Below are positions 1 through 64,000 of a stretch of 64,000 nucleotides of DNA, one piece after another. Position 1 is the first letter of the stretch, and each line of letters starts with the position of its first letter. This stretch comes from Xanthomonas codiaei (GTDB taxonomy: Bacteria > Pseudomonadota > Gammaproteobacteria > Xanthomonadales > Xanthomonadaceae). The translations under genes and the position numbers were made by a program. The notes under the pieces were generated by a model. It saw nothing but the letters and a program-made list of their open reading frames with translations, was not told the DNA's origin and ran no database searches. The DNA is taken from assembly GCF_002939785.1 (NCBI RefSeq), contig NZ_MDEC01000014.1, forward strand, positions 32,831 through 96,830. Direction: 5' to 3'.

Positions 1-292
1 ACCAGCCTTTCCTTCCCCCGCTGGCGGGAGAAGGTGGCGCGCAGCGCCGGATGAGGGCCACACCTTCATCGCCACGCGGCAGCAGGCATGGCAACCCCTG
101 GCATCGGAGTGAAAACCCACATCTCCGTCAGTGCGGATGCACGCCCCCCATCCGCCCTTCGGGCACCTTCCCCCGCCAGCGGGGAGGGAGCCTATGGGCG
201 ACCAGTCGCTGTGCAACCAACAGACCCCGCGCCACCAGCCTTTCCTTCTCCCGCTGGCGGGAGAAGGTGGCGCGCAGCGCCGGATGAGGGCG
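1..292. repeat. REP/BIME-like intergenic repeat cluster
   Basis: A unit of about 57 bases starting ACCAGCCTTTCCTTC and ending near GCCGGATGAGGG occurs at 1-57 and again, almost identical, at 234-290. An inverted, diverged copy lies between them at about 141-191. Each unit holds a GC-rich palindromic core (CCCGCTGGCGGG). Alternating orientation of palindromic units is the architecture of bacterial interspersed mosaic elements. I see no gene in 1-363. The family name is inference. Confidence 0.6.
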
Positions 293-363
293 TGCCGTCA
301 ATTCACATCAGTCAGACATTCGTTCTAAAGCAAACGGAGAAACGCAGCAGCAGCGCACCTGCG

Positions 364-3300
364 CTAGTCCGGCAACCAGGCGGCTCGCCAGGTGTCCAGA
401 TGGCTGCCGCTGAGCATCCAGTCGCGCCGCACGACCTCGCGCAAGGTCTCGCCCTTGGCGCGCGCTGCGGCCGGGTCGGCCAGGTGCTCGCGGATCGCGC
501 CGATCCAGTCGCGATAGCGGTTCTTCACCAGCGTCACCGGCAGGGTCCCCTGGTAACAGCGCACGTCGCTGGCGATCACCGGATAGCCGCAGGCGCCATA
601 CTCGAGCAGGCGCAGGTTGCTCTTGCACTCGTTGAACAGGTTTTGTTCTACCGGCGCCAGCGCCAGATCCAGATCCAGCGCCGCCAGCGCCGCGGGGTAC
701 TGGTCGATCGGCACGCCCGGCTGGAACTGGTGAATCTGCTGGCGCAGCGCGAACGGGTACATCCCCATGAACACCCATTCGACTTCGTCAGCCAACTCGC
801 GCACCACGTCGGCAATCAGTTCTAGGTCGCCGGTATGGCTGGCGCCGCCAGCCCAGCCGATCCGCGGCCTGCCACCCTGGCGTTCGGCCCGCGCAGGCAG
901 ATGTTCCCACCAATGCGGCGGCAGGCGGTTTTCCGCCACGCGGATATCGCGATGCAGCCCGGCAAACGCCTCGGCCAGGGCAGGGGTGGAGACCACGAAG
1001 CGGTCCACCAGGCCCAGCCCGCGCCGTACGGTCTTGAGAATGTCCTTGGGCATGTGTTCGCGATGGGCATTCTTCAGCGGCAGATTGGGCAGGTAGTCGT
1101 CGAGCTCGTAAACCTTGAACGCGCGCGACAGCGCCTTCATCCGCCGCATCGCCTCCAGTCGCGCCTCGCCGACCTGCCGTTGCAGGATCACCACGTCGGG
1201 ATCCTGACGCGCCAGTTCGGCGATCTCCAGATAGCCGTTGAACAGTACGCCTTCGGCCAGGCCGGCCTCGCGCAGGGCGCGCAGCGGCTGGATCACCCGA
1301 TAATGCCCGCAGCCCTCGATGTCGGCCGGCAATGCCATCACCCGCGGCAGCGGCCGCCACGATTGCAGTGGACGCCAGCTGGCGCGCGGGTCGGCCAGCT
1401 GGAAGCCGGCGCCCGGGTCCAGCGAAAACCCCGGGTTGTAGGCCGGGTCGTTGGCCATCAGCGGCAGCCAGCGCGCATACATCGCTTCTTCGTCCAGCGC
1501 GGTGACGGCAGGAGGCTCCAGCGGGTCGACCAGCAACTGCGCGCGTGCGGCGAACACATTGAGGTAGCCGGCCTGGTGCAGGCGCAGGCATAGGTCTGCA
1601 TCGCTCCATGGCGCCAGCTCCGGCTCCAGCGCAAAACCGCCGGCTTCCAGGAACAACTGGCGCGGCAGCATCAGGCACTCGCCACTGAGCGCGGCATAGT
1701 TCTGGTCCAGCTGCAGGCGTTGCAGGTAACCGGAGTCGTCGAAGGCACTGCCTGCGAAGGCCCGCGCCACCGGCGCCCCCAGGCCCAGCAACAGGCCAGC
1801 GTGGTGCACGGTGCCGTCGCCGCGCAACAGCTTGCCGCCCACCGCGCCCACCTCCGGCCGCAGTGAGTGGTTGAGCAACTGCTCCAGCCAATCGGCCTTC
1901 ATCACTGCCGCGCCTGCGGCCAGCCACAGCAGCACATCCCCACGCGCATGCTCGGCGGCTGCGTTGCAGACTGCTTCGCGCGACGGCTCGGCGGCAAAGC
2001 GCAGTACACGGATTTGTTGCATCCCCAACGCATCGATGCCGGCCAGCCAGTCGCGCAGCTCCGGCTGGCTGCTGGCGCGGTCCAGCAGCAGCACTTCGTA
2101 ATGCGGGTACGCCGTGTTGGCCAGGATGCTTTCCAGGCAGCGCTGCACCTGTGCCAGGCGGCCATCGACCAGCACCAGAATGCTGACCAACGGCTGCTGC
2201 GCGTGCCGGTACTCCAGCGCATGACGGCCCGGGCCGGCGCTGTGTACCTGCGCGTCCACATACCCACGTGCGGCCAGATGCCGCGCAATGGCCTGGCGTT
2301 CGTCGGCATCGCCGTGCCGGGTCTGGGGGGAGGCCACCAGCAGCGGTTCGGCGATGTGCTGCACACCGGCCAGCCCGTGGCGTTCGACCAGCCCCAACTG
2401 GTAATCCAGCTCGAAGGCCGCGCCCGGACCTGCGGGAAATCCGCCATCGGCCACCAGCGTGGCCTGGCGAAACAGCCAATGCCGCGACAGCGTGGAAGGC
2501 GCGCTCAGCAGCGCGTCCAGATACAGCGCCGGCCGCAACGCCAGCCCCAGCTGGCGGTCGTCCAGCGCGACCACTTCGTCGGCATAGACCGCCTGGCAGG
2601 TATCCGGCAGCGCGAGCAGGCCCAACGCCACCACGGTCAGGCCGCTGAGGGTAAACAGCGCGCCGGCATCGACCAGCAGCACCCAATCGATGGCCTGCTG
2701 GGTGGCGACGGCCTGGTTGAGCGCCGGCACCAGGCCGTCGCTGTCGATCAGCACCCCACGTTCGGCGTCACGGACCTGCGCCGGCGAGGCGCTGAGCACC
2801 CAGGCCTGCTGGTGTGGATAGCCGCCGGGCGCCTGCAGGCTGGCCAGCGTGGCGGCCACGGCCGTGGCATCGCCCTCGCGATCAATCAGCATCACCGCAA
2901 TGCGCGGCCCGCCGCCATGCGCCTGTAGCCGGGCATCGATCAGTGCGCGCTGCACATCGCTGGGATGGCGCACACCCAGCCAGGTGGCCGGCGAGACCTG
3001 CTCGACCATGCCGGCGCTGCGCATCAGCGCATTGACCAGATCCACCGACTTGAACACGCGCGCCTTGTGCGGGCTGAGCGGCGCCACCCGCACCTGCCGG
3101 TTGTCGCCGTGCTCGCGTCGCCAGCCGAGCTGACGGATGCCCTCGCGCAGGTTCTCATGGCCCTGATCGCCGACCCCGACCTGATCGCGGCCGGCCTGGC
3201 TGAACTGCGCGCTGGACACGCGAAACTGCGTGAGCGGACTGGCCAGAAACGCCAGGTTGCCGTGGCGCAGCAGCTTGACGTAGATCGCCAGATCGCCCAC

Positions 3301-3915
3301 CCAGTCGATGGCCTTGCCGTTAAGCGCCATCAGCCCGTCGCCCAACGCCAGCAGATCGGCACGCCGTGCCAGCACGCAACTCGGCTCGCCAATGAAGTTG
3401 ATGGCGTGGTCGGCCAGGAACGACACCAGCTCCGGGCCGTCGATCAACACATCGTCGGCGAACGGAAAACACGTGGCCGGGATATCCGGCAGTGGCTGGC
3501 CATCGTCATCGATGCGCTGCCGGCGCGAAGAGGCCATGGCCGTGCCCGGATTGCGCTCGATCGCCGCCACCAGCTGTGCAATGCACTCCGGCGCCAGCAC
3601 ATCGTCGTCGTGCAGGAATTTGACGTATTCGCCCTGCGCCAGGCCAATCCCCTTGATCGTGCTGAGGAGCTCGCCAAGCCGCGGTGTGTTGCGGTGGTAG
3701 CGGATCGGGAAGGGCGCACCGGCCAGCCGCGTTGCCACCACTGCCTCGATCGCGCCATCGGCATTGTCGTCGCAGACCACCAACTCCAGCGCCGGATAGG
3801 TCTGCGCTAGCGCGCTCTCCAGCGCCTGCGCAAAGTAGCGCGGCTTGTAGGTCGGCATGACGATGCTGACCAAGGCATCGCAAATCATCGGTAATCGATC
3901 ATCTTGAACAGTCAA
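364..3915 (-). CDS. giant multidomain glycosyltransferase, probable flagellin glycosyltransferase
   Basis: A 1183-residue protein. Residues about 15-250 are a GT-A family 2 domain (VSIVMPTYKP, then a DDD metal motif in KFLHDDDVL). A second, weaker family-2-like segment follows at about 340-560, and a third near 580-800 begins PLVSILVLVDG. The last 330 residues resemble a GT-B (family 4) transferase (RIGWAGGASHTGD). Large proteins of this kind transfer sugars to flagellin in pseudomonads, and this gene ends the glycan island, so flagellin glycosylation is the best inference. The most upstream start is TTG at 3915. ATG at 3888 (MICDALVSIV) is an alternative, and neither has a strong ribosome binding site. 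The acceptor and donor sugars are not determinable here. Confidence 0.85.
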   Translation of the reverse strand: MTVQDDRLPMICDALVSIVMPTYKPRYFAQALESALAQTYPALELVVCDDNADGAIEAVVATRLAGAPFPIRYHRNTPRLGELLSTIKGIGLAQGEYVKFLHDDDVLAPECIAQLVAAIERNPGTAMASSRRQRIDDDGQPLPDIPATCFPFADDVLIDGPELVSFLADHAINFIGEPSCVLARRADLLALGDGLMALNGKAIDWVGDLAIYVKLLRHGNLAFLASPLTQFRVSSAQFSQAGRDQVGVGDQGHENLREGIRQLGWRREHGDNRQVRVAPLSPHKARVFKSVDLVNALMRSAGMVEQVSPATWLGVRHPSDVQRALIDARLQAHGGGPRIAVMLIDREGDATAVAATLASLQAPGGYPHQQAWVLSASPAQVRDAERGVLIDSDGLVPALNQAVATQQAIDWVLLVDAGALFTLSGLTVVALGLLALPDTCQAVYADEVVALDDRQLGLALRPALYLDALLSAPSTLSRHWLFRQATLVADGGFPAGPGAAFELDYQLGLVERHGLAGVQHIAEPLLVASPQTRHGDADERQAIARHLAARGYVDAQVHSAGPGRHALEYRHAQQPLVSILVLVDGRLAQVQRCLESILANTAYPHYEVLLLDRASSQPELRDWLAGIDALGMQQIRVLRFAAEPSREAVCNAAAEHARGDVLLWLAAGAAVMKADWLEQLLNHSLRPEVGAVGGKLLRGDGTVHHAGLLLGLGAPVARAFAGSAFDDSGYLQRLQLDQNYAALSGECLMLPRQLFLEAGGFALEPELAPWSDADLCLRLHQAGYLNVFAARAQLLVDPLEPPAVTALDEEAMYARWLPLMANDPAYNPGFSLDPGAGFQLADPRASWRPLQSWRPLPRVMALPADIEGCGHYRVIQPLRALREAGLAEGVLFNGYLEIAELARQDPDVVILQRQVGEARLEAMRRMKALSRAFKVYELDDYLPNLPLKNAHREHMPKDILKTVRRGLGLVDRFVVSTPALAEAFAGLHRDIRVAENRLPPHWWEHLPARAERQGGRPRIGWAGGASHTGDLELIADVVRELADEVEWVFMGMYPFALRQQIHQFQPGVPIDQYPAALAALDLDLALAPVEQNLFNECKSNLRLLEYGACGYPVIASDVRCYQGTLPVTLVKNRYRDWIGAIREHLADPAAARAKGETLREVVRRDWMLSGSHLDTWRAAWLPD

Positions 3916-3948
3916 ATGCTGTATCCACGGAGGGGAACTTTTCGGCTT

Positions 3949-4905
3949 TCAGTTCATTAGCACCGCGATCAAGTTGCCAGGGCTGGTGTCCGGCTGACGC
4001 AACATGATGCGATACGGCTGGGCGCCATTCGCGCGCCGAATCGTGCCTATGTCCAGGATTGAACGTCGCATTAAGAAAACCGCAGGAGCACTCCTCTGTC
4101 CTGGGCGCAGCACGCTGGCAATCGCACTGGCTGAACCGGATAAATAGGTGACGCCAGCAGATGCCTCAGCGACCTGAATACAGCCCAGGCTGCGCCGGTA
4201 GAATTCCAGCTGCGGCCCTAGCGCCTGTGCCGCAGTCGCGGCCAGTTCCACCACGAACTCGCTTTCGGGTGCCTGGATCTTCAGGGCCAGCAGCGCCTCC
4301 AGAAAGGGCAGCGGCGTGTTCAGTACATGTAGACGCTGCAACATGCCATATGCGTACAGTTCTGCTAGGACGACACGCAGCTCATCCTCCAGAGTCTGAT
4401 CCTGATCGAAGGCGAGCATCTGGTCCCAATCGCAGCTTCTGGCGATTGCATCGAGCCTGGTGGCGATCTGATGAGAGCGCAGATCGACGAAGCCGTCTTC
4501 AATGAGCCGCGGTGAAGGTTCGTCGTGCAAGCCGCGTAAGTCGGTCGAAGTGAGGCCGACAACTGGGAAGCGCAGGAGATTGCCCTGATCCTTCTCGATC
4601 AAACTGGAGATGAAGGCTGTCACGCTCATGGTCTGGATACCGAGCGTTGCGAAAAAATCACTTAGCGCAGTGCCCAGGCGCAGGTCATCTACGCCAGGAC
4701 GATGGCAGTCCAGGACGATATCTCCCACGTGCAGCTCGCTCCTGGCAGTTTCGAAGTCCAGCACTCGAATGCCATCCAAATCATCGGGGATTTGGCGCGG
4801 ATACACGATGCCTGATAGCTGAATGGAATTCAGCACTAGGAACCGTTTGAAGAAATTGAGTGCCGGACTCTGCAACGCCCAGCCAGCTGCATAAATTCGC
4901 ATCAT
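3949..4905 (-). CDS. hypothetical protein of the flagellin-glycan island
   Basis: A 318-residue protein I do not recognise. The N-terminus (MMRIYAAGWALQSPALNFF) and the following stretch with GIVYPRQIPDDLDG and GDIVLDCHRPG look like an alternating strand-helix fold, perhaps a degenerate nucleotide-sugar or Rossmann-type domain. No catalytic motif, signal peptide or membrane helix is evident. Its ATG overlaps the stop of the upstream methyltransferase gene (ATGA), so the two are translationally coupled, and the glycosyltransferase gene follows after 33 bases. It looks less GC-rich than its neighbours, suggesting separate acquisition. A role in sugar modification or transfer is inferred from position only. 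Confidence 0.8.
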   Translation of the reverse strand: MMRIYAAGWALQSPALNFFKRFLVLNSIQLSGIVYPRQIPDDLDGIRVLDFETARSELHVGDIVLDCHRPGVDDLRLGTALSDFFATLGIQTMSVTAFISSLIEKDQGNLLRFPVVGLTSTDLRGLHDEPSPRLIEDGFVDLRSHQIATRLDAIARSCDWDQMLAFDQDQTLEDELRVVLAELYAYGMLQRLHVLNTPLPFLEALLALKIQAPESEFVVELAATAAQALGPQLEFYRRSLGCIQVAEASAGVTYLSGSASAIASVLRPGQRSAPAVFLMRRSILDIGTIRRANGAQPYRIMLRQPDTSPGNLIAVLMN

Positions 4906-5561
4906 GGCTTCCTGAATTCAAATAGCATGGTGTCGCCGACTTCAATATCCAGACCTTGGTCGTTGCGCATCTGGTGGGGATAGAAGATTGCGCTTTGCCC
5001 ATCTTTAAGTCCGCAACACAGAGTCGAGAATGCGGCGACTTCTTCAAGCCCGTTTTCGCGTGCAAGCGTGCGTACTTCGTCCGGCACAAAATGGCGGTAA
5101 TGCCATTTGTAACCCGTGTAGGGCATGACACTCTCATTGGGACAGGAAATGAAAAGTTGCCCGCCGCGTTTCAGGGATTTGCTCAACACCCAGAAAAGAG
5201 CTTCATGATTCTTGACATGCTCTAGCGACTCCATGCTCATGACGAAGTCGAAGCACTGCTCGGGTAAATCGAAGGGAAACAACTTGGCTGCCCAAATGAT
5301 GTTTGGGGCGTGAATCTTGCGGCGCGCTACTGCAACACTTTCCTCCGATCCGTCAATTGCGAGAATCGAAGCCTGGGTTTCGCGCGCCACCAACGCTGAT
5401 CCATATCCAGAACCGCAGAACACGTCCGCGCCGAAAAGCTGGGCATGACCATTAGGTAGGCGCGAGGCTGCGTAACGATATCGCCACAAGTGGTCTCCGC
5501 CGACCAGATTATGGTCGAGCGTGTGATATCTCTCTCCGCTTTTCAGGGAGTAATCTTTCAT
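4902..5561 (-). CDS. class I SAM-dependent methyltransferase
   Basis: A 219-residue methyltransferase. The SAM-binding glycine motif is GADVFCGSGYGSA (about residues 44-56), followed by an acidic residue in ILAIDGSEES and a motif-IV-like region FDFVMSMESLEHV. C-terminal segments such as KWHYRHFVPDEV match the UbiE/sugar O-methyltransferase style. In the Pseudomonas syringae viosamine pathway a methyltransferase adds a 2-O-methyl group to the flagellin sugar, and this gene is the natural candidate for that step. The target hydroxyl is inference. Composition looks AT-richer than the flagellar genes. The start ATG at 5561 lies 18 bases after the upstream acyltransferase gene. Confidence 0.85.
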   Translation of the reverse strand: MKDYSLKSGERYHTLDHNLVGGDHLWRYRYAASRLPNGHAQLFGADVFCGSGYGSALVARETQASILAIDGSEESVAVARRKIHAPNIIWAAKLFPFDLPEQCFDFVMSMESLEHVKNHEALFWVLSKSLKRGGQLFISCPNESVMPYTGYKWHYRHFVPDEVRTLARENGLEEVAAFSTLCCGLKDGQSAIFYPHQMRNDQGLDIEVGDTMLFEFRKP

Positions 5562-5579
5562 CGTGCAGCCTCCTTGGGA

Positions 5580-6203
5580 CTAATTGCCATAGACATGGAT
5601 GGGTTCGTCATAGCGGGTGTCGTACACCGTGCGGCTGGGCACGTCCCGGTCATACAGCCGTGGCCAGCCCAGTTCACAGTGGCGGCCGATGCGGATGCCG
5701 GGGCCGACCGTCGCTCCCATACGCAGAATGGCGTGCGCGCCGATCTCGGTGCCGTGGCCGATACTGACGCCGATGTCGCACCAGCATGAGGGGCGCAGAT
5801 GTACGCCGGCGCCGATCTTGACCCCGCTATGCAGCACGGTGTTGTAATCGACACGGCTGCCCACGCCGACCACCACGCCGTCGCCGATGAAGCAGTTGCG
5901 GCCGATCACGGCATCGGCAGCGACTACGGCCGAACTGCTGACGAAAGGCTCCAGGCTAAAGCCGCGTGCCATCGCCAGCTGCATCAGCTCCATGCGTTTG
6001 AAGTTGCCGAAGCGTTCGTCGTAGGCGATGAACAGTCTGTCCGCAGCCGGGTCCAGGCCATCTAGCGCGTCCAGGTCGAAGCTATAGTCGGGGCGTAGCG
6101 AAACCTCGATCCTGCGTACGTCGGCCTGCGGCTCGGCCTGCTTCCAGGCATTGAAGACCTGCTCCAGGCAGATGCCGGTTCCGATGACGCATCTAGAGGC
6201 CAT
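5580..6203 (-). CDS. left-handed beta-helix (hexapeptide) acyltransferase-like protein
   Basis: A 207-residue protein. The C-terminal half (about 90-195) consists of imperfect hexapeptide repeats (VSSSAVVAADAVIG, GVVVGVGSRV, IGHGTEIGAHA, VGPGIRIGRH), the signature of trimeric acyltransferases such as PglD/NeuD. The N-terminal half (IGTGICLEQVFNAW, LFIAYDERFGN) resembles their small alpha/beta sugar-binding domain. It overlaps the upstream Rieske gene by 11 bases. It is the second such enzyme in the island, so one may N-acylate the 4-amino sugar while the other acts elsewhere. The short tail after the helix is atypical. The substrate is unknown. Confidence 0.75.
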   Translation of the reverse strand: MASRCVIGTGICLEQVFNAWKQAEPQADVRRIEVSLRPDYSFDLDALDGLDPAADRLFIAYDERFGNFKRMELMQLAMARGFSLEPFVSSSAVVAADAVIGRNCFIGDGVVVGVGSRVDYNTVLHSGVKIGAGVHLRPSCWCDIGVSIGHGTEIGAHAILRMGATVGPGIRIGRHCELGWPRLYDRDVPSRTVYDTRYDEPIHVYGN

Positions 6204-7338
6204 GTTCTGTCTCCATCAGTGTTGCGTACCAGCGCTCCACCAAGCGGTTGGTGAATTCGTAGACCCCCTGGGTCGGCATCGGTGCGTCCATGTGCAGCGC
6301 CGATTGCACATGCTCCATGATCTCCACGTCCTCGCCTGTCACCAGCCGGCTGCCATGCATGTGCGAGAGTAGGTTCCAGCTGGAAAAAGCATAAGGCTTC
6401 TTCTTGCGCGTGGTGAACCAATAGATTTCCAGGTCGGTCCTGTCCGGGGCCACGGGAATGTGATGTTCCAGGGTGAAGGAATAGCCGCCGTTGGGGCAGG
6501 CGATGTGCATGTTGGGAAAAGCAAGCCAGTTGAAATAGGCGTCCTGTTCCCCCCAGCGCTCGACCATCTCATGGAACGGCATCGGCTTGGGCTCGGTGAT
6601 CGGCGCGTCAGCGCCGGCCGAGCTGAAACGGCGCATCTCCGCGCGTAGCCCGGTGGGGCTGGTGTCGGGCAGGGGACGGAGGCCTTCGGCCGCCAGTTCA
6701 GTATCGACATAGGGGATGAAGTCGAATTCCCGGGCGAGGCTCTTGGGGTGGACAAAGCGTGGGTGATTGGCGTCGCGTAGGTTCTCGTACGCCAGCTTCC
6801 AGTTGAACTTGCAGTGCCAGGTGGTCACCATCACCTCGCCGTCGTACAGGTTGGAGCTGCTTTCCAGCATGGAAATGAAGTGCGCGGGGAACTGTTCCTC
6901 GATTGGCATCGGGTCACTGTCCAGGTTGACGAACAGCACGTTGCCGATCGCGTGCAAGGCGAACTCACGCAGCCTGAGCTTCTGCTGTTCTGCCCGGCTT
7001 ATGCGATACAGGGCACGACATTCGGGAATATTCTTGATCGCGCCATCCTGGTCGTAGCTCCAGGCGTGATAGGGGCAAACCAAGGGACGTCGTCCGGTTG
7101 GCGCGGTCTGCAGCGGCGCACTGCGGTGCAGACATACATTCTCGAATGCGCGCAACTGACCGTTGAAATTCTGGATGACGACCGGGATGCCGGCGATCTT
7201 GCGGGTGATGAAGTTGTTGTTTTCCGTCAGCAGGGTCTTCAGACCTGCGAAAAGCCAAACCTTGCGAAAAATCTTTTCCTGCTCGCGGGCAAAAATCTCC
7301 GGTGACAGGTAGTACCTGGGGTGCATTCGCGAGCGCAT
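6193..7338 (-). CDS. Rieske [2Fe-2S] non-heme iron oxygenase
   Basis: A 381-residue protein with the layout of an aromatic-ring-hydroxylating oxygenase alpha subunit. The Rieske cluster ligands are C69, H71, C88 and H91 (C-x-H-x16-C-x2-H). The catalytic domain has the mononuclear iron motif NLRDANHPRFVH (H192, H197) with a likely third ligand in GEDVEIMEHVQ. No reductase or ferredoxin gene is in the island, so electrons must come from elsewhere. It lies between two acyltransferase genes and overlaps the downstream one by 11 bases. Such enzymes hydroxylate, demethylate or desaturate. A role in oxidising the sugar or its acyl side chain is inference from context. Confidence 0.85.
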   Translation of the reverse strand: MRSRMHPRYYLSPEIFAREQEKIFRKVWLFAGLKTLLTENNNFITRKIAGIPVVIQNFNGQLRAFENVCLHRSAPLQTAPTGRRPLVCPYHAWSYDQDGAIKNIPECRALYRISRAEQQKLRLREFALHAIGNVLFVNLDSDPMPIEEQFPAHFISMLESSSNLYDGEVMVTTWHCKFNWKLAYENLRDANHPRFVHPKSLAREFDFIPYVDTELAAEGLRPLPDTSPTGLRAEMRRFSSAGADAPITEPKPMPFHEMVERWGEQDAYFNWLAFPNMHIACPNGGYSFTLEHHIPVAPDRTDLEIYWFTTRKKKPYAFSSWNLLSHMHGSRLVTGEDVEIMEHVQSALHMDAPMPTQGVYEFTNRLVERWYATLMETEHGL

Positions 7339-7352
7339 GAGTCACTGCCTTG

Positions 7353-7994
7353 TCAAATGTCTTTCTGGAACACGATGCGGGCAGGGTTGCCGAACACACT
7401 TGCGCCGGCCGGCACGTCTTTCATGACCACCGCGCCGGCCCCGACGACCGCGCCGTCACCGACCTTCACGCCGGGCATCAGGGTGGCGCGCGGATGTACG
7501 GTGACGAAGTTACCAATCTGGACGCCGCCGCCCATGAATGCCATTGCGCCAACGTGCACGTAGTCACCGATGCGCACGTCGTGCCCGAGCATGCTCTGGG
7601 CATGGATGGTGACAAAATCGCCGATGCGCACGTCTGGCCCGGAATGGACCATGAGGCCAAAAAAGCAGCCCTGGCCGAAATGCACCCGCCTACTCAGACG
7701 GACATCGGTAAGGATGGGAATGAACCGCCCACCTTTTTCGAGGATCGGCAGGGCATAGCGGTGGCGATCGTAGGGGTTGCCCATCGCACAGACGAATACA
7801 TCGTCAGGCTGTGGCAGGTAGCTCATCGGATCGCCGACGATCGGAGTGTCGACCCCGTAGCTGTCCAGGATATCGGCGCGGCTGTCCAGAAACCCGCCGA
7901 TCAGCCAGTCCTTGCCATGCCCTGCGTCGTCACGCATTTGCTCCAGGACTTCGCGGCCCCAGCCGCTGGCGCCGATAATGAGTGCGCGTTCCAT
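7353..7994 (-). CDS. PglD/NeuD-family sugar O/N-acyltransferase
   Basis: A 213-residue protein. The N-terminal domain starts MERALIIGASGWGREVLEQM, the usual opening of the PglD/NeuD family (Rossmann-like sugar-nucleotide domain). From about residue 95 come hexapeptide repeats ending in GAVVMKDVPAGASVFGNPA, the typical C-terminus. The start ATG at 7994 overlaps the stop of the upstream dehydrogenase gene by one base. An upstream in-frame ATG at 8042 would add 16 residues and is unlikely. PglD N-acetylates a UDP-4-amino sugar. Here the donor may be the hydroxyacyl group made by the adjacent ACP/KAS III/SDR genes, which is inference. Confidence 0.85.
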   Translation of the reverse strand: MERALIIGASGWGREVLEQMRDDAGHGKDWLIGGFLDSRADILDSYGVDTPIVGDPMSYLPQPDDVFVCAMGNPYDRHRYALPILEKGGRFIPILTDVRLSRRVHFGQGCFFGLMVHSGPDVRIGDFVTIHAQSMLGHDVRIGDYVHVGAMAFMGGGVQIGNFVTVHPRATLMPGVKVGDGAVVGAGAVVMKDVPAGASVFGNPARIVFQKDI

Positions 7995-8746
7995 CAGAGC
8001 ACCGCCCCGCCGTCCATGACCAAGCTGGTGCCGGTGACCCAACGACTGGCGTCGGCCAGCAGGTAAACTGTAGCGTTGGCGACATCGTGCGGCGTGCCCA
8101 GGCCCAGTGGATGGCGCGCGCGTTGCTGGTTCAGCATTTCGTTGAGTCCGTCGTCTTCACCCCAAAGACGCGGAGTGGGCACCGCCGATGGTGAAATCCC
8201 ATTGACTCTCACGCGGTGCTTCGCCTGTTCCAACGCTAAGCACCGGATAATGCCCAGCAGGCCGGACTTCATTGCCGAGTACGGCCCCACGCCGCGTGTA
8301 CCGATATGCGCGGAGGTGGACAGCATGAACACGATGGAGCCTTGAGCATTAATGGAATTGGCTTGCAGTAGACGTTGCGTCAGCATGACCGGTGCCAAGA
8401 AATGAACCTGGTACATGCGCGTCATCAGCTCCTCCTTCAGCTGTCGGATCGGCGACAGCATCTGCCCACCGAAGCAGTGCACGACGCCGTCGATGCGCTG
8501 GCTGGCTTGCACCAGCCGCTCGCGGTCCTCCGACACTGTCAGGTCGGCTTGCACCTGCACATGCCCGTCGCCGGCCAGTTGCGCATGGGTCTGCTGGAGG
8601 CGCTCGGGATCGCGGCCGCTGATGACCAGGCGCGCGCCGCGCCGTGCGCAGGTGAGTGCGATTTCCTGGCCAAGGCCGGATGATGCGCCGGTGACCAGGA
8701 TGGTCTTGCCAGTCAGGGAAAAGGCGTTGCGAGTCGGATTGCTCAT
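7994..8746 (-). CDS. short-chain dehydrogenase/reductase, 3-oxoacyl-ACP reductase-like
   Basis: A 250-residue classical SDR. The dinucleotide motif TGASSGLG (residues 19-26), an S-x12-Y-x3-K active site (LSTSAHIG... YSAMK) and the C-terminal ASRWVTGTSLVMDGG match FabG-type reductases. The NNAG motif is replaced (VVHCFGG). Its ATG overlaps the upstream SDR stop by four bases. With KAS III and ACP genes nearby, reduction of a 3-oxoacyl-ACP to the 3-hydroxyacyl form is the expected reaction for at least one of the two SDRs. Which one does this cannot be read from sequence. The other might act on a sugar. Confidence 0.85.
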   Translation of the reverse strand: MSNPTRNAFSLTGKTILVTGASSGLGQEIALTCARRGARLVISGRDPERLQQTHAQLAGDGHVQVQADLTVSEDRERLVQASQRIDGVVHCFGGQMLSPIRQLKEELMTRMYQVHFLAPVMLTQRLLQANSINAQGSIVFMLSTSAHIGTRGVGPYSAMKSGLLGIIRCLALEQAKHRVRVNGISPSAVPTPRLWGEDDGLNEMLNQQRARHPLGLGTPHDVANATVYLLADASRWVTGTSLVMDGGAVL

Positions 8747-9516
8747 GCGTAGATGTCCATCGGCACGGTCAGGCCACCATCTACGAGGAAGTAGTTGCGG
8801 GTGACCCAGCGACTTGCGTCGGACAGATAAAACACTGCCGCGTACGCCACGTCTTCCGGTTCGCCCAGTCCCAGCGGGGTCAGTTTGGCGTGCTCGTCGA
8901 TGTTGGCCCCGCTCTGGTTGAGGCCCTCGAGCATCGGTGTGCGCACGTAGCCGGGCACGATGCAGTTGGCGCGAATACCGTGCTTTGCCACTTCCAGCGC
9001 CAGAGTGCGCATTGCGCCGAGCAGCGCTCCCTTGCTGGCCGAGTAGGCGGCAGTGGCCACAGGGCCGATGTGCGAACCCACCGCAGAGATAAATAGAATC
9101 GAGCCTTTTGCGTTGATGCGCTTTTTCGTCAGCAGGCCGCGCGTCAGCAGCAGCGGTGCATAGACATTGCTGGCGAAGGTTTCGTCCAGATGCGCGCGGT
9201 TGATCATCCGGAATGGTGCTAGCCGGGCGATGCCGGCCGCGTGTGCGACACCATCCAGGACACCGACCGAAGCCACGAGATGGTCGATGTCCTCCTGCTT
9301 GTCCAGGTCGGCGATCACCTGCTCATGCCCTGTGCCTTCGAGTGTGGCGAAGGTATCGGCCAGACGCGCTTCGTTGCGGCCGCTGATGATCAGTTGCGCG
9401 CCCATCTCCGCGCAGCTCAGTGCGATCTGCCGTCCGATGCCTGAAGACGCTCCCGTGACCAGGATGCGCTTGCCCTGCAATGAGAACGGGTCGTTCGGAT
9501 CGAGGGAGGTATTCAC
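8743..9516 (-). CDS. short-chain dehydrogenase/reductase, 3-oxoacyl-ACP reductase-like
   Basis: A 257-residue classical SDR, paralogous to the next gene. It has TGASSGIG near residue 22, HAAGIA in place of NNAG, and Y-S-A-S-K in AAYSASKGALLG. The start is taken as GTG at 9516, which overlaps the KAS III stop as GTGA and lies just before the conserved fold. An upstream in-frame ATG at 9573 would run 57 bases into KAS III. The C-terminus ends in VDGGLTVPMDIYA. It is the likelier partner of KAS III by adjacency, giving 3-hydroxyacyl-ACP. That assignment is inference. Confidence 0.85.
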   Translation of the reverse strand: MNTSLDPNDPFSLQGKRILVTGASSGIGRQIALSCAEMGAQLIISGRNEARLADTFATLEGTGHEQVIADLDKQEDIDHLVASVGVLDGVAHAAGIARLAPFRMINRAHLDETFASNVYAPLLLTRGLLTKKRINAKGSILFISAVGSHIGPVATAAYSASKGALLGAMRTLALEVAKHGIRANCIVPGYVRTPMLEGLNQSGANIDEHAKLTPLGLGEPEDVAYAAVFYLSDASRWVTRNYFLVDGGLTVPMDIYA

Positions 9517-10553
9517 GACTCGATTAAATCCGGAAACATCCCACCTTCGATATCGACCAGGCAGGTACCCCAAGACAACCCGATCCCGAAACCTGACAGC
9601 AGTACACGCTTGGTGCCAGATTCCAGTTCCTTGTTGATCCGTGCGGTCATGGTGAGGGGCAACGATGCGCCGCTGGTGTTGCCGAAGTCGCGCAGGGTGG
9701 ACGGCACCTTCTCGACCGCAAGGCCGAGCTTCTTGCGAATGGTCTCGTTGATCATCCGGTTAGCCTGGTGAAACACGAAATAATCGATGTCATCCTTGCT
9801 TACACCAGCATAAGCGATCAATTTTTCAACTGCGGGAGGAACGCGCTGAGTCGAGAAGCTGAGCACTGCGGTGCCATCGAGCTGCAGATCGGTGGCCTGG
9901 TGCCAGCGATCCTTCTCGTTTTCACGATAAGGCATCAGGTGCTGGATCGCGACAGGCTCGCGTTGACCACCCACCGGCAGGATGATGGCTCTGTAACCGC
10001 TCCCGTCGCTGTTGAGGTCGAAATACATCGGCGCTGCGTTCTGGTCGAACTCCAGCGCGGTGGCGGTGCCGGAGTCCGAGAAGATCGGGTCTTCCAGGTT
10101 GGCGCTGCGGTCGCCGACCAGCAGCAGGCCCTTCTTGACGCCGCCGGCGGCGATCATCGAGCCGAGCAGGTTGATACCGAACGGGTAGGCCGAACAGCCC
10201 AGATTGACGTCGAAGGCGACCGTGGCATGCGATAGCCCCAGCCGATCCTGCAGAATGATGGCAGTGGCCGGGATCGGGTAATCCGGCGACTGCGTCACCA
10301 CGATCAACGCGTCGATCTCCTCGCGCTTCCACTGCAGCTTTTCCAGCAGTACCTCAGTCGCATCGAAGGCCAGGTCCGAAAAGCACTGCCAGGGCTGGGA
10401 CATGCGCCGGGTCTCGATGCCGATGTTGCGCACCAGACGCTCGCGTTCGGAGCGGATCTGCGGCCGGCAATCGGTGAGGTTGGACACGACCCGCTTCGGC
10501 ACGCAGGTCGCCATGCCGGCAAAGCGGACGTTGTGCAGCGTGGAGGTCGGCAT
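9513..10553 (-). CDS. 3-oxoacyl-ACP synthase III (KAS III/FabH-like)
   Basis: A 346-residue thiolase-fold condensing enzyme with the KAS III triad C120 (VNLGCSAY), H262 (FVFHQANRM) and N292 (FGNTSGAS). These enzymes condense acetyl-CoA with malonyl-ACP to acetoacetyl-ACP. The gene follows a small ACP gene by five bases and is followed by two reductases, so the set can make a 3-hydroxybutyryl-type thioester. That is the acyl group reported on modified viosamine of Pseudomonas syringae flagellin. The start ATG 10553 (MPTSTLHNVRF) is preceded by GAGGCG. It lies outside any fatty-acid (fab) operon, supporting a specialised role. Confidence 0.9.
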   Translation of the reverse strand: MPTSTLHNVRFAGMATCVPKRVVSNLTDCRPQIRSERERLVRNIGIETRRMSQPWQCFSDLAFDATEVLLEKLQWKREEIDALIVVTQSPDYPIPATAIILQDRLGLSHATVAFDVNLGCSAYPFGINLLGSMIAAGGVKKGLLLVGDRSANLEDPIFSDSGTATALEFDQNAAPMYFDLNSDGSGYRAIILPVGGQREPVAIQHLMPYRENEKDRWHQATDLQLDGTAVLSFSTQRVPPAVEKLIAYAGVSKDDIDYFVFHQANRMINETIRKKLGLAVEKVPSTLRDFGNTSGASLPLTMTARINKELESGTKRVLLSGFGIGLSWGTCLVDIEGGMFPDLIES

Positions 10554-10558
10554 GGTGC

Positions 10559-10783
10559 TTACGCCTCGGTCAGTTTGTAGAGATCGCCAACGGTCACGGC
10601 TGCGGCCAGGTCCTCGCCGGTGATGGTCTTGCCGTATTCCATGTCGAACATGACGATCACGCCCAGCGCTGCCAGCGAGTCCCACTCCGGCAATTCCAGC
10701 AGTACGGTGTCCAGCGTGACCTCCACTGGTTCCTGAAAATCGGTAGCGGAGAGGAAGTTCTCGATAAACGTTGCCTGGGTCAT
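10559..10783 (-). CDS. acyl carrier protein, island-specific
   Basis: A 74-residue acidic protein with the phosphopantetheine attachment site S36 in PEWDSLAALG (the DSL motif). Its size and helical pattern fit a discrete ACP. It lies between the sugar aminotransferase and the KAS III genes and should carry the acyl intermediate for the flagellin sugar. The ribosome binding site AAGGCGAG is five bases before the ATG. A separate housekeeping acpP is expected elsewhere in the genome. Confidence 0.85.
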   Translation of the reverse strand: MTQATFIENFLSATDFQEPVEVTLDTVLLELPEWDSLAALGVIVMFDMEYGKTITGEDLAAAVTVGDLYKLTEA

Positions 10784-10847
10784 GCGATCTCGCCTTGTTG
10801 CCTTTGGTAGATGGGAAAGTCCGGAGATACGGTACAGCGTGACGCGC

Positions 10848-11957
10848 TCATGTGGTCTGTTCGCCGGCGATCAGGTCGGCGATGGCATCGACCTGGTCGG
10901 CGGTGAGGCCGGGAAAGATCGGTAAGCACAATACTTGCGCAGCCACCGAACGCGCTACCGGCAGCCACGCCGGAGCCGACGAGGGCAGGGCGCGATACAT
11001 CGGAAAGTCGCTGATCAATGGATAGAAGTAGCGCCGCACCAGGATGCCGTGTTCGCGCATCAACCGGTACAGCGCATCGCGCGACAAGGGGTAGTCGTCC
11101 TGGACCAGGATCGGGAAGTACGCATAGTTGGCGCTGGACCGCGCCGAGCGCGCGACGCAATGGATGCCACGCACCTCGCCCAGGCGCTGCCGATACTGCG
11201 CGTCGATCGCGCCCCGCTGCGCGATGGCATCGTCGATATGCTGCAGCTGCAACAGACCAAAGGCGGCGCTGATCTCGTTCATCTTGCCATTGATGCCCGG
11301 CGCCACCACCGTGGTCTCGTCGACGAAGCCGAAATTCTTCAGGTGCCCGATGCGTTGATAGGTCTTTTGGTCGGGACAGACGATCGCACCGCCTTCGAAG
11401 GTGTTGAACACCTTGGTGGCATGAAAGCTCAGCACGCTCAGGTCGCCGTGACGCAGGATCGATCCGCCGTCGTCGCGCACGCCGAAGGCATGCGCGGCGT
11501 CGTAGATCACCTTGAGGTTGTAGATGTCGGCGATGCGCGTGATCGCGCTGGTGTCGCAGGCGGTGCCGTAGCAGTGCACCGGCATGATGGCGGTGGTCTG
11601 CGGGGTGATGGCCGCTTCGATCTTGGACGGGTCCATGTTGAGCGTCACCGGGTCGATGTCCACGAACACCGGGGTGATGCTCTTCCACAGCAGCGAGTGC
11701 GCGGTAGCCACGAACGAGTAAGGCGTGGTGATCACCTCGCCGGTGATGCGCAGCGCCTGCAGGGCGGTGATCAGCGCGGTGGTGCCGTTGGTCAGCAACG
11801 CCAGATGCGGCACGCCCAGGTAGTCGCACAGCGCCTTCTCGAGCGCATGATGCATTTCGCCACCATTGCTGACGATGCGGCTGGTCCAGATCCGTTCCAG
11901 GTAGGGCAGGAACTCCTCCAGCGGCGGCAGCAGCGGACTGGTGACGGGAATGGGCAT
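10848..11957 (-). CDS. vioA: DegT/DnrJ/EryC1/StrS sugar aminotransferase, VioA-like
   Basis: A 369-residue PLP enzyme. The Schiff-base lysine is K182 in LSFHATKVFNTFEGG. The N-terminus (SRIVSNGGEMHHALEKAL) and IYDAAHAFGV are family hallmarks. VioA-type members convert dTDP-4-keto-6-deoxyglucose to dTDP-viosamine (4-amino-4,6-dideoxyglucose), and the acyl and methyl genes downstream fit that product. The start ATG 11957 (MPIPVTSPLLPP) has GAGG upstream. An earlier in-frame ATG at 12035 would add an unconvincing extension. It is the first gene of the island, 116 bases after fleQ. That gap holds a 9-bp stem-loop at 11993-12014 and no obvious promoter. Confidence 0.85.
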   Translation of the reverse strand: MPIPVTSPLLPPLEEFLPYLERIWTSRIVSNGGEMHHALEKALCDYLGVPHLALLTNGTTALITALQALRITGEVITTPYSFVATAHSLLWKSITPVFVDIDPVTLNMDPSKIEAAITPQTTAIMPVHCYGTACDTSAITRIADIYNLKVIYDAAHAFGVRDDGGSILRHGDLSVLSFHATKVFNTFEGGAIVCPDQKTYQRIGHLKNFGFVDETTVVAPGINGKMNEISAAFGLLQLQHIDDAIAQRGAIDAQYRQRLGEVRGIHCVARSARSSANYAYFPILVQDDYPLSRDALYRLMREHGILVRRYFYPLISDFPMYRALPSSAPAWLPVARSVAAQVLCLPIFPGLTADQVDAIADLIAGEQTT

Positions 11958-12073
11958 CAATGCCTCGCTGGTGCGGGTGAATGTCGGGAAGCGTCCGCAG
12001 CCCCAGCTGCGGACGGGATGATCCGATGGAAGCAAGCGCTATGCCAGCGAGCCGGACCTCAGCGGCCTTGCGC

Positions 12074-13550
<1,477 letters not shown>

Positions 13551-13558
<8 letters not shown>

Positions 13559-13934
13559 TCCTGGCTCCTTCCGTCAGGCCCTCCAGGATTGGCATGACTT
13601 CCTGGATGTAGGACAGCTTGCTGACAAAATTGTCAGCACCCGCGCGAAGAGCGTGTTCACGATGCTCGGCATCGTCGAAGTGGCTCGCAATCACAATATA
13701 CGGCGGATCGTCCTGCGTCTTGATCAGACGCGTTGCCTGCAGGCCGCCCATCTCCGGCATGGCCAGGTCCATCAGCACGACATTGGGGCGCAGCGACTCA
13801 GAGCGCTCGATCGCTTCCAGTCCATTGGCGGCACTGCCCACGATATTGAGCCACTCCACCTTGCGAAAATGACGCATCGCAGCGTTGATGAAGCCCTCGT
13901 GGTCGTCGACCAGCAGCACGGTGAGTTTGCTCAT
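13551..13934 (-). CDS. stand-alone response-regulator receiver domain protein
   Basis: A 127-residue receiver with no output domain. It has the acidic pair D10-D11, phospho-acceptor D56 (VVLMDLAMP), a conserved S84 (VIASHF) and K105 (NFVSKLSY). It is therefore probably phosphorylatable, unlike the FleQ N-domain. It lies eight bases after rpoN2 and overlaps fleQ by eight bases, so it is co-expressed with both. Single-domain receivers usually act by protein contact. A role in controlling RpoN2 or FleQ is inference. Its cognate kinase is unknown, though two histidine kinases lie within the window. Confidence 0.85.
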
Positions 13935-13942
13935 AGTAGTCC

Positions 13943-15346
13943 TTATCCCGCTCGCGCAAGCAGCGGTTTGGTGGTGCGGCGGCGCTCGCGTGCCGGGGCG
14001 ATGTCCAGTTGTTCGCGGTACTTGGCCACGGTCCGGCGCGCAATATTAACGCCCTGGCGCGACAGCAGGCCGGCAATGGCTTCATCGGCCAGCGGCCGGC
14101 CGGCCGGCTCGCTCTCGATCAGGCGGCGCACCATGGCCTTGACCGCCTGGCCGGAGACACTGGCGCCTTCCAGGCGCACGGCGAAGAAGTGCTTGAGCTC
14201 GAAGGTGCCACGCGGGGTCTGCAGGTACTTGCCGGTGGTGATGCGCGAAATCGTCGATTCGTGCATGCCGATCTCGTCGGCGATTTCCTTCAGTGTCAGC
14301 GGTGCCATCGCTTCCTCGCCACGGGCCAGGAAGGCGGCCTGGCGCTCGACGATGGCGCGGGTGGCGCGCAGCAGGGTCTCGTAGCGCATCGACAGGCCAC
14401 GGGTCAGCCAGCGCGCTTCCTGCAGCATGTCGCGTAGTGGCTGGGCGGCCTCGCCGGCCTCGGCCAGCGCGCGTTCGTGCACCGGGTTGATGCTGACCCG
14501 GTGCGTGGTGGCCGGGTTCAGCGCCACCCGCCAGCTGTCGTCGGCATGCCAGGCGAGCACGTCCGGGATCACGCTGGCGTTGCTTTCCTGCAGCAGGTCG
14601 TCGCCTGGGCGCGGTTGCAGCGACAGGATCAGCCGCACCGCCTCGCGCGCATCGTCCACTTCCGCATCATGGGCGCGCGCCAGCAGCGCGTAGTCGTGAC
14701 TGGCCAGCAGGTCCAGATCGCCGGCCAGGATGCGGCCGGCCAGGTGGCGGGCCGGCACGCGGCCGGGCAGGGCGGCCAGCTGCGCCTGCAGGCATTCGCG
14801 CAGGTCGCAGGCGGCCAGGCCAGCCGGATCGCCATGCAGCAGGCGCTGGCGGATCGCCTCGACGGCCTGCACGCTGATGCCCAACCGCGTGGCACCGAGT
14901 TGCTGCAAGGTGGACAGTGCGTCGGTCAGGTAGCCGGCATCGTCGGTATGCTCCAGCCAGAACGCGGCGGCCCCCAATGCGGCCTCGTCCAGGTCCAGTG
15001 CCAGCTCGCGCAGGATGCGCACATGCGGGTCGGTGGATTCGCCCGCGGCCACGCGCTGCATGCGGTCGTCGTCGCCGTCGTTCCAACTGCTGCCCTGCAC
15101 GTCCCACATCGTGCTTTCCGGCAGCTCGTCGAACGCGGCCACATCGGTAGCGCCATCGTCGTCGGTGGTGGCCGCGTCCCCGTTATCGGCCAGCTCTTCC
15201 AACTCCAGCAACGGATTGGTTTCCAGCGCGCGACGAATCTCCAGTTCCAACTGCATGCCGTCCAGTTGCAACAGACGGATCGACTGCAGCAACTGCGGGG
15301 TGAGGTGCAGTTGCTGGCCAAGCTGGGCGGAAATGGTCGTCTTCAT
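13943..15346 (-). CDS. rpoN2: RNA polymerase sigma-54 factor, flagellar paralogue RpoN2
   Basis: A 467-residue sigma-54. The N-terminal activator-response region is rich in Q and L (QLGQQLHLTPQLLQSIRLLQLD), followed by an acidic region, the core-binding domain, the helix-turn-helix (EIGMHESTISRITTGKYLQTP) and the C-terminal RpoN box ARRTVAKYRE. The start ATG 15346 (MKTTISAQLGQQ) is the family start. Xanthomonas carries two rpoN genes, and the copy by fleQ serves flagellar genes, hence rpoN2. The 249-base upstream gap holds a perfect 16-base palindrome and a hairpin. Confidence 0.92.
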   Translation of the reverse strand: MKTTISAQLGQQLHLTPQLLQSIRLLQLDGMQLELEIRRALETNPLLELEELADNGDAATTDDDGATDVAAFDELPESTMWDVQGSSWNDGDDDRMQRVAAGESTDPHVRILRELALDLDEAALGAAAFWLEHTDDAGYLTDALSTLQQLGATRLGISVQAVEAIRQRLLHGDPAGLAACDLRECLQAQLAALPGRVPARHLAGRILAGDLDLLASHDYALLARAHDAEVDDAREAVRLILSLQPRPGDDLLQESNASVIPDVLAWHADDSWRVALNPATTHRVSINPVHERALAEAGEAAQPLRDMLQEARWLTRGLSMRYETLLRATRAIVERQAAFLARGEEAMAPLTLKEIADEIGMHESTISRITTGKYLQTPRGTFELKHFFAVRLEGASVSGQAVKAMVRRLIESEPAGRPLADEAIAGLLSRQGVNIARRTVAKYREQLDIAPARERRRTTKPLLARAG

Positions 15347-15450
15347 CGAAGCGCTTCCGAAGGGCACTGCATGCAGCAGCGATGGAACGCATCTTGCAGG
15401 ACAACACGACGGGTTTCTAATCGGGGAGTCGGGTGAGGCAACTCATGATT

Positions 15451-15471
15451 TTCCCGACAGCGCGTCGGGAA
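15451..15471. other. 8-bp stem-loop upstream of rpoN2
   Basis: TTCCCGAC pairs with GTCGGGAA across a five-base loop. It lies in the rpoN2 leader region on the minus strand. There is no T-tract, so it is not a classical terminator. Confidence 0.5.
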
Positions 15472-15504
15472 TCTCCCGACATTTTCGGCGAGCTCGAGCG
15501 TGCC

Positions 15505-15520
15505 TGACGGAATTCCGTCA
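15505..15520. promoter_or_regulatory. perfect 16-base palindrome, possible operator upstream of rpoN2
   Basis: TGACGGAATTCCGTCA is fully self-complementary with no spacer. It lies 159 bases upstream of the rpoN2 start and 75 bases past the stop of the NarL-type regulator gene. Dimeric regulators bind such sites. No specific regulator can be named. Confidence 0.4.
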
Positions 15521-15595
15521 CTGTTTGAGGCCGAAATGGCCCCGGTACCCTTTTCACCATCCTGACGGCCGGGCAAACAGCGTGTGGCGAGTCGC

Positions 15596-16228
15596 TCAGA
15601 CCAGCTCGTTGTGGTGCTTGGCCGCCAGTAGCACCAGATCGTTCGCACGCCGGCAGCCCAGCGACTCCATCATGCGCGCGCGATGGGTTTCCACCGTCTT
15701 GACGCTGATCCCCAGGTCGGCGGCGATTTCCTTGTTGCTCTGGCCGCGACCGATCTCGCGCAGGATCTCGCGCTGGCGCGGCGACAGGGCGGCGATACCG
15801 ACCGGCTTTTCGCGGCCCAGCATCGGGGCGATCATCTTGGAGGAAATCTGCGGGCTCAGGAACACCTGGCCGGCGGCCGCGGCGCGCAGCGCCAGCTCCA
15901 GCTCCAGTGGGGCTGCGTCCTTCACCACGAAACCCACCGCGCCGCGATCGAGTGCGTCGCGCACGTGCACCGGGTCGTCGTGCATGGACATCATCACCAC
16001 GTGCGTACGCGGCGCGGCGCGCAGCACATCGGTCATGGCATCCAGTCCGCTGCGCCCTGGCAGCGACAGATCCATCAGAACCAGATCCGGGCGATGCAGG
16101 GATGTCATATCCAATGCTTGTTGCGCGTTGCTCGCCTCACCGACCACATCGATACCGGCGAAGGTTTGCAGCAGCCTGGACAGGCCTGCACGGACAAGGG
16201 TGTGATCGTCGACGATGATGACTCGCAC
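15596..16228 (-). CDS. NarL/FixJ-family response regulator
   Basis: A 210-residue regulator. The receiver domain carries the acidic pair in VIIVDDHTL and a phospho-acceptor Asp in LVLMDLSLP, and is followed by a LuxR-type helix-turn-helix (LSPRQREILREIGRGQSNKEIA, then VKTVETHRARMMESLG). The start is GTG at 16228, giving MRVIIVDDH. An upstream ATG at 16288 would add 20 residues with no family counterpart. It sits between the PilZ-like gene and rpoN2 on the same strand. NarL regulators pair with HisKA_3 kinases. One such kinase lies at 38864-40957, a possible but unproven partner. Confidence 0.88.
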   Translation of the reverse strand: MRVIIVDDHTLVRAGLSRLLQTFAGIDVVGEASNAQQALDMTSLHRPDLVLMDLSLPGRSGLDAMTDVLRAAPRTHVVMMSMHDDPVHVRDALDRGAVGFVVKDAAPLELELALRAAAAGQVFLSPQISSKMIAPMLGREKPVGIAALSPRQREILREIGRGQSNKEIAADLGISVKTVETHRARMMESLGCRRANDLVLLAAKHHNELV

Positions 16229-16297
16229 GGCGCAGAAGAGACCTTTTTCGGTATAGGGCACCTTAGCCGACCCGGCGCCTGACGCCAACTAGCGACT

Positions 16298-16864
16298 TCA
16301 ACGCTGGCGGCGGGCTTCGGCGATCTGGCGGCGGTGCAAACGAAACAGATGACGTTGCAGAGCATCCTGCAATCCCGGTGCAAGCGGTGCGAAGCGCAGC
16401 CACACCCACTGGTCGTGGCCGTCGCCCGCGCTTGCCAGCACCTGTGCGGGAAGCTGTACAAGTTCAGGAAGCCAGTCGGACGGTTGCAGGCAGACCACGC
16501 CGGTGGTGCCCGCTGCATGGCCGGTCGCGCAATTGAGACGAATGCCGCGCACCGACCAATGCACCAGGTTCTGGACCAGGCCACTGTCGCCCTGGCGCAC
16601 CAGGCGGCCGATCAGCGCCAGCATCAGATCCAGCTTGGCATCCATGCGCTGTACCAGCAGCGGCAGCTCGCCGCGGTCTTCGCTGGCTTCTTCGCTGCGC
16701 AGGTCCTCGACCTGGCCCAGGCTGCGCAGCAGGGTCTCTGCGGCGCTTTGCGCGCCGGCGTCGCCACCGGCGCGGAAGCCGGCCGGCAGGCGCAACTCGC
16801 AGCTGAGCGTGTCGGCAAACAGCTCGGCCTCGGCCGCGGGCGCGAGTGTGCCGAGTGCGGACAT
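16298..16864 (-). CDS. PilZ-like domain protein
   Basis: A 188-residue protein. The C-terminal part contains NLVHWSVRGIRLNC, which resembles the PilZ second motif (D/N-x-S-x-x-G), but with His where Asp/Asn is expected. Upstream, RLVRQ may be a remnant of the arginine motif. The N-terminal half is helical. PilZ proteins bind cyclic-di-GMP and affect motility, and the location between the FliT-like gene and a response regulator fits a flagellar role. The changed motif makes ligand binding uncertain. It is coupled to the upstream gene by a one-base overlap. Confidence 0.6.
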   Translation of the reverse strand: MSALGTLAPAAEAELFADTLSCELRLPAGFRAGGDAGAQSAAETLLRSLGQVEDLRSEEASEDRGELPLLVQRMDAKLDLMLALIGRLVRQGDSGLVQNLVHWSVRGIRLNCATGHAAGTTGVVCLQPSDWLPELVQLPAQVLASAGDGHDQWVWLRFAPLAPGLQDALQRHLFRLHRRQIAEARRQR

Positions 16865-17157
16865 CAGATCCGGCCGATCCGTGCGTAGGCGCGACTGGCC
16901 GAAGACGAGGTGCGCTGCGCGCGAATCAGGTCCAGCAACTTGCGCTGGCGCTCGCGCATCAGCCGCATCAGGTCCTGGTGCATCGTCAGCAGGGTCTGCA
17001 GCGCATCGCGGTCCTGGTCGAGGTCCACGTGCTGCGCGTACTGGCGCAGGTGCAGGTCGTGCGCATCCAGCATCAGCGGCATGACTTCGAATTCCTCGTT
17101 CGCCATGGCGATCCGGATGTCGGCCATTTCGGCCTGAAGGCTTTGCACGCTATGCAT
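16864..17157 (-). CDS. small flagellar-locus protein, FliT-like
   Basis: A 97-residue, mostly helical protein (MLDAHDLHLRQYAQHVDLDQDRDALQ) ending in a basic region. Size, helicity and position directly after fliS match FliT, the FliD chaperone, but similarity cannot be shown by eye. The start ATG 17157 (MHSVQSLQAEM) lies eight bases after the fliS stop, and the gene ends in a one-base overlap with the PilZ-like gene. Confidence 0.65.
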   Translation of the reverse strand: MHSVQSLQAEMADIRIAMANEEFEVMPLMLDAHDLHLRQYAQHVDLDQDRDALQTLLTMHQDLMRLMRERQRKLLDLIRAQRTSSSASRAYARIGRI

Positions 17158-17165
17158 GGTCGGAC

Positions 17166-17579
17166 TCACGAAACGGCGGAAAGGCCGCGTTGTTCGAGGG
17201 GGATGGAGTTCCACGCCGAATCGATTTCGCTGAGCAGATCCAGCGCTTCGGTCAACGCGGTGTCGTCGTTGTGCAGATTGGCGGCGGTCAGGCGCTGCAT
17301 GACGTAGTCGTATAGGGCCGACAGGTTACCAGCGATCTCGCCGCCGGCTTCGTGATCGAGCGAGCCGTTCAAATGGCCGACGATCGCGCATGCTTCGCCG
17401 ATGGCCTTGCCCTTGCGTGCCTGGTCGCCCTGTATCAGGCAGGCCTGGGCCAGACGGATGCGCTGGCAGGCGCCGGCGAACAGCAGCGACACCAGCTTGT
17501 GCGGGTCGGCTTCGGTCACGCTGGTGGACACGCCGACCTTGCGGTATTGCTCGGCGTACTGACGATTGGAACCGTACAT
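17166..17579 (-). CDS. fliS: flagellin export chaperone FliS
   Basis: A 137-residue helical protein. MYGSNRQYAEQYRKVGVSTSV and DPHKLVSLLFAGACQRI are typical of the FliS N-terminus and first helices. It binds the flagellin C-terminus in the cytoplasm and prevents early polymerisation. The start ATG 17579 is preceded by a good GAGGAG site. A sigma-28-type promoter lies about 105 bases upstream, so it can be transcribed separately from fliD. Confidence 0.92.
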   Translation of the reverse strand: MYGSNRQYAEQYRKVGVSTSVTEADPHKLVSLLFAGACQRIRLAQACLIQGDQARKGKAIGEACAIVGHLNGSLDHEAGGEIAGNLSALYDYVMQRLTAANLHNDDTALTEALDLLSEIDSAWNSIPLEQRGLSAVS

Positions 17580-17683
17580 GGATGACTCCTCAATGGGCTG
17601 ACCTTCGCGGGTCCCGGAGCGCTGCGCTCCTGCGACGACGCTCCTGCCGGAAGACAAGGCCGAAATCACGATAGGCCCTTCTT

Positions 17684-17711
17684 GTATCGGCAATACCCTG
17701 ACAGGACTTGA
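17684..17711 (-). promoter_or_regulatory. sigma-28-type promoter of fliS
   Basis: On the minus strand: TCAAGTCC, 12 bases, GCCGATAC (consensus TAAAGTTT-N11-GCCGATAA). The -10 half is strong. The -35 half has one change in the TAAAG core and the spacer is one base long. Confidence 0.6.
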
Positions 17712-17729
17712 GGATCTGCATCACGGAAA

Positions 17730-19055
17730 TCAGCTCGTCAGCAGGCTGCTGAGCGAGCTGGTGCTGCTCTGCAGCTTGCTGATCATGGTTTCCATCGCGG
17801 TGAACTGCGCGGTATAGCGGTCGCTGAGCTTCTCCATGCGGGCATCCAGATCGTCCAGCTCCGACTCATAGCCCTTGATGGCCTTGTTCAGGCTGTCCGA
17901 GCGCAGCGTCAGGGTGCCGTTGGTGACGTTGACGTTGCTGTCCAGCAGCTTGGTCAAGGTGCCGCCGAACTTGCTGTCCTTGCCGAAGACCTCGGCTGCG
18001 GCGCCACCGTCGGCGGCGATGGCGGTATCGAACTTGCCGCCGTCGAAGCTCATCACCCCATCCTTGTCGATGGTCAGGCCCAGCGCCTTGAGCTCGGTGA
18101 GGTTGCCGCTGACCTGGCCGCGCAGCTGTTGCTGCAGGCTGCGCACCAGCGAGTCGCCGGTCAGCGCCGAGGCGGTCTTGGTGGTGGCGTCGTAGCTGCT
18201 GCTCTTGGCCAGCAGCGTGTTGGCCGTGTTGTAGGCCGCGGCGAACGCGGTGAGGTTGCCCTTCAGGCCGCTGGTATCGGCGGCAATGCCCAGATCGACC
18301 TTGGTGCCTGCAGCGGCCTTGGTGAGGTTGAGCACCACGCCGGGCACGATGTCGCTGATGGTGTTGGAGCTGGAGGTACGCTCGAAGCCGTCCACGCGCA
18401 CCAGCGCATCGGCTGCCGCCACGGTCTGGTTCAAGCCGCCGGTGACGCCCGGCCCGTAGGTGAGGCCGCTCAGGCTCGGATCGCTGGCGCTGACCGTCAA
18501 TGCGCCCTTGGTGCCGGATTCGACCGCGTTGAACACCAGATGCTGGCCGTCGTTGGCGGTCACCACGCTGGCGGTGACGCCCTTGCCGCCGGCCGCCTTG
18601 TTGATGGCCGCGGCGATGTCGGTGAGCTTGTCGGTGCCACTGACGTCCACAGTGATGCTTTGGTCGCCATAACCGATGGTCAGCGTGCCGCTGCCGACCG
18701 TGGCATCGGCGGTAAACGCGCCGGAGGCGAGCTTCTGCGCGGTTGCCAGCGACACCACTTCCACCGAATAGTTGCCCGGCGCGGCCGAACTGGTGGTGGT
18801 GGCGGTGAAGCCGGCATCGGTCGGCACCGTGGCCTTGTAGGCATTGGTATCGGCACTGCTGACGACCTTGTCCAGCGCAGACTTGAGCGTGGTCATGCTG
18901 CTCTTGATCTGGCTGATCGCCGACAGCTGCGTGGTCGCGGCGGTGCCGGCCTTGTTGATGCGCGCCTGCTCGGGGTCTTTCTGCCGGGACACCAGGGTGG
19001 ACACCACGGTAGGGATATCCAGCCCCGAGGCGGACGTGCTGATCACCGATGCCAT
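17730..19055 (-). CDS. fliD: flagellar filament cap protein FliD
   Basis: A 441-residue protein. The N-terminus (MASVISTSASGLDIPTVVSTLVS) and the helical C-terminus (LDDLDARMEKLSDRYTAQFTAMETMISKL) are the conserved D0 regions of FliD. The middle is Ser/Thr/Ala-rich as in export-apparatus substrates. It caps the growing filament and helps flagellin fold. It lies between fliS and fliC with its own sigma-28-type promoter. Confidence 0.93.
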   Translation of the reverse strand: MASVISTSASGLDIPTVVSTLVSRQKDPEQARINKAGTAATTQLSAISQIKSSMTTLKSALDKVVSSADTNAYKATVPTDAGFTATTTSSAAPGNYSVEVVSLATAQKLASGAFTADATVGSGTLTIGYGDQSITVDVSGTDKLTDIAAAINKAAGGKGVTASVVTANDGQHLVFNAVESGTKGALTVSASDPSLSGLTYGPGVTGGLNQTVAAADALVRVDGFERTSSSNTISDIVPGVVLNLTKAAAGTKVDLGIAADTSGLKGNLTAFAAAYNTANTLLAKSSSYDATTKTASALTGDSLVRSLQQQLRGQVSGNLTELKALGLTIDKDGVMSFDGGKFDTAIAADGGAAAEVFGKDSKFGGTLTKLLDSNVNVTNGTLTLRSDSLNKAIKGYESELDDLDARMEKLSDRYTAQFTAMETMISKLQSSTSSLSSLLTS

Positions 19056-19111
19056 GTTGCGTTCCTCGTCTGGGCGTCCGAAACAGACGGACGCATGGGA
19101 TTACGTGACGG

Positions 19112-19138
19112 GTATCGGCCGCATCCGCGAGGACTTTA
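19112..19138 (-). promoter_or_regulatory. sigma-28-type promoter of fliD
   Basis: On the minus strand: TAAAGTCC, 11 bases, GCCGATAC, a close match to the FliA consensus with correct spacing. It is about 55 bases upstream of the fliD ATG. Confidence 0.8.
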
Positions 19139-19251
19139 GCGGCAGCGACCCATCTCGTTCACGACCTCGGTCGATGCAATTTCCATGCCGCGAACGGTGT
19201 CAAGGACACTGCGCGGGGACGGCGCACCGCGATATCACGCCGCTCTGCGCC

Positions 19252-19279
19252 AAAAAAAAGCCCCTCCGAAGAGGGGCTT
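19252..19279 (-). terminator. intrinsic terminator of fliC
   Basis: A 9-bp stem (AAGCCCCTC with GAGGGGCTT), a TTCG tetraloop on the transcribed strand and a run of eight T. It lies 28 bases after the fliC stop. Confidence 0.93.
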
Positions 19280-19307
19280 TGGGCTTGCTGCGAAGCGGTG
19301 CGGCCGA

Positions 19308-20507
19308 TTACTGGAGCAGGCTCAGCACGTTCTGCGGAACCGACTTGGCCTGGGCCAGCATCGCGGTACCGGCCTGCTGCAGGATCTGCGTGCGGGTCAG
19401 CTCGGCGGTTTCCTTGGCGTAATCGGTGTCGCGGATACGGCTACGCGAGGCCGACAGGTTTTCCGAGGTTGCGCTCAGGTTGGCGATGGTGGAGGTGAAG
19501 CGGTTCTGCACCGCACCCATGTCGGCGCGCGAGGAGTTGACCGCGGTCAGCGCCTTGTCGACGATTTCCAGGGCCTTCTGCGAGCCGGCGAACGTGGAGA
19601 TGTCCAGGTTGCTCAGGGTCACTGCGGCGGAGCCGGAGGCCGCCGAGGCGGTCTGCAGGCCGGCACCGACGGTGACGCCGGTGGCGCTGGAGGTACCCAT
19701 GGTCAGCGAGGTGAAGTCCTGGCCGGCCTTCAGCGATTCCAGCTTCAGGTTGCCGCCGGTATCGATCGAGGCGTACATGCCGGTCTGGTCGAGCTTGTCG
19801 TTGATCGCCGCTGCGACCTTCTTGTTGATCGCTGCCGCGTCGTCGCCGTTGGCAATCTTGACGTCGCCGATGGTGACGGTCTTGGCGGTGCCGCTGGCAT
19901 CGTTGAACGCCAGCGAGATGCCGGTGATCGAGCCGGAGGCCGTCGCGGTGCCGGTCACGCCAGCGCCCGACACCGAGGCGGCGAAGTTCGCCTTGCCCAG
20001 CGAATCGACGTTGGCGTCGACGATGCTGTTGATGCCGATGGTCTGGCCGGCGTCGGCGCCGACCTGGAACAGCGCGCCGGAGAAGTCGCCGTTCAGCAGC
20101 TTGGTGCCGTTGAAGTTGGTCTGGTTGGCAACGCGGTCGATTTCGGCGGTGAGCTGCTTGACTTCGGAGTTCAGCGCGTCACGGTCGCTGGCCGAGTTGG
20201 TGGCGTTGGACGACTGCACCGACAGCTCGCGGATACGCTGCAGGTTGCTGCCGATTTCGACCATCGCGCCTTCGGCGGTCTGGGCCAGCGAGATGCCGTC
20301 GTTGGCGTTGCGCGAGGCGACGTCCAGGCCGCGGATCTGGGTGGTGAAGCGTTCGGAGATCGCCAGACCGGCGGCGTCGTCCTTGGCGCTGTTGATGCGC
20401 AGACCAGAGGACAGACGCTGGATGCTCGTCGACATGCTGGCGCTGCTGGTGTTGAGGTTACGCTGAGCGTTCAGCGACATTACGTTGGTGTTGATTACCT
20501 GTGCCAT
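19308..20507 (-). CDS. fliC: flagellin FliC
   Basis: A 399-residue flagellin with conserved D0/D1 ends (MAQVINTNVMSLNAQRNLN; QQAGTAMLAQAKSVPQNVLSLLQ) and a Ser/Thr/Ala-rich central domain at about 170-290. The flg22 region spans residues 30-51 and reads SAKDDAAG, with Asp at position 43. In X. campestris pv. campestris, Asp-43 versus Val-43 is reported to decide non-elicitation versus elicitation of Arabidopsis FLS2. The start ATG 20507 follows AGGAGAAATC. Two sigma-28-type promoters and a hairpin lie upstream. Glycosylation is expected from the island but sites cannot be read. Confidence 0.97.
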   Translation of the reverse strand: MAQVINTNVMSLNAQRNLNTSSASMSTSIQRLSSGLRINSAKDDAAGLAISERFTTQIRGLDVASRNANDGISLAQTAEGAMVEIGSNLQRIRELSVQSSNATNSASDRDALNSEVKQLTAEIDRVANQTNFNGTKLLNGDFSGALFQVGADAGQTIGINSIVDANVDSLGKANFAASVSGAGVTGTATASGSITGISLAFNDASGTAKTVTIGDVKIANGDDAAAINKKVAAAINDKLDQTGMYASIDTGGNLKLESLKAGQDFTSLTMGTSSATGVTVGAGLQTASAASGSAAVTLSNLDISTFAGSQKALEIVDKALTAVNSSRADMGAVQNRFTSTIANLSATSENLSASRSRIRDTDYAKETAELTRTQILQQAGTAMLAQAKSVPQNVLSLLQ

Positions 20508-20602
20508 TTTGATTTCTCCTAAGCGATTTTTCCGGCAAGGGGGACTTGCCCGGAGCCTCCGCAGGGGGGCCATCAAGTTGGCCGTTGCCGCTGCTGAGAT
20601 GA

Positions 20603-20629
20603 ATAACGGCGTTGCGTCAGGAACCTTTA
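20603..20629 (-). promoter_or_regulatory. proximal sigma-28-type promoter of fliC
   Basis: On the minus strand: TAAAGGTT, 11 bases, GCCGTTAT. It is about 95 bases upstream of the fliC ATG. A hairpin (20532-20553; CCGGCAAG against CTTGCC) lies between it and the ribosome binding site. Confidence 0.75.
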
Positions 20630-20706
20630 GCGAAATTCAGTATCTTTTTACTGTTTTTCTGCCGCAGGACGAAAAGCGTAAGCGTTGCGTATCAAGGGGT
20701 TTGGTT

Positions 20707-20733
20707 TATTCGGCAGCACCCCGTGGATCTTTA
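20707..20733 (-). promoter_or_regulatory. distal sigma-28-type promoter of fliC
   Basis: On the minus strand: TAAAGATC, 11 bases, GCCGAATA. It is about 104 bases further upstream than the proximal site and implies a 5' leader near 190 bases. Apart from promoters, hairpins and the flgL terminator, nothing else is seen in 20508-20826. Confidence 0.7.
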
Positions 20734-20802
20734 GCGTTGGTATAAAACTTCAAGCAATAAACTCCGTCCGCCTGCACCGGGACTGCCGTGCAGGAGCGAA
20801 GC

Positions 20803-20821
20803 AAAACGCAGGTTTCCTGCG
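20803..20821 (-). terminator. probable terminator of flgL
   Basis: The minus strand forms CGCAGG-AAA-CCTGCG followed by TTTT, immediately after the flgL stop. The stem is short but the position is right for the end of the flgG-L operon. Confidence 0.6.
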
Positions 20822-20826
20822 CGAAA

Positions 20827-22032
20827 TCAGCGGATCATGTTGAACAAGGTCGACGACTGCATCTGCTGGAAGATCGTTTGAGCGGCCTGCAGGGAGGCCT
20901 TCTCGAGTTCGTACTGCCCGATCGCGGTGGCGTAGTCCAGATCGCGGATCGACGACAGGGTGGTCTTGAGCGTGACTTCGTTGGAAGCGAGCAGGGAGTT
21001 GGCATTGTTGATGGCCGACAACTGCGCGCCACCGGAGGCGCGCGCGTCGATCATCTTCGACGAGGCCTGCGCGATGTCGCGCATCGACGACTGCAAGGTG
21101 TTGATCATCGCCGCCTTCTGCGGCTTGGTCAGGGTGTCGGAGTTGAGCGCGCCGACCAGATCGTCGATGGTGGAAAACACATCCTTGGTGCCCGAGGGGC
21201 CGATCTGGAAGCTGTCGCCCACCGCCGGTGCGCCGCTGATGCGCATGCGCACGCCGGCCGCGTTGATGTCTTCGCCATCCTTGTAGGTGCCGGTGCCCAC
21301 CACTGCATTGGTGCTGTCGCGCACTTCATAGGTGTCGGCGGCGGTGAACTGCACGCTGTAGCTGCCGCCGTTCCAGCTGCCGGTGCTGGCATCGCGGCTG
21401 AAGTCCAGCAGCAGGCCGGTGCCGGCATTGGCGGCGTTGGCGTGCGCGTCCACGGTACCGTCGCCGGTGCGGATGCGCATGAAGATTTCGCTGCCGGGCA
21501 GGGTGTCGCTGACGAAGGTGTCCGGTGCGACCTCGACCTGCTTCTGGGTCTGGTCGCCGTTGTAGGCCACGCCGCCACTGCTCTTGATGAACGGCGCGCT
21601 GCCATCTGCGGTGCCGCCGAACAGGTAGCGGCCGGTGCCGTCGGTGCTGTTGGCCAGGCTCACCATGCTGTCGCGCAGCGCGGTCAGTTCCGAGGCGATC
21701 GCCTTGCGATCGTCCGGGCTGAGCGAGGAATTATTGGCCTGCACCGCCAATTCGGTGACGCGCGCCATTTTGTCGCCGGCTTGCGACAGGGCATTTTCCT
21801 GCAGCCCCAGCCGGTTTTGCACGTTGTTGGCGTTCTCGCCGAAGCGGGTGATGGCCGCGAGCGCGCGATCCAGGCCCACCGCGGTGCCGGCGGCAACCGG
21901 ATCGTCCTTGGCGGTGACCAGGCGCTGCCCGCTGGAGAGCTGCGATTCGAGTTGATTCAGCCGCGCCTGCTTGGCCCCCATCGAGGCGACCGACTGGCTG
22001 TACATCATGCTGGTAGAGATACGGTCGGTCAT
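20827..22032 (-). CDS. flgL: flagellar hook-filament junction protein FlgL (HAP3)
   Basis: A 401-residue flagellin-like protein. The N-terminus (MTDRISTSMMYSQSVASM, then LSSGQRLVTAKDDPVAAG) and C-terminus (LEKASLQAAQTIFQQMQSSTLFNMIR) are those of FlgL. It forms the second junction layer between hook and filament. The start ATG 22032 overlaps the flgK stop by one base. Confidence 0.93.
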   Translation of the reverse strand: MTDRISTSMMYSQSVASMGAKQARLNQLESQLSSGQRLVTAKDDPVAAGTAVGLDRALAAITRFGENANNVQNRLGLQENALSQAGDKMARVTELAVQANNSSLSPDDRKAIASELTALRDSMVSLANSTDGTGRYLFGGTADGSAPFIKSSGGVAYNGDQTQKQVEVAPDTFVSDTLPGSEIFMRIRTGDGTVDAHANAANAGTGLLLDFSRDASTGSWNGGSYSVQFTAADTYEVRDSTNAVVGTGTYKDGEDINAAGVRMRISGAPAVGDSFQIGPSGTKDVFSTIDDLVGALNSDTLTKPQKAAMINTLQSSMRDIAQASSKMIDARASGGAQLSAINNANSLLASNEVTLKTTLSSIRDLDYATAIGQYELEKASLQAAQTIFQQMQSSTLFNMIR

Positions 22033-23906
22033 CAGCGTACGGCGCCCAGGATGGCTTGGAAGATGGTGTCGGCGGTGGAGATCATCTGTGCGGCAGCCTG
22101 GTAGGCCTGCTGCAGCTTCAGCATGTTGGCGGCTTCCTCGTCGAGGTTGACGCCGGAGATCGAGTCGCGGCTGGCCTGCGCCTGGTCGTCGATGACCTTT
22201 TGCGCATCCGAGGCGTAGCTGGCCGCGCGCGCGGCCGAACCCACCGAGGTGGTCAGGCCGGACAGCGCGCCATTGAGCGTGACCGTGCCGCCGCTGAGCG
22301 CCTTGGCGTCGTCGATCTTGGCCAGCAATTTGGCATTGCCGTTGTCGCTGGAGCCGGCGCCCATCGGGCCAACGCCGAAGGTGTCGCCGGCCCTGGGCGC
22401 GCCATCCAGCGCAAAGCTCCAGCCATTGGCGCTGATGGTCTGGCCGGCGGTGTAGGCGAACGGGCCGGCGCCATCGATGGTGTACTGGTTGGCGTCGATG
22501 AATTCCACCGACGACGGGGTCAACAGCGCCGGGTTCTGCGCGTTGGTGACCTTGACGTCGCTGATCTTGCCGGTGCCCAGGTTGGCGACCGTGGCGGTAG
22601 CCTTGACCGGAGTGGCCGCGGCGATCCGCGAAGGATCGGTGATGGCCACCGACAGGGTGCCGGCCAGCCCAGCGGTGGGCTGCAGCAGGAACTTGTCGCC
22701 GTTGGCCGGGGTGCCGCCGACCACCAGGCTGACGCCGTTGAGCACCAGCGGGTTGGCCGCGGTGCCGGTGCCGGTCATCGGCACGGTGGAGCCGGTGCTG
22801 GCACTGGTGGCCTTCCACACGCCGCCGTCGAAGCTGAGCGTGACGTTCTGGCCGTCCACTGCCGACATGTTGCTGAAGCTGGCGCTCAGCGCGGCGCTAC
22901 CGGTGTTGGCGGGGTTGGCGGCGGTGGTGGGCGAACCGATGTTGAAGAAGTTGCCGCCCATCGCGCCGTACAGGTCCATACCTTGCGCGTGGCCGGCATT
23001 GAAGGTGCTGGCCATGCCTACGGCCAGCCGGCCCAGTTCGGCCTGGGTCGGTTCCAGCACGCTGCTGCGGAATTCCAGCAGGCCGCCGATCTGGCCGCCC
23101 AGCGAATTGGCGCTGAGGCTGACGTTCTGGCCCTGCGTCTGCATCGCTACCTGCAGCTTGGTGGGCTGGTACGGGTCGGCCACGGTGGTGAGCTTGGCCG
23201 CGGTGGTACCCACCACCAGCGCCTGGCCCCCGGCGGTGAAGACATTCATGAAGCCGCCGTCCTGGATCACCGCGGTGCCGCCGGTGTAGCCCACCAGCTT
23301 GGACACCAGCGCATCGCGCTGGTCGAGCATGTCCGGCGATGCGCTCTGGGCACTGCTGCCGATGGTGCCGTTGATCTTGGCGATCTGTTGCGTCAAGCGA
23401 TTGACTTCGTCCACCGAAGACGTCAACCCACTGTTGACTTCATTGCTCAGGCTGTCCATCTGCCCGTTGAGCTGCTTGAAGCGGGTCGCCAGCGAATTGC
23501 CGCTGTCGAGCATGCTCTGCCGCTCGGCGGTGGAGGAGGCGTTGGAGGACAGCGCGCTGGTGGAATCGAAGAAGTTCGACCACAGCCCGGCCACGTTGGT
23601 GGCGGTGTTGGAATACAGCGCGTCCACGCGGTTGGACAGCGAGGACAGCTGCTGCAGGCGCGAGAGTTCGCCGCCGGAGTCGAGCAGCCGCGAGATGGCC
23701 AGCTGGTCGGCCACCCGGCCCACTTCGGTGATCTTGGCGCCATTGCCCACGAACGCGTAGCCCATGTCGGTGGGCGTGCGCGTTGCGAATTCCACACGTT
23801 GGCGGCTGTAGCCTTCGGTATTGATGTTGGCGACGTTATGGCTAACGGTCGACAACGCCCGTTGGAAGGCGATCAGCGCGCTGGTCCCGGTGGACATGAT
23901 GGACAT
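22032..23906 (-). CDS. flgK: flagellar hook-associated protein FlgK (HAP1)
   Basis: A 624-residue protein with the rod/hook signature near the N-terminus (SHNVANINTEGYSRQRVEF) and a flagellin-type C-terminal helix (EAANMLKLQQAYQAAAQMISTADTIF). The repetitive Gly/Ser/Thr/Ala-rich centre is normal. It makes the first hook-filament junction layer. It lies 11 bases after flgJ and overlaps flgL by one base. Confidence 0.94.
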   Translation of the reverse strand: MSIMSTGTSALIAFQRALSTVSHNVANINTEGYSRQRVEFATRTPTDMGYAFVGNGAKITEVGRVADQLAISRLLDSGGELSRLQQLSSLSNRVDALYSNTATNVAGLWSNFFDSTSALSSNASSTAERQSMLDSGNSLATRFKQLNGQMDSLSNEVNSGLTSSVDEVNRLTQQIAKINGTIGSSAQSASPDMLDQRDALVSKLVGYTGGTAVIQDGGFMNVFTAGGQALVVGTTAAKLTTVADPYQPTKLQVAMQTQGQNVSLSANSLGGQIGGLLEFRSSVLEPTQAELGRLAVGMASTFNAGHAQGMDLYGAMGGNFFNIGSPTTAANPANTGSAALSASFSNMSAVDGQNVTLSFDGGVWKATSASTGSTVPMTGTGTAANPLVLNGVSLVVGGTPANGDKFLLQPTAGLAGTLSVAITDPSRIAAATPVKATATVANLGTGKISDVKVTNAQNPALLTPSSVEFIDANQYTIDGAGPFAYTAGQTISANGWSFALDGAPRAGDTFGVGPMGAGSSDNGNAKLLAKIDDAKALSGGTVTLNGALSGLTTSVGSAARAASYASDAQKVIDDQAQASRDSISGVNLDEEAANMLKLQQAYQAAAQMISTADTIFQAILGAVR

Positions 23907-23917
23907 GGACGTTTACC

Positions 23918-25096
23918 TCAGCGGCGGATGGTGCCGAGCCCGGCCGGCTCGGCGGTACTGGCATAGCGGTTGGACAGATCGGCCGCCGCGTTGCCGATCG
24001 CGGCCACCGCACGGTCGATGGTCGGACCGTTGGCGATCGCCGCGATCTTGGCCGCATAGCCCGGATCGGTGGCGTAGCCAGCCTGTTGCAAGCCGCGTGC
24101 AAAACCGCGGATATCGGTGCCGGCCTGCAGTGCGCCCTGGTAGCGGCTGTTGTTCTTCAGCAGGCGCACGTAGTCGGCAAAGCTTTCCTCGGCCGAGCCA
24201 TAGGCGCGGAAATCGGCGGTTTCGCTGGTCTTGACGCCATTGACGTATTCGTGGGTGCCGGTGGTGACCCTGGCGCCGTTCCAACCGGTGGCCTTGATGC
24301 CGAACAGGTTGTTGGAATCGCCGCCATTGCCGATGCCGCGACGGCCCCAGCCGGTTTCCAGCGCGGCCTGCGCCACCAGCGCGCGGGGGTCCACGCCCAG
24401 TTCGCGCGCGGCCTTCTGCGCGTGCGTCCAGATCTTGGCGACAAAGCCTTCCGGGGTGCGTTCGCCCAGGCTGGCGGCGGCGTTGCTGGCGGCGCTCGCG
24501 TTGACCGCGGCATTGGCGTCGGCGGCATCGCTGGCGGCCACGTCGGTCCAGCGGTCATTGGCCGACGGCCAGCTCATCGCGGCAGCATCGTCGCCGCCGG
24601 CCTCGCTGCTGCCGGTGCGCCCGGCGATCAGGTCCAGCACCTGGCTCATGCCCACGCCGCCCAGTGCGCCTGCGCCGAGCTTGGCCGCCGCGCCCAGGGT
24701 CGCGCCGAGACCGCTGGCCGCGCCTTCGCGGGCGGGCAGCGGCAACGAGGCATCGCGCTTGCCGGCGACCAATGCGTAGGCCTTTGCGGCCTCGGCGGTG
24801 TTGAGCGAGGTATTCAATGCCGGGCCGCCGGTCTGGCCGCCCAGTTGCTTGGCGATCATCGCAGACAGGCCCAGCCCCTTGCCATCGGTCAACGCCTTGG
24901 CCATCTGCTGGTCGTACATCTCGCGGAACATCTGGTTTTCGCCCGGAAACATCGGGTCGCCGGAGCTCGCATCGCGCATGCTCTTGACCAGCATCTGCGC
25001 AAACTGGCCTTCGAGCTGACGTGAGACCTTGTCGATCTTCGCCGGATCGGCCTTGGTGCTCGGGTTGAGATCGATGGGCGAGGCTGCGATACGCAT
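23918..25096 (-). CDS. flgJ: rod cap and peptidoglycan hydrolase FlgJ
   Basis: A 392-residue two-domain protein. Residues 1-100 are the rod-scaffold domain (LEGQFAQMLVKSMRDAS, FREMYDQQMAKAL). After a long Ala/Gly-rich linker (about 115-210) comes a GH73 muramidase domain (LGVDPRALVAQAALETGWGRRG) with likely catalytic E247 and SNNLFGIKA. It opens the cell wall for the rod in the periplasm. The linker makes it somewhat longer than the enterobacterial protein. It lies one base after flgI. Confidence 0.93.
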   Translation of the reverse strand: MRIAASPIDLNPSTKADPAKIDKVSRQLEGQFAQMLVKSMRDASSGDPMFPGENQMFREMYDQQMAKALTDGKGLGLSAMIAKQLGGQTGGPALNTSLNTAEAAKAYALVAGKRDASLPLPAREGAASGLGATLGAAAKLGAGALGGVGMSQVLDLIAGRTGSSEAGGDDAAAMSWPSANDRWTDVAASDAADANAAVNASAASNAAASLGERTPEGFVAKIWTHAQKAARELGVDPRALVAQAALETGWGRRGIGNGGDSNNLFGIKATGWNGARVTTGTHEYVNGVKTSETADFRAYGSAEESFADYVRLLKNNSRYQGALQAGTDIRGFARGLQQAGYATDPGYAAKIAAIANGPTIDRAVAAIGNAAADLSNRYASTAEPAGLGTIRR

Positions 25097-25097
25097 G

Positions 25098-26919
<1,822 letters not shown>

Positions 26920-26957
26920 GGTGTGGATTCCTAAGAGGGCGACGGGCGGCGGACCGA

Positions 26958-27743
26958 TCAGACGTTGTTGTTCAGGTAACCGAGCATCGAGTCGGTGGTG
27001 GAGATGGCCTTGGCGTTCATTTCGTAGGCGCGCTGGGTCTCGATCATGCTCACCAGCTCTTCCACCGTATTGACGTTGCTGCCTTCCAGCGCGCCCTGCA
27101 CGGTGGTGCCCAGGCCATTCAGGCCGGGCGTGCCGTTCTGCGCGGGGCCCGAGGCGGTGGTCTCGACGAACAGGTTCTCGCCCTTGGCCTGCAGGCCCGA
27201 GGGGTTGATGAAGTCGGTCAGGGTCAGCGCGCCGATTTCCTGCGCGGCCGCCTGGCCTGCGACGGTCACGCTGATGGTGCCGTCGTTGCCGATGGTCAGC
27301 GATTGCGCGCCTTCCGGCACCTGGATGCCCGGCTGCAGCGGATAGCCGCTGTTGGTGACCAGCTCGCCCTGCGCGTTGATCTGGAAGGTGCCGTCGCGGG
27401 TATAGGCCGAAGTGCCGTCGGGCATCTGCACTTCGAAGAAGCCGCGGCCGTTGACCATCACGTCGAGCGCGCGGCCGGTCTGCTGCTGGCTGCCCTGGTC
27501 GAAGCCCTTGAAGGTGGAGACCACGCGCACGCCGGTGCCCAGCTGCAGGCCGGTCGGCAACTGCGTCTGCGCGGAGGTCGAACCGCCGGGTGCACGCACC
27601 TGTTGATACAGCAGATCTTCGAACGCAGCGCGGTCGCGCTTGAAGCCGGTGGTGTTGGTGTTGGCCAGGTTGTTGGAAATGACCGACATGCGCGTCTGCT
27701 GCGCATCCAGTCCGGTTTTGGCGACCCACAAAGCCTGATTCAT
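26958..27743 (-). CDS. flgG: flagellar distal rod protein FlgG
   Basis: A 261-residue rod protein: MNQALWVAKTGLDAQQTRM, the ISNNLANTNTTGFKRDRA rod signature and a C-terminus with VEELVSMIETQRAYEMNAKAI. It is the first gene of the flgG-H-I-J-K-L operon. A near-perfect sigma-54 site lies about 55 bases upstream, and a 786-base gap separates it from flgF, where most bacteria have contiguous genes. Confidence 0.95.
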   Translation of the reverse strand: MNQALWVAKTGLDAQQTRMSVISNNLANTNTTGFKRDRAAFEDLLYQQVRAPGGSTSAQTQLPTGLQLGTGVRVVSTFKGFDQGSQQQTGRALDVMVNGRGFFEVQMPDGTSAYTRDGTFQINAQGELVTNSGYPLQPGIQVPEGAQSLTIGNDGTISVTVAGQAAAQEIGALTLTDFINPSGLQAKGENLFVETTASGPAQNGTPGLNGLGTTVQGALEGSNVNTVEELVSMIETQRAYEMNAKAISTTDSMLGYLNNNV

Positions 27744-27795
27744 GACCCGATTCCTCGTTAGACCCGGGGATGTGTTCCGGGTACGGGTGGGTATA

Positions 27796-27811
27796 TGCAC
27801 GTGGCGTGCCA
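27796..27811 (-). promoter_or_regulatory. sigma-54 promoter of flgG operon
   Basis: On the minus strand: TGGCACG, four bases, GTGCA. The -24 element is perfect and the -12 differs by one base from TTGCA, with correct spacing. Confidence 0.78.
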
Positions 27812-28074
27812 AAGTGGCGACGGATTTCTGCCGGGTGTGCGCGGGATCACGCGCCTGGCTGCGCGACGATCTACTCAGGGCAGGAGGGGCGGCGGCAGGC
27901 AGTCGCCAAGCCGCCGGCGGTTGCGTTTGCGTGGCTGATCACCTGGTGGTCGGTTGCCGGTTAGGGCAACTGATCACTTGGCGCGAACTCGTTTGATTGC
28001 AGGCGTAGCAGGCTCGTTGGCCGCGTCTCGGCTCCAGAACCCAGGGCAGAAGCTGAGTCGGTCGAGGGCGCGAT

Positions 28075-28166
28075 GCCCTCACCGCTTGCGGGACACGCCG
28101 TAAACCCGTCCATGGGGGCTCCGTGGCGGCATCCATGCCGCCAAGGGTCCCGCAATCGGCGAGGGC
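28075..28166 (+). repeat. nested inverted-repeat element, copy 1
   Basis: Outer arms of 20 bases (28075-28094 with 28147-28166, 18 of 20 paired) enclose the conserved core ACACGCCGTAAACCCGTCC and an inner 9-bp hairpin (TGGCGGCAT/ATGCCGCCA, 28124-28143). It lies in the 27744-28529 gap between flgG and flgF, in which I see no gene. Confidence 0.8.
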
Positions 28167-28259
28167 ACCGCGCCAGACAGTTTGCTGATGACCCAAATGG
28201 CGATCAACAAAGCACTTTGAGCACTGCTCTCATACGGGCACCGACAATCTTCACTGGTC

Positions 28260-28359
28260 CTTGCCCGTTCACCCTCCCGGGACCTTACGCGGCATGGATG
28301 CCGCGTAAGAGCCTCCATGGACGGATTCACGGCGTGTCCCGGGAGGGTGAGCGGGCAAG
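28260..28359 (-). repeat. nested inverted-repeat element, copy 2 (opposite orientation)
   Basis: Outer arms of 24 bases (28260-28283 with 28336-28359, 23 of 24 paired) and an inner 12-bp hairpin (28284-28309). On the minus strand the core reads ACACGCCGTGAATCCGTCC, homologous to copy 1, but both stems differ in sequence from copy 1 while keeping base pairing. Confidence 0.8.
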
Positions 28360-28529
28360 GGCCCTCCAGCCAGGTCACGGACTAGCCGCTCTGCAGCCAT
28401 GCCGCAGACCAGTCGTTCTGTAATGAAGCCCCGGACTTCTCTGTATGCCGAATGCGGTCGCCAAACACGCCTTACGGTCGGCGGCGGCGTTGGCAACAAA
28501 TTGCAACTGGCTGGCGGCATGCGCCGCGC

Positions 28530-29285
28530 TTAGCCGCTCACTCGCAGCAGCGAATTGGCCGATTGTGCGTTGTCGTCGCCGTTCTTGATGATCTTGACCT
28601 GCATTTCGAACTGCCGCTGCAGCTGGATCATTTCCACCAGCGCGCCGGCCGCATCCACGTTGCTGCCTTCCAGCATGCCGCTGTTGATGGTCTTGCCGGT
28701 GGCCACCGCAAACGCCTGGGCCGGGTCGGTGCTGGTATTGCGCATCAGCCCGTCCGGGCGCCGCGTCAAACGGTCGGCGGGGGCGTCGACCACTTTCATC
28801 CTGCCGACGATGGCCATGGTCTGCGGGCCTTCGCCCTGCGGGATGATCGAAATGCTGCCATCGCTGCCGATCTCCATCGCCTGGTGCGGCGGGATGGTCA
28901 TCGGGTTCCCGGCTTCGTCCAGCACCGCATGGCCGTTGGCGGTGACCAGCTGGCCATTGGCGGTGAGCGCCAGCTCGCCGTTGCGGGTATAGGCCTCGCT
29001 GCCGTCGGGCGATTGCACTGCCAGCCAGCGGTCCTGCTGCAGCGACACGTCCAGCGGGTTGCCGGTCACCTTCTGGTGGCCCTGGCTGCGATCGAAGCCC
29101 TGATCCACATGCAAGGCATCGATCCGGGATGGATACCCCTTGCCCTGGATCTTGAACGCCTCGGTATTGGCCAGCGCAGCCTTGAACCCCACCGTATCGA
29201 CGTTGGCGAGATTGTGCGACACGGTGCTCTGCGCCTGCAGGGAGGCACGGGCACCGGTCATCGCGACGTAGAGGGCTTTATCCAT
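28530..29285 (-). CDS. flgF: flagellar proximal rod protein FlgF
   Basis: A 251-residue rod protein. MDKALYVAMTGARASLQAQS, the SHNLANVDTVGFKA signature and a C-terminal AGALVEMIQLQRQFEMQVKII identify FlgF. The start is ATG 29285. It ends the flgB-F unit. The 144-base gap to flgE holds a repeat element. Confidence 0.93.
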   Translation of the reverse strand: MDKALYVAMTGARASLQAQSTVSHNLANVDTVGFKAALANTEAFKIQGKGYPSRIDALHVDQGFDRSQGHQKVTGNPLDVSLQQDRWLAVQSPDGSEAYTRNGELALTANGQLVTANGHAVLDEAGNPMTIPPHQAMEIGSDGSISIIPQGEGPQTMAIVGRMKVVDAPADRLTRRPDGLMRNTSTDPAQAFAVATGKTINSGMLEGSNVDAAGALVEMIQLQRQFEMQVKIIKNGDDNAQSANSLLRVSG

Positions 29286-29293
29286 GAGGCACC

Positions 29294-29424
29294 GGGATTG
29301 GGGAGTCGGGAGTCGGGATTCGTAAAAGCGGGCTGTTGCGACCTGGGAAAGGAGGGGGCACTGCGGGCATCGGTTGGATGCAATGCCCGCTCTTGCCAAT
29401 CCCTAATCCCCAATCACTAATCCC
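29294..29424. repeat. paired GGGATT-rich array element between flgE and flgF
   Basis: Left array 29294-29322 (GGGATTGGGGAGTCGGG...) and inverted right array 29396-29424 (CCAATCCCTAATCCCC...) flank a unique centre with a GCGGGCAT/ATGCCCGC hairpin (29363-29390). The same layout recurs at 33717-33950 and 36978-37146. Confidence 0.8.
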
Positions 29425-29429
29425 GGCCA

Positions 29430-30653
29430 TTAACGAATATTGATGATCGTCTGGGTGACCTGGTCCTGGGTCGAGATCATCTGCGAGTTGGCCTGGAAGT
29501 TGCGCTGGGCCACGATCATGTTCACCAGCTGCTCGGTCAGGTCCACGGTGGAGGCTTCCAGCGAGCCGGATTCGATCTGGCCCAGGTCCGAGGTGTCCGG
29601 TGCGCCGGTACGGGCGGCGCCGGAGGTGTAGCTCTCGGCCCACATGTTGTTGCCCTGCGACTGCAGGCCCTGCGGGTTGACGAAGCTGCTCAGCGCGACC
29701 TGGCCCAGCGGCTTGTCGGCGCCGTTGGAATAGCGCGCGAACACCACGCCGCTGGTGTCGATGCTGATCTCGTTGAGCTTGCCGCTGGCGTAGCCGTCCT
29801 GGCGGGTGTCGCGCAGGGCGAAGGCTTCGCCGTACTGGGTGGAGCCGCTGACATTGAGCTGCATGTTCAGCACGCCGGCGCCGGTGCTCGGGGTGAACGG
29901 GTCCATCGCGATGATGCCGTTGGCCGGGGTGGTCAGCGCACCGGTATCGGAGAACTGCAGCGTGGTCGGGGCACCGACGGCGGTGCCGTCCACGTAGTTG
30001 TGCACCTGCCATTCGTTCGGGTTGGCGGTCTTGACGAAGTAGGAGGTCTGCACATGGCTGACGCCCAGCGAGTCGTAGACGTTGATGCCGCCGGTGGAGT
30101 GGCTGTAGGTCTTGTCGTCGGCCGGATTGAACGGGGTCACCACCGGCGCGGTAGCGTTGCCGGGCAGGGTGAAGGCCAGGTTGACCGTGGAGGTGGACTT
30201 GGGCGGGCTGTCGGTGGTCAGCAGCTGCAGGTCGGACAGGCGGCCGACATCGAAGCCATTGCCGCTGGGATTGGGCGCAAACACCTGCAACCGCGCGCCC
30301 TGTGGGTTGATCACATAGCCGTTGGCATCGGTCTGGAAGTTACCGGCGCGGGTATACATCTTGGCGCCGTTGGACGAGACGGTGAAAAAGCCCTCGCCGG
30401 AGACCGCCAGGTCCAGGCTGCGCCCGGTCGGGTCGATATTGCCCTGCGAGAACTGCTGCGCCACGTTGCTGACCCGCACGCCCGAACCCACCGCGTTGCG
30501 CGACAGGCCGTAGCTGGTGCTCTGGAACATGTCGGCGAACTCGGCGCGCGATTCCTTGAAGCCGGTGGTGTTGACGTTGGCGATGTTGTTGGAGGTGACG
30601 TTCAGATCGGCATTGGCTGCGTTGATGCCGGACAACGAGGTATTGAAAGCCAT
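29430..30653 (-). CDS. flgE: flagellar hook protein FlgE
   Basis: A 407-residue protein. MAFNTSLSGINAANADLNVT, SNNIANVNTTGFKESRAEF and the C-terminal LVNMIVAQRNFQANSQMISTQD are those of FlgE. It polymerises into the hook outside the cell. The start ATG 30653 avoids a non-homologous extension. flgD ends 31 bases upstream. Confidence 0.96.
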   Translation of the reverse strand: MAFNTSLSGINAANADLNVTSNNIANVNTTGFKESRAEFADMFQSTSYGLSRNAVGSGVRVSNVAQQFSQGNIDPTGRSLDLAVSGEGFFTVSSNGAKMYTRAGNFQTDANGYVINPQGARLQVFAPNPSGNGFDVGRLSDLQLLTTDSPPKSTSTVNLAFTLPGNATAPVVTPFNPADDKTYSHSTGGINVYDSLGVSHVQTSYFVKTANPNEWQVHNYVDGTAVGAPTTLQFSDTGALTTPANGIIAMDPFTPSTGAGVLNMQLNVSGSTQYGEAFALRDTRQDGYASGKLNEISIDTSGVVFARYSNGADKPLGQVALSSFVNPQGLQSQGNNMWAESYTSGAARTGAPDTSDLGQIESGSLEASTVDLTEQLVNMIVAQRNFQANSQMISTQDQVTQTIINIR

Positions 30654-30684
30654 GGATGAGTTCCTTTGAGTGTCGGTTGCCGGC

Positions 30685-31350
30685 TCAGCTGACGCGGAGC
30701 ACGTTGGCGAGCGGGGAGGTGCCAAGCCCCGTCAGGTTGAGATACAGGCCGTCCGAGCCGATCGTGACGCTGTCCACCGGTGCATCGACGTAGGTGGACA
30801 ACTTGCTCTTGGCACCGGCAGTGTCGGTCTGGGTTGCGGTGATGCCGTACTTGCCGGCGGGCATACGGTTGCCGTTGGCGTCGGTGCCGTCCCAGGCGAA
30901 GGACACCTCGCCAGCGGCGCTGGCCGGCACGCTGAGCTGCTTGACGAAGGTGCCGTTGGCATCGGTGATTTCGAAATTGACGAAGCCGGCGGAGGTGGCG
31001 GCGACCACGCCCTTGGCCGAGCCGGTGGCATCGATGGCCACCTGCGCCGACGGCACCAGCACGTTGTGCCCGACCAGTGCAGCGCCCTTGAGCACCTGAT
31101 CGCTGTTCATCGAGGTGGTGAAATTGCCGACCTTGGTATTCAGGTCGCCGATGCCCTGCACGGTGGAGAACTGCGCCAGCTGGCCCAGAAACGCGCTGTT
31201 TTCCATTGGTTTGAGCGGGTCCTGGTGTTGCAGTTGCTCGGTCATCAACTTGAGGAAGTCGGCCTGGCCGAGCGCCTCCTCCTTCTTGGCGACCGTGCTG
31301 CTGGTGCTCAGGCCGAGACTTTTGTAGAGATCGCTGCCGATCGTGCTCAT
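30685..31350 (-). CDS. flgD: flagellar hook cap/scaffold protein FlgD
   Basis: A 221-residue protein. The conserved N-terminal region ADFLKLMTEQLQHQDPLKPMEN and FLGQLAQFSTVQGI is the FlgD signature, followed by the FlgD Ig-like and tudor-like domains (FAWDGTDANGNRMPAGKY). It caps the growing hook and is then lost. Confidence 0.95.
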   Translation of the reverse strand: MSTIGSDLYKSLGLSTSSTVAKKEEALGQADFLKLMTEQLQHQDPLKPMENSAFLGQLAQFSTVQGIGDLNTKVGNFTTSMNSDQVLKGAALVGHNVLVPSAQVAIDATGSAKGVVAATSAGFVNFEITDANGTFVKQLSVPASAAGEVSFAWDGTDANGNRMPAGKYGITATQTDTAGAKSKLSTYVDAPVDSVTIGSDGLYLNLTGLGTSPLANVLRVS

Positions 31351-31388
31351 CTGGAGATTTCCGTTGGTATGGGTCAGCTAGGGACGGG

Positions 31389-31796
31389 TCAGCGACCCAT
31401 GGTCAGGGTGGCCAGTGCCAGTTCCTTGGCGGTATTGAGCATTTCCACGCCGGCCTGGTAGTTGCGCGAGGCGGAAATCATGTTGACCATCTGCGAGACC
31501 GGGTCCACGTCGGGCGAGAACACGTAACCGTCGGCATCGGCCAGCGGGTGGCCGGGCTCGTAGCGACGGATCGGCGGCGCGTTGGTGGTGGTGATCTCCT
31601 TGACGTTCACCGAGGTCAGGCTGGGATCCTGGCGGCTCTGCTGGGCCTGGAAGATCGGCTCGATCGGCTTGTAGGTGGCCTCGGCCGAGCCCGCCACCGA
31701 ATCGGCGTTGGCCAGGTTGGAGGCGATGGTGCTCAGGCGCACCGACTGCGCGTGCAGCGCCGAGCCGGCGACATCGAAAATGGGAAGGTTGCTCAT
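31389..31796 (-). CDS. flgC: flagellar proximal rod protein FlgC
   Basis: A 135-residue rod protein: FDVAGSALHAQSVRLSTIASN with LANADS, then a C-terminal MVNMISASRNYQAGVEMLNTAKEL. Family length is about 135. It lies three bases after flgB and 38 before flgD. Confidence 0.95.
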   Translation of the reverse strand: MSNLPIFDVAGSALHAQSVRLSTIASNLANADSVAGSAEATYKPIEPIFQAQQSRQDPSLTSVNVKEITTTNAPPIRRYEPGHPLADADGYVFSPDVDPVSQMVNMISASRNYQAGVEMLNTAKELALATLTMGR

Positions 31797-31799
31797 GGC

Positions 31800-32201
31800 T
31801 TATTGGCCCGTGATCGCGGTGAGCATCGAGCGCACCTTGGATTCGAGGAAGCTCAGCGACGCGCGGTACTCCAGCGCGGCGCGGCCGTAGGCAGCGCGTT
31901 CGGCGTCCGGGTCGACGGTGTTGCCGTCCAGGCTGGGCTGATCGGCTTCGCGGGTGATCTGGAATGGATTGAGCCCGGCACCGCCGCCGATCTCGTAATG
32001 CTTGGCATCGGTGGTCTGCAGCAGGGTGCCGTCACGCACGCCTTCGGCCGCCTTGAGTGCAGCGTCGAAGTTCAGGTCCTTGGCCTTGTAGCCAGGGGTA
32101 TCCACGTTGCTCAGGTTGCTGGCAATGAGCTTCATGCGCTGCTCGCGCAGCGGCAGGGCGTCGCCGTGGATGCCTAGAAAGGACGAGAAGGGATTGGACA
32201 T
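31800..32201 (-). CDS. flgB: flagellar proximal rod protein FlgB
   Basis: A 133-residue rod protein: MSNPFSSFLGIHGDALPLRE, IASNLSNVDTPGYKAKDLNF and a C-terminal ALEYRASLSFLESKVRSMLTAI. It is first in the flgB-C-D-E-F operon, with a sigma-54 site about 35 bases upstream. The start is ATG 32201, preceded by GGGAGAG. Confidence 0.95.
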   Translation of the reverse strand: MSNPFSSFLGIHGDALPLREQRMKLIASNLSNVDTPGYKAKDLNFDAALKAAEGVRDGTLLQTTDAKHYEIGGGAGLNPFQITREADQPSLDGNTVDPDAERAAYGRAALEYRASLSFLESKVRSMLTAITGQ

Positions 32202-32233
32202 GGTGCTCTCCCGCGAGGTGTTGCCAGGGAGAA

Positions 32234-32249
32234 AGCAAGGTTTGTGCCG
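32234..32249 (-). promoter_or_regulatory. sigma-54 promoter of flgB operon
   Basis: On the minus strand: CGGCACA, four bases, TTGCT. The GG and GC landmarks are correctly spaced, giving a leader of about 20-25 bases. Confidence 0.78.
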
Positions 32250-32708
32250 AAGCGAGGAGTCCAGGGTTCGGCGAGCGTGCAGGGCGCCTGGGGCACCTGT
32301 CCGTGCCCGGATACCTTGCGCGATCCATTCAGGGATCGTGATGGCGAAGCTGGAAGATCGGCTTGGAGCGTCCAAATCGGTGCGGGGGCTCGGCGCGCAA
32401 TCGGACTCACAGGATGCAAGTCCTGTGCGCGGCGGAGCCGGTCAGTCGGCGCTCCTCAAGCGTGAAGACATGAGGCTTGGGCGGAGCGGCTGGGTGGGGG
32501 CCGGCCCTGCGGGCCAGGACAAGCACAGCTCACGCCGGCGGTCGCTCGATCGCGCAGGCACTGCCTGGCCTCCTGCCACTGGAAAGCCAGGCCCTGGCCG
32601 GGCGAGCGGCTTGCTTGCGGGACAATTGCTGTGTGCGACATCAGCGCCGGCAGGTGGCCGGCGATGCAGGGAGTCGGCCAGCGGCCGACCGAAGCGGTGG
32701 GGTCTTGC
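32250..32708. other. intergenic region between cheV and flgB
   Basis: Apart from the flgB promoter I see no gene here. A short hairpin (CACAGGA/TCCTGTG, 32408-32427) and GC-rich inverted repeats are present, without a T-tract terminator. Confidence 0.6.
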
Positions 32709-33653
32709 TCAGGCCGCCTCAGCAACCACTTTCAGGCGCGCCAGCACGTAATCGGCCAATTCGTGGGCGCTGTACTTGGCCACGAAGGCGTTGGCGCCGA
32801 CCTGTTCGACCATGGCGTTGTTGAACACGCCGGACAGGGAGGTGTGCAGCAGCACGTACAGGCCCTGCAGGCCCGGCGTGCGCCGGATTTCCGTCGTCAG
32901 CGTGTACCCGTCCATCGCCGGCATTTCGATGTCGGAGATGACCATCGCATAGCGGTCGGCCGGATTCTCGCCGGATGCGGCCACCTGCAGCAGGTGATCC
33001 AGCGCCTGGCGGCCGTCCGAGAGCAGGGTGGCCGAGACGCCGAGCTGGTCGAGCACGCTGCGGATCTGCTGGCGCGCCACCCGCGAGTCGTCCACCACCA
33101 GCACCTGGAACTGCCGGTCGTAGGCCACCAGCTGCAGCGATGGATCCAGCTGCACGTCCTTGCTGACCTTGGCGATGTCGGCCAGCACGCTTTCCACGTC
33201 GATGACCTGGATCAGCTCGCCCTGGAAGCGCGTCACCGCCGTCAAATAAGTGGCTTCGGCGCCCAGTTCCGGCGGCGGATGGATGTCTTCCACCGCGATA
33301 TTGACGATGCGTTCCACGCCGCTGACCAGAAACCCCTGGACCGAGCGGTTGAACTCGGCCACCACCAGGTAGCCGGGGCCGTTTTCAGCATGCGAATCGC
33401 GCTCGGGGTGGCCGATGGCCAACCCCAGGTCCAGCACCGGCACCGAGCGTCCGCGCACATCGGCCACACCGGCGAATTCGCTCGGCAGGCCCGGCACCTG
33501 GAACAGTTCCGGACGGCGCAGCACTTCCTGCACCTTGAAGACGTTGACGCCAAAAAGCTGGCGTCCGCCCAGCCGGAACAGCAGCAGGGCCAGTCGATTG
33601 TGGCCAGCCAGTCGGGTGCGCTGGTCGATGCGGTTGAGCAGGTCGTGGGTCAT
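32709..33653 (-). CDS. cheV: chemotaxis coupling protein CheV
   Basis: A 314-residue protein. The N-terminal CheW-like domain (residues about 10-165: LLLFRLGGRQLFGVNVFKVQEV, GVADVRGRSVPVLDLG) is followed by a receiver domain (VLVVDDSRVARQQI; phospho-acceptor in MVISDIEMPAMDG). It couples chemoreceptors to CheA and adapts by phosphorylation. The start ATG 33653 (MTHDLLNRIDQ) is preferred over 33743, whose extension reads through repeat sequence. It is divergent from flgA. Confidence 0.93.
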   Translation of the reverse strand: MTHDLLNRIDQRTRLAGHNRLALLLFRLGGRQLFGVNVFKVQEVLRRPELFQVPGLPSEFAGVADVRGRSVPVLDLGLAIGHPERDSHAENGPGYLVVAEFNRSVQGFLVSGVERIVNIAVEDIHPPPELGAEATYLTAVTRFQGELIQVIDVESVLADIAKVSKDVQLDPSLQLVAYDRQFQVLVVDDSRVARQQIRSVLDQLGVSATLLSDGRQALDHLLQVAASGENPADRYAMVISDIEMPAMDGYTLTTEIRRTPGLQGLYVLLHTSLSGVFNNAMVEQVGANAFVAKYSAHELADYVLARLKVVAEAA

Positions 33654-33660
33654 GGGGCAG

Positions 33661-33688
33661 ATATCGACAGCGCCCGCGGGAAACTTGA
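33661..33688 (-). promoter_or_regulatory. possible sigma-28-type promoter of cheV
   Basis: On the minus strand: TCAAGTTT, 12 bases, GTCGATAT. It ends only seven bases before the cheV ATG, so the transcript would be almost leaderless. This is weaker than the other sites. Confidence 0.35.
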
Positions 33689-33716
33689 GGGCTTTATGGT
33701 TGGTGGGGGCGCTGTC

Positions 33717-33950
33717 GGGATTGGGGATTGGGGATTTGCTCAAGCGCCGGGATTAGGTGATTGGGGATTAGGGATTCGCTCAACGGCGTGCACTAGCCAG
33801 CCGGTCAGGTCGCTGCTGCTTCTGCATCCTTGACAGTGTCAGTGACAGTTATCGGATAGATCCGGCGGGTGAAAGTGCCTCGGCGGCGGATAAATGAATC
33901 ACCCGCGAAGCCGCTTTCACGAATCCCCAATCCCGACTCCCCAATCCCCG
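33717..33950. repeat. paired GGGATT-rich array element between cheV and flgA
   Basis: Left arrays 33717-33736 and 33749-33778 (GGGATTGGGGATT..., ...GGGATTAGG) and an inverted right array 33920-33950 (CGAATCCCCAATCCC...). The right array ends nine bases before the flgA sigma-54 site. Confidence 0.75.
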
Positions 33951-33958
33951 CAAAAAAC

Positions 33959-33974
33959 AGGCACGCCGCTTGCA
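33959..33974 (+). promoter_or_regulatory. sigma-54 promoter of flgA
   Basis: AGGCACG, four bases, TTGCA matches the sigma-54 consensus TGGCACG-N4-TTGCA at all but the first base. It is about 34 bases upstream of the flgA ATG. Confidence 0.85.
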
Positions 33975-34007
33975 ACGTCTGTCCCGTCTTCCTCCGGATC
34001 CGGTCCC

Positions 34008-34652
34008 ATGCGCCTGCTCCTGCTTGTCATCCTCTTGGCTGCCGCTCCGGCCTGGGCCCAGAGCTATCAGTCTGTCGATTCCATTCGTGCTGCGGCACTG
34101 GCTACCGTTGGCCCGGATGCCGAGGCCGAGGCCACGCTCGATCCTGGCCTGCGCATGCCGGCCTGCCCGATCGCGCTGCAGGCCCAGCCCACCGGCACCA
34201 ATACGGTGGAGGTGGCGTGCCCGCAGCCGGCCGGCTGGCGCCTGTTCGTGCCGTTGAAGGTGCGCCGCAACCAGGACGTGCTGGTGCTGCGTCGCGGCAT
34301 CAGCGCTGGAGAAACCATCTCGCTGGCCGATATCAGCATCGAGAAGCGCGATGCCGCCCGCATCGTCGGTGCGGTACTGGCCGACCCGGTGGCGGCAGTG
34401 GGCAAGAGCGCCCGCCGCATCCTGTCGGCCGGGTCGTTGCTCTCGGCCAACGATCTGGTCAGCCAGCGGCTGGTCCGCCGCGGCGATACCGTACCGCTGG
34501 TCTCGCGCAACGGTGGCCTGGAGGTGCGCATGAGCGGTCGCGCACTGTCCGATGCCGGCGAAAACGAGCGCGTGTCGGTAGAAAATTCCTCGTCGCGGCG
34601 GGTGGTGCAGGGGGTCGTTGAAGCGAACGGAACCGTTGTCGTCTCCAGGTAA
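34008..34652 (+). CDS. flgA: flagellar P-ring assembly chaperone FlgA
   Basis: A 214-residue periplasmic protein. A signal peptide (MRLLLLVILLAAAPAWAQS) is followed by an N-terminal domain and the C-terminal SAF domain (VLVLRRGISAGETISLADISI, VENSSSRRVVQGVV). It assists FlgI assembly. The start ATG 34008 lies downstream of the sigma-54 site, which excludes the longer frame opening at 33894. Confidence 0.93.
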   Translation: MRLLLLVILLAAAPAWAQSYQSVDSIRAAALATVGPDAEAEATLDPGLRMPACPIALQAQPTGTNTVEVACPQPAGWRLFVPLKVRRNQDVLVLRRGISAGETISLADISIEKRDAARIVGAVLADPVAAVGKSARRILSAGSLLSANDLVSQRLVRRGDTVPLVSRNGGLEVRMSGRALSDAGENERVSVENSSSRRVVQGVVEANGTVVVSR

Positions 34653-34662
34653 AAAATTTCTA

Positions 34663-34689
34663 TAAAGTTTTTTTTCTGGGTGCCGTTAT
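34663..34689 (+). promoter_or_regulatory. sigma-28-type promoter of flgM
   Basis: TAAAGTTT, 11 bases, GCCGTTAT: an exact -35 and a near-exact -10 with correct spacing, immediately after flgA. It gives flgM late, FliA-dependent transcription besides readthrough from flgA. Confidence 0.88.
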
Positions 34690-34718
34690 CCCCTACGACC
34701 TGTAGAGGAGTTCCTGAC

Positions 34719-35030
34719 ATGACCCAGAAAATCGAAGGCAATCTACCGACCGCTGCCACCCTTCGTACCGCGGCCACCAGCAGCAAGATCGCCTCGGCCG
34801 GCGAAGATCGCGCGTCCCCGGTTGCCGCCACCCCGCCCACCGACAGCGTCAAGCTGACCGGCGAGGCGACCAACCTGCAGAACCTGCAGCGCGAGCTTTC
34901 GCAGTCCTCGGCGATCGACACCGGTCGCGTCCAGGCGGTGAAAGAGGCGTTGCAGAACGGCAGCTACACCATCAATCCGGATGCCATCGCCAGCCGCATG
35001 ATGGATCTGAATCAGCAACTGGCGGGTTGA
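34719..35030 (+). CDS. flgM: anti-sigma-28 factor FlgM
   Basis: A 103-residue protein, disordered and Ala/Thr-rich at the N-terminus, with the conserved C-terminal FliA-binding helices (AIDTGRVQAVKEALQNGSYTI, AIASRMMDLNQQL). It holds FliA inactive until exported through the finished hook. The start ATG 34719 follows GAGGAG. flgN begins 14 bases downstream. Confidence 0.94.
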   Translation: MTQKIEGNLPTAATLRTAATSSKIASAGEDRASPVAATPPTDSVKLTGEATNLQNLQRELSQSSAIDTGRVQAVKEALQNGSYTINPDAIASRMMDLNQQLAG

Positions 35031-35044
35031 TCCCGACTTAAAGG

Positions 35045-35377
35045 ATGAACGTGAACGAGTCCCTGCAACGTCTCAGCGATGCGCTGGCCGGCGAACGCCA
35101 GGCATTACTCGAGAACGACATCGATGGGTTGATGCGACACACGCAGGACAAGCTGTCGGCGCTGCGCGCGCTCGAAGCGGCGATGCCCGAAGGGCAGGAA
35201 GAGCGCCTGCGCGAGCTGGCCGAAGCCAATCGTGCCAATGGTGCGTTGCTGGCCCGCCGCCGCCGTGAAGTGAACTGGGCGTTGCGTCACCTGGGCCGCA
35301 CCGAGAGCGGGCCGTCCTACGACGCCAAAGGCCAATCCAACGTAGTGCGCGGCGGACGTTCGCTAGCCGTTGCCTGA
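35045..35377 (+). CDS. flgN: FlgK/FlgL export chaperone FlgN
   Basis: A 110-residue helical protein (MNVNESLQRLSDALAGERQALLEND, RANGALLARRRREVNWALRHL) matching FlgN in size, helicity and position after flgM. It keeps the hook-filament junction proteins export-competent in the cytoplasm. Confidence 0.88.
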   Translation: MNVNESLQRLSDALAGERQALLENDIDGLMRHTQDKLSALRALEAAMPEGQEERLRELAEANRANGALLARRRREVNWALRHLGRTESGPSYDAKGQSNVVRGGRSLAVA

Positions 35378-35641
35378 CATAGCTGCGCTGCGCCAACCGC
35401 GCGCGCCAAGGCTGCCTGGGATCTCGAGTACGCCAGGGCGAGGGTAGGCCCTGCAGGCTTGCCATCGGAACACCCGGCCGGCCGCAACAGCCCGCCGTTC
35501 TCCGGAACGGAACAGTCGCCAAAGGACATCCATCGACATGCGCTGCCACGCAGCGGTCGTGTCCGCCTGTCGACAGGCGCATCTGGTCACGCTGCATTAC
35601 GCTCAATCGCATGCCGCCAGCGTTCGCCTGCCGCCCGCGCA

Positions 35642-35660
35642 GCCTGCCTGCCTGCCTGCG
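35642..35660. repeat. short CCTG tetranucleotide repeat
   Basis: About four and a half copies of GCCT lie 16 bases before the GTG of the histidine kinase gene. An in-frame TAA separates the repeat from that start, so it lies in the leader. Nothing else is seen in 35378-35641. Confidence 0.6.
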
Positions 35661-35675
35661 CGGCTCTAAGACCAA

Positions 35676-36965
35676 GTGGCGATATGGCACCTTGAGGGTT
35701 CGGCGTATATTGAGGCGTCCCTCCTGCTGCCTCGTCCCGTGACCGCCAAGTTTTTTCTCAATCAGACATTGTTGCCGTCCTCGAGCACGTTGCGCGCCTT
35801 TGGCGACCAGATGCTGGAGGGCGTGTTGCTGTTCCGCGCCGACGGGCAGCTGATCCTCGCCAACGCCGTTGCGCGACAGAGCCTGTGCAAGGAAGATCCC
35901 ACCGACGACCGCAACCTGGGCGAGCGCATCTCGCAGGTGCTGCCGTCGGACGCGTTGAACCAGGCGCGCAGCAAGGGCAGCTGGACCGGCAGCCTGCCGG
36001 TGGCCGACCGGGTGGTCATCGCGCACCTGTACTACAACGAAGAACAGGGCGTGGGCCACTTCCTGGCGCTGTTCCACAACATCGAAGGCCAGCAGGATTA
36101 CGAGCGCGAGCTGCAGCAACGCCACGCCGAACTGCGCCAGGCCTATATGCGGTTGAACGGTGCACAGGACAAACTGCTGCAATCGGAAAAAATGGCCTCC
36201 ATCGGCCAGCTGGCCGCCGGCGTCGCGCACGAGATCAACAACCCGATCGGGTATGTGCACTCCAATCTCGGCAGTCTGCAGGAGTATCTGCGCAGCCTGT
36301 TCACCCTGATCGAGGCCTACGAACGCGCGCTGCAGGCGCCGGACCCGAAGGCGCTGATTCCCGAGATCGACGAGATCCGCAATCGCGCCGACATCGATTT
36401 CATCAGCCGCGACCTGCCGCAGCTGATGTCCGAGTCGCGCGAAGGCATCGAGCGGGTGACCCGCATCGTGCGCGACCTCAAGGACTTCTCGTACTCGGAC
36501 CGTTCCGAGTCGTGGAAGATGGTGGACCTGCATGCCGGCCTCGAATCCACGATCAACATCATCTGGAACGAGCTCAAGTACAAGGTGACGCTGGAGCGCA
36601 ATTACGCCGAGCTGCCGCTGGTGGAGTGCCTGCCGTCCGAGCTCAACCAGGTCTACATGAACATGCTGCTCAACGCCGGCCAGGCCATCGTCGAGCGCGG
36701 CACGATCACCGTCACCACCGGCCGCGACGAGGCCGAGAACGTCTGGATCCAGTTCCAGGACAGCGGCGCCGGTATCGCTCCGGACCTGTTGCAGCGCATC
36801 TTCGACCCGTTCTTCACCACCAAGCCGGTGGGCAGCGGCACCGGCCTGGGTCTGTCGATCTCCTACGGCATCATCAACAAGCACCACGGCCGCATCGACG
36901 TGGAAAGCGTCCCGGGGCAGGGCGCCAGCTTCCGGATCACGCTGCCGATCCGGCAGCCGAAGTAG
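35676..36965 (+). CDS. PAS-type sensor histidine kinase (HisKA/HATPase)
   Basis: A 429-residue soluble kinase. An N-terminal PAS-like region ([21 protein letters not shown]) is followed by a coiled coil (residues about 145-170), the H-box [12 protein letters not shown], and ATP-binding motifs [18 protein letters not shown] and [14 protein letters not shown]. No membrane segment is seen. The most upstream start is GTG 35676, and GTG 35739 (MTAKFFLNQ) is about equally plausible. The H-box type (HEINNP) is that of NtrB-like kinases, which often control sigma-54 systems. No receiver gene is adjacent on the same strand. Confidence 0.9.
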
Positions 36966-36977
36966 CGCTGGCGCGCT

Positions 36978-37146
36978 GGGATTGGGGAATCGGGATTAGG
37001 GATTGGCAGTAGCGCTGAAGCGCTGGGATTTGGGATTGGGGATTCGCAGAAGCGGCTGTTGTTATTGCTGATCGCCAATGGGCTATTTGAAGCAATCGCA
37101 CAGCACTCCGCTTCTAACCAATCCCCAATCCCCAATCCCTACTCCC
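36978..37146. repeat. paired GGGATT-rich array element downstream of the histidine kinase
   Basis: Left arrays 36978-37006 and 37025-37046, an inner AGAAGCGG/CCGCTTCT inverted pair, and an inverted right array 37118-37146. The right array contains the stop codon of the convergent GGDEF-EAL-receiver gene. Confidence 0.8.
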
Positions 37147-38860
37147 GGCCGTTCCGCAGCTCGTCGTGCGTGCGGAACGCTTGGCGGATATGCTCGCGCA
37201 GTTCGTCGTCGTTCCAGGGCTTGGTCAGGAAGCGGTAGATCGCGCCGCGGTTGATCGCCTCGGTGACGGTGGCCAGATCGGTGTAGCCGGACAGGACCAG
37301 GCGCACGGTGTCGGGGTAGAGCATCTTGACCCGGCCCAGGAACTCAGTACCGCTCATGTCGCTCATGCGCTGGTCCGACAGGATCACCTGCACATCGTTG
37401 GTGGCCAGCAGGTCGAAGGCGTCGCGCACGTTGCCGGCAGCCAGGATGCGGTAGCCATCGCGGCGGAACAGGCGCACCAGCGAGCGCAGCACGTTTTCCT
37501 CGTCGTCCAGCAGCAGCAGGGTGCGGTCGGGGCGGCTTTCCGCGAACGATTCCGGGCGCAGGTAGCGCCGGCGCAGCGCCATGCCGGCCGACTCGGCCGA
37601 CATCGGCTCGCCGAACAGGTAGCCCTGGAAGATGTCGCAGTCGTTGCGGCGCAAAAAGCCCAGCTGTGCCTGCGATTCCACGCCATTGGCGATCACCGTC
37701 ATGCCCAGCTGGTGGCCCATGGCGATGATGGCGCGCGCGATCGCCGCTTCGCGGCTGCCGGCCGGTGCGCTCTTGATGAAGCTGCGGTCGATCTTCAACC
37801 GGTCCACCGGGTAGCGCACCAGCGCGCTGAGACTGGAGTCGCCGGTGCCGAAGTTGTCCAGGCTCAGGCTGATGCCTTCGTTGCGCAGGTTGGCCATCGT
37901 CTCGTGGACGAAGTTGACGTTGTTGGTCAACGCGCTCTCGTTGATCTCCAGGGTCACGAACTGCGCGGGCACGCCTGCGGTCTGAAGCATCGCCATCACT
38001 TCGTTGAAGAAGCCCGGGCGCAGCAGCTGCAGCGTGGAAACGTTCACCGCAATGCTGAAATCGTCGAAACCCTGGTCGCGCCATAGCCGCGCCTGGCGCA
38101 CCGCGTTCTGCAGCACCCATTCGCCGATCTGCACGATCACGCCCAGGCGTTCGGCGGTGCGCATGAAGCGCTCGGGCACCAGCATGCCCAGGGTCGGCGA
38201 CTGCCAGCGCAGCAGCGCCTCCATGCCGACGATGCGGCCGTCGCGGGCGCTGACCAGCGGTTGATAGCGCAGCCGCAGCTCGCCATGCGGAATCGCATCG
38301 ACGATCTGCCGCGCAATGATGCTTTCGCTATGCGCGTTGGTGGCCGAGTTGCGCGTGTACAGCCGCACCGTGTTGCCGCCTTCGCGCGCGGCCTGGTAGC
38401 TGGCTTCCTCGGCGTAGTCGAGCAGGGTAGACAGCGAGGTGGAGTGCTCCGGACACAGGCTGATGCCGACCTTGCCGGTCATGAATAGCGTGTACGGCAG
38501 CACCGACAGCGGCAGTTCCAGCTGCTGGCGGATCTCCTCGGCAAAATCCTCCGGCAACGGCGTGTCGTCGCGGCGTACCGCCACGATGACCATCTCGTCG
38601 CTGCCGTGCCGCCACAGCTTGCCACGGGTACCGAGAAATTCCTGCAGCCGGCGCGCGGCCAGGGTCAGCGCCTGATCGCCGACCTCGCCACTCATGTTCT
38701 CGTTGATCGAGGCGAAATGGTCGATATCGACGTGGAAGATCATCAATGGCTGGCCGCCGGAGGCGGCTGCGTCGACCAGGTGCAGCAGTTCGGGATTGCC
38801 TGCGCCCAGGCGTGTCGGCTTGACGATTTCCAGTCCGGGCGGGATTACAGGGCTCCACAT
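37139..38860 (-). CDS. degenerate GGDEF-EAL protein with C-terminal receiver domain
   Basis: A 573-residue protein. The GGDEF domain (about 30-170) carries GSDEM (86-90) instead of GGDEF. The EAL domain (about 185-435) keeps EAL (214-216) and the catalytic lysine (K356) but has DNFG (335-338) for DDFG and ANGVES (391-396) for AEGVE, so two residues needed for phosphodiesterase chemistry are replaced. A receiver domain follows (LLLLDDEENVLRSL, phospho-acceptor D496). Both cyclic-di-GMP activities are probably lost, leaving a binding or scaffold function gated by phosphorylation. The upstream kinase gene ends three bases away, suggesting a pair. Confidence 0.9.
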   Translation of the reverse strand: MWSPVIPPGLEIVKPTRLGAGNPELLHLVDAAASGGQPLMIFHVDIDHFASINENMSGEVGDQALTLAARRLQEFLGTRGKLWRHGSDEMVIVAVRRDDTPLPEDFAEEIRQQLELPLSVLPYTLFMTGKVGISLCPEHSTSLSTLLDYAEEASYQAAREGGNTVRLYTRNSATNAHSESIIARQIVDAIPHGELRLRYQPLVSARDGRIVGMEALLRWQSPTLGMLVPERFMRTAERLGVIVQIGEWVLQNAVRQARLWRDQGFDDFSIAVNVSTLQLLRPGFFNEVMAMLQTAGVPAQFVTLEINESALTNNVNFVHETMANLRNEGISLSLDNFGTGDSSLSALVRYPVDRLKIDRSFIKSAPAGSREAAIARAIIAMGHQLGMTVIANGVESQAQLGFLRRNDCDIFQGYLFGEPMSAESAGMALRRRYLRPESFAESRPDRTLLLLDDEENVLRSLVRLFRRDGYRILAAGNVRDAFDLLATNDVQVILSDQRMSDMSGTEFLGRVKMLYPDTVRLVLSGYTDLATVTEAINRGAIYRFLTKPWNDDELREHIRQAFRTHDELRNGRE

Positions 38861-38863
38861 GAC

Positions 38864-40957
38864 TCAACGTCCACCATCTTCGTGGACGGACTCGCCGGCC
38901 GGGTGATAGGGCAGGCGCAACGTCACGCGCGTGCCTGCTCCGGGAGCCGATTCTATCGCGAGCACGCCACCGACGGTTTGCGCACGCTCACGCATCACGA
39001 TCAGCCCCAGTCCACGCGGACCTTCGGGCTCGAATCCATCGCCGTCGTCGCTGACTTCCAGGCTGAAGCTGGTGCCATCGATCGAGTGCAGACGCATGCG
39101 CACTTCGCCTGCACAGGCATGCCGCAACGCATTGGTCAGGCTTTCCTGCGCGATGCGGAAGCAGGCCTGCTCGATTTCGTTGCCGGGGCGCACGTCCAGC
39201 GGCTGTATATCCAGTTCCAGCCGGACCTGCGAGGCGCGGAACAGCATCGACGCCTGCCAGCGCAAGGCCGCTTCCAGGCCCAGCGCATCCAGCTGCGGCG
39301 GACGCAGCAGCATCGACAGGTTGCGCAGCTTGGTCACCGTGCTGTCGGCCAGCGACACCACTTCAAGCAGATCCTCGCGGCGCGCCTGCGGATCGGCTTC
39401 ATCCAGCGCCGCATGCGCCGACAGCTTCATCGCGGTGATCGCCTGGCCGATGTCGTCGTGCAGATCGCGCGAGATGGCGCGGCGCTCGTCTTCCTGCAGC
39501 GAGAACAACCGCTTGGCCATCGCCTGCAGCTCGGCGTTGCTTTCGGCCAACGCATCGCGCATGCGCTCGGGTTCGCTCAGGTCGCGTACCACCAGCAACT
39601 TGCAGCTGCGCCCGCCATAGCGGATATCGCCGGCCGACAAGCCTGCGTAGAAGGTGCTGCCATCGCGGCGACGCATCGCCCGTGCGCTGGAGACCGGTTC
39701 GTTGCGGTCGCTGCCGGCGCGCAGATAGTCGCGCACCATGGGCAGGTCGGTGTCGCTGACCAGGGTCTGCAGCGGTTCGCCCAGGATGGTTTCGCCCTGG
39801 AAGCCGAACTGGGTGGAGCCGGCCGCATTGGCGTACATCACGTGCTCGTCGGCCAGGATCAGCACGCCATCCGGCAGCACCCGCACCAGTTCCCGGAATT
39901 GTTCCTCGCGCTCGCGCAGCAGGCGCCGCGACTGTTCGCGTTCGCTCACGTCCTGCAGGGTGCCGTGCACATGGCGGGCGCCGCCGGGCAGGGTCACGCT
40001 CTCGGCGCGCAGGTGCACCGTGCGCGGCTGCGAATCGCCGCCGGTCAGCGGCAGCAGCACGTCGATCTGCACTTCGCCGCCGGTGCACATGTCTTCGATC
40101 ATGCGTTCGATCCGCGCCTGGGTCGCGCTATCGGACGCGGTCAGCAGCTCTTCCAGTCGATGTTCGCGGCGGTGCATCGGCACGCTACGCCCCAGGATGC
40201 GATAGACCGCCGACGAGTAGCGGCCGAGGCCGGTGGCCCGATCCAGTTGCCAGGAGCCCAGACGCGCGATGCCTTGCGCTTCTTCCAGGCGTTCCAGTGC
40301 CTCGTCGCGCAGGTGCTGCGCCTGCCGCTCTTCGCTGCGGTCCACCGTGACCACCAGGCGGGCAGGGCCGCTGGCCAGGTGCAGCTGATTGCTGCGGACT
40401 TCGACATGCCGCAGGCCACTGCGGGTCAGCAGGTCTTCGTTGAGCACGCAGGTGGTGTCGCCTTTGCCACGGATCTGGGTGATGATTTCTTCCAGCCGGT
40501 CGCCATCGGCATTGGGCCAGATCGCCTGTAGCGTCTGCTGCAGGAATTCATCGCGTTCCCAGCCGAAGAATTCCAGCGCCGCCGGGTTGGCATCCAGGAT
40601 GCGCATGCTGGCCAGGTCGTAGATGAAGGCCGGGCTGGGCAGCGCCAGGAACTTGGCCTTCAGCAGTGCCTCGGACTGCGCCAGTTGCGCATGTTCGTCC
40701 ACGATCAAGGCCACGAAACGCCGCAGCACCAGGTGGATCACGATGCTGGACAGCAGCAGGAAGCTGGCGTCCGACCAGCGTTCCGGCGTGGCGGCGCCGG
40801 CCAGGTTGAGCAGGCGGTTGCCAAGCAGCAGCCAGAGCACGCCGATCAGCAGGTAGAGGCCGGTCAGCGTCCACAGGCCTTGCTGCAGGCGCTCGGCCAG
40901 GCGAAGTCGGGACACCGGAGGGGACGAGAATACGGGCGCGGCGGCAGGTTGGTGCAT
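38864..40957 (-). CDS. membrane-anchored PAS histidine kinase, HisKA_3 type
   Basis: A 697-residue kinase. Two hydrophobic helices near the N-terminus (LTGLYLLIGVLWLLLG; ASFLLLSSIVIHLVL) precede three PAS-like regions (ALPSPAFIYDLASM, LGSWQLDRATGL, VLPDGVLILADEHV) and a NarX/DegS-type dimerisation domain with the phospho-acceptor His in AISRDLHDDIGQAI. The ATPase motifs are SDDGDGF and GLGLIVMRERA. ATG 40957 is preferred. A longer start at 41047 adds an Arg-rich extension. It probably phosphorylates the receiver of the next gene or the NarL regulator at 15596. Neither is proven. Confidence 0.88.
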   Translation of the reverse strand: MHQPAAAPVFSSPPVSRLRLAERLQQGLWTLTGLYLLIGVLWLLLGNRLLNLAGAATPERWSDASFLLLSSIVIHLVLRRFVALIVDEHAQLAQSEALLKAKFLALPSPAFIYDLASMRILDANPAALEFFGWERDEFLQQTLQAIWPNADGDRLEEIITQIRGKGDTTCVLNEDLLTRSGLRHVEVRSNQLHLASGPARLVVTVDRSEERQAQHLRDEALERLEEAQGIARLGSWQLDRATGLGRYSSAVYRILGRSVPMHRREHRLEELLTASDSATQARIERMIEDMCTGGEVQIDVLLPLTGGDSQPRTVHLRAESVTLPGGARHVHGTLQDVSEREQSRRLLREREEQFRELVRVLPDGVLILADEHVMYANAAGSTQFGFQGETILGEPLQTLVSDTDLPMVRDYLRAGSDRNEPVSSARAMRRRDGSTFYAGLSAGDIRYGGRSCKLLVVRDLSEPERMRDALAESNAELQAMAKRLFSLQEDERRAISRDLHDDIGQAITAMKLSAHAALDEADPQARREDLLEVVSLADSTVTKLRNLSMLLRPPQLDALGLEAALRWQASMLFRASQVRLELDIQPLDVRPGNEIEQACFRIAQESLTNALRHACAGEVRMRLHSIDGTSFSLEVSDDGDGFEPEGPRGLGLIVMRERAQTVGGVLAIESAPGAGTRVTLRLPYHPAGESVHEDGGR

Positions 40958-41043
40958 GGGTCCGCGAACGACCTCAGGAGCTGGGCGATGCGGCCATCTT
41001 AGCCGCAACTGCGCCCGGTTCGGTCGCGCCCGAAACAGGTCCC

Positions 41044-41070
41044 TCAACTAATCCGCCGAGCGGCCGTTAT
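41044..41070 (+). promoter_or_regulatory. weak sigma-28-like site upstream of the PAS-GGDEF-EAL gene
   Basis: TCAACTAA, 11 bases, GCCGTTAT. The -10 half matches the other sites, the -35 half is poor. Confidence 0.3.
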
Positions 41071-41116
41071 CCATTGCGACTCCGAGCCAGGGGTCGATCC
41101 TTCGGAGTGTTCCAGA

Positions 41117-43903
41117 GTGGACTCAGGCGTCATTGCAAGCATGCTGCAGCACCCGCTGACCTCAGCGGTGGTGCTGTTGGATGCGCATGGCCAGCCCCTG
41201 GCGGCCAATCGTGTTGCGCAGTCCCTCGGGCTGCCGGCAACCCTCGGCGCATACGCCGAGGTACTGGAGAGCAGTCGGGCCCAGGTGGCCGATAGCGGCG
41301 GCATGACCGCCTGCGTGCTGCCCGGCACCGCTGGCGGACGGCTGGAAGGCTGGCTGCGTGCGGTCTGCGACGAGCACGGCCAGGTGATGGCCTTCACCTT
41401 GAGCATTCCCGAGCCGGTGGGCGCCGATGGCACCAGCCGCTGGGAAATGGGACTGGACAGTGCCGACCACGGATTGTGGGACTGGGACATCCCGGCCGAC
41501 GTGGTGTACCGCTCCGAACGCTGGACCCGCATGCTCGGCTATTCCGAGCAGCCGCTGCCGAACAACCTCACCGCGCTTTCCGGTCTGATCCATCCCGACG
41601 ACCACGCGCATGTCAGTGCCGCGGTGCAGGCGCATCTGGATGGCCGCACAGATACCTATGTGGCCGAATTCCGCCTGCGCCAGCACGATGGCCAGTGGCG
41701 CTGGATCCTGGATCGCGGCCGCGTGGTTTCGCGCACCGCCGATGGCCGCCCGTTGCGCATGGTCGGCACGCATACCGATGTGCATCACCAGAAATTGCTC
41801 GAGCAGCAGCTGCGCGAGCAGCAGGCCCAGCTCGAAGAAGCGCAGCGGATCGCCAGCATGGGCAGCTGGAGCTGGGACTCGCTGAAGGACCAGCTCTGGG
41901 TTTCGCAGGATTTCCTGCAGCAGCTCGGCATGACCCAGCTGCGCCTGCAGGGTATCCGCGACCTGCTGCGTCTGCTCGCCCGGCCGTCGGTTGCGCAGTT
42001 GCGCAGCGCCTGGCGCAAGATCAAGCACGAAGGCCTGCCGGTCCATTTCGAGCTGGAGGTCAACGGCCAGCTCGGCGTCAATCCGCATCACCTGCGGGTG
42101 TGGGCGCAGCCGGTCTTCGATGGCGACGGCAGCATGGTGCGTGTCCTGGGCCAGCTGCAGAACGTCACCGAACAACGCCAGACCGACGCCCTGATCCGCT
42201 GGCGCACCGAATTGCTCAACCGCGTGTCCGCGCTGGGCAAGATCGGCGGCTGCGAGATCGAGGTCGACACCCGCCGCATGCAGTGGACCGAGGAGTGCTA
42301 CCGCATCCACGGCCTGCGCAAGGAAAACATCACCCTGGAGCAGGCGCTGGCGCTGTACACCCAGGATTCGCGCGATGCCTTCGAAGCGGCGCTGCTGCGC
42401 ATCTCCGATGGCGGCCTGCCCGAGCAACTGGAGCTGTGCTTCTATCGCAATTCCGGCCAGCGCATCTGGGTGCAGGTCCTCATCGAACTGGACCGCCGCG
42501 AAGGCCTGCCGCCGCGCTTCGTGGCCCTGTTCCGCGATGTCACCCGCGAGCGCGAGGCCAACGAACGCATTGAGCTGCTGGCGCATTACGACCGCCTGAC
42601 CGGCCTGCCGAACCGCTTCCTGCTGCGCGAGCAGGCAGAAAACGCCATCCGTGAGGCGCACGAGCGCGGCCAGGTGATGGCCATGCTGCTGATCGATCTG
42701 GATGGCTTCAAGAGCATCAACGACTCGTTCGGTCATGCCACCGGCGACAACCTGCTCAAGCTCGCCTCCGCGCGCCTGCATCAGCACCTGCGCAACAGCG
42801 ACCTGTTCGGTCGCTTCAGCGACGACGAATTCATCGTACTGCTGCGCGACCTGTCCGAGCCGGAAGATGCCGGCCATGTGGCGCGCAAGCTGATCAGCGC
42901 GCTGGGCGAACCGCTGCGCAAGGACCACGTCACCCTCAAGCTCGGCGCCAGCATCGGCATCGCGCTGCAAGGGGAAGGCCTGTCGGACTTCGATAGCCTG
43001 CTGCGCGCCGCCGACGCGGCGATGTACGCGGCCAAGGAATCCGGCCGCAACACCTTCCATTACTACAGCCAGGACGTGCTGCTGCGTGCGCAGCGCCGCC
43101 TGGAGCTCGAGCATGCGCTGCAGGGCGCACTCGAGCGCGAAGAGTTCACCCTGGTCTACCAGCCGCTGGTCAACACCGTGGGCGATTCCTCCCCGGCAAT
43201 CGAGGCGCTGATGCGCTGGAATCGCCCCGGCCATGGCCCGTGCAGTCCGGCCGAATTCATCCCTATCGCCGAAGAATGCGGCGAGATCGTGCGCCTGGGC
43301 GAGTGGGTCATCGGCGAAGCCTGCCGCCAGGCGGTGGTCTGGGATCGCGCCGGACTCAATTTCAGCCGCATCGCGGTCAATGTGTCGGCCGTGCAGCTGC
43401 GCGAGCGCGGCTTTGCCGAGCGCGTGCTGGAGATCTGCCGCGACAACAGCTGGTCGCCGTCGCGGCTGGAGCTAGAGCTGACCGAATCGGCCCTGATCCG
43501 CGATTCGGACTCGCTGCGCCGTTGCTTCGAACTGTTCGAACAGAATGGCGTGCTGCTGGCGGTGGACGACTTCGGTACCGGCTTCTCCAACCTGCATTAC
43601 CTCAACCGTTTCCCGGTGCAGCGCCTGAAGATCGACCGCAGCTTCGTACAGGGCATGCTCGACGACGCCAACACCGCCGAAGTTACCCAGGCCATCGTGC
43701 ATCTGGGCCACGCGCTGGGCATGCAGGTGGTTGCCGAGGGCGTTGAGACGGTGCAGGAAGATGCCTTGCTACGCCAGCAGGGCTGCGATGAGATCCAGGG
43801 CTACTTCTACTCACGCCCGCTGTCGCCGCGCGACATGGCGCAGTGGCTGCGCGAGGCCGAAGCCGGCATGCGCCTGGGCGCGCGGCTGGTGATTGCCAGC
43901 TGA
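41117..43903 (+). CDS. PAS-GGDEF-EAL cyclic-di-GMP signalling protein
   Basis: A 928-residue soluble protein: three PAS-like domains (about 110-230, 243-355, 370-480), a GGDEF domain with SDDEF at 568-572 in place of GGDEF, and an EAL domain with EAL (696-698), ELTESAL, DDFGTGFSNL and AEGVET intact. It is probably an active phosphodiesterase with an inactive or GTP-sensing cyclase domain. Start GTG 41117 is preceded by GGAG. It is divergent from the PAS kinase gene. Location beside the flagellar cluster suggests a motility role, by inference. Confidence 0.9.
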   Translation: MDSGVIASMLQHPLTSAVVLLDAHGQPLAANRVAQSLGLPATLGAYAEVLESSRAQVADSGGMTACVLPGTAGGRLEGWLRAVCDEHGQVMAFTLSIPEPVGADGTSRWEMGLDSADHGLWDWDIPADVVYRSERWTRMLGYSEQPLPNNLTALSGLIHPDDHAHVSAAVQAHLDGRTDTYVAEFRLRQHDGQWRWILDRGRVVSRTADGRPLRMVGTHTDVHHQKLLEQQLREQQAQLEEAQRIASMGSWSWDSLKDQLWVSQDFLQQLGMTQLRLQGIRDLLRLLARPSVAQLRSAWRKIKHEGLPVHFELEVNGQLGVNPHHLRVWAQPVFDGDGSMVRVLGQLQNVTEQRQTDALIRWRTELLNRVSALGKIGGCEIEVDTRRMQWTEECYRIHGLRKENITLEQALALYTQDSRDAFEAALLRISDGGLPEQLELCFYRNSGQRIWVQVLIELDRREGLPPRFVALFRDVTREREANERIELLAHYDRLTGLPNRFLLREQAENAIREAHERGQVMAMLLIDLDGFKSINDSFGHATGDNLLKLASARLHQHLRNSDLFGRFSDDEFIVLLRDLSEPEDAGHVARKLISALGEPLRKDHVTLKLGASIGIALQGEGLSDFDSLLRAADAAMYAAKESGRNTFHYYSQDVLLRAQRRLELEHALQGALEREEFTLVYQPLVNTVGDSSPAIEALMRWNRPGHGPCSPAEFIPIAEECGEIVRLGEWVIGEACRQAVVWDRAGLNFSRIAVNVSAVQLRERGFAERVLEICRDNSWSPSRLELELTESALIRDSDSLRRCFELFEQNGVLLAVDDFGTGFSNLHYLNRFPVQRLKIDRSFVQGMLDDANTAEVTQAIVHLGHALGMQVVAEGVETVQEDALLRQQGCDEIQGYFYSRPLSPRDMAQWLREAEAGMRLGARLVIAS

Positions 43904-45007
43904 GACCATAGTTTGGCTCGATAGCGCGACGAGAAACGAGGGCGGTTGTCCCGTGGCTGCATGGATGACTGCCGGCGTGGCCGTGCCACGCGGCAAGCAC
44001 CGACTGATGCAGTTTGATCGATCGACATCGTGCCGGTCCTGTTCCGGTTCGAACGACAGTTCGCGTCTCCAGAGCAGCGGTGTGCGCTCTCGCCGTTGTC
44101 AGGGAAGAAAAGCGACAGATAGCCAGCCGCAATCGCGCGGTCGCGAAGTCTCAAGCCAACTCCTTCTGCTGTCACCACGGGGACCTCGTTCACCGTGCCT
44201 TGCGGGTTGACCTGCATTTCCCAGGCAAGGCGGCCGCGCCACGCAACCGGCGGGATCGCTGCATCATGGTTCGGGCGGCCAACGACATACGGGGTTCCCG
44301 GATCGTTCGACAGTGGCGAGTCTGCCAGCCTGGCATGGACCTGCAGCGTCTGTTCCCCGCTGCGTCCATCTCCTGTGCTTGCGCGAAACCTCCACAGGCC
44401 GGGCTTGCCTCCCTGGCCCGGATCGGCACCGTAGCAGTGCTTGATGCCACGGTAGTCGGGGTACCGACGGCTCGACACTTCCTGCCCGGAGCATCGAACG
44501 CCTGCACTACCAATGCGCCTACGTCGGTCTCGGCGAGATCGGTCGCGACACACACCTGGTGAGTGTGTCGACCATCGGTCAAAAACTGGATGGTTTGCTG
44601 GCGGGCAATCGAATGAGGTGGCCGGGCTTCCCAGAGAATTCAAGATACACCCCGTCACCTGCCGCATTGGCCTAGCGAGAGAGCGCTGCCGCAAGCAACG
44701 CCAGGCAATTGGTTTTCATGGCGTCCAGCGCTCAATCCGAAGAAGACAGCATGCCGATCGCGCTGGTTGGCGACAGGCTCGGGAGGCGAGATGGATGGTA
44801 GCGGTCCTGACCAGACCTGACACAGCCGCAGCCGGTGCAAGCGAGTCTCGGGCCGGGCAGGGTGTCCAGGGAGCGTACGCAAGGAGCGTACGCACGGCAT
44901 TGGCGATGCCGGGGGGAGCGGAAGAAGCGGACGGCTCAGGAGCCTGGGATCGGGCAGTCCAACAACACGGCCGGGCGCCTGCCGAGGCACGCCCCGCCGG
45001 TCTGGCA
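43904..45007. other. 1.1-kb region without a convincing gene, possibly decayed
   Basis: Open frames exist on both strands but none has clear family motifs or a good start. On the minus strand, a protein-like stretch (RQQTIQFLTDG... VCVATDLAETDVGALVVQAF, about 44610-44480) appears to continue in another frame (GKPGLWRFRASTGDG... ARLADSPLSND, about 44460-44300), which would fit a frameshifted relic. I cannot name the ancestor. Confidence 0.3.
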
Positions 45008-45295
45008 TCAGCGCTCGGAGGCGCTGACCGCGTCGCCGTCCAGGCCCAGATCCCAGGCCGCCGTGGCGAACAGCAGCTCGTCTTCGCTGCAGTCGCGGCG
45101 CGGATTGATCATTGCCTTGACTTCCGCGCGGGCGGCAAGCTCCAGCCGTTCCAGCGCGGCCGGCAGCCGTACGCGCCGCAACACGGGCCGGGCCGCGTCG
45201 CTGAGCGCAATGCGCTCGGCATGCGCGGCAGCCAATGCGGCGGACTGCAGCGCATCGGTGGGAACAGTGTCGATGGTCGGGGCGAGCAGCGTCAT
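45008..45295 (-). CDS. small hypothetical protein after the chemoreceptor gene
   Basis: A 95-residue, Ala/Leu-rich, probably helical protein (ALQSAALAAAHAERIALSDAARP, ALERLELAARAEVKAMI) with an acidic end. There is no signal peptide and no recognised motif. The start ATG 45295 lies 85 bases after the chemoreceptor stop. A 7-bp hairpin (TCCCCGG/CCGGGGA, 45328-45345) lies between them. Probably co-transcribed with the chemoreceptor; function unknown. Confidence 0.7.
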   Translation of the reverse strand: MTLLAPTIDTVPTDALQSAALAAAHAERIALSDAARPVLRRVRLPAALERLELAARAEVKAMINPRRDCSEDELLFATAAWDLGLDGDAVSASER

Positions 45296-45380
45296 GACGA
45301 AACACCAGGTCGGTACGGAACGACAAATCCCCGGAGGACCGGGGAATGTCGGGATCAGGGGATGCGGGTCGGCATCGGTC

Positions 45381-46571
45381 TCAGAACAGCTCGACCGTAC
45401 CGGCACCCATGCCCTGCTGCGCCACCGGCTTGTGCGGCGGGCGTTCCCACTCCACGCGCATGTCGCGCAGGCGGTTGGACACCTTGGCCAGCGCGGCGAC
45501 CAGGTCGCTGTCGTACACGCCGCCATTGCGATGCAGCAGTTCCTGCAGCGCCACCGCCTCACGGTTGATCGCGGTGAGGCGATCGAGGTGGGTGTGGATG
45601 CCGCTCAGCGTCTGGGTGGCGATGTCCTCGAACTGCAGGGCACGCACCGCTTCGGCCACGCTGCCGTCGATGGCACGGGCGCATTCGGAAATTTCGCGCA
45701 TGCCATCGCCCAACGAGGCATTGATCTGGGCGACGTTCTCCAGCATGGCGGCCGATTCGTGGCGGGCTTCGCGGGAGCGGTCCATGTGGCGCGAGGCCAG
45801 TTGCGAGACCGTTTCACGCACCTTGGCGATCGATTCCTTGGAGCTGTGTGCCAGCTTGCGGATCTGCTCGTTGAAGGTGGTGGAGCGTTCGGACAGGTTG
45901 CGCACTTCGTCGGCGACCACCGCGAAACCGCGACCGGCTTCACCGGCACGCGCAGCTTCGATGGCGGCGTTCAGTGCCAGCAGGTTGGTCTGGTCGGCGA
46001 TCGACTTGACGTCTTCCAGCAGCGCGAAGATGCCATCCAGGTGCTGGGCCATCTCATCGATGTGATGCACCGTGGTATTGCTCTGGCCGCTCACCTGTTC
46101 CAGCGCTTCCACCAGTTGCTCCATGCGGGAGCTGGCGTGCTGGGCGAAGCGGGCGACGTCGACGCCGGCGCTGCCGTCGTCACCGGCACGGTCGACGATA
46201 CGGGCCAGCGCCTGGCTCTGCTGGCGCGACTTGCGGTTCATCGCTTCGAAGCTGCCACCCAGGCCGGACACGGCCTGGCGGATCAGTTCGCGGGCACGCT
46301 CGACTTCCGAGCGCGAACCGTCGACTTCGTTGCTGACGAACGTACGCAGTTCGTTGAGCAGCTGGTCCTGCTCGCGCAGGATGCGGGCCTGGTCCGGGTT
46401 GGGCCGGAACTGGGAGTACGTCACCCAGGCAGCGAAACCCAACCAACTGAGGGTCATGGTCGCCAGGATCGCCCAGCGCACCGAAGCGGGCCAGTCGAAT
46501 CCGACAGCGAAGGGAAACAGCAAGGTCAGAGCCAAAGGGGCGGCCAGACGGATGAGTGGACGTGAATACAT
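45381..46571 (-). CDS. methyl-accepting chemotaxis protein lacking a periplasmic sensor domain
   Basis: A 396-residue chemoreceptor. Two membrane helices (about 8-24 and 31-50) are separated by only a few residues, so there is no periplasmic ligand domain. The cytoplasmic signalling hairpin is well conserved ([38 protein letters not shown]). It probably senses membrane or cytoplasmic cues and signals to CheA via CheW/CheV. The start ATG 46571 is supported by a sigma-28-type promoter about 35 bases upstream. Confidence 0.92.
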
Positions 46572-46599
46572 GGGCGTTCTCGGCAGAGTCACGGTTGCT

Positions 46600-46626
46600 G
46601 TATCGGCACTACCCCCGTGGTCTTTA
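46600..46626 (-). promoter_or_regulatory. sigma-28-type promoter of the chemoreceptor gene
   Basis: On the minus strand: TAAAGACC, 11 bases, GCCGATAC, almost the same as the fliD site. It places this receptor in the late flagellar regulon. Confidence 0.82.
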
Positions 46627-46718
46627 GCGACGATCGCCATCTCGTCTCGCGCATGCCGCCGTCATTGGCAGGCGCTAGCGGTTGCTGCGGGCGTTTTCAC
46701 CCGGCATTTCCGCGCTGT

Positions 46719-47333
46719 TCAACGCAGCGCGCGATCCACCGCTTCGCTCATCGCACGCTTGGCGAACAGGAAATCCCACAGGCTCCCGCCCATCTGCCGC
46801 CATAGCACCGCCGAGCGGACCGCCGCCAGCAACAGCGCGCGGATCTCCGCCACCACGCCGGCCTGACCCAGGTAGTGCGGGTTGCCCTGCACCATGACCT
46901 TGGGGCGCAGGTGGCTGATGGTCTGCGCATAGAGCCCGCCCAGCGAGCTCAACACATCCGGATGCGCGCTATCGCCCAGGCTCCGCGCCTGACGCGCCGC
47001 TGCATCGATTCCGCTGGAAACCGTGGCCACTGTCGCGTTGTCGCGCACGAAGCGGCGCTCCAGTTGCAGCACCGCCAGCGCCAGCCGCGGCAATACCTCG
47101 TCCTGGCCCTGGTTGCGAAAGTAGTTGTGCAGCAGGCGCAGGCCGGGCGCCAGGGCCGCCGCCGAGCCGTACACTGCCTCCGGCGAAGCCGCATCCACCC
47201 GAAACACGCTGTCGATGGCGGTGCGCACCGTGGCCGCCTCCGAATGCCCGGTTTCGGCGATCCGCCGCACCTGCTGCAGGGCCTGGGCAACGCCGGCCAG
47301 CGCCAGCACACGGTGATCCATGGAAACACTCAT
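46719..47333 (-). CDS. hflD: HflD family protein
   Basis: A 204-residue helical protein ([39 protein letters not shown]) with the length and motifs of HflD, a membrane-associated protein that modulates lambda CII stability in E. coli. Its cellular role in Xanthomonas is unclear. It follows mnmA with a one-base overlap, the same order as in E. coli. Confidence 0.88.
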
Positions 47334-48469
47334 CAAGCCACACCCTCGGGGGAAGAAGAAGATCCTGCCAATTGACGCTCCAGCGGCGCATCGGTGGCGG
47401 CAATGACCGCGCCGCCGAGGCATTGCTCGCCGTCGTACAGCACCAGCGACTGCCCCGGCGTCACCGCCCGCTGCGGCCGCTCGAAGCGTACCTGCACGCT
47501 GCCGTCGTCTTGCACCTCCACCATGCACGGCTCGTCCGGCTGTCGGTAGCGCGTTTGCGCGGTGCAACTGAAGCTGCGCGCCGGCGGCGCACCGGCGACC
47601 CAATGGGCCAGCTCGGATTGCAGCCAGCGCGACTGCAGCAGCGGGCTGTCGCGGTCCTGGTCCACGTACAGCACGTTGCTGGCCACATCCTTGCCCACCA
47701 CGTACCACGGCGCCGCCGCGCGGCCGCGCACCCCGCCGATGTTCAGGCCTTCGCGCTGGCCCAGGGTGAAATAGAACACGCCGGGGTGCTCGGCAATGCG
47801 CTGCCCCTGCGGGTCGCGGATCTCGCCGGTGCGCGCGGGCAGGTAGCGGCCCAGGAACTCGCGGAAGTCGCGCTCGCCGATGAAGCAGATCCCGGTGGAA
47901 TCCTTCTTGGCATGGGTTGGCAGGCCGGCGTCCTGGGCGATGCGGCGCAGCGTACTTTTCTCCAGCTCGCCGATCGGGAACAGGGTGGCGGCCAGCTGGG
48001 TCTGCCCCAACTGATGCAGGAAGTAGCTCTGGTCCTTGCTCTGGTCGGCACCGCGCAGCAGCCGCCAACGCCCGCCGCTGTAGGCAACCCGGGCGTAATG
48101 CCCGGTGGCGATGCGCTCGGCGCCAAGCGCCTGCGCCGCTTCCAGGAAATGTTTGAACTTGACCTCGCGGTTGCACAGCACGTCGGGATTGGGAGTGCGC
48201 CCGGCGGCGTATTCGGCCAGGAAGTGCTCGAACACGCCGCTCCAGTATTCGCCGGAAAAATCGCGGAAGTGGAAGGGGATGCCCAGTACCCCACAGACCG
48301 CGACCGCGTCGCGGCGGTCGTCTTCGGCGCGGCAATCGCCGCTGCCATCGTCGGCCCAGTTCTGCATGAACAGCCCGGCGATCGACTCGCCCTGTCGCGC
48401 CAGCTGCCAGGCCGCCACCGACGAATCCACCCCGCCGGACACACCCACCACGATGCGTGGCGTGCTCAT
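47333..48469 (-). CDS. mnmA: tRNA-specific 2-thiouridylase MnmA
   Basis: A 378-residue enzyme. The PP-loop [13 protein letters not shown] opens the protein, and the two catalytic cysteines lie in [10 protein letters not shown] and STGICFIGE. It thiolates U34 of Glu, Gln and Lys tRNAs. The start ATG 48469 overlaps the nudix gene by four bases. It sits in a nudix-mnmA-hflD operon. Confidence 0.96.
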
Positions 48470-48924
48470 GCGACGTGCCGCACCAGCGCCAACGGGTGCC
48501 GCTGCCCAGCCAGATAGTCGGCCACCACCTCCCACACCAGCGGGCTGCGCAGGCGCTCGCTGGCGTCACGCAATTCCTCCGGTGTCATCCACAGCGCCCG
48601 CACCACGCCGGTATCCAGGCTGCGCTCGGGGTGGTGGGTGAGCGCATCGGCGACGAAGGCAAAACGCAGATAGCACTGGCCGGTCGGCGCCAGCCACTGA
48701 TAGGTGCCGATGAAGTGGGTCGGCCGCACGTCCCAGCCCGTCTCTTCCAGGGTTTCGCGCACGGCGGCCTCGAGCAGGCTCTCATCCGGCTCCAGATGCC
48801 CGGCCGGCTGGTTCAGCAGCAGGCGGCCGCCAATACGCTCTTCCACCTGCAGCAAGCGTCCGTCGCGCACCACCACGGTGGCCACCGTGACGTCCGGATG
48901 CCAGCGCTGTTCCTGCGCGCTCAT
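48466..48924 (-). CDS. Nudix hydrolase, NudJ-like
   Basis: A 152-residue protein. The Nudix box [23 protein letters not shown] fits GX5EX7REUXEEXGU. The position before mnmA matches nudJ (phosphatase acting on HMP-PP and nucleotides) in enterobacteria. The start ATG 48924 ([13 protein letters not shown]) is chosen because the upstream frame to 49131 is low-complexity. Confidence 0.9.
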
Positions 48925-49150
48925 GGGGAGACTCCAGTGCGCGGCAGCGCACGGTCCGGTACCGCGGCAGGACGGCAGCCGGAAGGGCGGCGCAGGGCGG
49001 GGCGGGGCGTGCAGCGACGCGTGTGGGCGGTGGTCGACGGCGCCAGTGCCGGCGCGGTCAGGGAATCGGTCATCAAGGGCAAGCCATGGAATCAGAGACA
49101 AATTGTGCGGGCCGCGGCGCAAATCGTCCAATGCGCGCGGCGATGAACCG

Positions 49151-49156
49151 TATAAT
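49151..49156 (+). promoter_or_regulatory. TATAAT -10 element directly upstream of clpS
   Basis: A perfect -10 hexamer ends six bases before the clpS ATG, so transcription should start at or next to the start codon. No good -35 hexamer is seen. Confidence 0.5.
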
Positions 49157-49162
49157 GACCGG

Positions 49163-49483
49163 ATGCCTCGGAAGACCTCCCACGAACACGATCACGGCCT
49201 CACGGTCGAAGCCAGCAAGCCTGAGGTGGCGCCACCGCCGCGCTACCAGGTGTTGCTGTTGAACGACGACTACACCCCGATGGACTTCGTGGTGACCGTC
49301 CTGCAGCAGTTTTTCAATCTGGACCTGGAGCGCGCCACCCAGGTCATGTTGCACGTCCACACCCGTGGGCGCGGCGTTTGTGGGGTCTACAGCCGCGAAG
49401 TCGCCGAGTCCAAGGTCGCGCAGGTCAACGAGTTTTCGCGCATGAACCAGCACCCGCTGCTGTGCACGATGGAACAGAGCTGA
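49163..49483 (+). CDS. clpS: ATP-dependent Clp protease adaptor ClpS
   Basis: A 106-residue N-degron adaptor. The core [24 protein letters not shown] with LNDDYTP and the helix [19 protein letters not shown] are family hallmarks. It delivers N-end-rule substrates to ClpAP. The ATG at 49163 has little room for a leader. clpA follows 142 bases later. Confidence 0.95.
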
Positions 49484-49625
49484 GACCGATATCAGATCAT
49501 TCCAGCAGCGCAACAGTGTGACTGCAATCGCGTGCTAACGCCGTCTGAACATACCTATTCGATAGGGTTGTGGAAAATCCCGACAAAAGCCGCATATTGT
49601 TGGCAACAGCCGTTCGGAGTGACCA

Positions 49626-51908
<2,283 letters not shown>

Positions 51909-51926
51909 TCGCAGTCCTGCCCCAAC

Positions 51927-51955
51927 AAAAAGCCGCTCTTGCGAGCGGCTTTTTT
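51927..51955 (+). terminator. intrinsic terminator of clpA
   Basis: Stem AGCCGCTC/GAGCGGCT with a TTGC loop, A-rich before and five T after. Confidence 0.92.
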
Positions 51956-52271
51956 GTGTCTGCTGATCTGTGACAAGACATCAGCCGCCCAGAACCGGAA
52001 GGCCGCTGTGATTTGAAACGCGCGCAGATGGTGGTGCGGCCGGCTTGAACGCGCGGCGACCTTGATGTCGGCAGATGTCGGCGGGTGCCGGGAGCGCCAT
52101 GTCGCTGGCGTCGCAGCGACTTGCCGGTATGCGAACCCGCCCACAGCCAGTTCGAGCCTCGCGTGGAGCTGCACAGGACGTTGCCGCCCACCGGCGCGCC
52201 GCTACTCATGCGCCGACCGGCAGACCCTCAAGTCCTATGGTGAGTGCCAGATTCCGAATTGCAGGCACGAC
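51956..52271. other. intergenic region between clpA and infA terminators
   Basis: No gene, tRNA or clear promoter is seen. In E. coli a serine tRNA gene lies in this position; here no cloverleaf can be built. Confidence 0.6.
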
Positions 52272-52291
52272 AAAAAGCGGCCATGGGCCGC
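52272..52291 (-). terminator. intrinsic terminator of infA
   Basis: The minus strand forms GCGGCC-CAT-GGCCGC followed by TTTTT, 24 bases after the infA stop. Confidence 0.85.
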
Positions 52292-52315
52292 CTCGCGTCT
52301 CAGCACCAAGACCGC

Positions 52316-52534
52316 TTACTTCATGCGGTAGGTAATACGGCCCTTGGTGAGGTCGTACGGCGTCATTTCGACCTTGACCCGGTCGCCGGTCAGGATGCGG
52401 ATGTAGTTCTTGCGCATGCGGCCGGAGATGTGGGCGATGATCTCGTGCCCGTTTTCCAGCTTGACCCGGAACGTGGTGTTGGGGAGCGTCTCGCTGACGC
52501 TGCCTTCGAATTCAATGGAGTCGTCTTTCGACAT
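52316..52534 (-). CDS. infA: translation initiation factor IF-1
   Basis: A 72-residue S1/OB-fold protein: [59 protein letters not shown]. Exact family length. The start ATG 52534 has AGGA upstream. It binds the ribosomal A site during initiation. Confidence 0.97.
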
Positions 52535-52614
52535 GTAATCCTGTGCAATCACGGCTGGCCCGGCAGGGCCGTAAGGGACGGCATTTTACGCCCCATCTCC
52601 CCGTGGTGCAAATT

Positions 52615-53364
52615 TTATGTTAAGCAAACCTCACAGAGTTCGCGCGCCAGACGTTCGCCGTAGCGCGCAGACCAACTGCCTGCCGGCTCCGGCTGCGCCA
52701 CCTGATGCTGCACGTACCGCAGAAACTCGGTACGCGGCAGGCGTTGTGCTCCCAGGCTCAGCAGGTGGGGGTTTTCCACCTGCGCATCGAGCAGCGGCCA
52801 TCCACGGGCATGCAGGTCGGCGGCCAGGGCGGCCAGTGCCACCTTGGAGCCGCCGCTACGCGCACTGAACATGCTTTCGCCGAAGAACATCTGGCCGATC
52901 GCCACGCCGTAGATGCCTCCCACCAGATGTGCGCCGTCGAAGACTTCCAGCGAATGCGCGTGGCCAAGCTGGTGCAACCGGATGTACGCCTGCTGCATGT
53001 GCCGCGTGATCCAGGTGCCATCCTGGCCGGCGCGCGGGATGGCGGCGCAGGCTGCGATGACGTGCTCAAACGCCGTATCGGCGCGCACGGTCCAGGTGCT
53101 GGTGCGCAGTTGACGCCTGAAGCGCGAGGACAGGCGCACGCCATCGGTGCGGAACACCATGCGCGGGTCCGGGCTCCACCACAGCAGCGGCTGGCCATCG
53201 GAAAACCAGGGGAACACGCCATGCGCATAGGCATTGAGCAGGCGCGGGACCGACAGGTCGCCGCCGATCGCCAGCAGGCCGTCCGGCTCGCGCAATGCCT
53301 GCTCGGCAGGCGGAAACGGCGCCCCCGGATCGGCGGAAAGCAAAAAGGGAAGGGCACGCGACAT
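52615..53364 (-). CDS. aat: leucyl/phenylalanyl-tRNA--protein transferase
   Basis: A 249-residue enzyme: GLLAIGGDLSVPRLLNAYAHGVFPWF, LLWWSPDPRMVF and FGESMFSARSGGSKVAL are Aat signatures. It adds Leu or Phe to N-terminal Lys/Arg, creating degrons read by ClpS-ClpA encoded nearby. The start ATG 53364 (MSRALPFLLSADPG) is preferred over 53589, which gives an unrelated extension. Confidence 0.95.
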   Translation of the reverse strand: MSRALPFLLSADPGAPFPPAEQALREPDGLLAIGGDLSVPRLLNAYAHGVFPWFSDGQPLLWWSPDPRMVFRTDGVRLSSRFRRQLRTSTWTVRADTAFEHVIAACAAIPRAGQDGTWITRHMQQAYIRLHQLGHAHSLEVFDGAHLVGGIYGVAIGQMFFGESMFSARSGGSKVALAALAADLHARGWPLLDAQVENPHLLSLGAQRLPRTEFLRYVQHQVAQPEPAGSWSARYGERLARELCEVCLT

Positions 53365-53595
53365 CCGGCGAGTGTAGGGCCTGGCGCGCAGATCGTAGTG
53401 GCGGTCTCGCTCAGGGGCGAGCGGCCGGATCGCCCAATGGATGGTCGTCGCGATCGTGTCGTTTCGCGACGCTGCAAGCGAGTGGCTCGGTTTCGGTCCC
53501 GCCGCCCGGCTCGCTGCCGCTCCGTGTGCCTGCCGGTAGCGCTGCGACAAGGCTTCGCTTGGCGCCGCTGGGTCGGGCGATATCGCCATGCCGGC

Positions 53596-54720
53596 TCAAT
53601 CGCGGAACGGGCTGTGCTCGGCCAGTTCGAGGGCATGCTGGGCAACCGCCGCGCGCTCATCGGCGCACCATTGCGCCAGCGGCTCGCGAAAGCCGGGGTC
53701 GGCGATCCAGTGGCGGCTGCGCACCGGCGTCGGCAGGAAGCCGCGCGCGATCTTGTGCTGGCCCTGCGCACCGGGCTCGAAGCGGGCCAGGCCTTCGCGC
53801 AGGCAATACTCCAGACCCTGGTAGTAGCAGGTTTCGAAGTGCAGGCCGGGCAGGGCCTCGCCGCCCCAATAGCGTCCGTACAAGGTGTCGTGGCCGCGCA
53901 GGCACAGCGCGCCGGCGATCGGGCGGCCGTCGAGGTCGGCCAGGAACATCACCAGCTGGCGCGGCATGGCGGTTGCCAGGTGCTGCAGGAACTGCGGCGT
54001 GAGCGCGGGCGAGTTGCCGTACTCGTTGAAGGTCTTCAGATAGAAGCCGTACATCGCGGCCAGGTCCTCCTGGCTGGCCTCGTCGCCGTGGACCACGCGC
54101 ATACGGATGCCGGCGCGCTGCACCTTGGCCCGCTCCTGGCGGATGTTCTTGCGCCGCTTGTGGTCCATGGCGCCGAGGAAGGCCTCGAAGTCGGTCCAGC
54201 CGGCGCTGTTGTGCCAGTGGTACTGCAGGTCGTTGCGTTCCAGCCAGTCGCCATCGAAGGCGGCGTCTTCGTCTGCACGGTGGAAATTCACATGCGCCGA
54301 CGACAGGCCGCTGCGCTCGACCAGCTCGCGCATCGCCGCCAGTAGCTGCGGTCGCCACTTGGGCGCGCCCAGCAGGCGTGGCCCGGTTACTGGCGAGTAG
54401 GGCACCCCGCACAGCCACTTGGGGAAATACGCCTGCCCGTAACGCGCATACGCATGCGCCCAGGCGTGGTCGAACACGAACTCGCCGTGCGAATTGTTCT
54501 TCAAGTAGCCGGGGGCGGCGGCGACCAGCGCGTCGCCCTCCCACAGGGTCAGATGCAGCGGGTTCCAGCCCCAGTCCGGGCGCAGGCAGCCTTCCCGTTC
54601 CAGTCCCTGCAGAAACGCGTAGCCGACGAAGGGATGCCTGCCATCGTGCAAGGCATCCCAGGCGCCAGCCGGCACTTCGTCCAGCCGGCGGCACCAGCGG
54701 GCGGTGACGCTCACCCGCAC
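53596..54720 (-). CDS. GNAT/FemAB-like N-acetyltransferase (PF04339-type)
   Basis: A 374-residue protein. HPFVGYAFLQGLEREGCLRPDWGW, FVFDHAWAHAYARYGQAYFPK and FEAFLGAMDHKRRKNIRQER are typical of a large uncharacterised family related to GNAT and FemAB acyltransferases. It is cytoplasmic, with no signal or membrane segment. It lies between aat and trxB; in many proteobacteria such genes neighbour aat. Substrate unknown. Confidence 0.8.
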   Translation of the reverse strand: MRVSVTARWCRRLDEVPAGAWDALHDGRHPFVGYAFLQGLEREGCLRPDWGWNPLHLTLWEGDALVAAAPGYLKNNSHGEFVFDHAWAHAYARYGQAYFPKWLCGVPYSPVTGPRLLGAPKWRPQLLAAMRELVERSGLSSAHVNFHRADEDAAFDGDWLERNDLQYHWHNSAGWTDFEAFLGAMDHKRRKNIRQERAKVQRAGIRMRVVHGDEASQEDLAAMYGFYLKTFNEYGNSPALTPQFLQHLATAMPRQLVMFLADLDGRPIAGALCLRGHDTLYGRYWGGEALPGLHFETCYYQGLEYCLREGLARFEPGAQGQHKIARGFLPTPVRSRHWIADPGFREPLAQWCADERAAVAQHALELAEHSPFRD

Positions 54721-54771
54721 TGCCCACAGGGCCGGCCGGTCGCAGGGCGCGGCCGGCGCTCGGTGGTCACC

Positions 54772-55956
<1,185 letters not shown>

Positions 55957-56025
55957 CTACTGTAACCGCAGCCGCAGTCGTTTATTATCAACCACTAACA
56001 GCATTTTTCTAAGGTCTGGCTACAG

Positions 56026-58383
56026 GTGGCAAAGCAGGTTCCCGAACGCAGCAGCAAGCCCCCAGAGGGCAAGGCGTCGTCGCGCAAGACGGCGGTGGCG
56101 GACACTCCGCGCCGACAGAAGCTGTGGCGTGATCTGGCATTGATCGCAGTGGCGCCGCTGCTGCTGTATCTGCTGGCCAGCCTGTTTACCTATTCGGCCA
56201 CCGATCCAGGGTGGTCACGCACCGGCAATCTGGTCGCCCCGATCCACAACATGGGCGGCCGGTTCGGTGCGATGGCCGCTGACGTGTTGCTGCAGTTATT
56301 TGGCTACGTGGCCTTCCTGTTGCCGGTGATCCTGGGTGCGGTGGCCTGGATCGCGCTGATCGGCGAGCGCGAGGAGCAGAGCCAGAGCGATCTCGGGCCG
56401 GCGCTGCGGCTGGTGGGCATGGTGGGCTTTCTGATCTCTTCGACCGGGTTCTTGCATCTGCGCCTGTTCCAGAGCGAGGTGGCGGAGGCTGGCGGCATTC
56501 TCGGCAAATTGGTCAGCGGCTCGCTCAGCTCCGGCTTCGGTGCGTTGGGCGCCAATTTGTTCGTGGTGGTGTTGTTGCTGGTGTCGATCACGCTGGCCAC
56601 CGGCCTGTCGTGGTTCGCGGTGATGGAGCGGATCGGCAAGTGGGTGCTGGCGCTGGGGCCGCTAATGCAGCGCAAGACCCACCAGGCCAGCGAGTGGCAG
56701 CAGACCCGGGTGATGCGTGAAGAGCGCGAGGAAGTGCGCAAGGTCGATGCGGTCAAGCAGGCCAAGCGCGAGCCGGTCAAGATCGAGCCGCCACCGGCAC
56801 CGGTGGTGGAGAAGAGCGAGCGCGCCAAGCGCGACACCCAGATCCCGATGTTCCAGGGCGTCAGCACCGATGGTTCGGACCTGCCGCCGCTGGCGCTGCT
56901 GGATGACCCCAAGCCGCAGGCCAAGGGCTATTCGGAAGAGACGCTGGAGACGCTGTCGCGGCAGATCGAGTTCAAGCTCAAGGATTTCCGCATCGAGGCG
57001 CAGGTGGTCGGGGCCTACCCGGGTCCGGTGATCACCCGTTTCGAAATCGAACCGGCGCCGGGCATCAAGGTCAGCCAGATCAGTTCGCTGGACAAGGACA
57101 TCGCGCGCGGGCTGTCGGTGAAGTCGGTGCGCGTGGTGGACGTGATTCCGGGCAAGTCGGTGATCGGCCTGGAAATCCCCAACGTCAGCCGCGAGATGAT
57201 CTTCCTGTCCGAGCTGCTGCGCTCCAAGGAATACGACAAGTCGGCCAGCCCGCTGACGCTGGCCCTGGGCAAGGACATCGCTGGCCGCCCGACCGTGGCC
57301 GACCTGGCGCGCATGCCGCACTTGCTGGTGGCCGGTACCACCGGCTCGGGCAAGTCGGTGGCGGTCAATGCGATGGTGCTGAGCCTGCTGTTCAAGGCCT
57401 CGCACAAGGAACTGCGGATGCTGATGATCGACCCGAAGATGCTCGAGTTGAGCGTCTATCAGGGCATCCCGCACCTGCTGGCGCCGGTGGTCACCGACAT
57501 GAAGGAGGCCGCCAACGGCCTGCGCTGGTGCGTGGCCGAGATGGAGCGCCGCTACAAGCTGATGAGCGCGGTGGGCGTGCGCAACCTGGCCGGGTTCAAC
57601 AAGAAGGTCAAGGACGCCATCGACGCCGGCCAACCGCTGATGGACCCGCTGTTCAAGCCGAACCCGGAGCTGGGCGAGGCGCCGCGGCCATTGGAGACAT
57701 TGCCGTTCATCGTGATCTTCATCGACGAATTCGCCGACATGATGATGATCGTCGGCAAGAAGGTCGAAGAACTGATTGCGCGCCTGGCGCAGAAGGCGCG
57801 TGCGGCCGGCATCCACCTGATCCTGGCCACGCAGCGGCCGTCGGTGGACGTGATCACCGGCCTGATCAAGGCCAATATCCCGACCCGCGTGGCGTTCCAG
57901 GTCAGCTCCAAGATCGACTCGCGCACCATCCTGGACCAGTCCGGCGCCGAGGCGCTGCTGGGCAACGGCGACATGCTGTACCTGCCGCCGGGCACTGCGC
58001 TGCCGGACCGCGTGCATGGCGCGTTCGTCAGCGACGAAGAAGTGCATCGGGTGGTCGAGCACCTCAAGGCCAGCGGTCCGGTGTCCTACGTCGAAGGCGT
58101 GCTGGACGAAGTGCAGACCATGGGCGACGGCACCGTGGTCGGCGCCACCGGCTTGCCCGAAAGCAGTGGCGGTGGCGGCGACGAATCCGACCCGCTGTAC
58201 GACGAAGCGCTGCGCATCGTCACCGAGACCCGGCGCGCCTCGATCTCCGGCGTGCAGCGCCGCTTGAAGATCGGCTACAACCGCGCCGCGCGCCTGATCG
58301 AGGCGATGGAAGCGGCTGGGGTGGTCAGCCCGCCCGAGCACAACGGCGACCGCAGCGTGCTGGCACCGCCGCCGCCTAAGTAG
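56026..58383 (+). CDS. ftsK: DNA translocase FtsK
   Basis: A 785-residue protein. Four membrane helices lie in the first 210 residues ([20 protein letters not shown] and others), then a linker, the alpha/beta motor with Walker A GTTGSGKS near residue 438 and Walker [14 protein letters not shown], and a C-terminal gamma winged helix ([26 protein letters not shown]) that reads KOPS sites. It segregates chromosome termini at the septum. Start GTG 56026, preceded by AAGG. The linker is shorter than in E. coli. Confidence 0.95.
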
Positions 58384-58662
58384 AGCGGCGGCCACCGCCG
58401 TCCTGCGCGGCGCCGGGGCGGCATCGCGGGGCGAACGTGGCGGGAGTACCTGCTGCAGGCCTCAGTCGGATGGCGTGTAGTGGGTGCTGGAGCACTGCAG
58501 CGCGTCGTCCGGCGTCAGGTGCCGCAAGCACGCCCACCGCCGGGTCGTCGGCAGGTGCATGCGCAGCGATGCGGCAGAGTTGGAAGTCCATGCCTGTCAT
58601 TGCCGGGCACAACGGCTACCCTGTGCAGTACGCGCCACCTTGGCCTGTCGTGATCGAGACCC

Positions 58663-60588
58663 ATGCTGCATCGTCCCTTGTTGTTGCTCGTGCTGTTGTT
58701 CTGCGCGCCGCTGCTGGCCCAGGCCCAGCAGCAGGCCACGCCTGCCCCGGCGGCCGCTCGCGCCCAGGCCGACACCAATTACAGCTTCGTGCGCTATCGC
58801 GCCGACTACGAGGTGCGCGCCGACGCCAGCAGCGTGGAGACAGACGAATACGAGATCCTGCTCAAGACCAAATCGGCGGTGGAGCAGTTCAGCCAAGTGC
58901 GCCTGAGCTATAGCGAGAAGATGGAAACGCTCGAGGTGCTTCAGGCCTATACCGTCACCGCCGAGGGCCTGCGCCAGGATGTGGCCAGCGACAAGATCTA
59001 CACCCAGGAAAGCTACTCCAGTGCCTCGGCGGCGATGTACGCCGACCGCAAGGTCAAGGTGGTGGTGTTCCCGAACCTGGCCCCGGGCGCACGCATCGTC
59101 TACCGGGTACGGCGGGCGCAGAACACCCCGTATTTCCCCGGATATTTCAGCCTGTGGGAGACCTTCAGCGTGTTTGCGCAGTACGACGATGCGGTGGTCA
59201 CGCTGGTGGCGCCGAAGTCGTTGCCGATGCATCTGTCGGTGCGTGGGCTGCAGGGCGGCACCAAGCCGGTGGTGCGCGGCGATCAGGCGCGCTGGGAATG
59301 GCGGTATCAGCGCACCGCGCCGATGAAGAACCAGAACTGGAGCGCGGCGAGCTGGGAGTTCAGCCCCACCTTGATGGCCAGCACCTTCGATAGCTGGTCG
59401 CAAATGGGCCTGGCGTATCACGTCAAGGGCGGGCGCGCCGCAGCGGTCACCCCGGCGATCCAGGCGTTGGCCGACCAGGTCACCCAGGGCATCGACGAGC
59501 CGCGTGCACAGGCGGCGGCCCTGTACGCATGGGTCGCGCGCAATATCCGCTACGTGGCGGTGTATCTGGGCAATGGCGGGCTGGAGCCCAACAGCGCCGA
59601 CAGCATCCTGGCCAACCATTACGGCGACTGCAAGGACCACACGGTGATCCTGGAGGCGTTACTGGCGGCCAAGGGTATCGCCAGCACGCCGGTGCTGATC
59701 GGTGCCGAGGGCGGGCCGACCTTGCAGGCGATCCCGGTGCTGGGGCGTTTCAATCACGCCATCACCTATATTCCGGCCTTCGATCTGTACGTCGATTCCA
59801 CCAACCCGTATGCGCGCTTCGGGCAACTGCCGGCCGGCGATCTGGGCGCGCCGGTGGTGCATACGCGCGATGGCAAGCTCACCCACACGCCGCCGAACGA
59901 CCGCAAGGTCAATCGCTACGTTGCGCGGACCGAGTATCGCTTCAACCCACAGGGCGGGCTGCAGGGGCTGACCACGCTCGATAGCGGGCAGACCGGCGAG
60001 GTGGGGTTGCGCGCGATGTTCGTGCAGCTCAATGCGCAGAACCGCAACCGCATCGAGGAATCGATCATTGCCCAGTCCGGCTTCGTGGGCACCGGCGATC
60101 TGCTGATCCAGGGCGATCCACTGGACCTCGATACGCCGTTCAATTATCGCTATGCCTTCCAGGCCAGCGACGCGGTGGATTTTTCGGTGGTCGGCGGCAT
60201 GACCTTGCCGGACATGCCCGGCGCCGAATCCACGCGCGCGGTCTATACGACCACCTCGGCCGAAGACAATCTGACCCCGTTCTACTGCAACGACAGCGTA
60301 CGCGAGGAAACCTATGTGGTGACCTTGCCCGAGACCGTACCCATCATCGCCATCCCGCGCAGCAGCCAGTTCCGCAATGCCGCCGGCGAGTACGCGGTGG
60401 AGTGGACGCGGCAGGGGCAGACCGTCACCGCCGTGCACCGGCTGCAGCGCGCTGCCGTACGTGGTCCGCTGGCCCTGTGCCAGCCGCAGGACTACCGCGC
60501 GTTTCGCGAGCTCTACCAGCAGGTGCGTCGTGGCTTCCGGGGCCAGATCGTCTACGGCGACCTGACCAGGGTGCAGACGGCGCAGTGA
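58663..60588 (+). CDS. exported DUF3857/transglutaminase-like protein
   Basis: A 641-residue secreted protein. A signal peptide (PLLLLVLLFCAPLLAQAQ) precedes an N-terminal DUF3857 domain (YRADYEVRADASSVETDEYEI) and a transglutaminase-like domain with the papain-type triad: Cys in HYGDCKDHT, His in RFNHAITYI and Asp in YVDSTNPY. The substrate is unknown; relatives are thought to be periplasmic peptidases or crosslinkers. It lies between ftsK and lolA. I see nothing in the 279-base gap upstream except GC-rich sequence. Confidence 0.85.
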   Translation: MLHRPLLLLVLLFCAPLLAQAQQQATPAPAAARAQADTNYSFVRYRADYEVRADASSVETDEYEILLKTKSAVEQFSQVRLSYSEKMETLEVLQAYTVTAEGLRQDVASDKIYTQESYSSASAAMYADRKVKVVVFPNLAPGARIVYRVRRAQNTPYFPGYFSLWETFSVFAQYDDAVVTLVAPKSLPMHLSVRGLQGGTKPVVRGDQARWEWRYQRTAPMKNQNWSAASWEFSPTLMASTFDSWSQMGLAYHVKGGRAAAVTPAIQALADQVTQGIDEPRAQAAALYAWVARNIRYVAVYLGNGGLEPNSADSILANHYGDCKDHTVILEALLAAKGIASTPVLIGAEGGPTLQAIPVLGRFNHAITYIPAFDLYVDSTNPYARFGQLPAGDLGAPVVHTRDGKLTHTPPNDRKVNRYVARTEYRFNPQGGLQGLTTLDSGQTGEVGLRAMFVQLNAQNRNRIEESIIAQSGFVGTGDLLIQGDPLDLDTPFNYRYAFQASDAVDFSVVGGMTLPDMPGAESTRAVYTTTSAEDNLTPFYCNDSVREETYVVTLPETVPIIAIPRSSQFRNAAGEYAVEWTRQGQTVTAVHRLQRAAVRGPLALCQPQDYRAFRELYQQVRRGFRGQIVYGDLTRVQTAQ

Positions 60589-60694
60589 GCACACGGCACC
60601 TGCACACGCCTCAGATGAACGCGACAGCGCGATAGCGCTCGCCCATTCATCTATGAAGCTTCAGAATTGACCCAGTCCTTTCTGGAAGACCGCG

Positions 60695-61324
60695 ATGCAT
60701 CGCCAACTCCGTTATGCCGTCCTTGCCACCGCCCTGTTCGCCAGTACCGCTTTCGCCGGTGCGCGCCAGGAGCTGGACAGCTTCACCCGTGGCCTGAAGG
60801 GCCTGGACGGGCAGTTCAGCCAGCAGGTCAGCGATGCCAACGGCCGGGTCAAGGAGCGCTCTAGTGGGCGGGTGGCGTTGTCGGCGCCACGCCAGTTTCG
60901 CTGGGAGTACGCCAAGCCCTACAAGCAGCTGATCGTGGCCGACGGCAAGAAGGTCTGGGTGTTCGATCCGGACCTGGAGCAGGTGACCGTGCGCGCGCAG
61001 GGCAGCGAAGAGCAGAACAGCCCGCTGGTTGCGTTGATCGATCCGGCGCGCCTGGACAAGCAGTACGACGTCAGTGAAGAGGCCGCGCCACGCGACGGCT
61101 TGCAGTGGTTGTCGTTGACGCCCAAGGTCGATACCGAGGCGAGCTTCCAGATGGCCTCGCTGGGATTCGGCAAGGACGGCCTGGCGAAGATGGAAGTGGT
61201 AGACGCGGTGGGGCAGCGTACCGCGATCAGTTTCAGCGGCTGGAAGCGCAATCCTGCCTTCGCCGCAGACACCTTCCGCTACACGCCGGCCAAGGGCGTG
61301 GATGTGGTGGGCGACGCGCAATAA
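60695..61324 (+). CDS. lolA: outer-membrane lipoprotein carrier protein LolA
   Basis: A 209-residue periplasmic chaperone. A signal peptide (MHRQLRYAVLATALFASTAFA) precedes ARQELDSFTRGLKGLDGQFSQ and RVALSAPRQFRWEYAKPYKQLIVADGKKVWVFDPDLEQV, which are LolA signatures. It ferries lipoproteins from LolCDE to LolB. The neighbours ftsK and rarA match the E. coli order ftsK-lolA-rarA. Confidence 0.95.
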   Translation: MHRQLRYAVLATALFASTAFAGARQELDSFTRGLKGLDGQFSQQVSDANGRVKERSSGRVALSAPRQFRWEYAKPYKQLIVADGKKVWVFDPDLEQVTVRAQGSEEQNSPLVALIDPARLDKQYDVSEEAAPRDGLQWLSLTPKVDTEASFQMASLGFGKDGLAKMEVVDAVGQRTAISFSGWKRNPAFAADTFRYTPAKGVDVVGDAQ

Positions 61325-61387
61325 GCCGTCGCTTGTAGCAAGCAAGCAGCCAGCGGCCTTCTTCGCAGAGGGTCGCCGACGACGCGA

Positions 61388-61393
61388 TACAAT
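61388..61393 (+). promoter_or_regulatory. TACAAT -10 element directly upstream of rarA
   Basis: The hexamer ends five bases before the rarA GTG, placing the expected transcription start at the start codon. No good -35 is seen. Confidence 0.4.
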
Positions 61394-61398
61394 GCCGC

Positions 61399-62772
61399 GT
61401 GGCACGAACCAAGCTCCCCATCGCTCCCGAAGCCGATCTGCTCAGCGCCGATGCCGATCACCTGCGCCCGCTGGCCGAGCGCATGCGTCCGCGCACGCTG
61501 GACGAGATGGTGGGTCAGAAGCGCCTGCTGACGCCCGACAGTGCGCTGCGTCGCGCTGTGGAATCCGGCCGCGTGCATTCGATGATCCTGTGGGGCCCGC
61601 CCGGGTGCGGCAAGACCACCCTGGCACTGCTGCTCGCGCAGTATGCCGATGCCGAATTCAAGGCGATTTCCGCAGTGCTGTCCGGATTGCCCGATGTGCG
61701 CCAGGTGCTGGCCGAAGCGGCGCAGCGTTTTGCCGGCGGCCGGCGCACGGTGTTGTTCGTCGATGAGGTGCATCGCTTCAACAAGGCGCAGCAGGATGCC
61801 TTCCTGCCGCATATCGAGCGCGGCACCATCCTGTTCGTCGGCGCGACCACCGAGAATCCTTCGTTCGAGTTGAATTCCGCGTTGCTGTCGCGTTGTCGCG
61901 TGCACGTGCTGGAATCGGTATCGCCACAGGACATCGTCGAAGCGCTGCAGCGCGCCCTGCACGATCCCGTGCGCGGATTGGGGCAGGAAAGCATCCGGGT
62001 CTCGGAGGCGTCCTTGCTGGAGATCGCCGGTGCTGCCGACGGCGATGTGCGTCGCGCGTTGACGCTGCTGGAGATCGCCGCCGAGCTGGCCGCGGGAGAG
62101 GGTGGGGAGATCACGCCGCAGACCCTGCTGCAGGTACTGGCCGACCGCACCCGCCGTTTCGACAAGAACGGCGAGCAGTTCTACGACCAGATCTCGGCCC
62201 TGCACAAGTCCGTGCGCAGCTCCAACCCGGATGCGGCGCTGTACTGGCTCACCCGCATGCTCGACGGCGGGTGCGATCCGGCCTATCTGGCACGGCGGCT
62301 GACCCGCATGGCGATCGAGGATATCGGCCTGGCCGATCCGCGCGCGCAAAGCATGGCGCTGGAAGCCTGGGACATCTACGAGCGTCTGGGCAGTCCGGAA
62401 GGCGAGCTGGCCTTTGCGCAACTGGTGCTGTACCTGGCCAGCACCGCCAAGTCGAACGCCGGCTATGCCGCCTTCAACCAGGCCAAGGCCGACGTGCGCG
62501 CTACCGGTACCCAGGAAGTTCCGCTGCACTTGCGCAATGCGCCGACCAAGCTGATGAAGACGCTCGGCTACGGCCAGGATTACCAGTACGACCATGACGC
62601 CGAAGGTGGCATTGCACTGGACCAGACCGGCTTCCCGGACGCGATGGGCGAGCAGGTCTATTACAACCCGGTGCCGCGCGGGCTGGAGATCAAGCTCAAG
62701 GAAAAGCTCGACCGCTTGCGCGAGGCGCGGGCACAGGCGCGGGCTGACAAGGCGCGCAAGCCCACCGCATAA
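61399..62772 (+). CDS. rarA: replication-associated recombination protein RarA (MgsA)
   Basis: A 457-residue AAA+ protein. [17 protein letters not shown], Walker [10 protein letters not shown] near residue 67, Walker [20 protein letters not shown] and the sensor [17 protein letters not shown] identify RarA. It acts at stalled forks with SSB. The start is GTG 61399 ([15 protein letters not shown]). Confidence 0.95.
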
Positions 62773-62953
62773 TCGCTGGGGCAAAGGTGGGCTTGCTTCT
62801 TTGGCCGTGCGCGCGCATACGCAACTGATGCCTGTCACTGCCACGCCGTGGCGGCAGTTCTATGCCCCAGCTGCGTTTTCTACCGAGGATGACGATGCCG
62901 ATGCTGCAGGCGATTGTTTCGAACACCCCGCCGGCCGGTTGGGTAGTGCGCGC

Positions 62954-63355
62954 ATGAGCGCCCCGGTGTGGTGGCAGCAATTGTTGTTGGCGATGACCGG
63001 CGGTGCGCTCGGCTCCGGCCTGCGCTTTGCGATCGGTACATCGCTGCTGCAGCGCTTCGGCGCCGGGTTTCCGTGGGGAACCTTGACCGTGAACCTGGTC
63101 GGCTCGTTCTTCGCCGGCGTGCTGCTGGTGTGGCTGGAGGCGCGCGGCCCGTCGAGCTGGCCGCTGCGGGCGCTGCTGATCGTCGGGGTGCTGGGTGGGC
63201 TGACGACGTTCTCGTCGTTGATGATGGAATGCCTGGTCTTTGCGCGCAGCGATCGCAGCACGATGATCGGGCTCTATCTGGCAGTGACGCTGATGGCCGG
63301 GCTGGCCTTGGTGTTTGCCGGTGCGCGCGCCGGGCAATGGCTGGTTGCGCGCTAA
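62954..63355 (+). CDS. crcB: fluoride ion channel CrcB/Fluc
   Basis: A 133-residue membrane protein with four helices. [33 protein letters not shown] and [17 protein letters not shown] are Fluc motifs, including the conserved Asn and the Thr-Thr-Phe-Ser stretch. It exports fluoride. The start ATG 62954 gives a family-length protein. No fluoride riboswitch is evident in the 181-base upstream gap. Confidence 0.92.
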
Positions 63356-63670
63356 GCTGCGGCCTGTAATGGCGTCGCGCCGGTAGCGCGAGGCCGCGCT
63401 GCATGCAGCAGTGGTTTGCGGCGGCCGGTGCGCGGGCCGCGTGTGGTCTGGCCCATCCCCTGTCAGCGCGGCAATGACCTCGACATGTCGGTCTGATGCG
63501 CTGTCTGCAACCACAGCAATATGATGAAGCCATCGCCGGCGTGCGAGCGGCAGCTCTGGTTGCAAGGCACGGTGGTGTTATCGGTGCGGCACGAGGCGTG
63601 ACGTTGGTCAGCATCGACAGAACGAAGGCCTGCTTGCGCACGCCTTCGTCGACCATCCGATCGGCATGAC

Positions 63671-63694
63671 GGGCTCGGCGTGGTCGCCGAGCCC
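63671..63694. terminator. 10-bp perfect stem-loop after the thiolase gene
   Basis: GGGCTCGGCG pairs with CGCCGAGCCC across TGGT, 12 bases past the thiolase stop. There is no T-tract, so it may end or stabilise the minus-strand transcript. Nothing else is seen in 63356-63706. Confidence 0.5.
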
Positions 63695-63706
63695 GCGACG
63701 CGCGGC

Positions 63707-64000
63707 TTACAGCGCTTCGATGATGCCGGCAGCGCCCATGCCGGTGCCGATGCACATGGTGACCATGCCGTACTTCTGCTGGCGGCGGCGCAGGCCGTGC
63801 ACCAGGGTGGCGGCACGGATCGCGCCGGTGGCGCCCAGCGGGTGGCCCAGTGCGATCGCGCCGCCCAGTGGGTTGACCTGGGACGGGTCCAGTTCGCTGT
63901 CGCGGATCACCGCCAACGCCTGTGCGGCGAAGGCTTCGTTGAGCTCGATCCAGTCGAGCTGGTCCTTGGTCAGGCCGGCCTGCTTGAGCGCCTTGGGAAT
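63707..64000 (-). CDS. acetyl-CoA C-acyltransferase (thiolase), 3' part only
   Basis: The last 97 codons of a thiolase that continues beyond the window. [31 protein letters not shown] (with the catalytic His) and [16 protein letters not shown] (with the catalytic Cys) are the C-terminal signatures. It catalyses thiolytic cleavage or condensation of acyl-CoA. Whether it is FadA-like or PhaA-like cannot be told from this fragment. Confidence 0.93.

What the first reader, a model, noticed from the sequence alone, without database searches (positions are those of the whole stretch)
6193..7338. Rieske oxygenase embedded in a flagellin-glycan operon
The full set of Rieske (C69, H71, C88, H91) and mononuclear-iron ligands is present, and the gene overlaps an acyltransferase gene, so it is part of the island. 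Viosamine-type flagellin pathways described in pseudomonads need an aminotransferase, acyl-chain enzymes, a methyltransferase and glycosyltransferases, but no oxygenase that I know of. It may hydroxylate or otherwise oxidise the sugar or its acyl chain, giving a flagellin glycan not described there.
Basis: partly seen in the sequence, partly recalled or inferred. Interest (0 to 1): 0.75.

Follow-up and report, generated by a model that had tools for sequence, protein, structure and literature searches.

The report
Rieske oxygenase in flagellin-sugar operon
A plant-associated bacterium carries an oxygen-using enzyme gene inside the gene cluster that builds the sugar decorating its flagella, and relatives of that enzyme travel with genes that make the sugar's short acyl side chain, so it most likely oxidises that side chain.

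Summary
Observation confirmed: window 6193-7338 (-) is an intact Rieske oxygenase alpha subunit with all metal ligands, seventh of 11 packed glycan genes beside fleQ/rpoN/fliC of a Xanthomonas genome. The locus is not new: Xanthomonas annotation lists 'Rieske 2Fe-2S family protein' XCV2007 here, and the gigX island of X. oryzae is reported to determine flagellin glycosylation (secondary sources; primary paper not held). I found no assigned chemistry. Comparisons narrow it. (1) The same 30 of 297 family genomes hold the oxygenase and the island's KAS III, 2.6-3.5 kb apart. (2) Outside the family, 13 of 14 loci of this oxygenase clade have KAS III nearby, in viosamine-, pseudaminic-acid- and O-antigen-type loci; 0 of 74 other sampled Rieske loci do. 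(3) In 20 Xanthomonas-type loci SDR-SDR-NeuD-oxygenase-LbH vary as a block, while VioA and the glycosyltransferase follow the species. (4) One Xanthomonas with a VioA-type aminotransferase but no KAS III lacks the oxygenase. Best reading: it oxidises the KAS III-derived N-acyl chain, perhaps on the nucleotide sugar. The overlapping LbH gene lacks the acyltransferase histidine. No structure or biochemistry was obtained.

The parts
6193..7338 (-). Rieske oxygenase alpha subunit (RO), the finding; by position the counterpart of XCV2007 and probably of the ring-hydroxylating dioxygenase of the gigX island (the latter recalled)
5580..6203 (-). LbH: hexapeptide-repeat protein of NeuD/PglD type without the catalytic His; overlaps RO by 11 bp; follows RO in 27 of the 28 RO reading frames (the other is at a contig end)
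7353..7994 (-). NeuD/VioB-type N-acyltransferase with the conserved His-Asp (H138, D139 of the aligned protein); best solved relative VioB 7txp
7994..8746 (-). SDR1, short-chain dehydrogenase/ketoreductase; L031 and L034 have only one SDR
8743..9516 (-). SDR2, short-chain dehydrogenase/ketoreductase
9513..10553 (-). beta-ketoacyl-ACP synthase III (KAS III)
10559..10783 (-). acyl carrier protein-like gene
   Evidence: called by coding score and position; 78-97% identical counterparts in the 19 other flagellar loci; no family scan of its own
10848..11957 (-). DegT/DnrJ/EryC1/StrS (VioA/DesI-like) sugar aminotransferase
4902..5561 (-). SAM-dependent methyltransferase
3949..4905 (-). 318-aa protein without Pfam or NCBIfam match, accessory; seen in 2 of the 19 other flagellar loci (one of the 19 is cut off before this point)
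364..3888 (-). large glycosyltransferase (two GT2 stretches), probable VioT-like transferase
12074..13558 (-). sigma-54 activator, FleQ by context, upstream of the cluster
19308..20507 (-). flagellin FliC, the presumed target

Best explanation
The gene encodes an alpha-only Rieske non-haem iron oxygenase that tailors the N-acyl chain of the 4-amino-4,6-dideoxy sugar put on flagellin. Proposed route: VioA-like aminotransferase makes dTDP-4-amino-4,6-dideoxyglucose; KAS III and ACP make a short beta-ketoacyl chain; the NeuD/VioB-type acyltransferase puts it on the 4-amino group; the SDRs reduce keto groups (before or after transfer); the Rieske enzyme hydroxylates (or otherwise oxidises) the acyl chain, probably on the nucleotide-linked sugar, with the catalytically degenerate LbH protein helping to bind the nucleotide sugar; methyltransferase and the large glycosyltransferase finish the glycan. 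Shown here: gene identity, metal ligands, tight gene packing, linkage to KAS III acyl modules, exchange as a block. Inferred: acyl chain as substrate, order of steps, role of LbH. Unknown: position oxidised, and the reductase that feeds electrons (none seen in the cluster).
For: The same 30 of 297 family genomes have RO (E<=1e-30) and island KAS III (E<=1e-70), one RO always 2.6-3.5 kb from KAS III (start to start); none of the other 267 has either at those thresholds. 13 of 14 clade loci read outside the family have KAS III, with different sugars (VioA-type; PseC/PseH/PseI above cut-off in L071, PseG just below; O-antigen-type locus L075) and different acyltransferases (NeuD or GNAT), so what is shared is the acyl module. 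Of the 80 Rieske loci returned, the first 6 listed have KAS III; 0 of the other 74 do (0 of the 40 with 5 kb on both sides). Clade rows form one branch, SH-aLRT 100. In 20 loci RO distances co-vary with SDR2 (0.67), SDR1 (0.66), NeuD (0.58) and LbH (0.92) given RpoN, while VioA and GT follow RpoN at 0.98-0.99 (GT in 13 loci only). G017 has a VioA-type aminotransferase (65%), methyltransferases, an ATP-grasp gene and a GT (48%), but no KAS III, SDR, NeuD or RO in its island. F. psychrophilum makes an N-3,5-dihydroxyhexanoyl sugar with KAS, ACP, KAS, KR and PglD genes; its main text holds no 'oxygenase' or 'Rieske'; Flavobacterium L075 has such a set with RO inserted.
Against: No biochemistry and no structure model (job not finished). 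KAS III and ACP distances do not co-vary with RO (-0.14, -0.12), so the block argument singles out SDR/NeuD/LbH, not KAS III. Stand-alone RO-LbH pairs (class 2) in the second genus have no KAS III in the 20 kb read; a third G1011 copy (L070, contig end) has none; Niveispirillum L095, a split relative in an amino-sugar locus, has none in its 21 kb and is one of the 74 'others'. The sugar-versus-acyl test rests on one genome, G017, whose aminotransferase and glycosyltransferase are themselves diverged, so its sugar may differ too. LbH could still be an enzyme of another kind.
Confidence: 0.6

Rival explanations
1. The oxygenase acts on the sugar ring (C-H or amine oxidation of the deoxyamino sugar), not on the acyl chain.
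For: It lies in a nucleotide-sugar gene cluster, and LbH keeps an Arg that lines up with one conserved in the NeuD acyltransferases.
Against: The clade occurs with different sugars, VioA varies with the species and not with RO, and the one genome with an aminotransferase but no KAS III lacks RO.
Confidence: 0.2
2. The oxygenase acts on acyl-ACP before transfer, so that NeuD hands over an already oxidised chain (a variant of the best reading).
For: KAS III and SDR are the constant companions; RO lies between KAS III and SDR in L075 and L079.
Against: In Xanthomonas-type loci RO lies after NeuD and is coupled to LbH, which resembles nucleotide-sugar enzymes; in P. syringae the authors' scheme has dTDP-N-acetoacetylviosamine as an intermediate, i.e. 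reduction after transfer (PMC3927599).
Confidence: 0.3
3. The gene is an ordinary catabolic ring-hydroxylating dioxygenase carried along by chance in the island.
For: Nearest named families are glycine betaine, phenylpropionate, anthranilate and benzoate oxygenases.
Against: All six NCBIfam scores lie far below their cut-offs (best 94 against 670 bits); no reductase or beta subunit seen in the cluster; linkage in 30 of 30 genomes and in 13 of 14 outside loci.
Confidence: 0.03
4. RO and LbH form a two-gene unit that modifies some other molecule and was only recruited to the flagellar island.
For: Stand-alone RO-LbH pairs lie away from the island in the second genus (L036, L038, L053, L054, L056-L058), and tandem pairs occur (L046, L069).
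Against: The one stand-alone sequence in the tree (L036) is nested within the island clade, so it is more simply a derived copy; 7 of the 13 outside KAS III-bearing loci lack a detected LbH, so LbH is an add-on.
Confidence: 0.12

Closest known systems
gigX island of Xanthomonas oryzae (gigX1-gigX10) and genes XCV2000-XCV2013 of Xanthomonas strain Xcv 85-10
   Same: Same place (downstream of fleQ) and same gene order for XCV2013 to XCV2006: aminotransferase, ACP, oxoacyl synthase, two dehydrogenases, acetyltransferase, Rieske protein, hypothetical protein; gigX reported to determine flagellin glycosylation by MALDI-TOF and to be under RpoN2/FleQ.
   Different: Downstream genes differ (Xcv has a KdsB-type gene and hypothetical genes; the window a methyltransferase and a 318-aa gene). 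No chemical step is given to the Rieske protein in what I could read; the primary gigX paper (PMC6638077) is not held. From memory, its abstract lists a ring hydroxylating dioxygenase and says that deletion of each gene affected glycosylation; not checked here, and no gigX sequence was compared.
Viosamine island of Pseudomonas syringae pv. tabaci 6605 (vioA, vioM, vioT, vioS, vioB, vioR, acp)
   Same: Aminotransferase, methyltransferase, large transferase, KAS III, acyltransferase, ketoreductase, ACP.
   Different: No oxygenase and no second hexapeptide protein among its seven ORFs.
Flavobacterium psychrophilum O-PS R1 genes wfpC-wfpG (3,5-dihydroxyhexanoyl amide)
   Same: KAS, ACP, KAS, ketoreductase, PglD-type acyltransferase for an N-acyl amino sugar.
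   Different: No oxygenase named in the main text (supplement not read); Flavobacterium sp. CF136 (L075) has the same kinds of genes, in that order if the wfp letters follow the map, with RO between the second KAS and the SDR.
CMP-N-acetylneuraminic acid hydroxylase (CMAH), recalled, not tested
   Same: A Rieske enzyme that hydroxylates an N-acyl group on a nucleotide sugar.
   Different: Different protein family and organisms; no sequence comparison made here.
Alpha-only Rieske oxygenases such as glycine betaine (GbcA) and carnitine (CntA) monooxygenase
   Same: Domains, metal ligands, among the best family and PDB matches.
   Different: 94 bits against a cut-off of 670 for GbcA; no reductase gene in the cluster; biosynthetic glycan context.

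Membership tests
Rieske non-haem iron ring-hydroxylating oxygenase, alpha subunit | Rieske CxH...CxxH plus 2-His-1-carboxylate site | tested here: met
   C69, H71, C88, H91 and H192, H197, D337 invariant in 76 sequences; PF00355 and PF00848 above cut-off
Rieske non-haem iron ring-hydroxylating oxygenase, alpha subunit | own reductase gene nearby (usual, not strictly defining) | tested here: not met
   8 PF00175 matches in the genome, none on the cluster's contig C14; two other Rieske genes (C30, C31) each have one within about 2 kb. Ferredoxins were not searched; partners can be encoded elsewhere
Known catabolic RO families (GbcA, HcaE, AntA/AndAc, BenA) | score above NCBIfam equivalog cut-off | tested here: not met
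   best 94.3 bits against 670
Viosamine-type flagellin glycan island | VioA-like aminotransferase, KAS III, ACP, ketoreductase, VioB-type acyltransferase, methyltransferase, large transferase next to flagellar genes | tested here: met
   the ACP by position and conservation only
Viosamine-type flagellin glycan island | glycan contains N-acylated viosamine | not testable with these tools
   needs mass spectrometry or NMR
NeuD/PglD/VioB acyltransferase (for LbH, 5580-6203) | catalytic His of the hexapeptide acyltransferases | tested here: not met
   no column with His in more than 17 of 36 LbH, against 27 of 29 in NeuD
NeuD/PglD/VioB acyltransferase (for LbH) | left-handed beta-helix hexapeptide repeats | tested here: met
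   PF00132 8.4e-14
gigX island | gene deletion alters flagellin glycosylation | not tested
   reported for the ten-gene cluster in secondary sources only

The most novel reading that the evidence does not exclude
There is a distinct clade of Rieske oxygenases, found here in Alpha- and Gammaproteobacteria (wide sense) and Bacteroidota, whose job is to oxidise KAS III-derived N-acyl chains of amino sugars and nonulosonic acids on surface glycans. In one branch the oxygenase works with a dead acyltransferase-like protein (LbH) that holds the nucleotide sugar, and swapping the SDR-NeuD-oxygenase-LbH cassette changes the acyl group and so the flagellin glycotype.
Probability: 0.4. Interest if true: 0.72.

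Novelty: new variant of a known kind. Interest (0 to 1): 0.5.

Why it matters
The gene in the island is already on record, but its chemistry is not, as far as the listings of my searches show (open-licence papers only). If the reading holds, Rieske enzymes gain a new class of substrate (acyl chains of activated amino sugars), N-acyl glycan diversity gains an oxidative step beyond the fatty-acid-type genes, and the exchange of the SDR-NeuD-RO-LbH block gives a concrete, testable basis for flagellin glycan types in plant-associated Xanthomonas.

Tried and rejected
Rejected: an ordinary catabolic dioxygenase (scores and context). Rejected: RO acting only in flagellin systems (O-antigen-type locus L075). 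Set aside: LbH as a plain O-acyltransferase acting on the new hydroxyl, because no catalytic His is conserved. Led nowhere: relatives in viral contigs (none confirmed); plasmid tblastn, of the 30 rows listed of 947 all at 27-28% identity, only the Azospirillum hit H2 opened; promoter motif scan, a sigma-54-like site with one mismatch at 12046-12031 upstream of the cluster but similar one-mismatch sites elsewhere in the region, so not used; paper search for Rieske with viosamine/pseudaminic/legionaminic terms, none of the 40 listed of 206 holds 'Rieske'; Shewanella sfm paper, no 'oxygenase' or 'Rieske' in its main text (passages).

Gene calls are my own codon-score or longest-ORF calls. Of the 80 ROs, 5 (L091, L095, L120, L133, L144) were dropped by my length/completeness filter before alignment A4 and the tree. 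The tree is a quick one (SH-aLRT only). In it I first labelled 18 of 87 rows as KAS III context, including L036 and the third G1011 copy, which have no KAS III nearby: coded strictly (16 rows) the label needs 3 changes; with those two left out, 1. Distance correlations carry no significance test and pairs are not independent; in L046 I used the first of two ROs. That g1 is Xanthomonas rests on contig length 762289 shared by G159:C18 and Xanthomonas sp. Leaf131; which genus g7 is was not determined.

Full report
What is there. The open frame 6193-7338 (-) encodes 381 residues without a stop. It matches the Rieske domain and the ring-hydroxylating catalytic domain above Pfam's cut-offs. C69, H71, C88, H91 and H192, H197, D337 are invariant in the 76 Rieske oxygenases aligned. 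No characterised family fits: the best NCBIfam score is 94 bits against a cut-off of 670, and the nearest solved chains match at E about 2e-23. The gene sits in a tightly packed row on the - strand, in order: aminotransferase, ACP, KAS III, SDR2, SDR1, NeuD-type acyltransferase, RO, LbH, methyltransferase, a 318-aa protein of unknown family, and a large glycosyltransferase. Junctions from ACP to the 318-aa gene run from -11 to +18 bp; the first and last are 64 and 60 bp. That they form one operon is inferred. The row follows fleQ and rpoN, with fliS, fliD and fliC beyond. The window lies in a 5.04-Mb genome of the genus Xanthomonas: the same-genus genome G159 has a contig of the same length, 762289, as Xanthomonas sp. 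Leaf131.

What is already known. A Xanthomonas genome paper lists this stretch in its table of flagellar genes: XCV2013 aminotransferase, 2012 ACP, 2011 oxoacyl-ACP synthase, 2010 and 2009 short chain dehydrogenases, 2008 acetyltransferase, 2007 'Rieske 2Fe-2S family protein', 2006 hypothetical (PMC3826837, passages). Two secondary sources say that a ten-gene cluster gigX1-10 of X. oryzae determines flagellin glycosylation, shown by MALDI-TOF, and is under RpoN2/FleQ (PMC6859632 and PMC8657755, passages). The primary paper is not held; from memory its abstract names a ring hydroxylating dioxygenase among the ten genes and reports that deletion of each gene affected glycosylation. So a Rieske gene in this cluster is not new. 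The listings of my paper searches showed no chemical role for it; they cover open-licence papers only.

The oxygenase travels with KAS III. In a sample of 297 Xanthomonadaceae genomes, RO (E<=1e-30) and island KAS III (E<=1e-70) are found in the same 30 genomes, of two genera, and neither is found in the other 267 at those thresholds. By the coordinates of the two calls one RO starts 2.6-3.5 kb from the KAS III start in all 30. Outside the family I read 14 loci of this RO clade: L059, L068-L075, L077, L079 and L174-L176. 13 have KAS III; the exception, L070, is a third copy in one genome at a contig end. Three of these (L174-L176) were found after the pattern was noticed: of 299 genomes of one family, 4 have an RO at E<=1e-50; one (G840) was known already, and the 3 new ones all have KAS III in the locus. 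As a control, of the 80 Rieske loci kept by the genome scan the first 6 listed (two Xanthomonas, two Massilia, Azospirillum, Flavobacterium) have KAS III and 0 of the other 74 do; 40 of those 74 have at least 5 kb on both sides, and one of them, L095, is a split relative in an amino-sugar locus. The clade is one branch in the tree with SH-aLRT 100 (5 of the 80 ROs had been dropped before); with strict coding the KAS III label needs 3 changes because of two members without it.

Sugar or acyl chain. The companions of the clade share the acyl module, not the sugar. L071 has PseC, PseH and PseI above cut-off and PseG just below it. L075 in Flavobacterium has a flippase-type and a sugar-transferase gene and the order KAS-ACP-KAS-RO-SDR-NeuD-aminotransferase. 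Apart from RO these are the kinds of genes (wfpC-wfpG) assigned to the N-3,5-dihydroxyhexanoyl group of F. psychrophilum (PMC6519341, discussion section read). Five of the 13 outside loci also hold flagellar genes: flagellin in L059, L174 and L175; motAB in L176; flhA/flhB families in L079. Among 20 Xanthomonas-type flagellar loci, SDR2, SDR1, NeuD, RO and LbH vary together (RO-LbH 0.92, RO-SDR2 0.67, RO-SDR1 0.66, RO-NeuD 0.58 given RpoN), whereas VioA and the glycosyltransferase (13 loci) follow RpoN at 0.98-0.99; KAS III and ACP do not follow RO. Three Xanthomonas genomes have flagellin and FleQ but no KAS III and no RO. One of them (G017, L177) has a VioA-type aminotransferase (65% identical), two methyltransferases and a large glycosyltransferase (48%), with an ATP-grasp gene in place of the acyl module; because aminotransferase and glycosyltransferase are diverged, its sugar may differ too. 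The other two look eroded: G254 has a transposase frame and the glycosyltransferase, G175 aminotransferase pieces and the glycosyltransferase. Taken together this favours the acyl chain as substrate.

The partner LbH. LbH follows RO directly in 27 of the 28 RO reading frames; the 28th is cut by a contig end. It matches hexapeptide families and looks like a NeuD/PerB relative. In 36 LbH proteins no column holds His in more than 17, while N67, R70 and N103 are in all 36; in 29 NeuD proteins H138 is in 27. I read LbH as a protein that binds a nucleotide sugar but no longer transfers an acyl group; that is inference. LbH is detected in 6 of the 13 outside KAS III loci (L068, L069, L077, L174-L176; about 1.4 kb after RO in L174, a partial match in L176), so it is an addition in part of the clade. 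In P. syringae the authors' scheme has dTDP-N-acetoacetylviosamine as an intermediate (PMC3927599, section 7 read), which makes tailoring on the nucleotide sugar plausible.

Electrons. No reductase gene was seen in the cluster. The genome has 8 PF00175 matches, none on the cluster's contig, and two other Rieske genes have one within about 2 kb. The donor is unknown.

Verdict. The gene itself is known; the substrate class proposed here is a prediction. The structure job did not finish, so no fold or pocket evidence is offered.

Noticed in passing
L074:11686-13325 (-) and L095:9992-11352 (+): Split Rieske oxygenases in Azospirillum doebereinerae and Niveispirillum irakense: one protein keeps only the Rieske ligands, its neighbour keeps only the iron-site His pair and Asp, next to an SDR and a GNAT gene.
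   Followed up: partly
L036:10005-11772, L038, L053, L054, L056-L058: Stand-alone RO-LbH pairs (class 2, about 45-48% identical) away from the flagellar island in the second genus, in L036 beside a gene that looks by eye like purT; target unknown.
   Followed up: partly
L046:8224-11785 and L069:377-3899: Two RO-LbH pairs in tandem in one island, as if two oxidation steps or two alternative specificities were stacked.
   Followed up: no
L177 (G017): A Xanthomonas flagellar island with a VioA-type aminotransferase but an ATP-grasp gene and two methyltransferases instead of the KAS III/oxygenase module, so perhaps a different N-acyl route.
   Followed up: partly
L179 (G175) 1717-7426: Eroded island: aminotransferase in pieces, and an open frame made of TAL-effector repeats between it and the glycosyltransferase.
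   Followed up: no
window 3949-4905 (-): 318-aa protein without Pfam or NCBIfam match, seen in 2 of the 19 other flagellar loci (L039, L051); it sits between methyltransferase and glycosyltransferase.
   Followed up: no
L042 and L044 (G231, G159): KAS III and ACP are only 70-80% identical to the window's while VioA, FleQ and RpoN are 92-96%, so the KAS III-ACP pair has also been exchanged in some strains.
   Followed up: no
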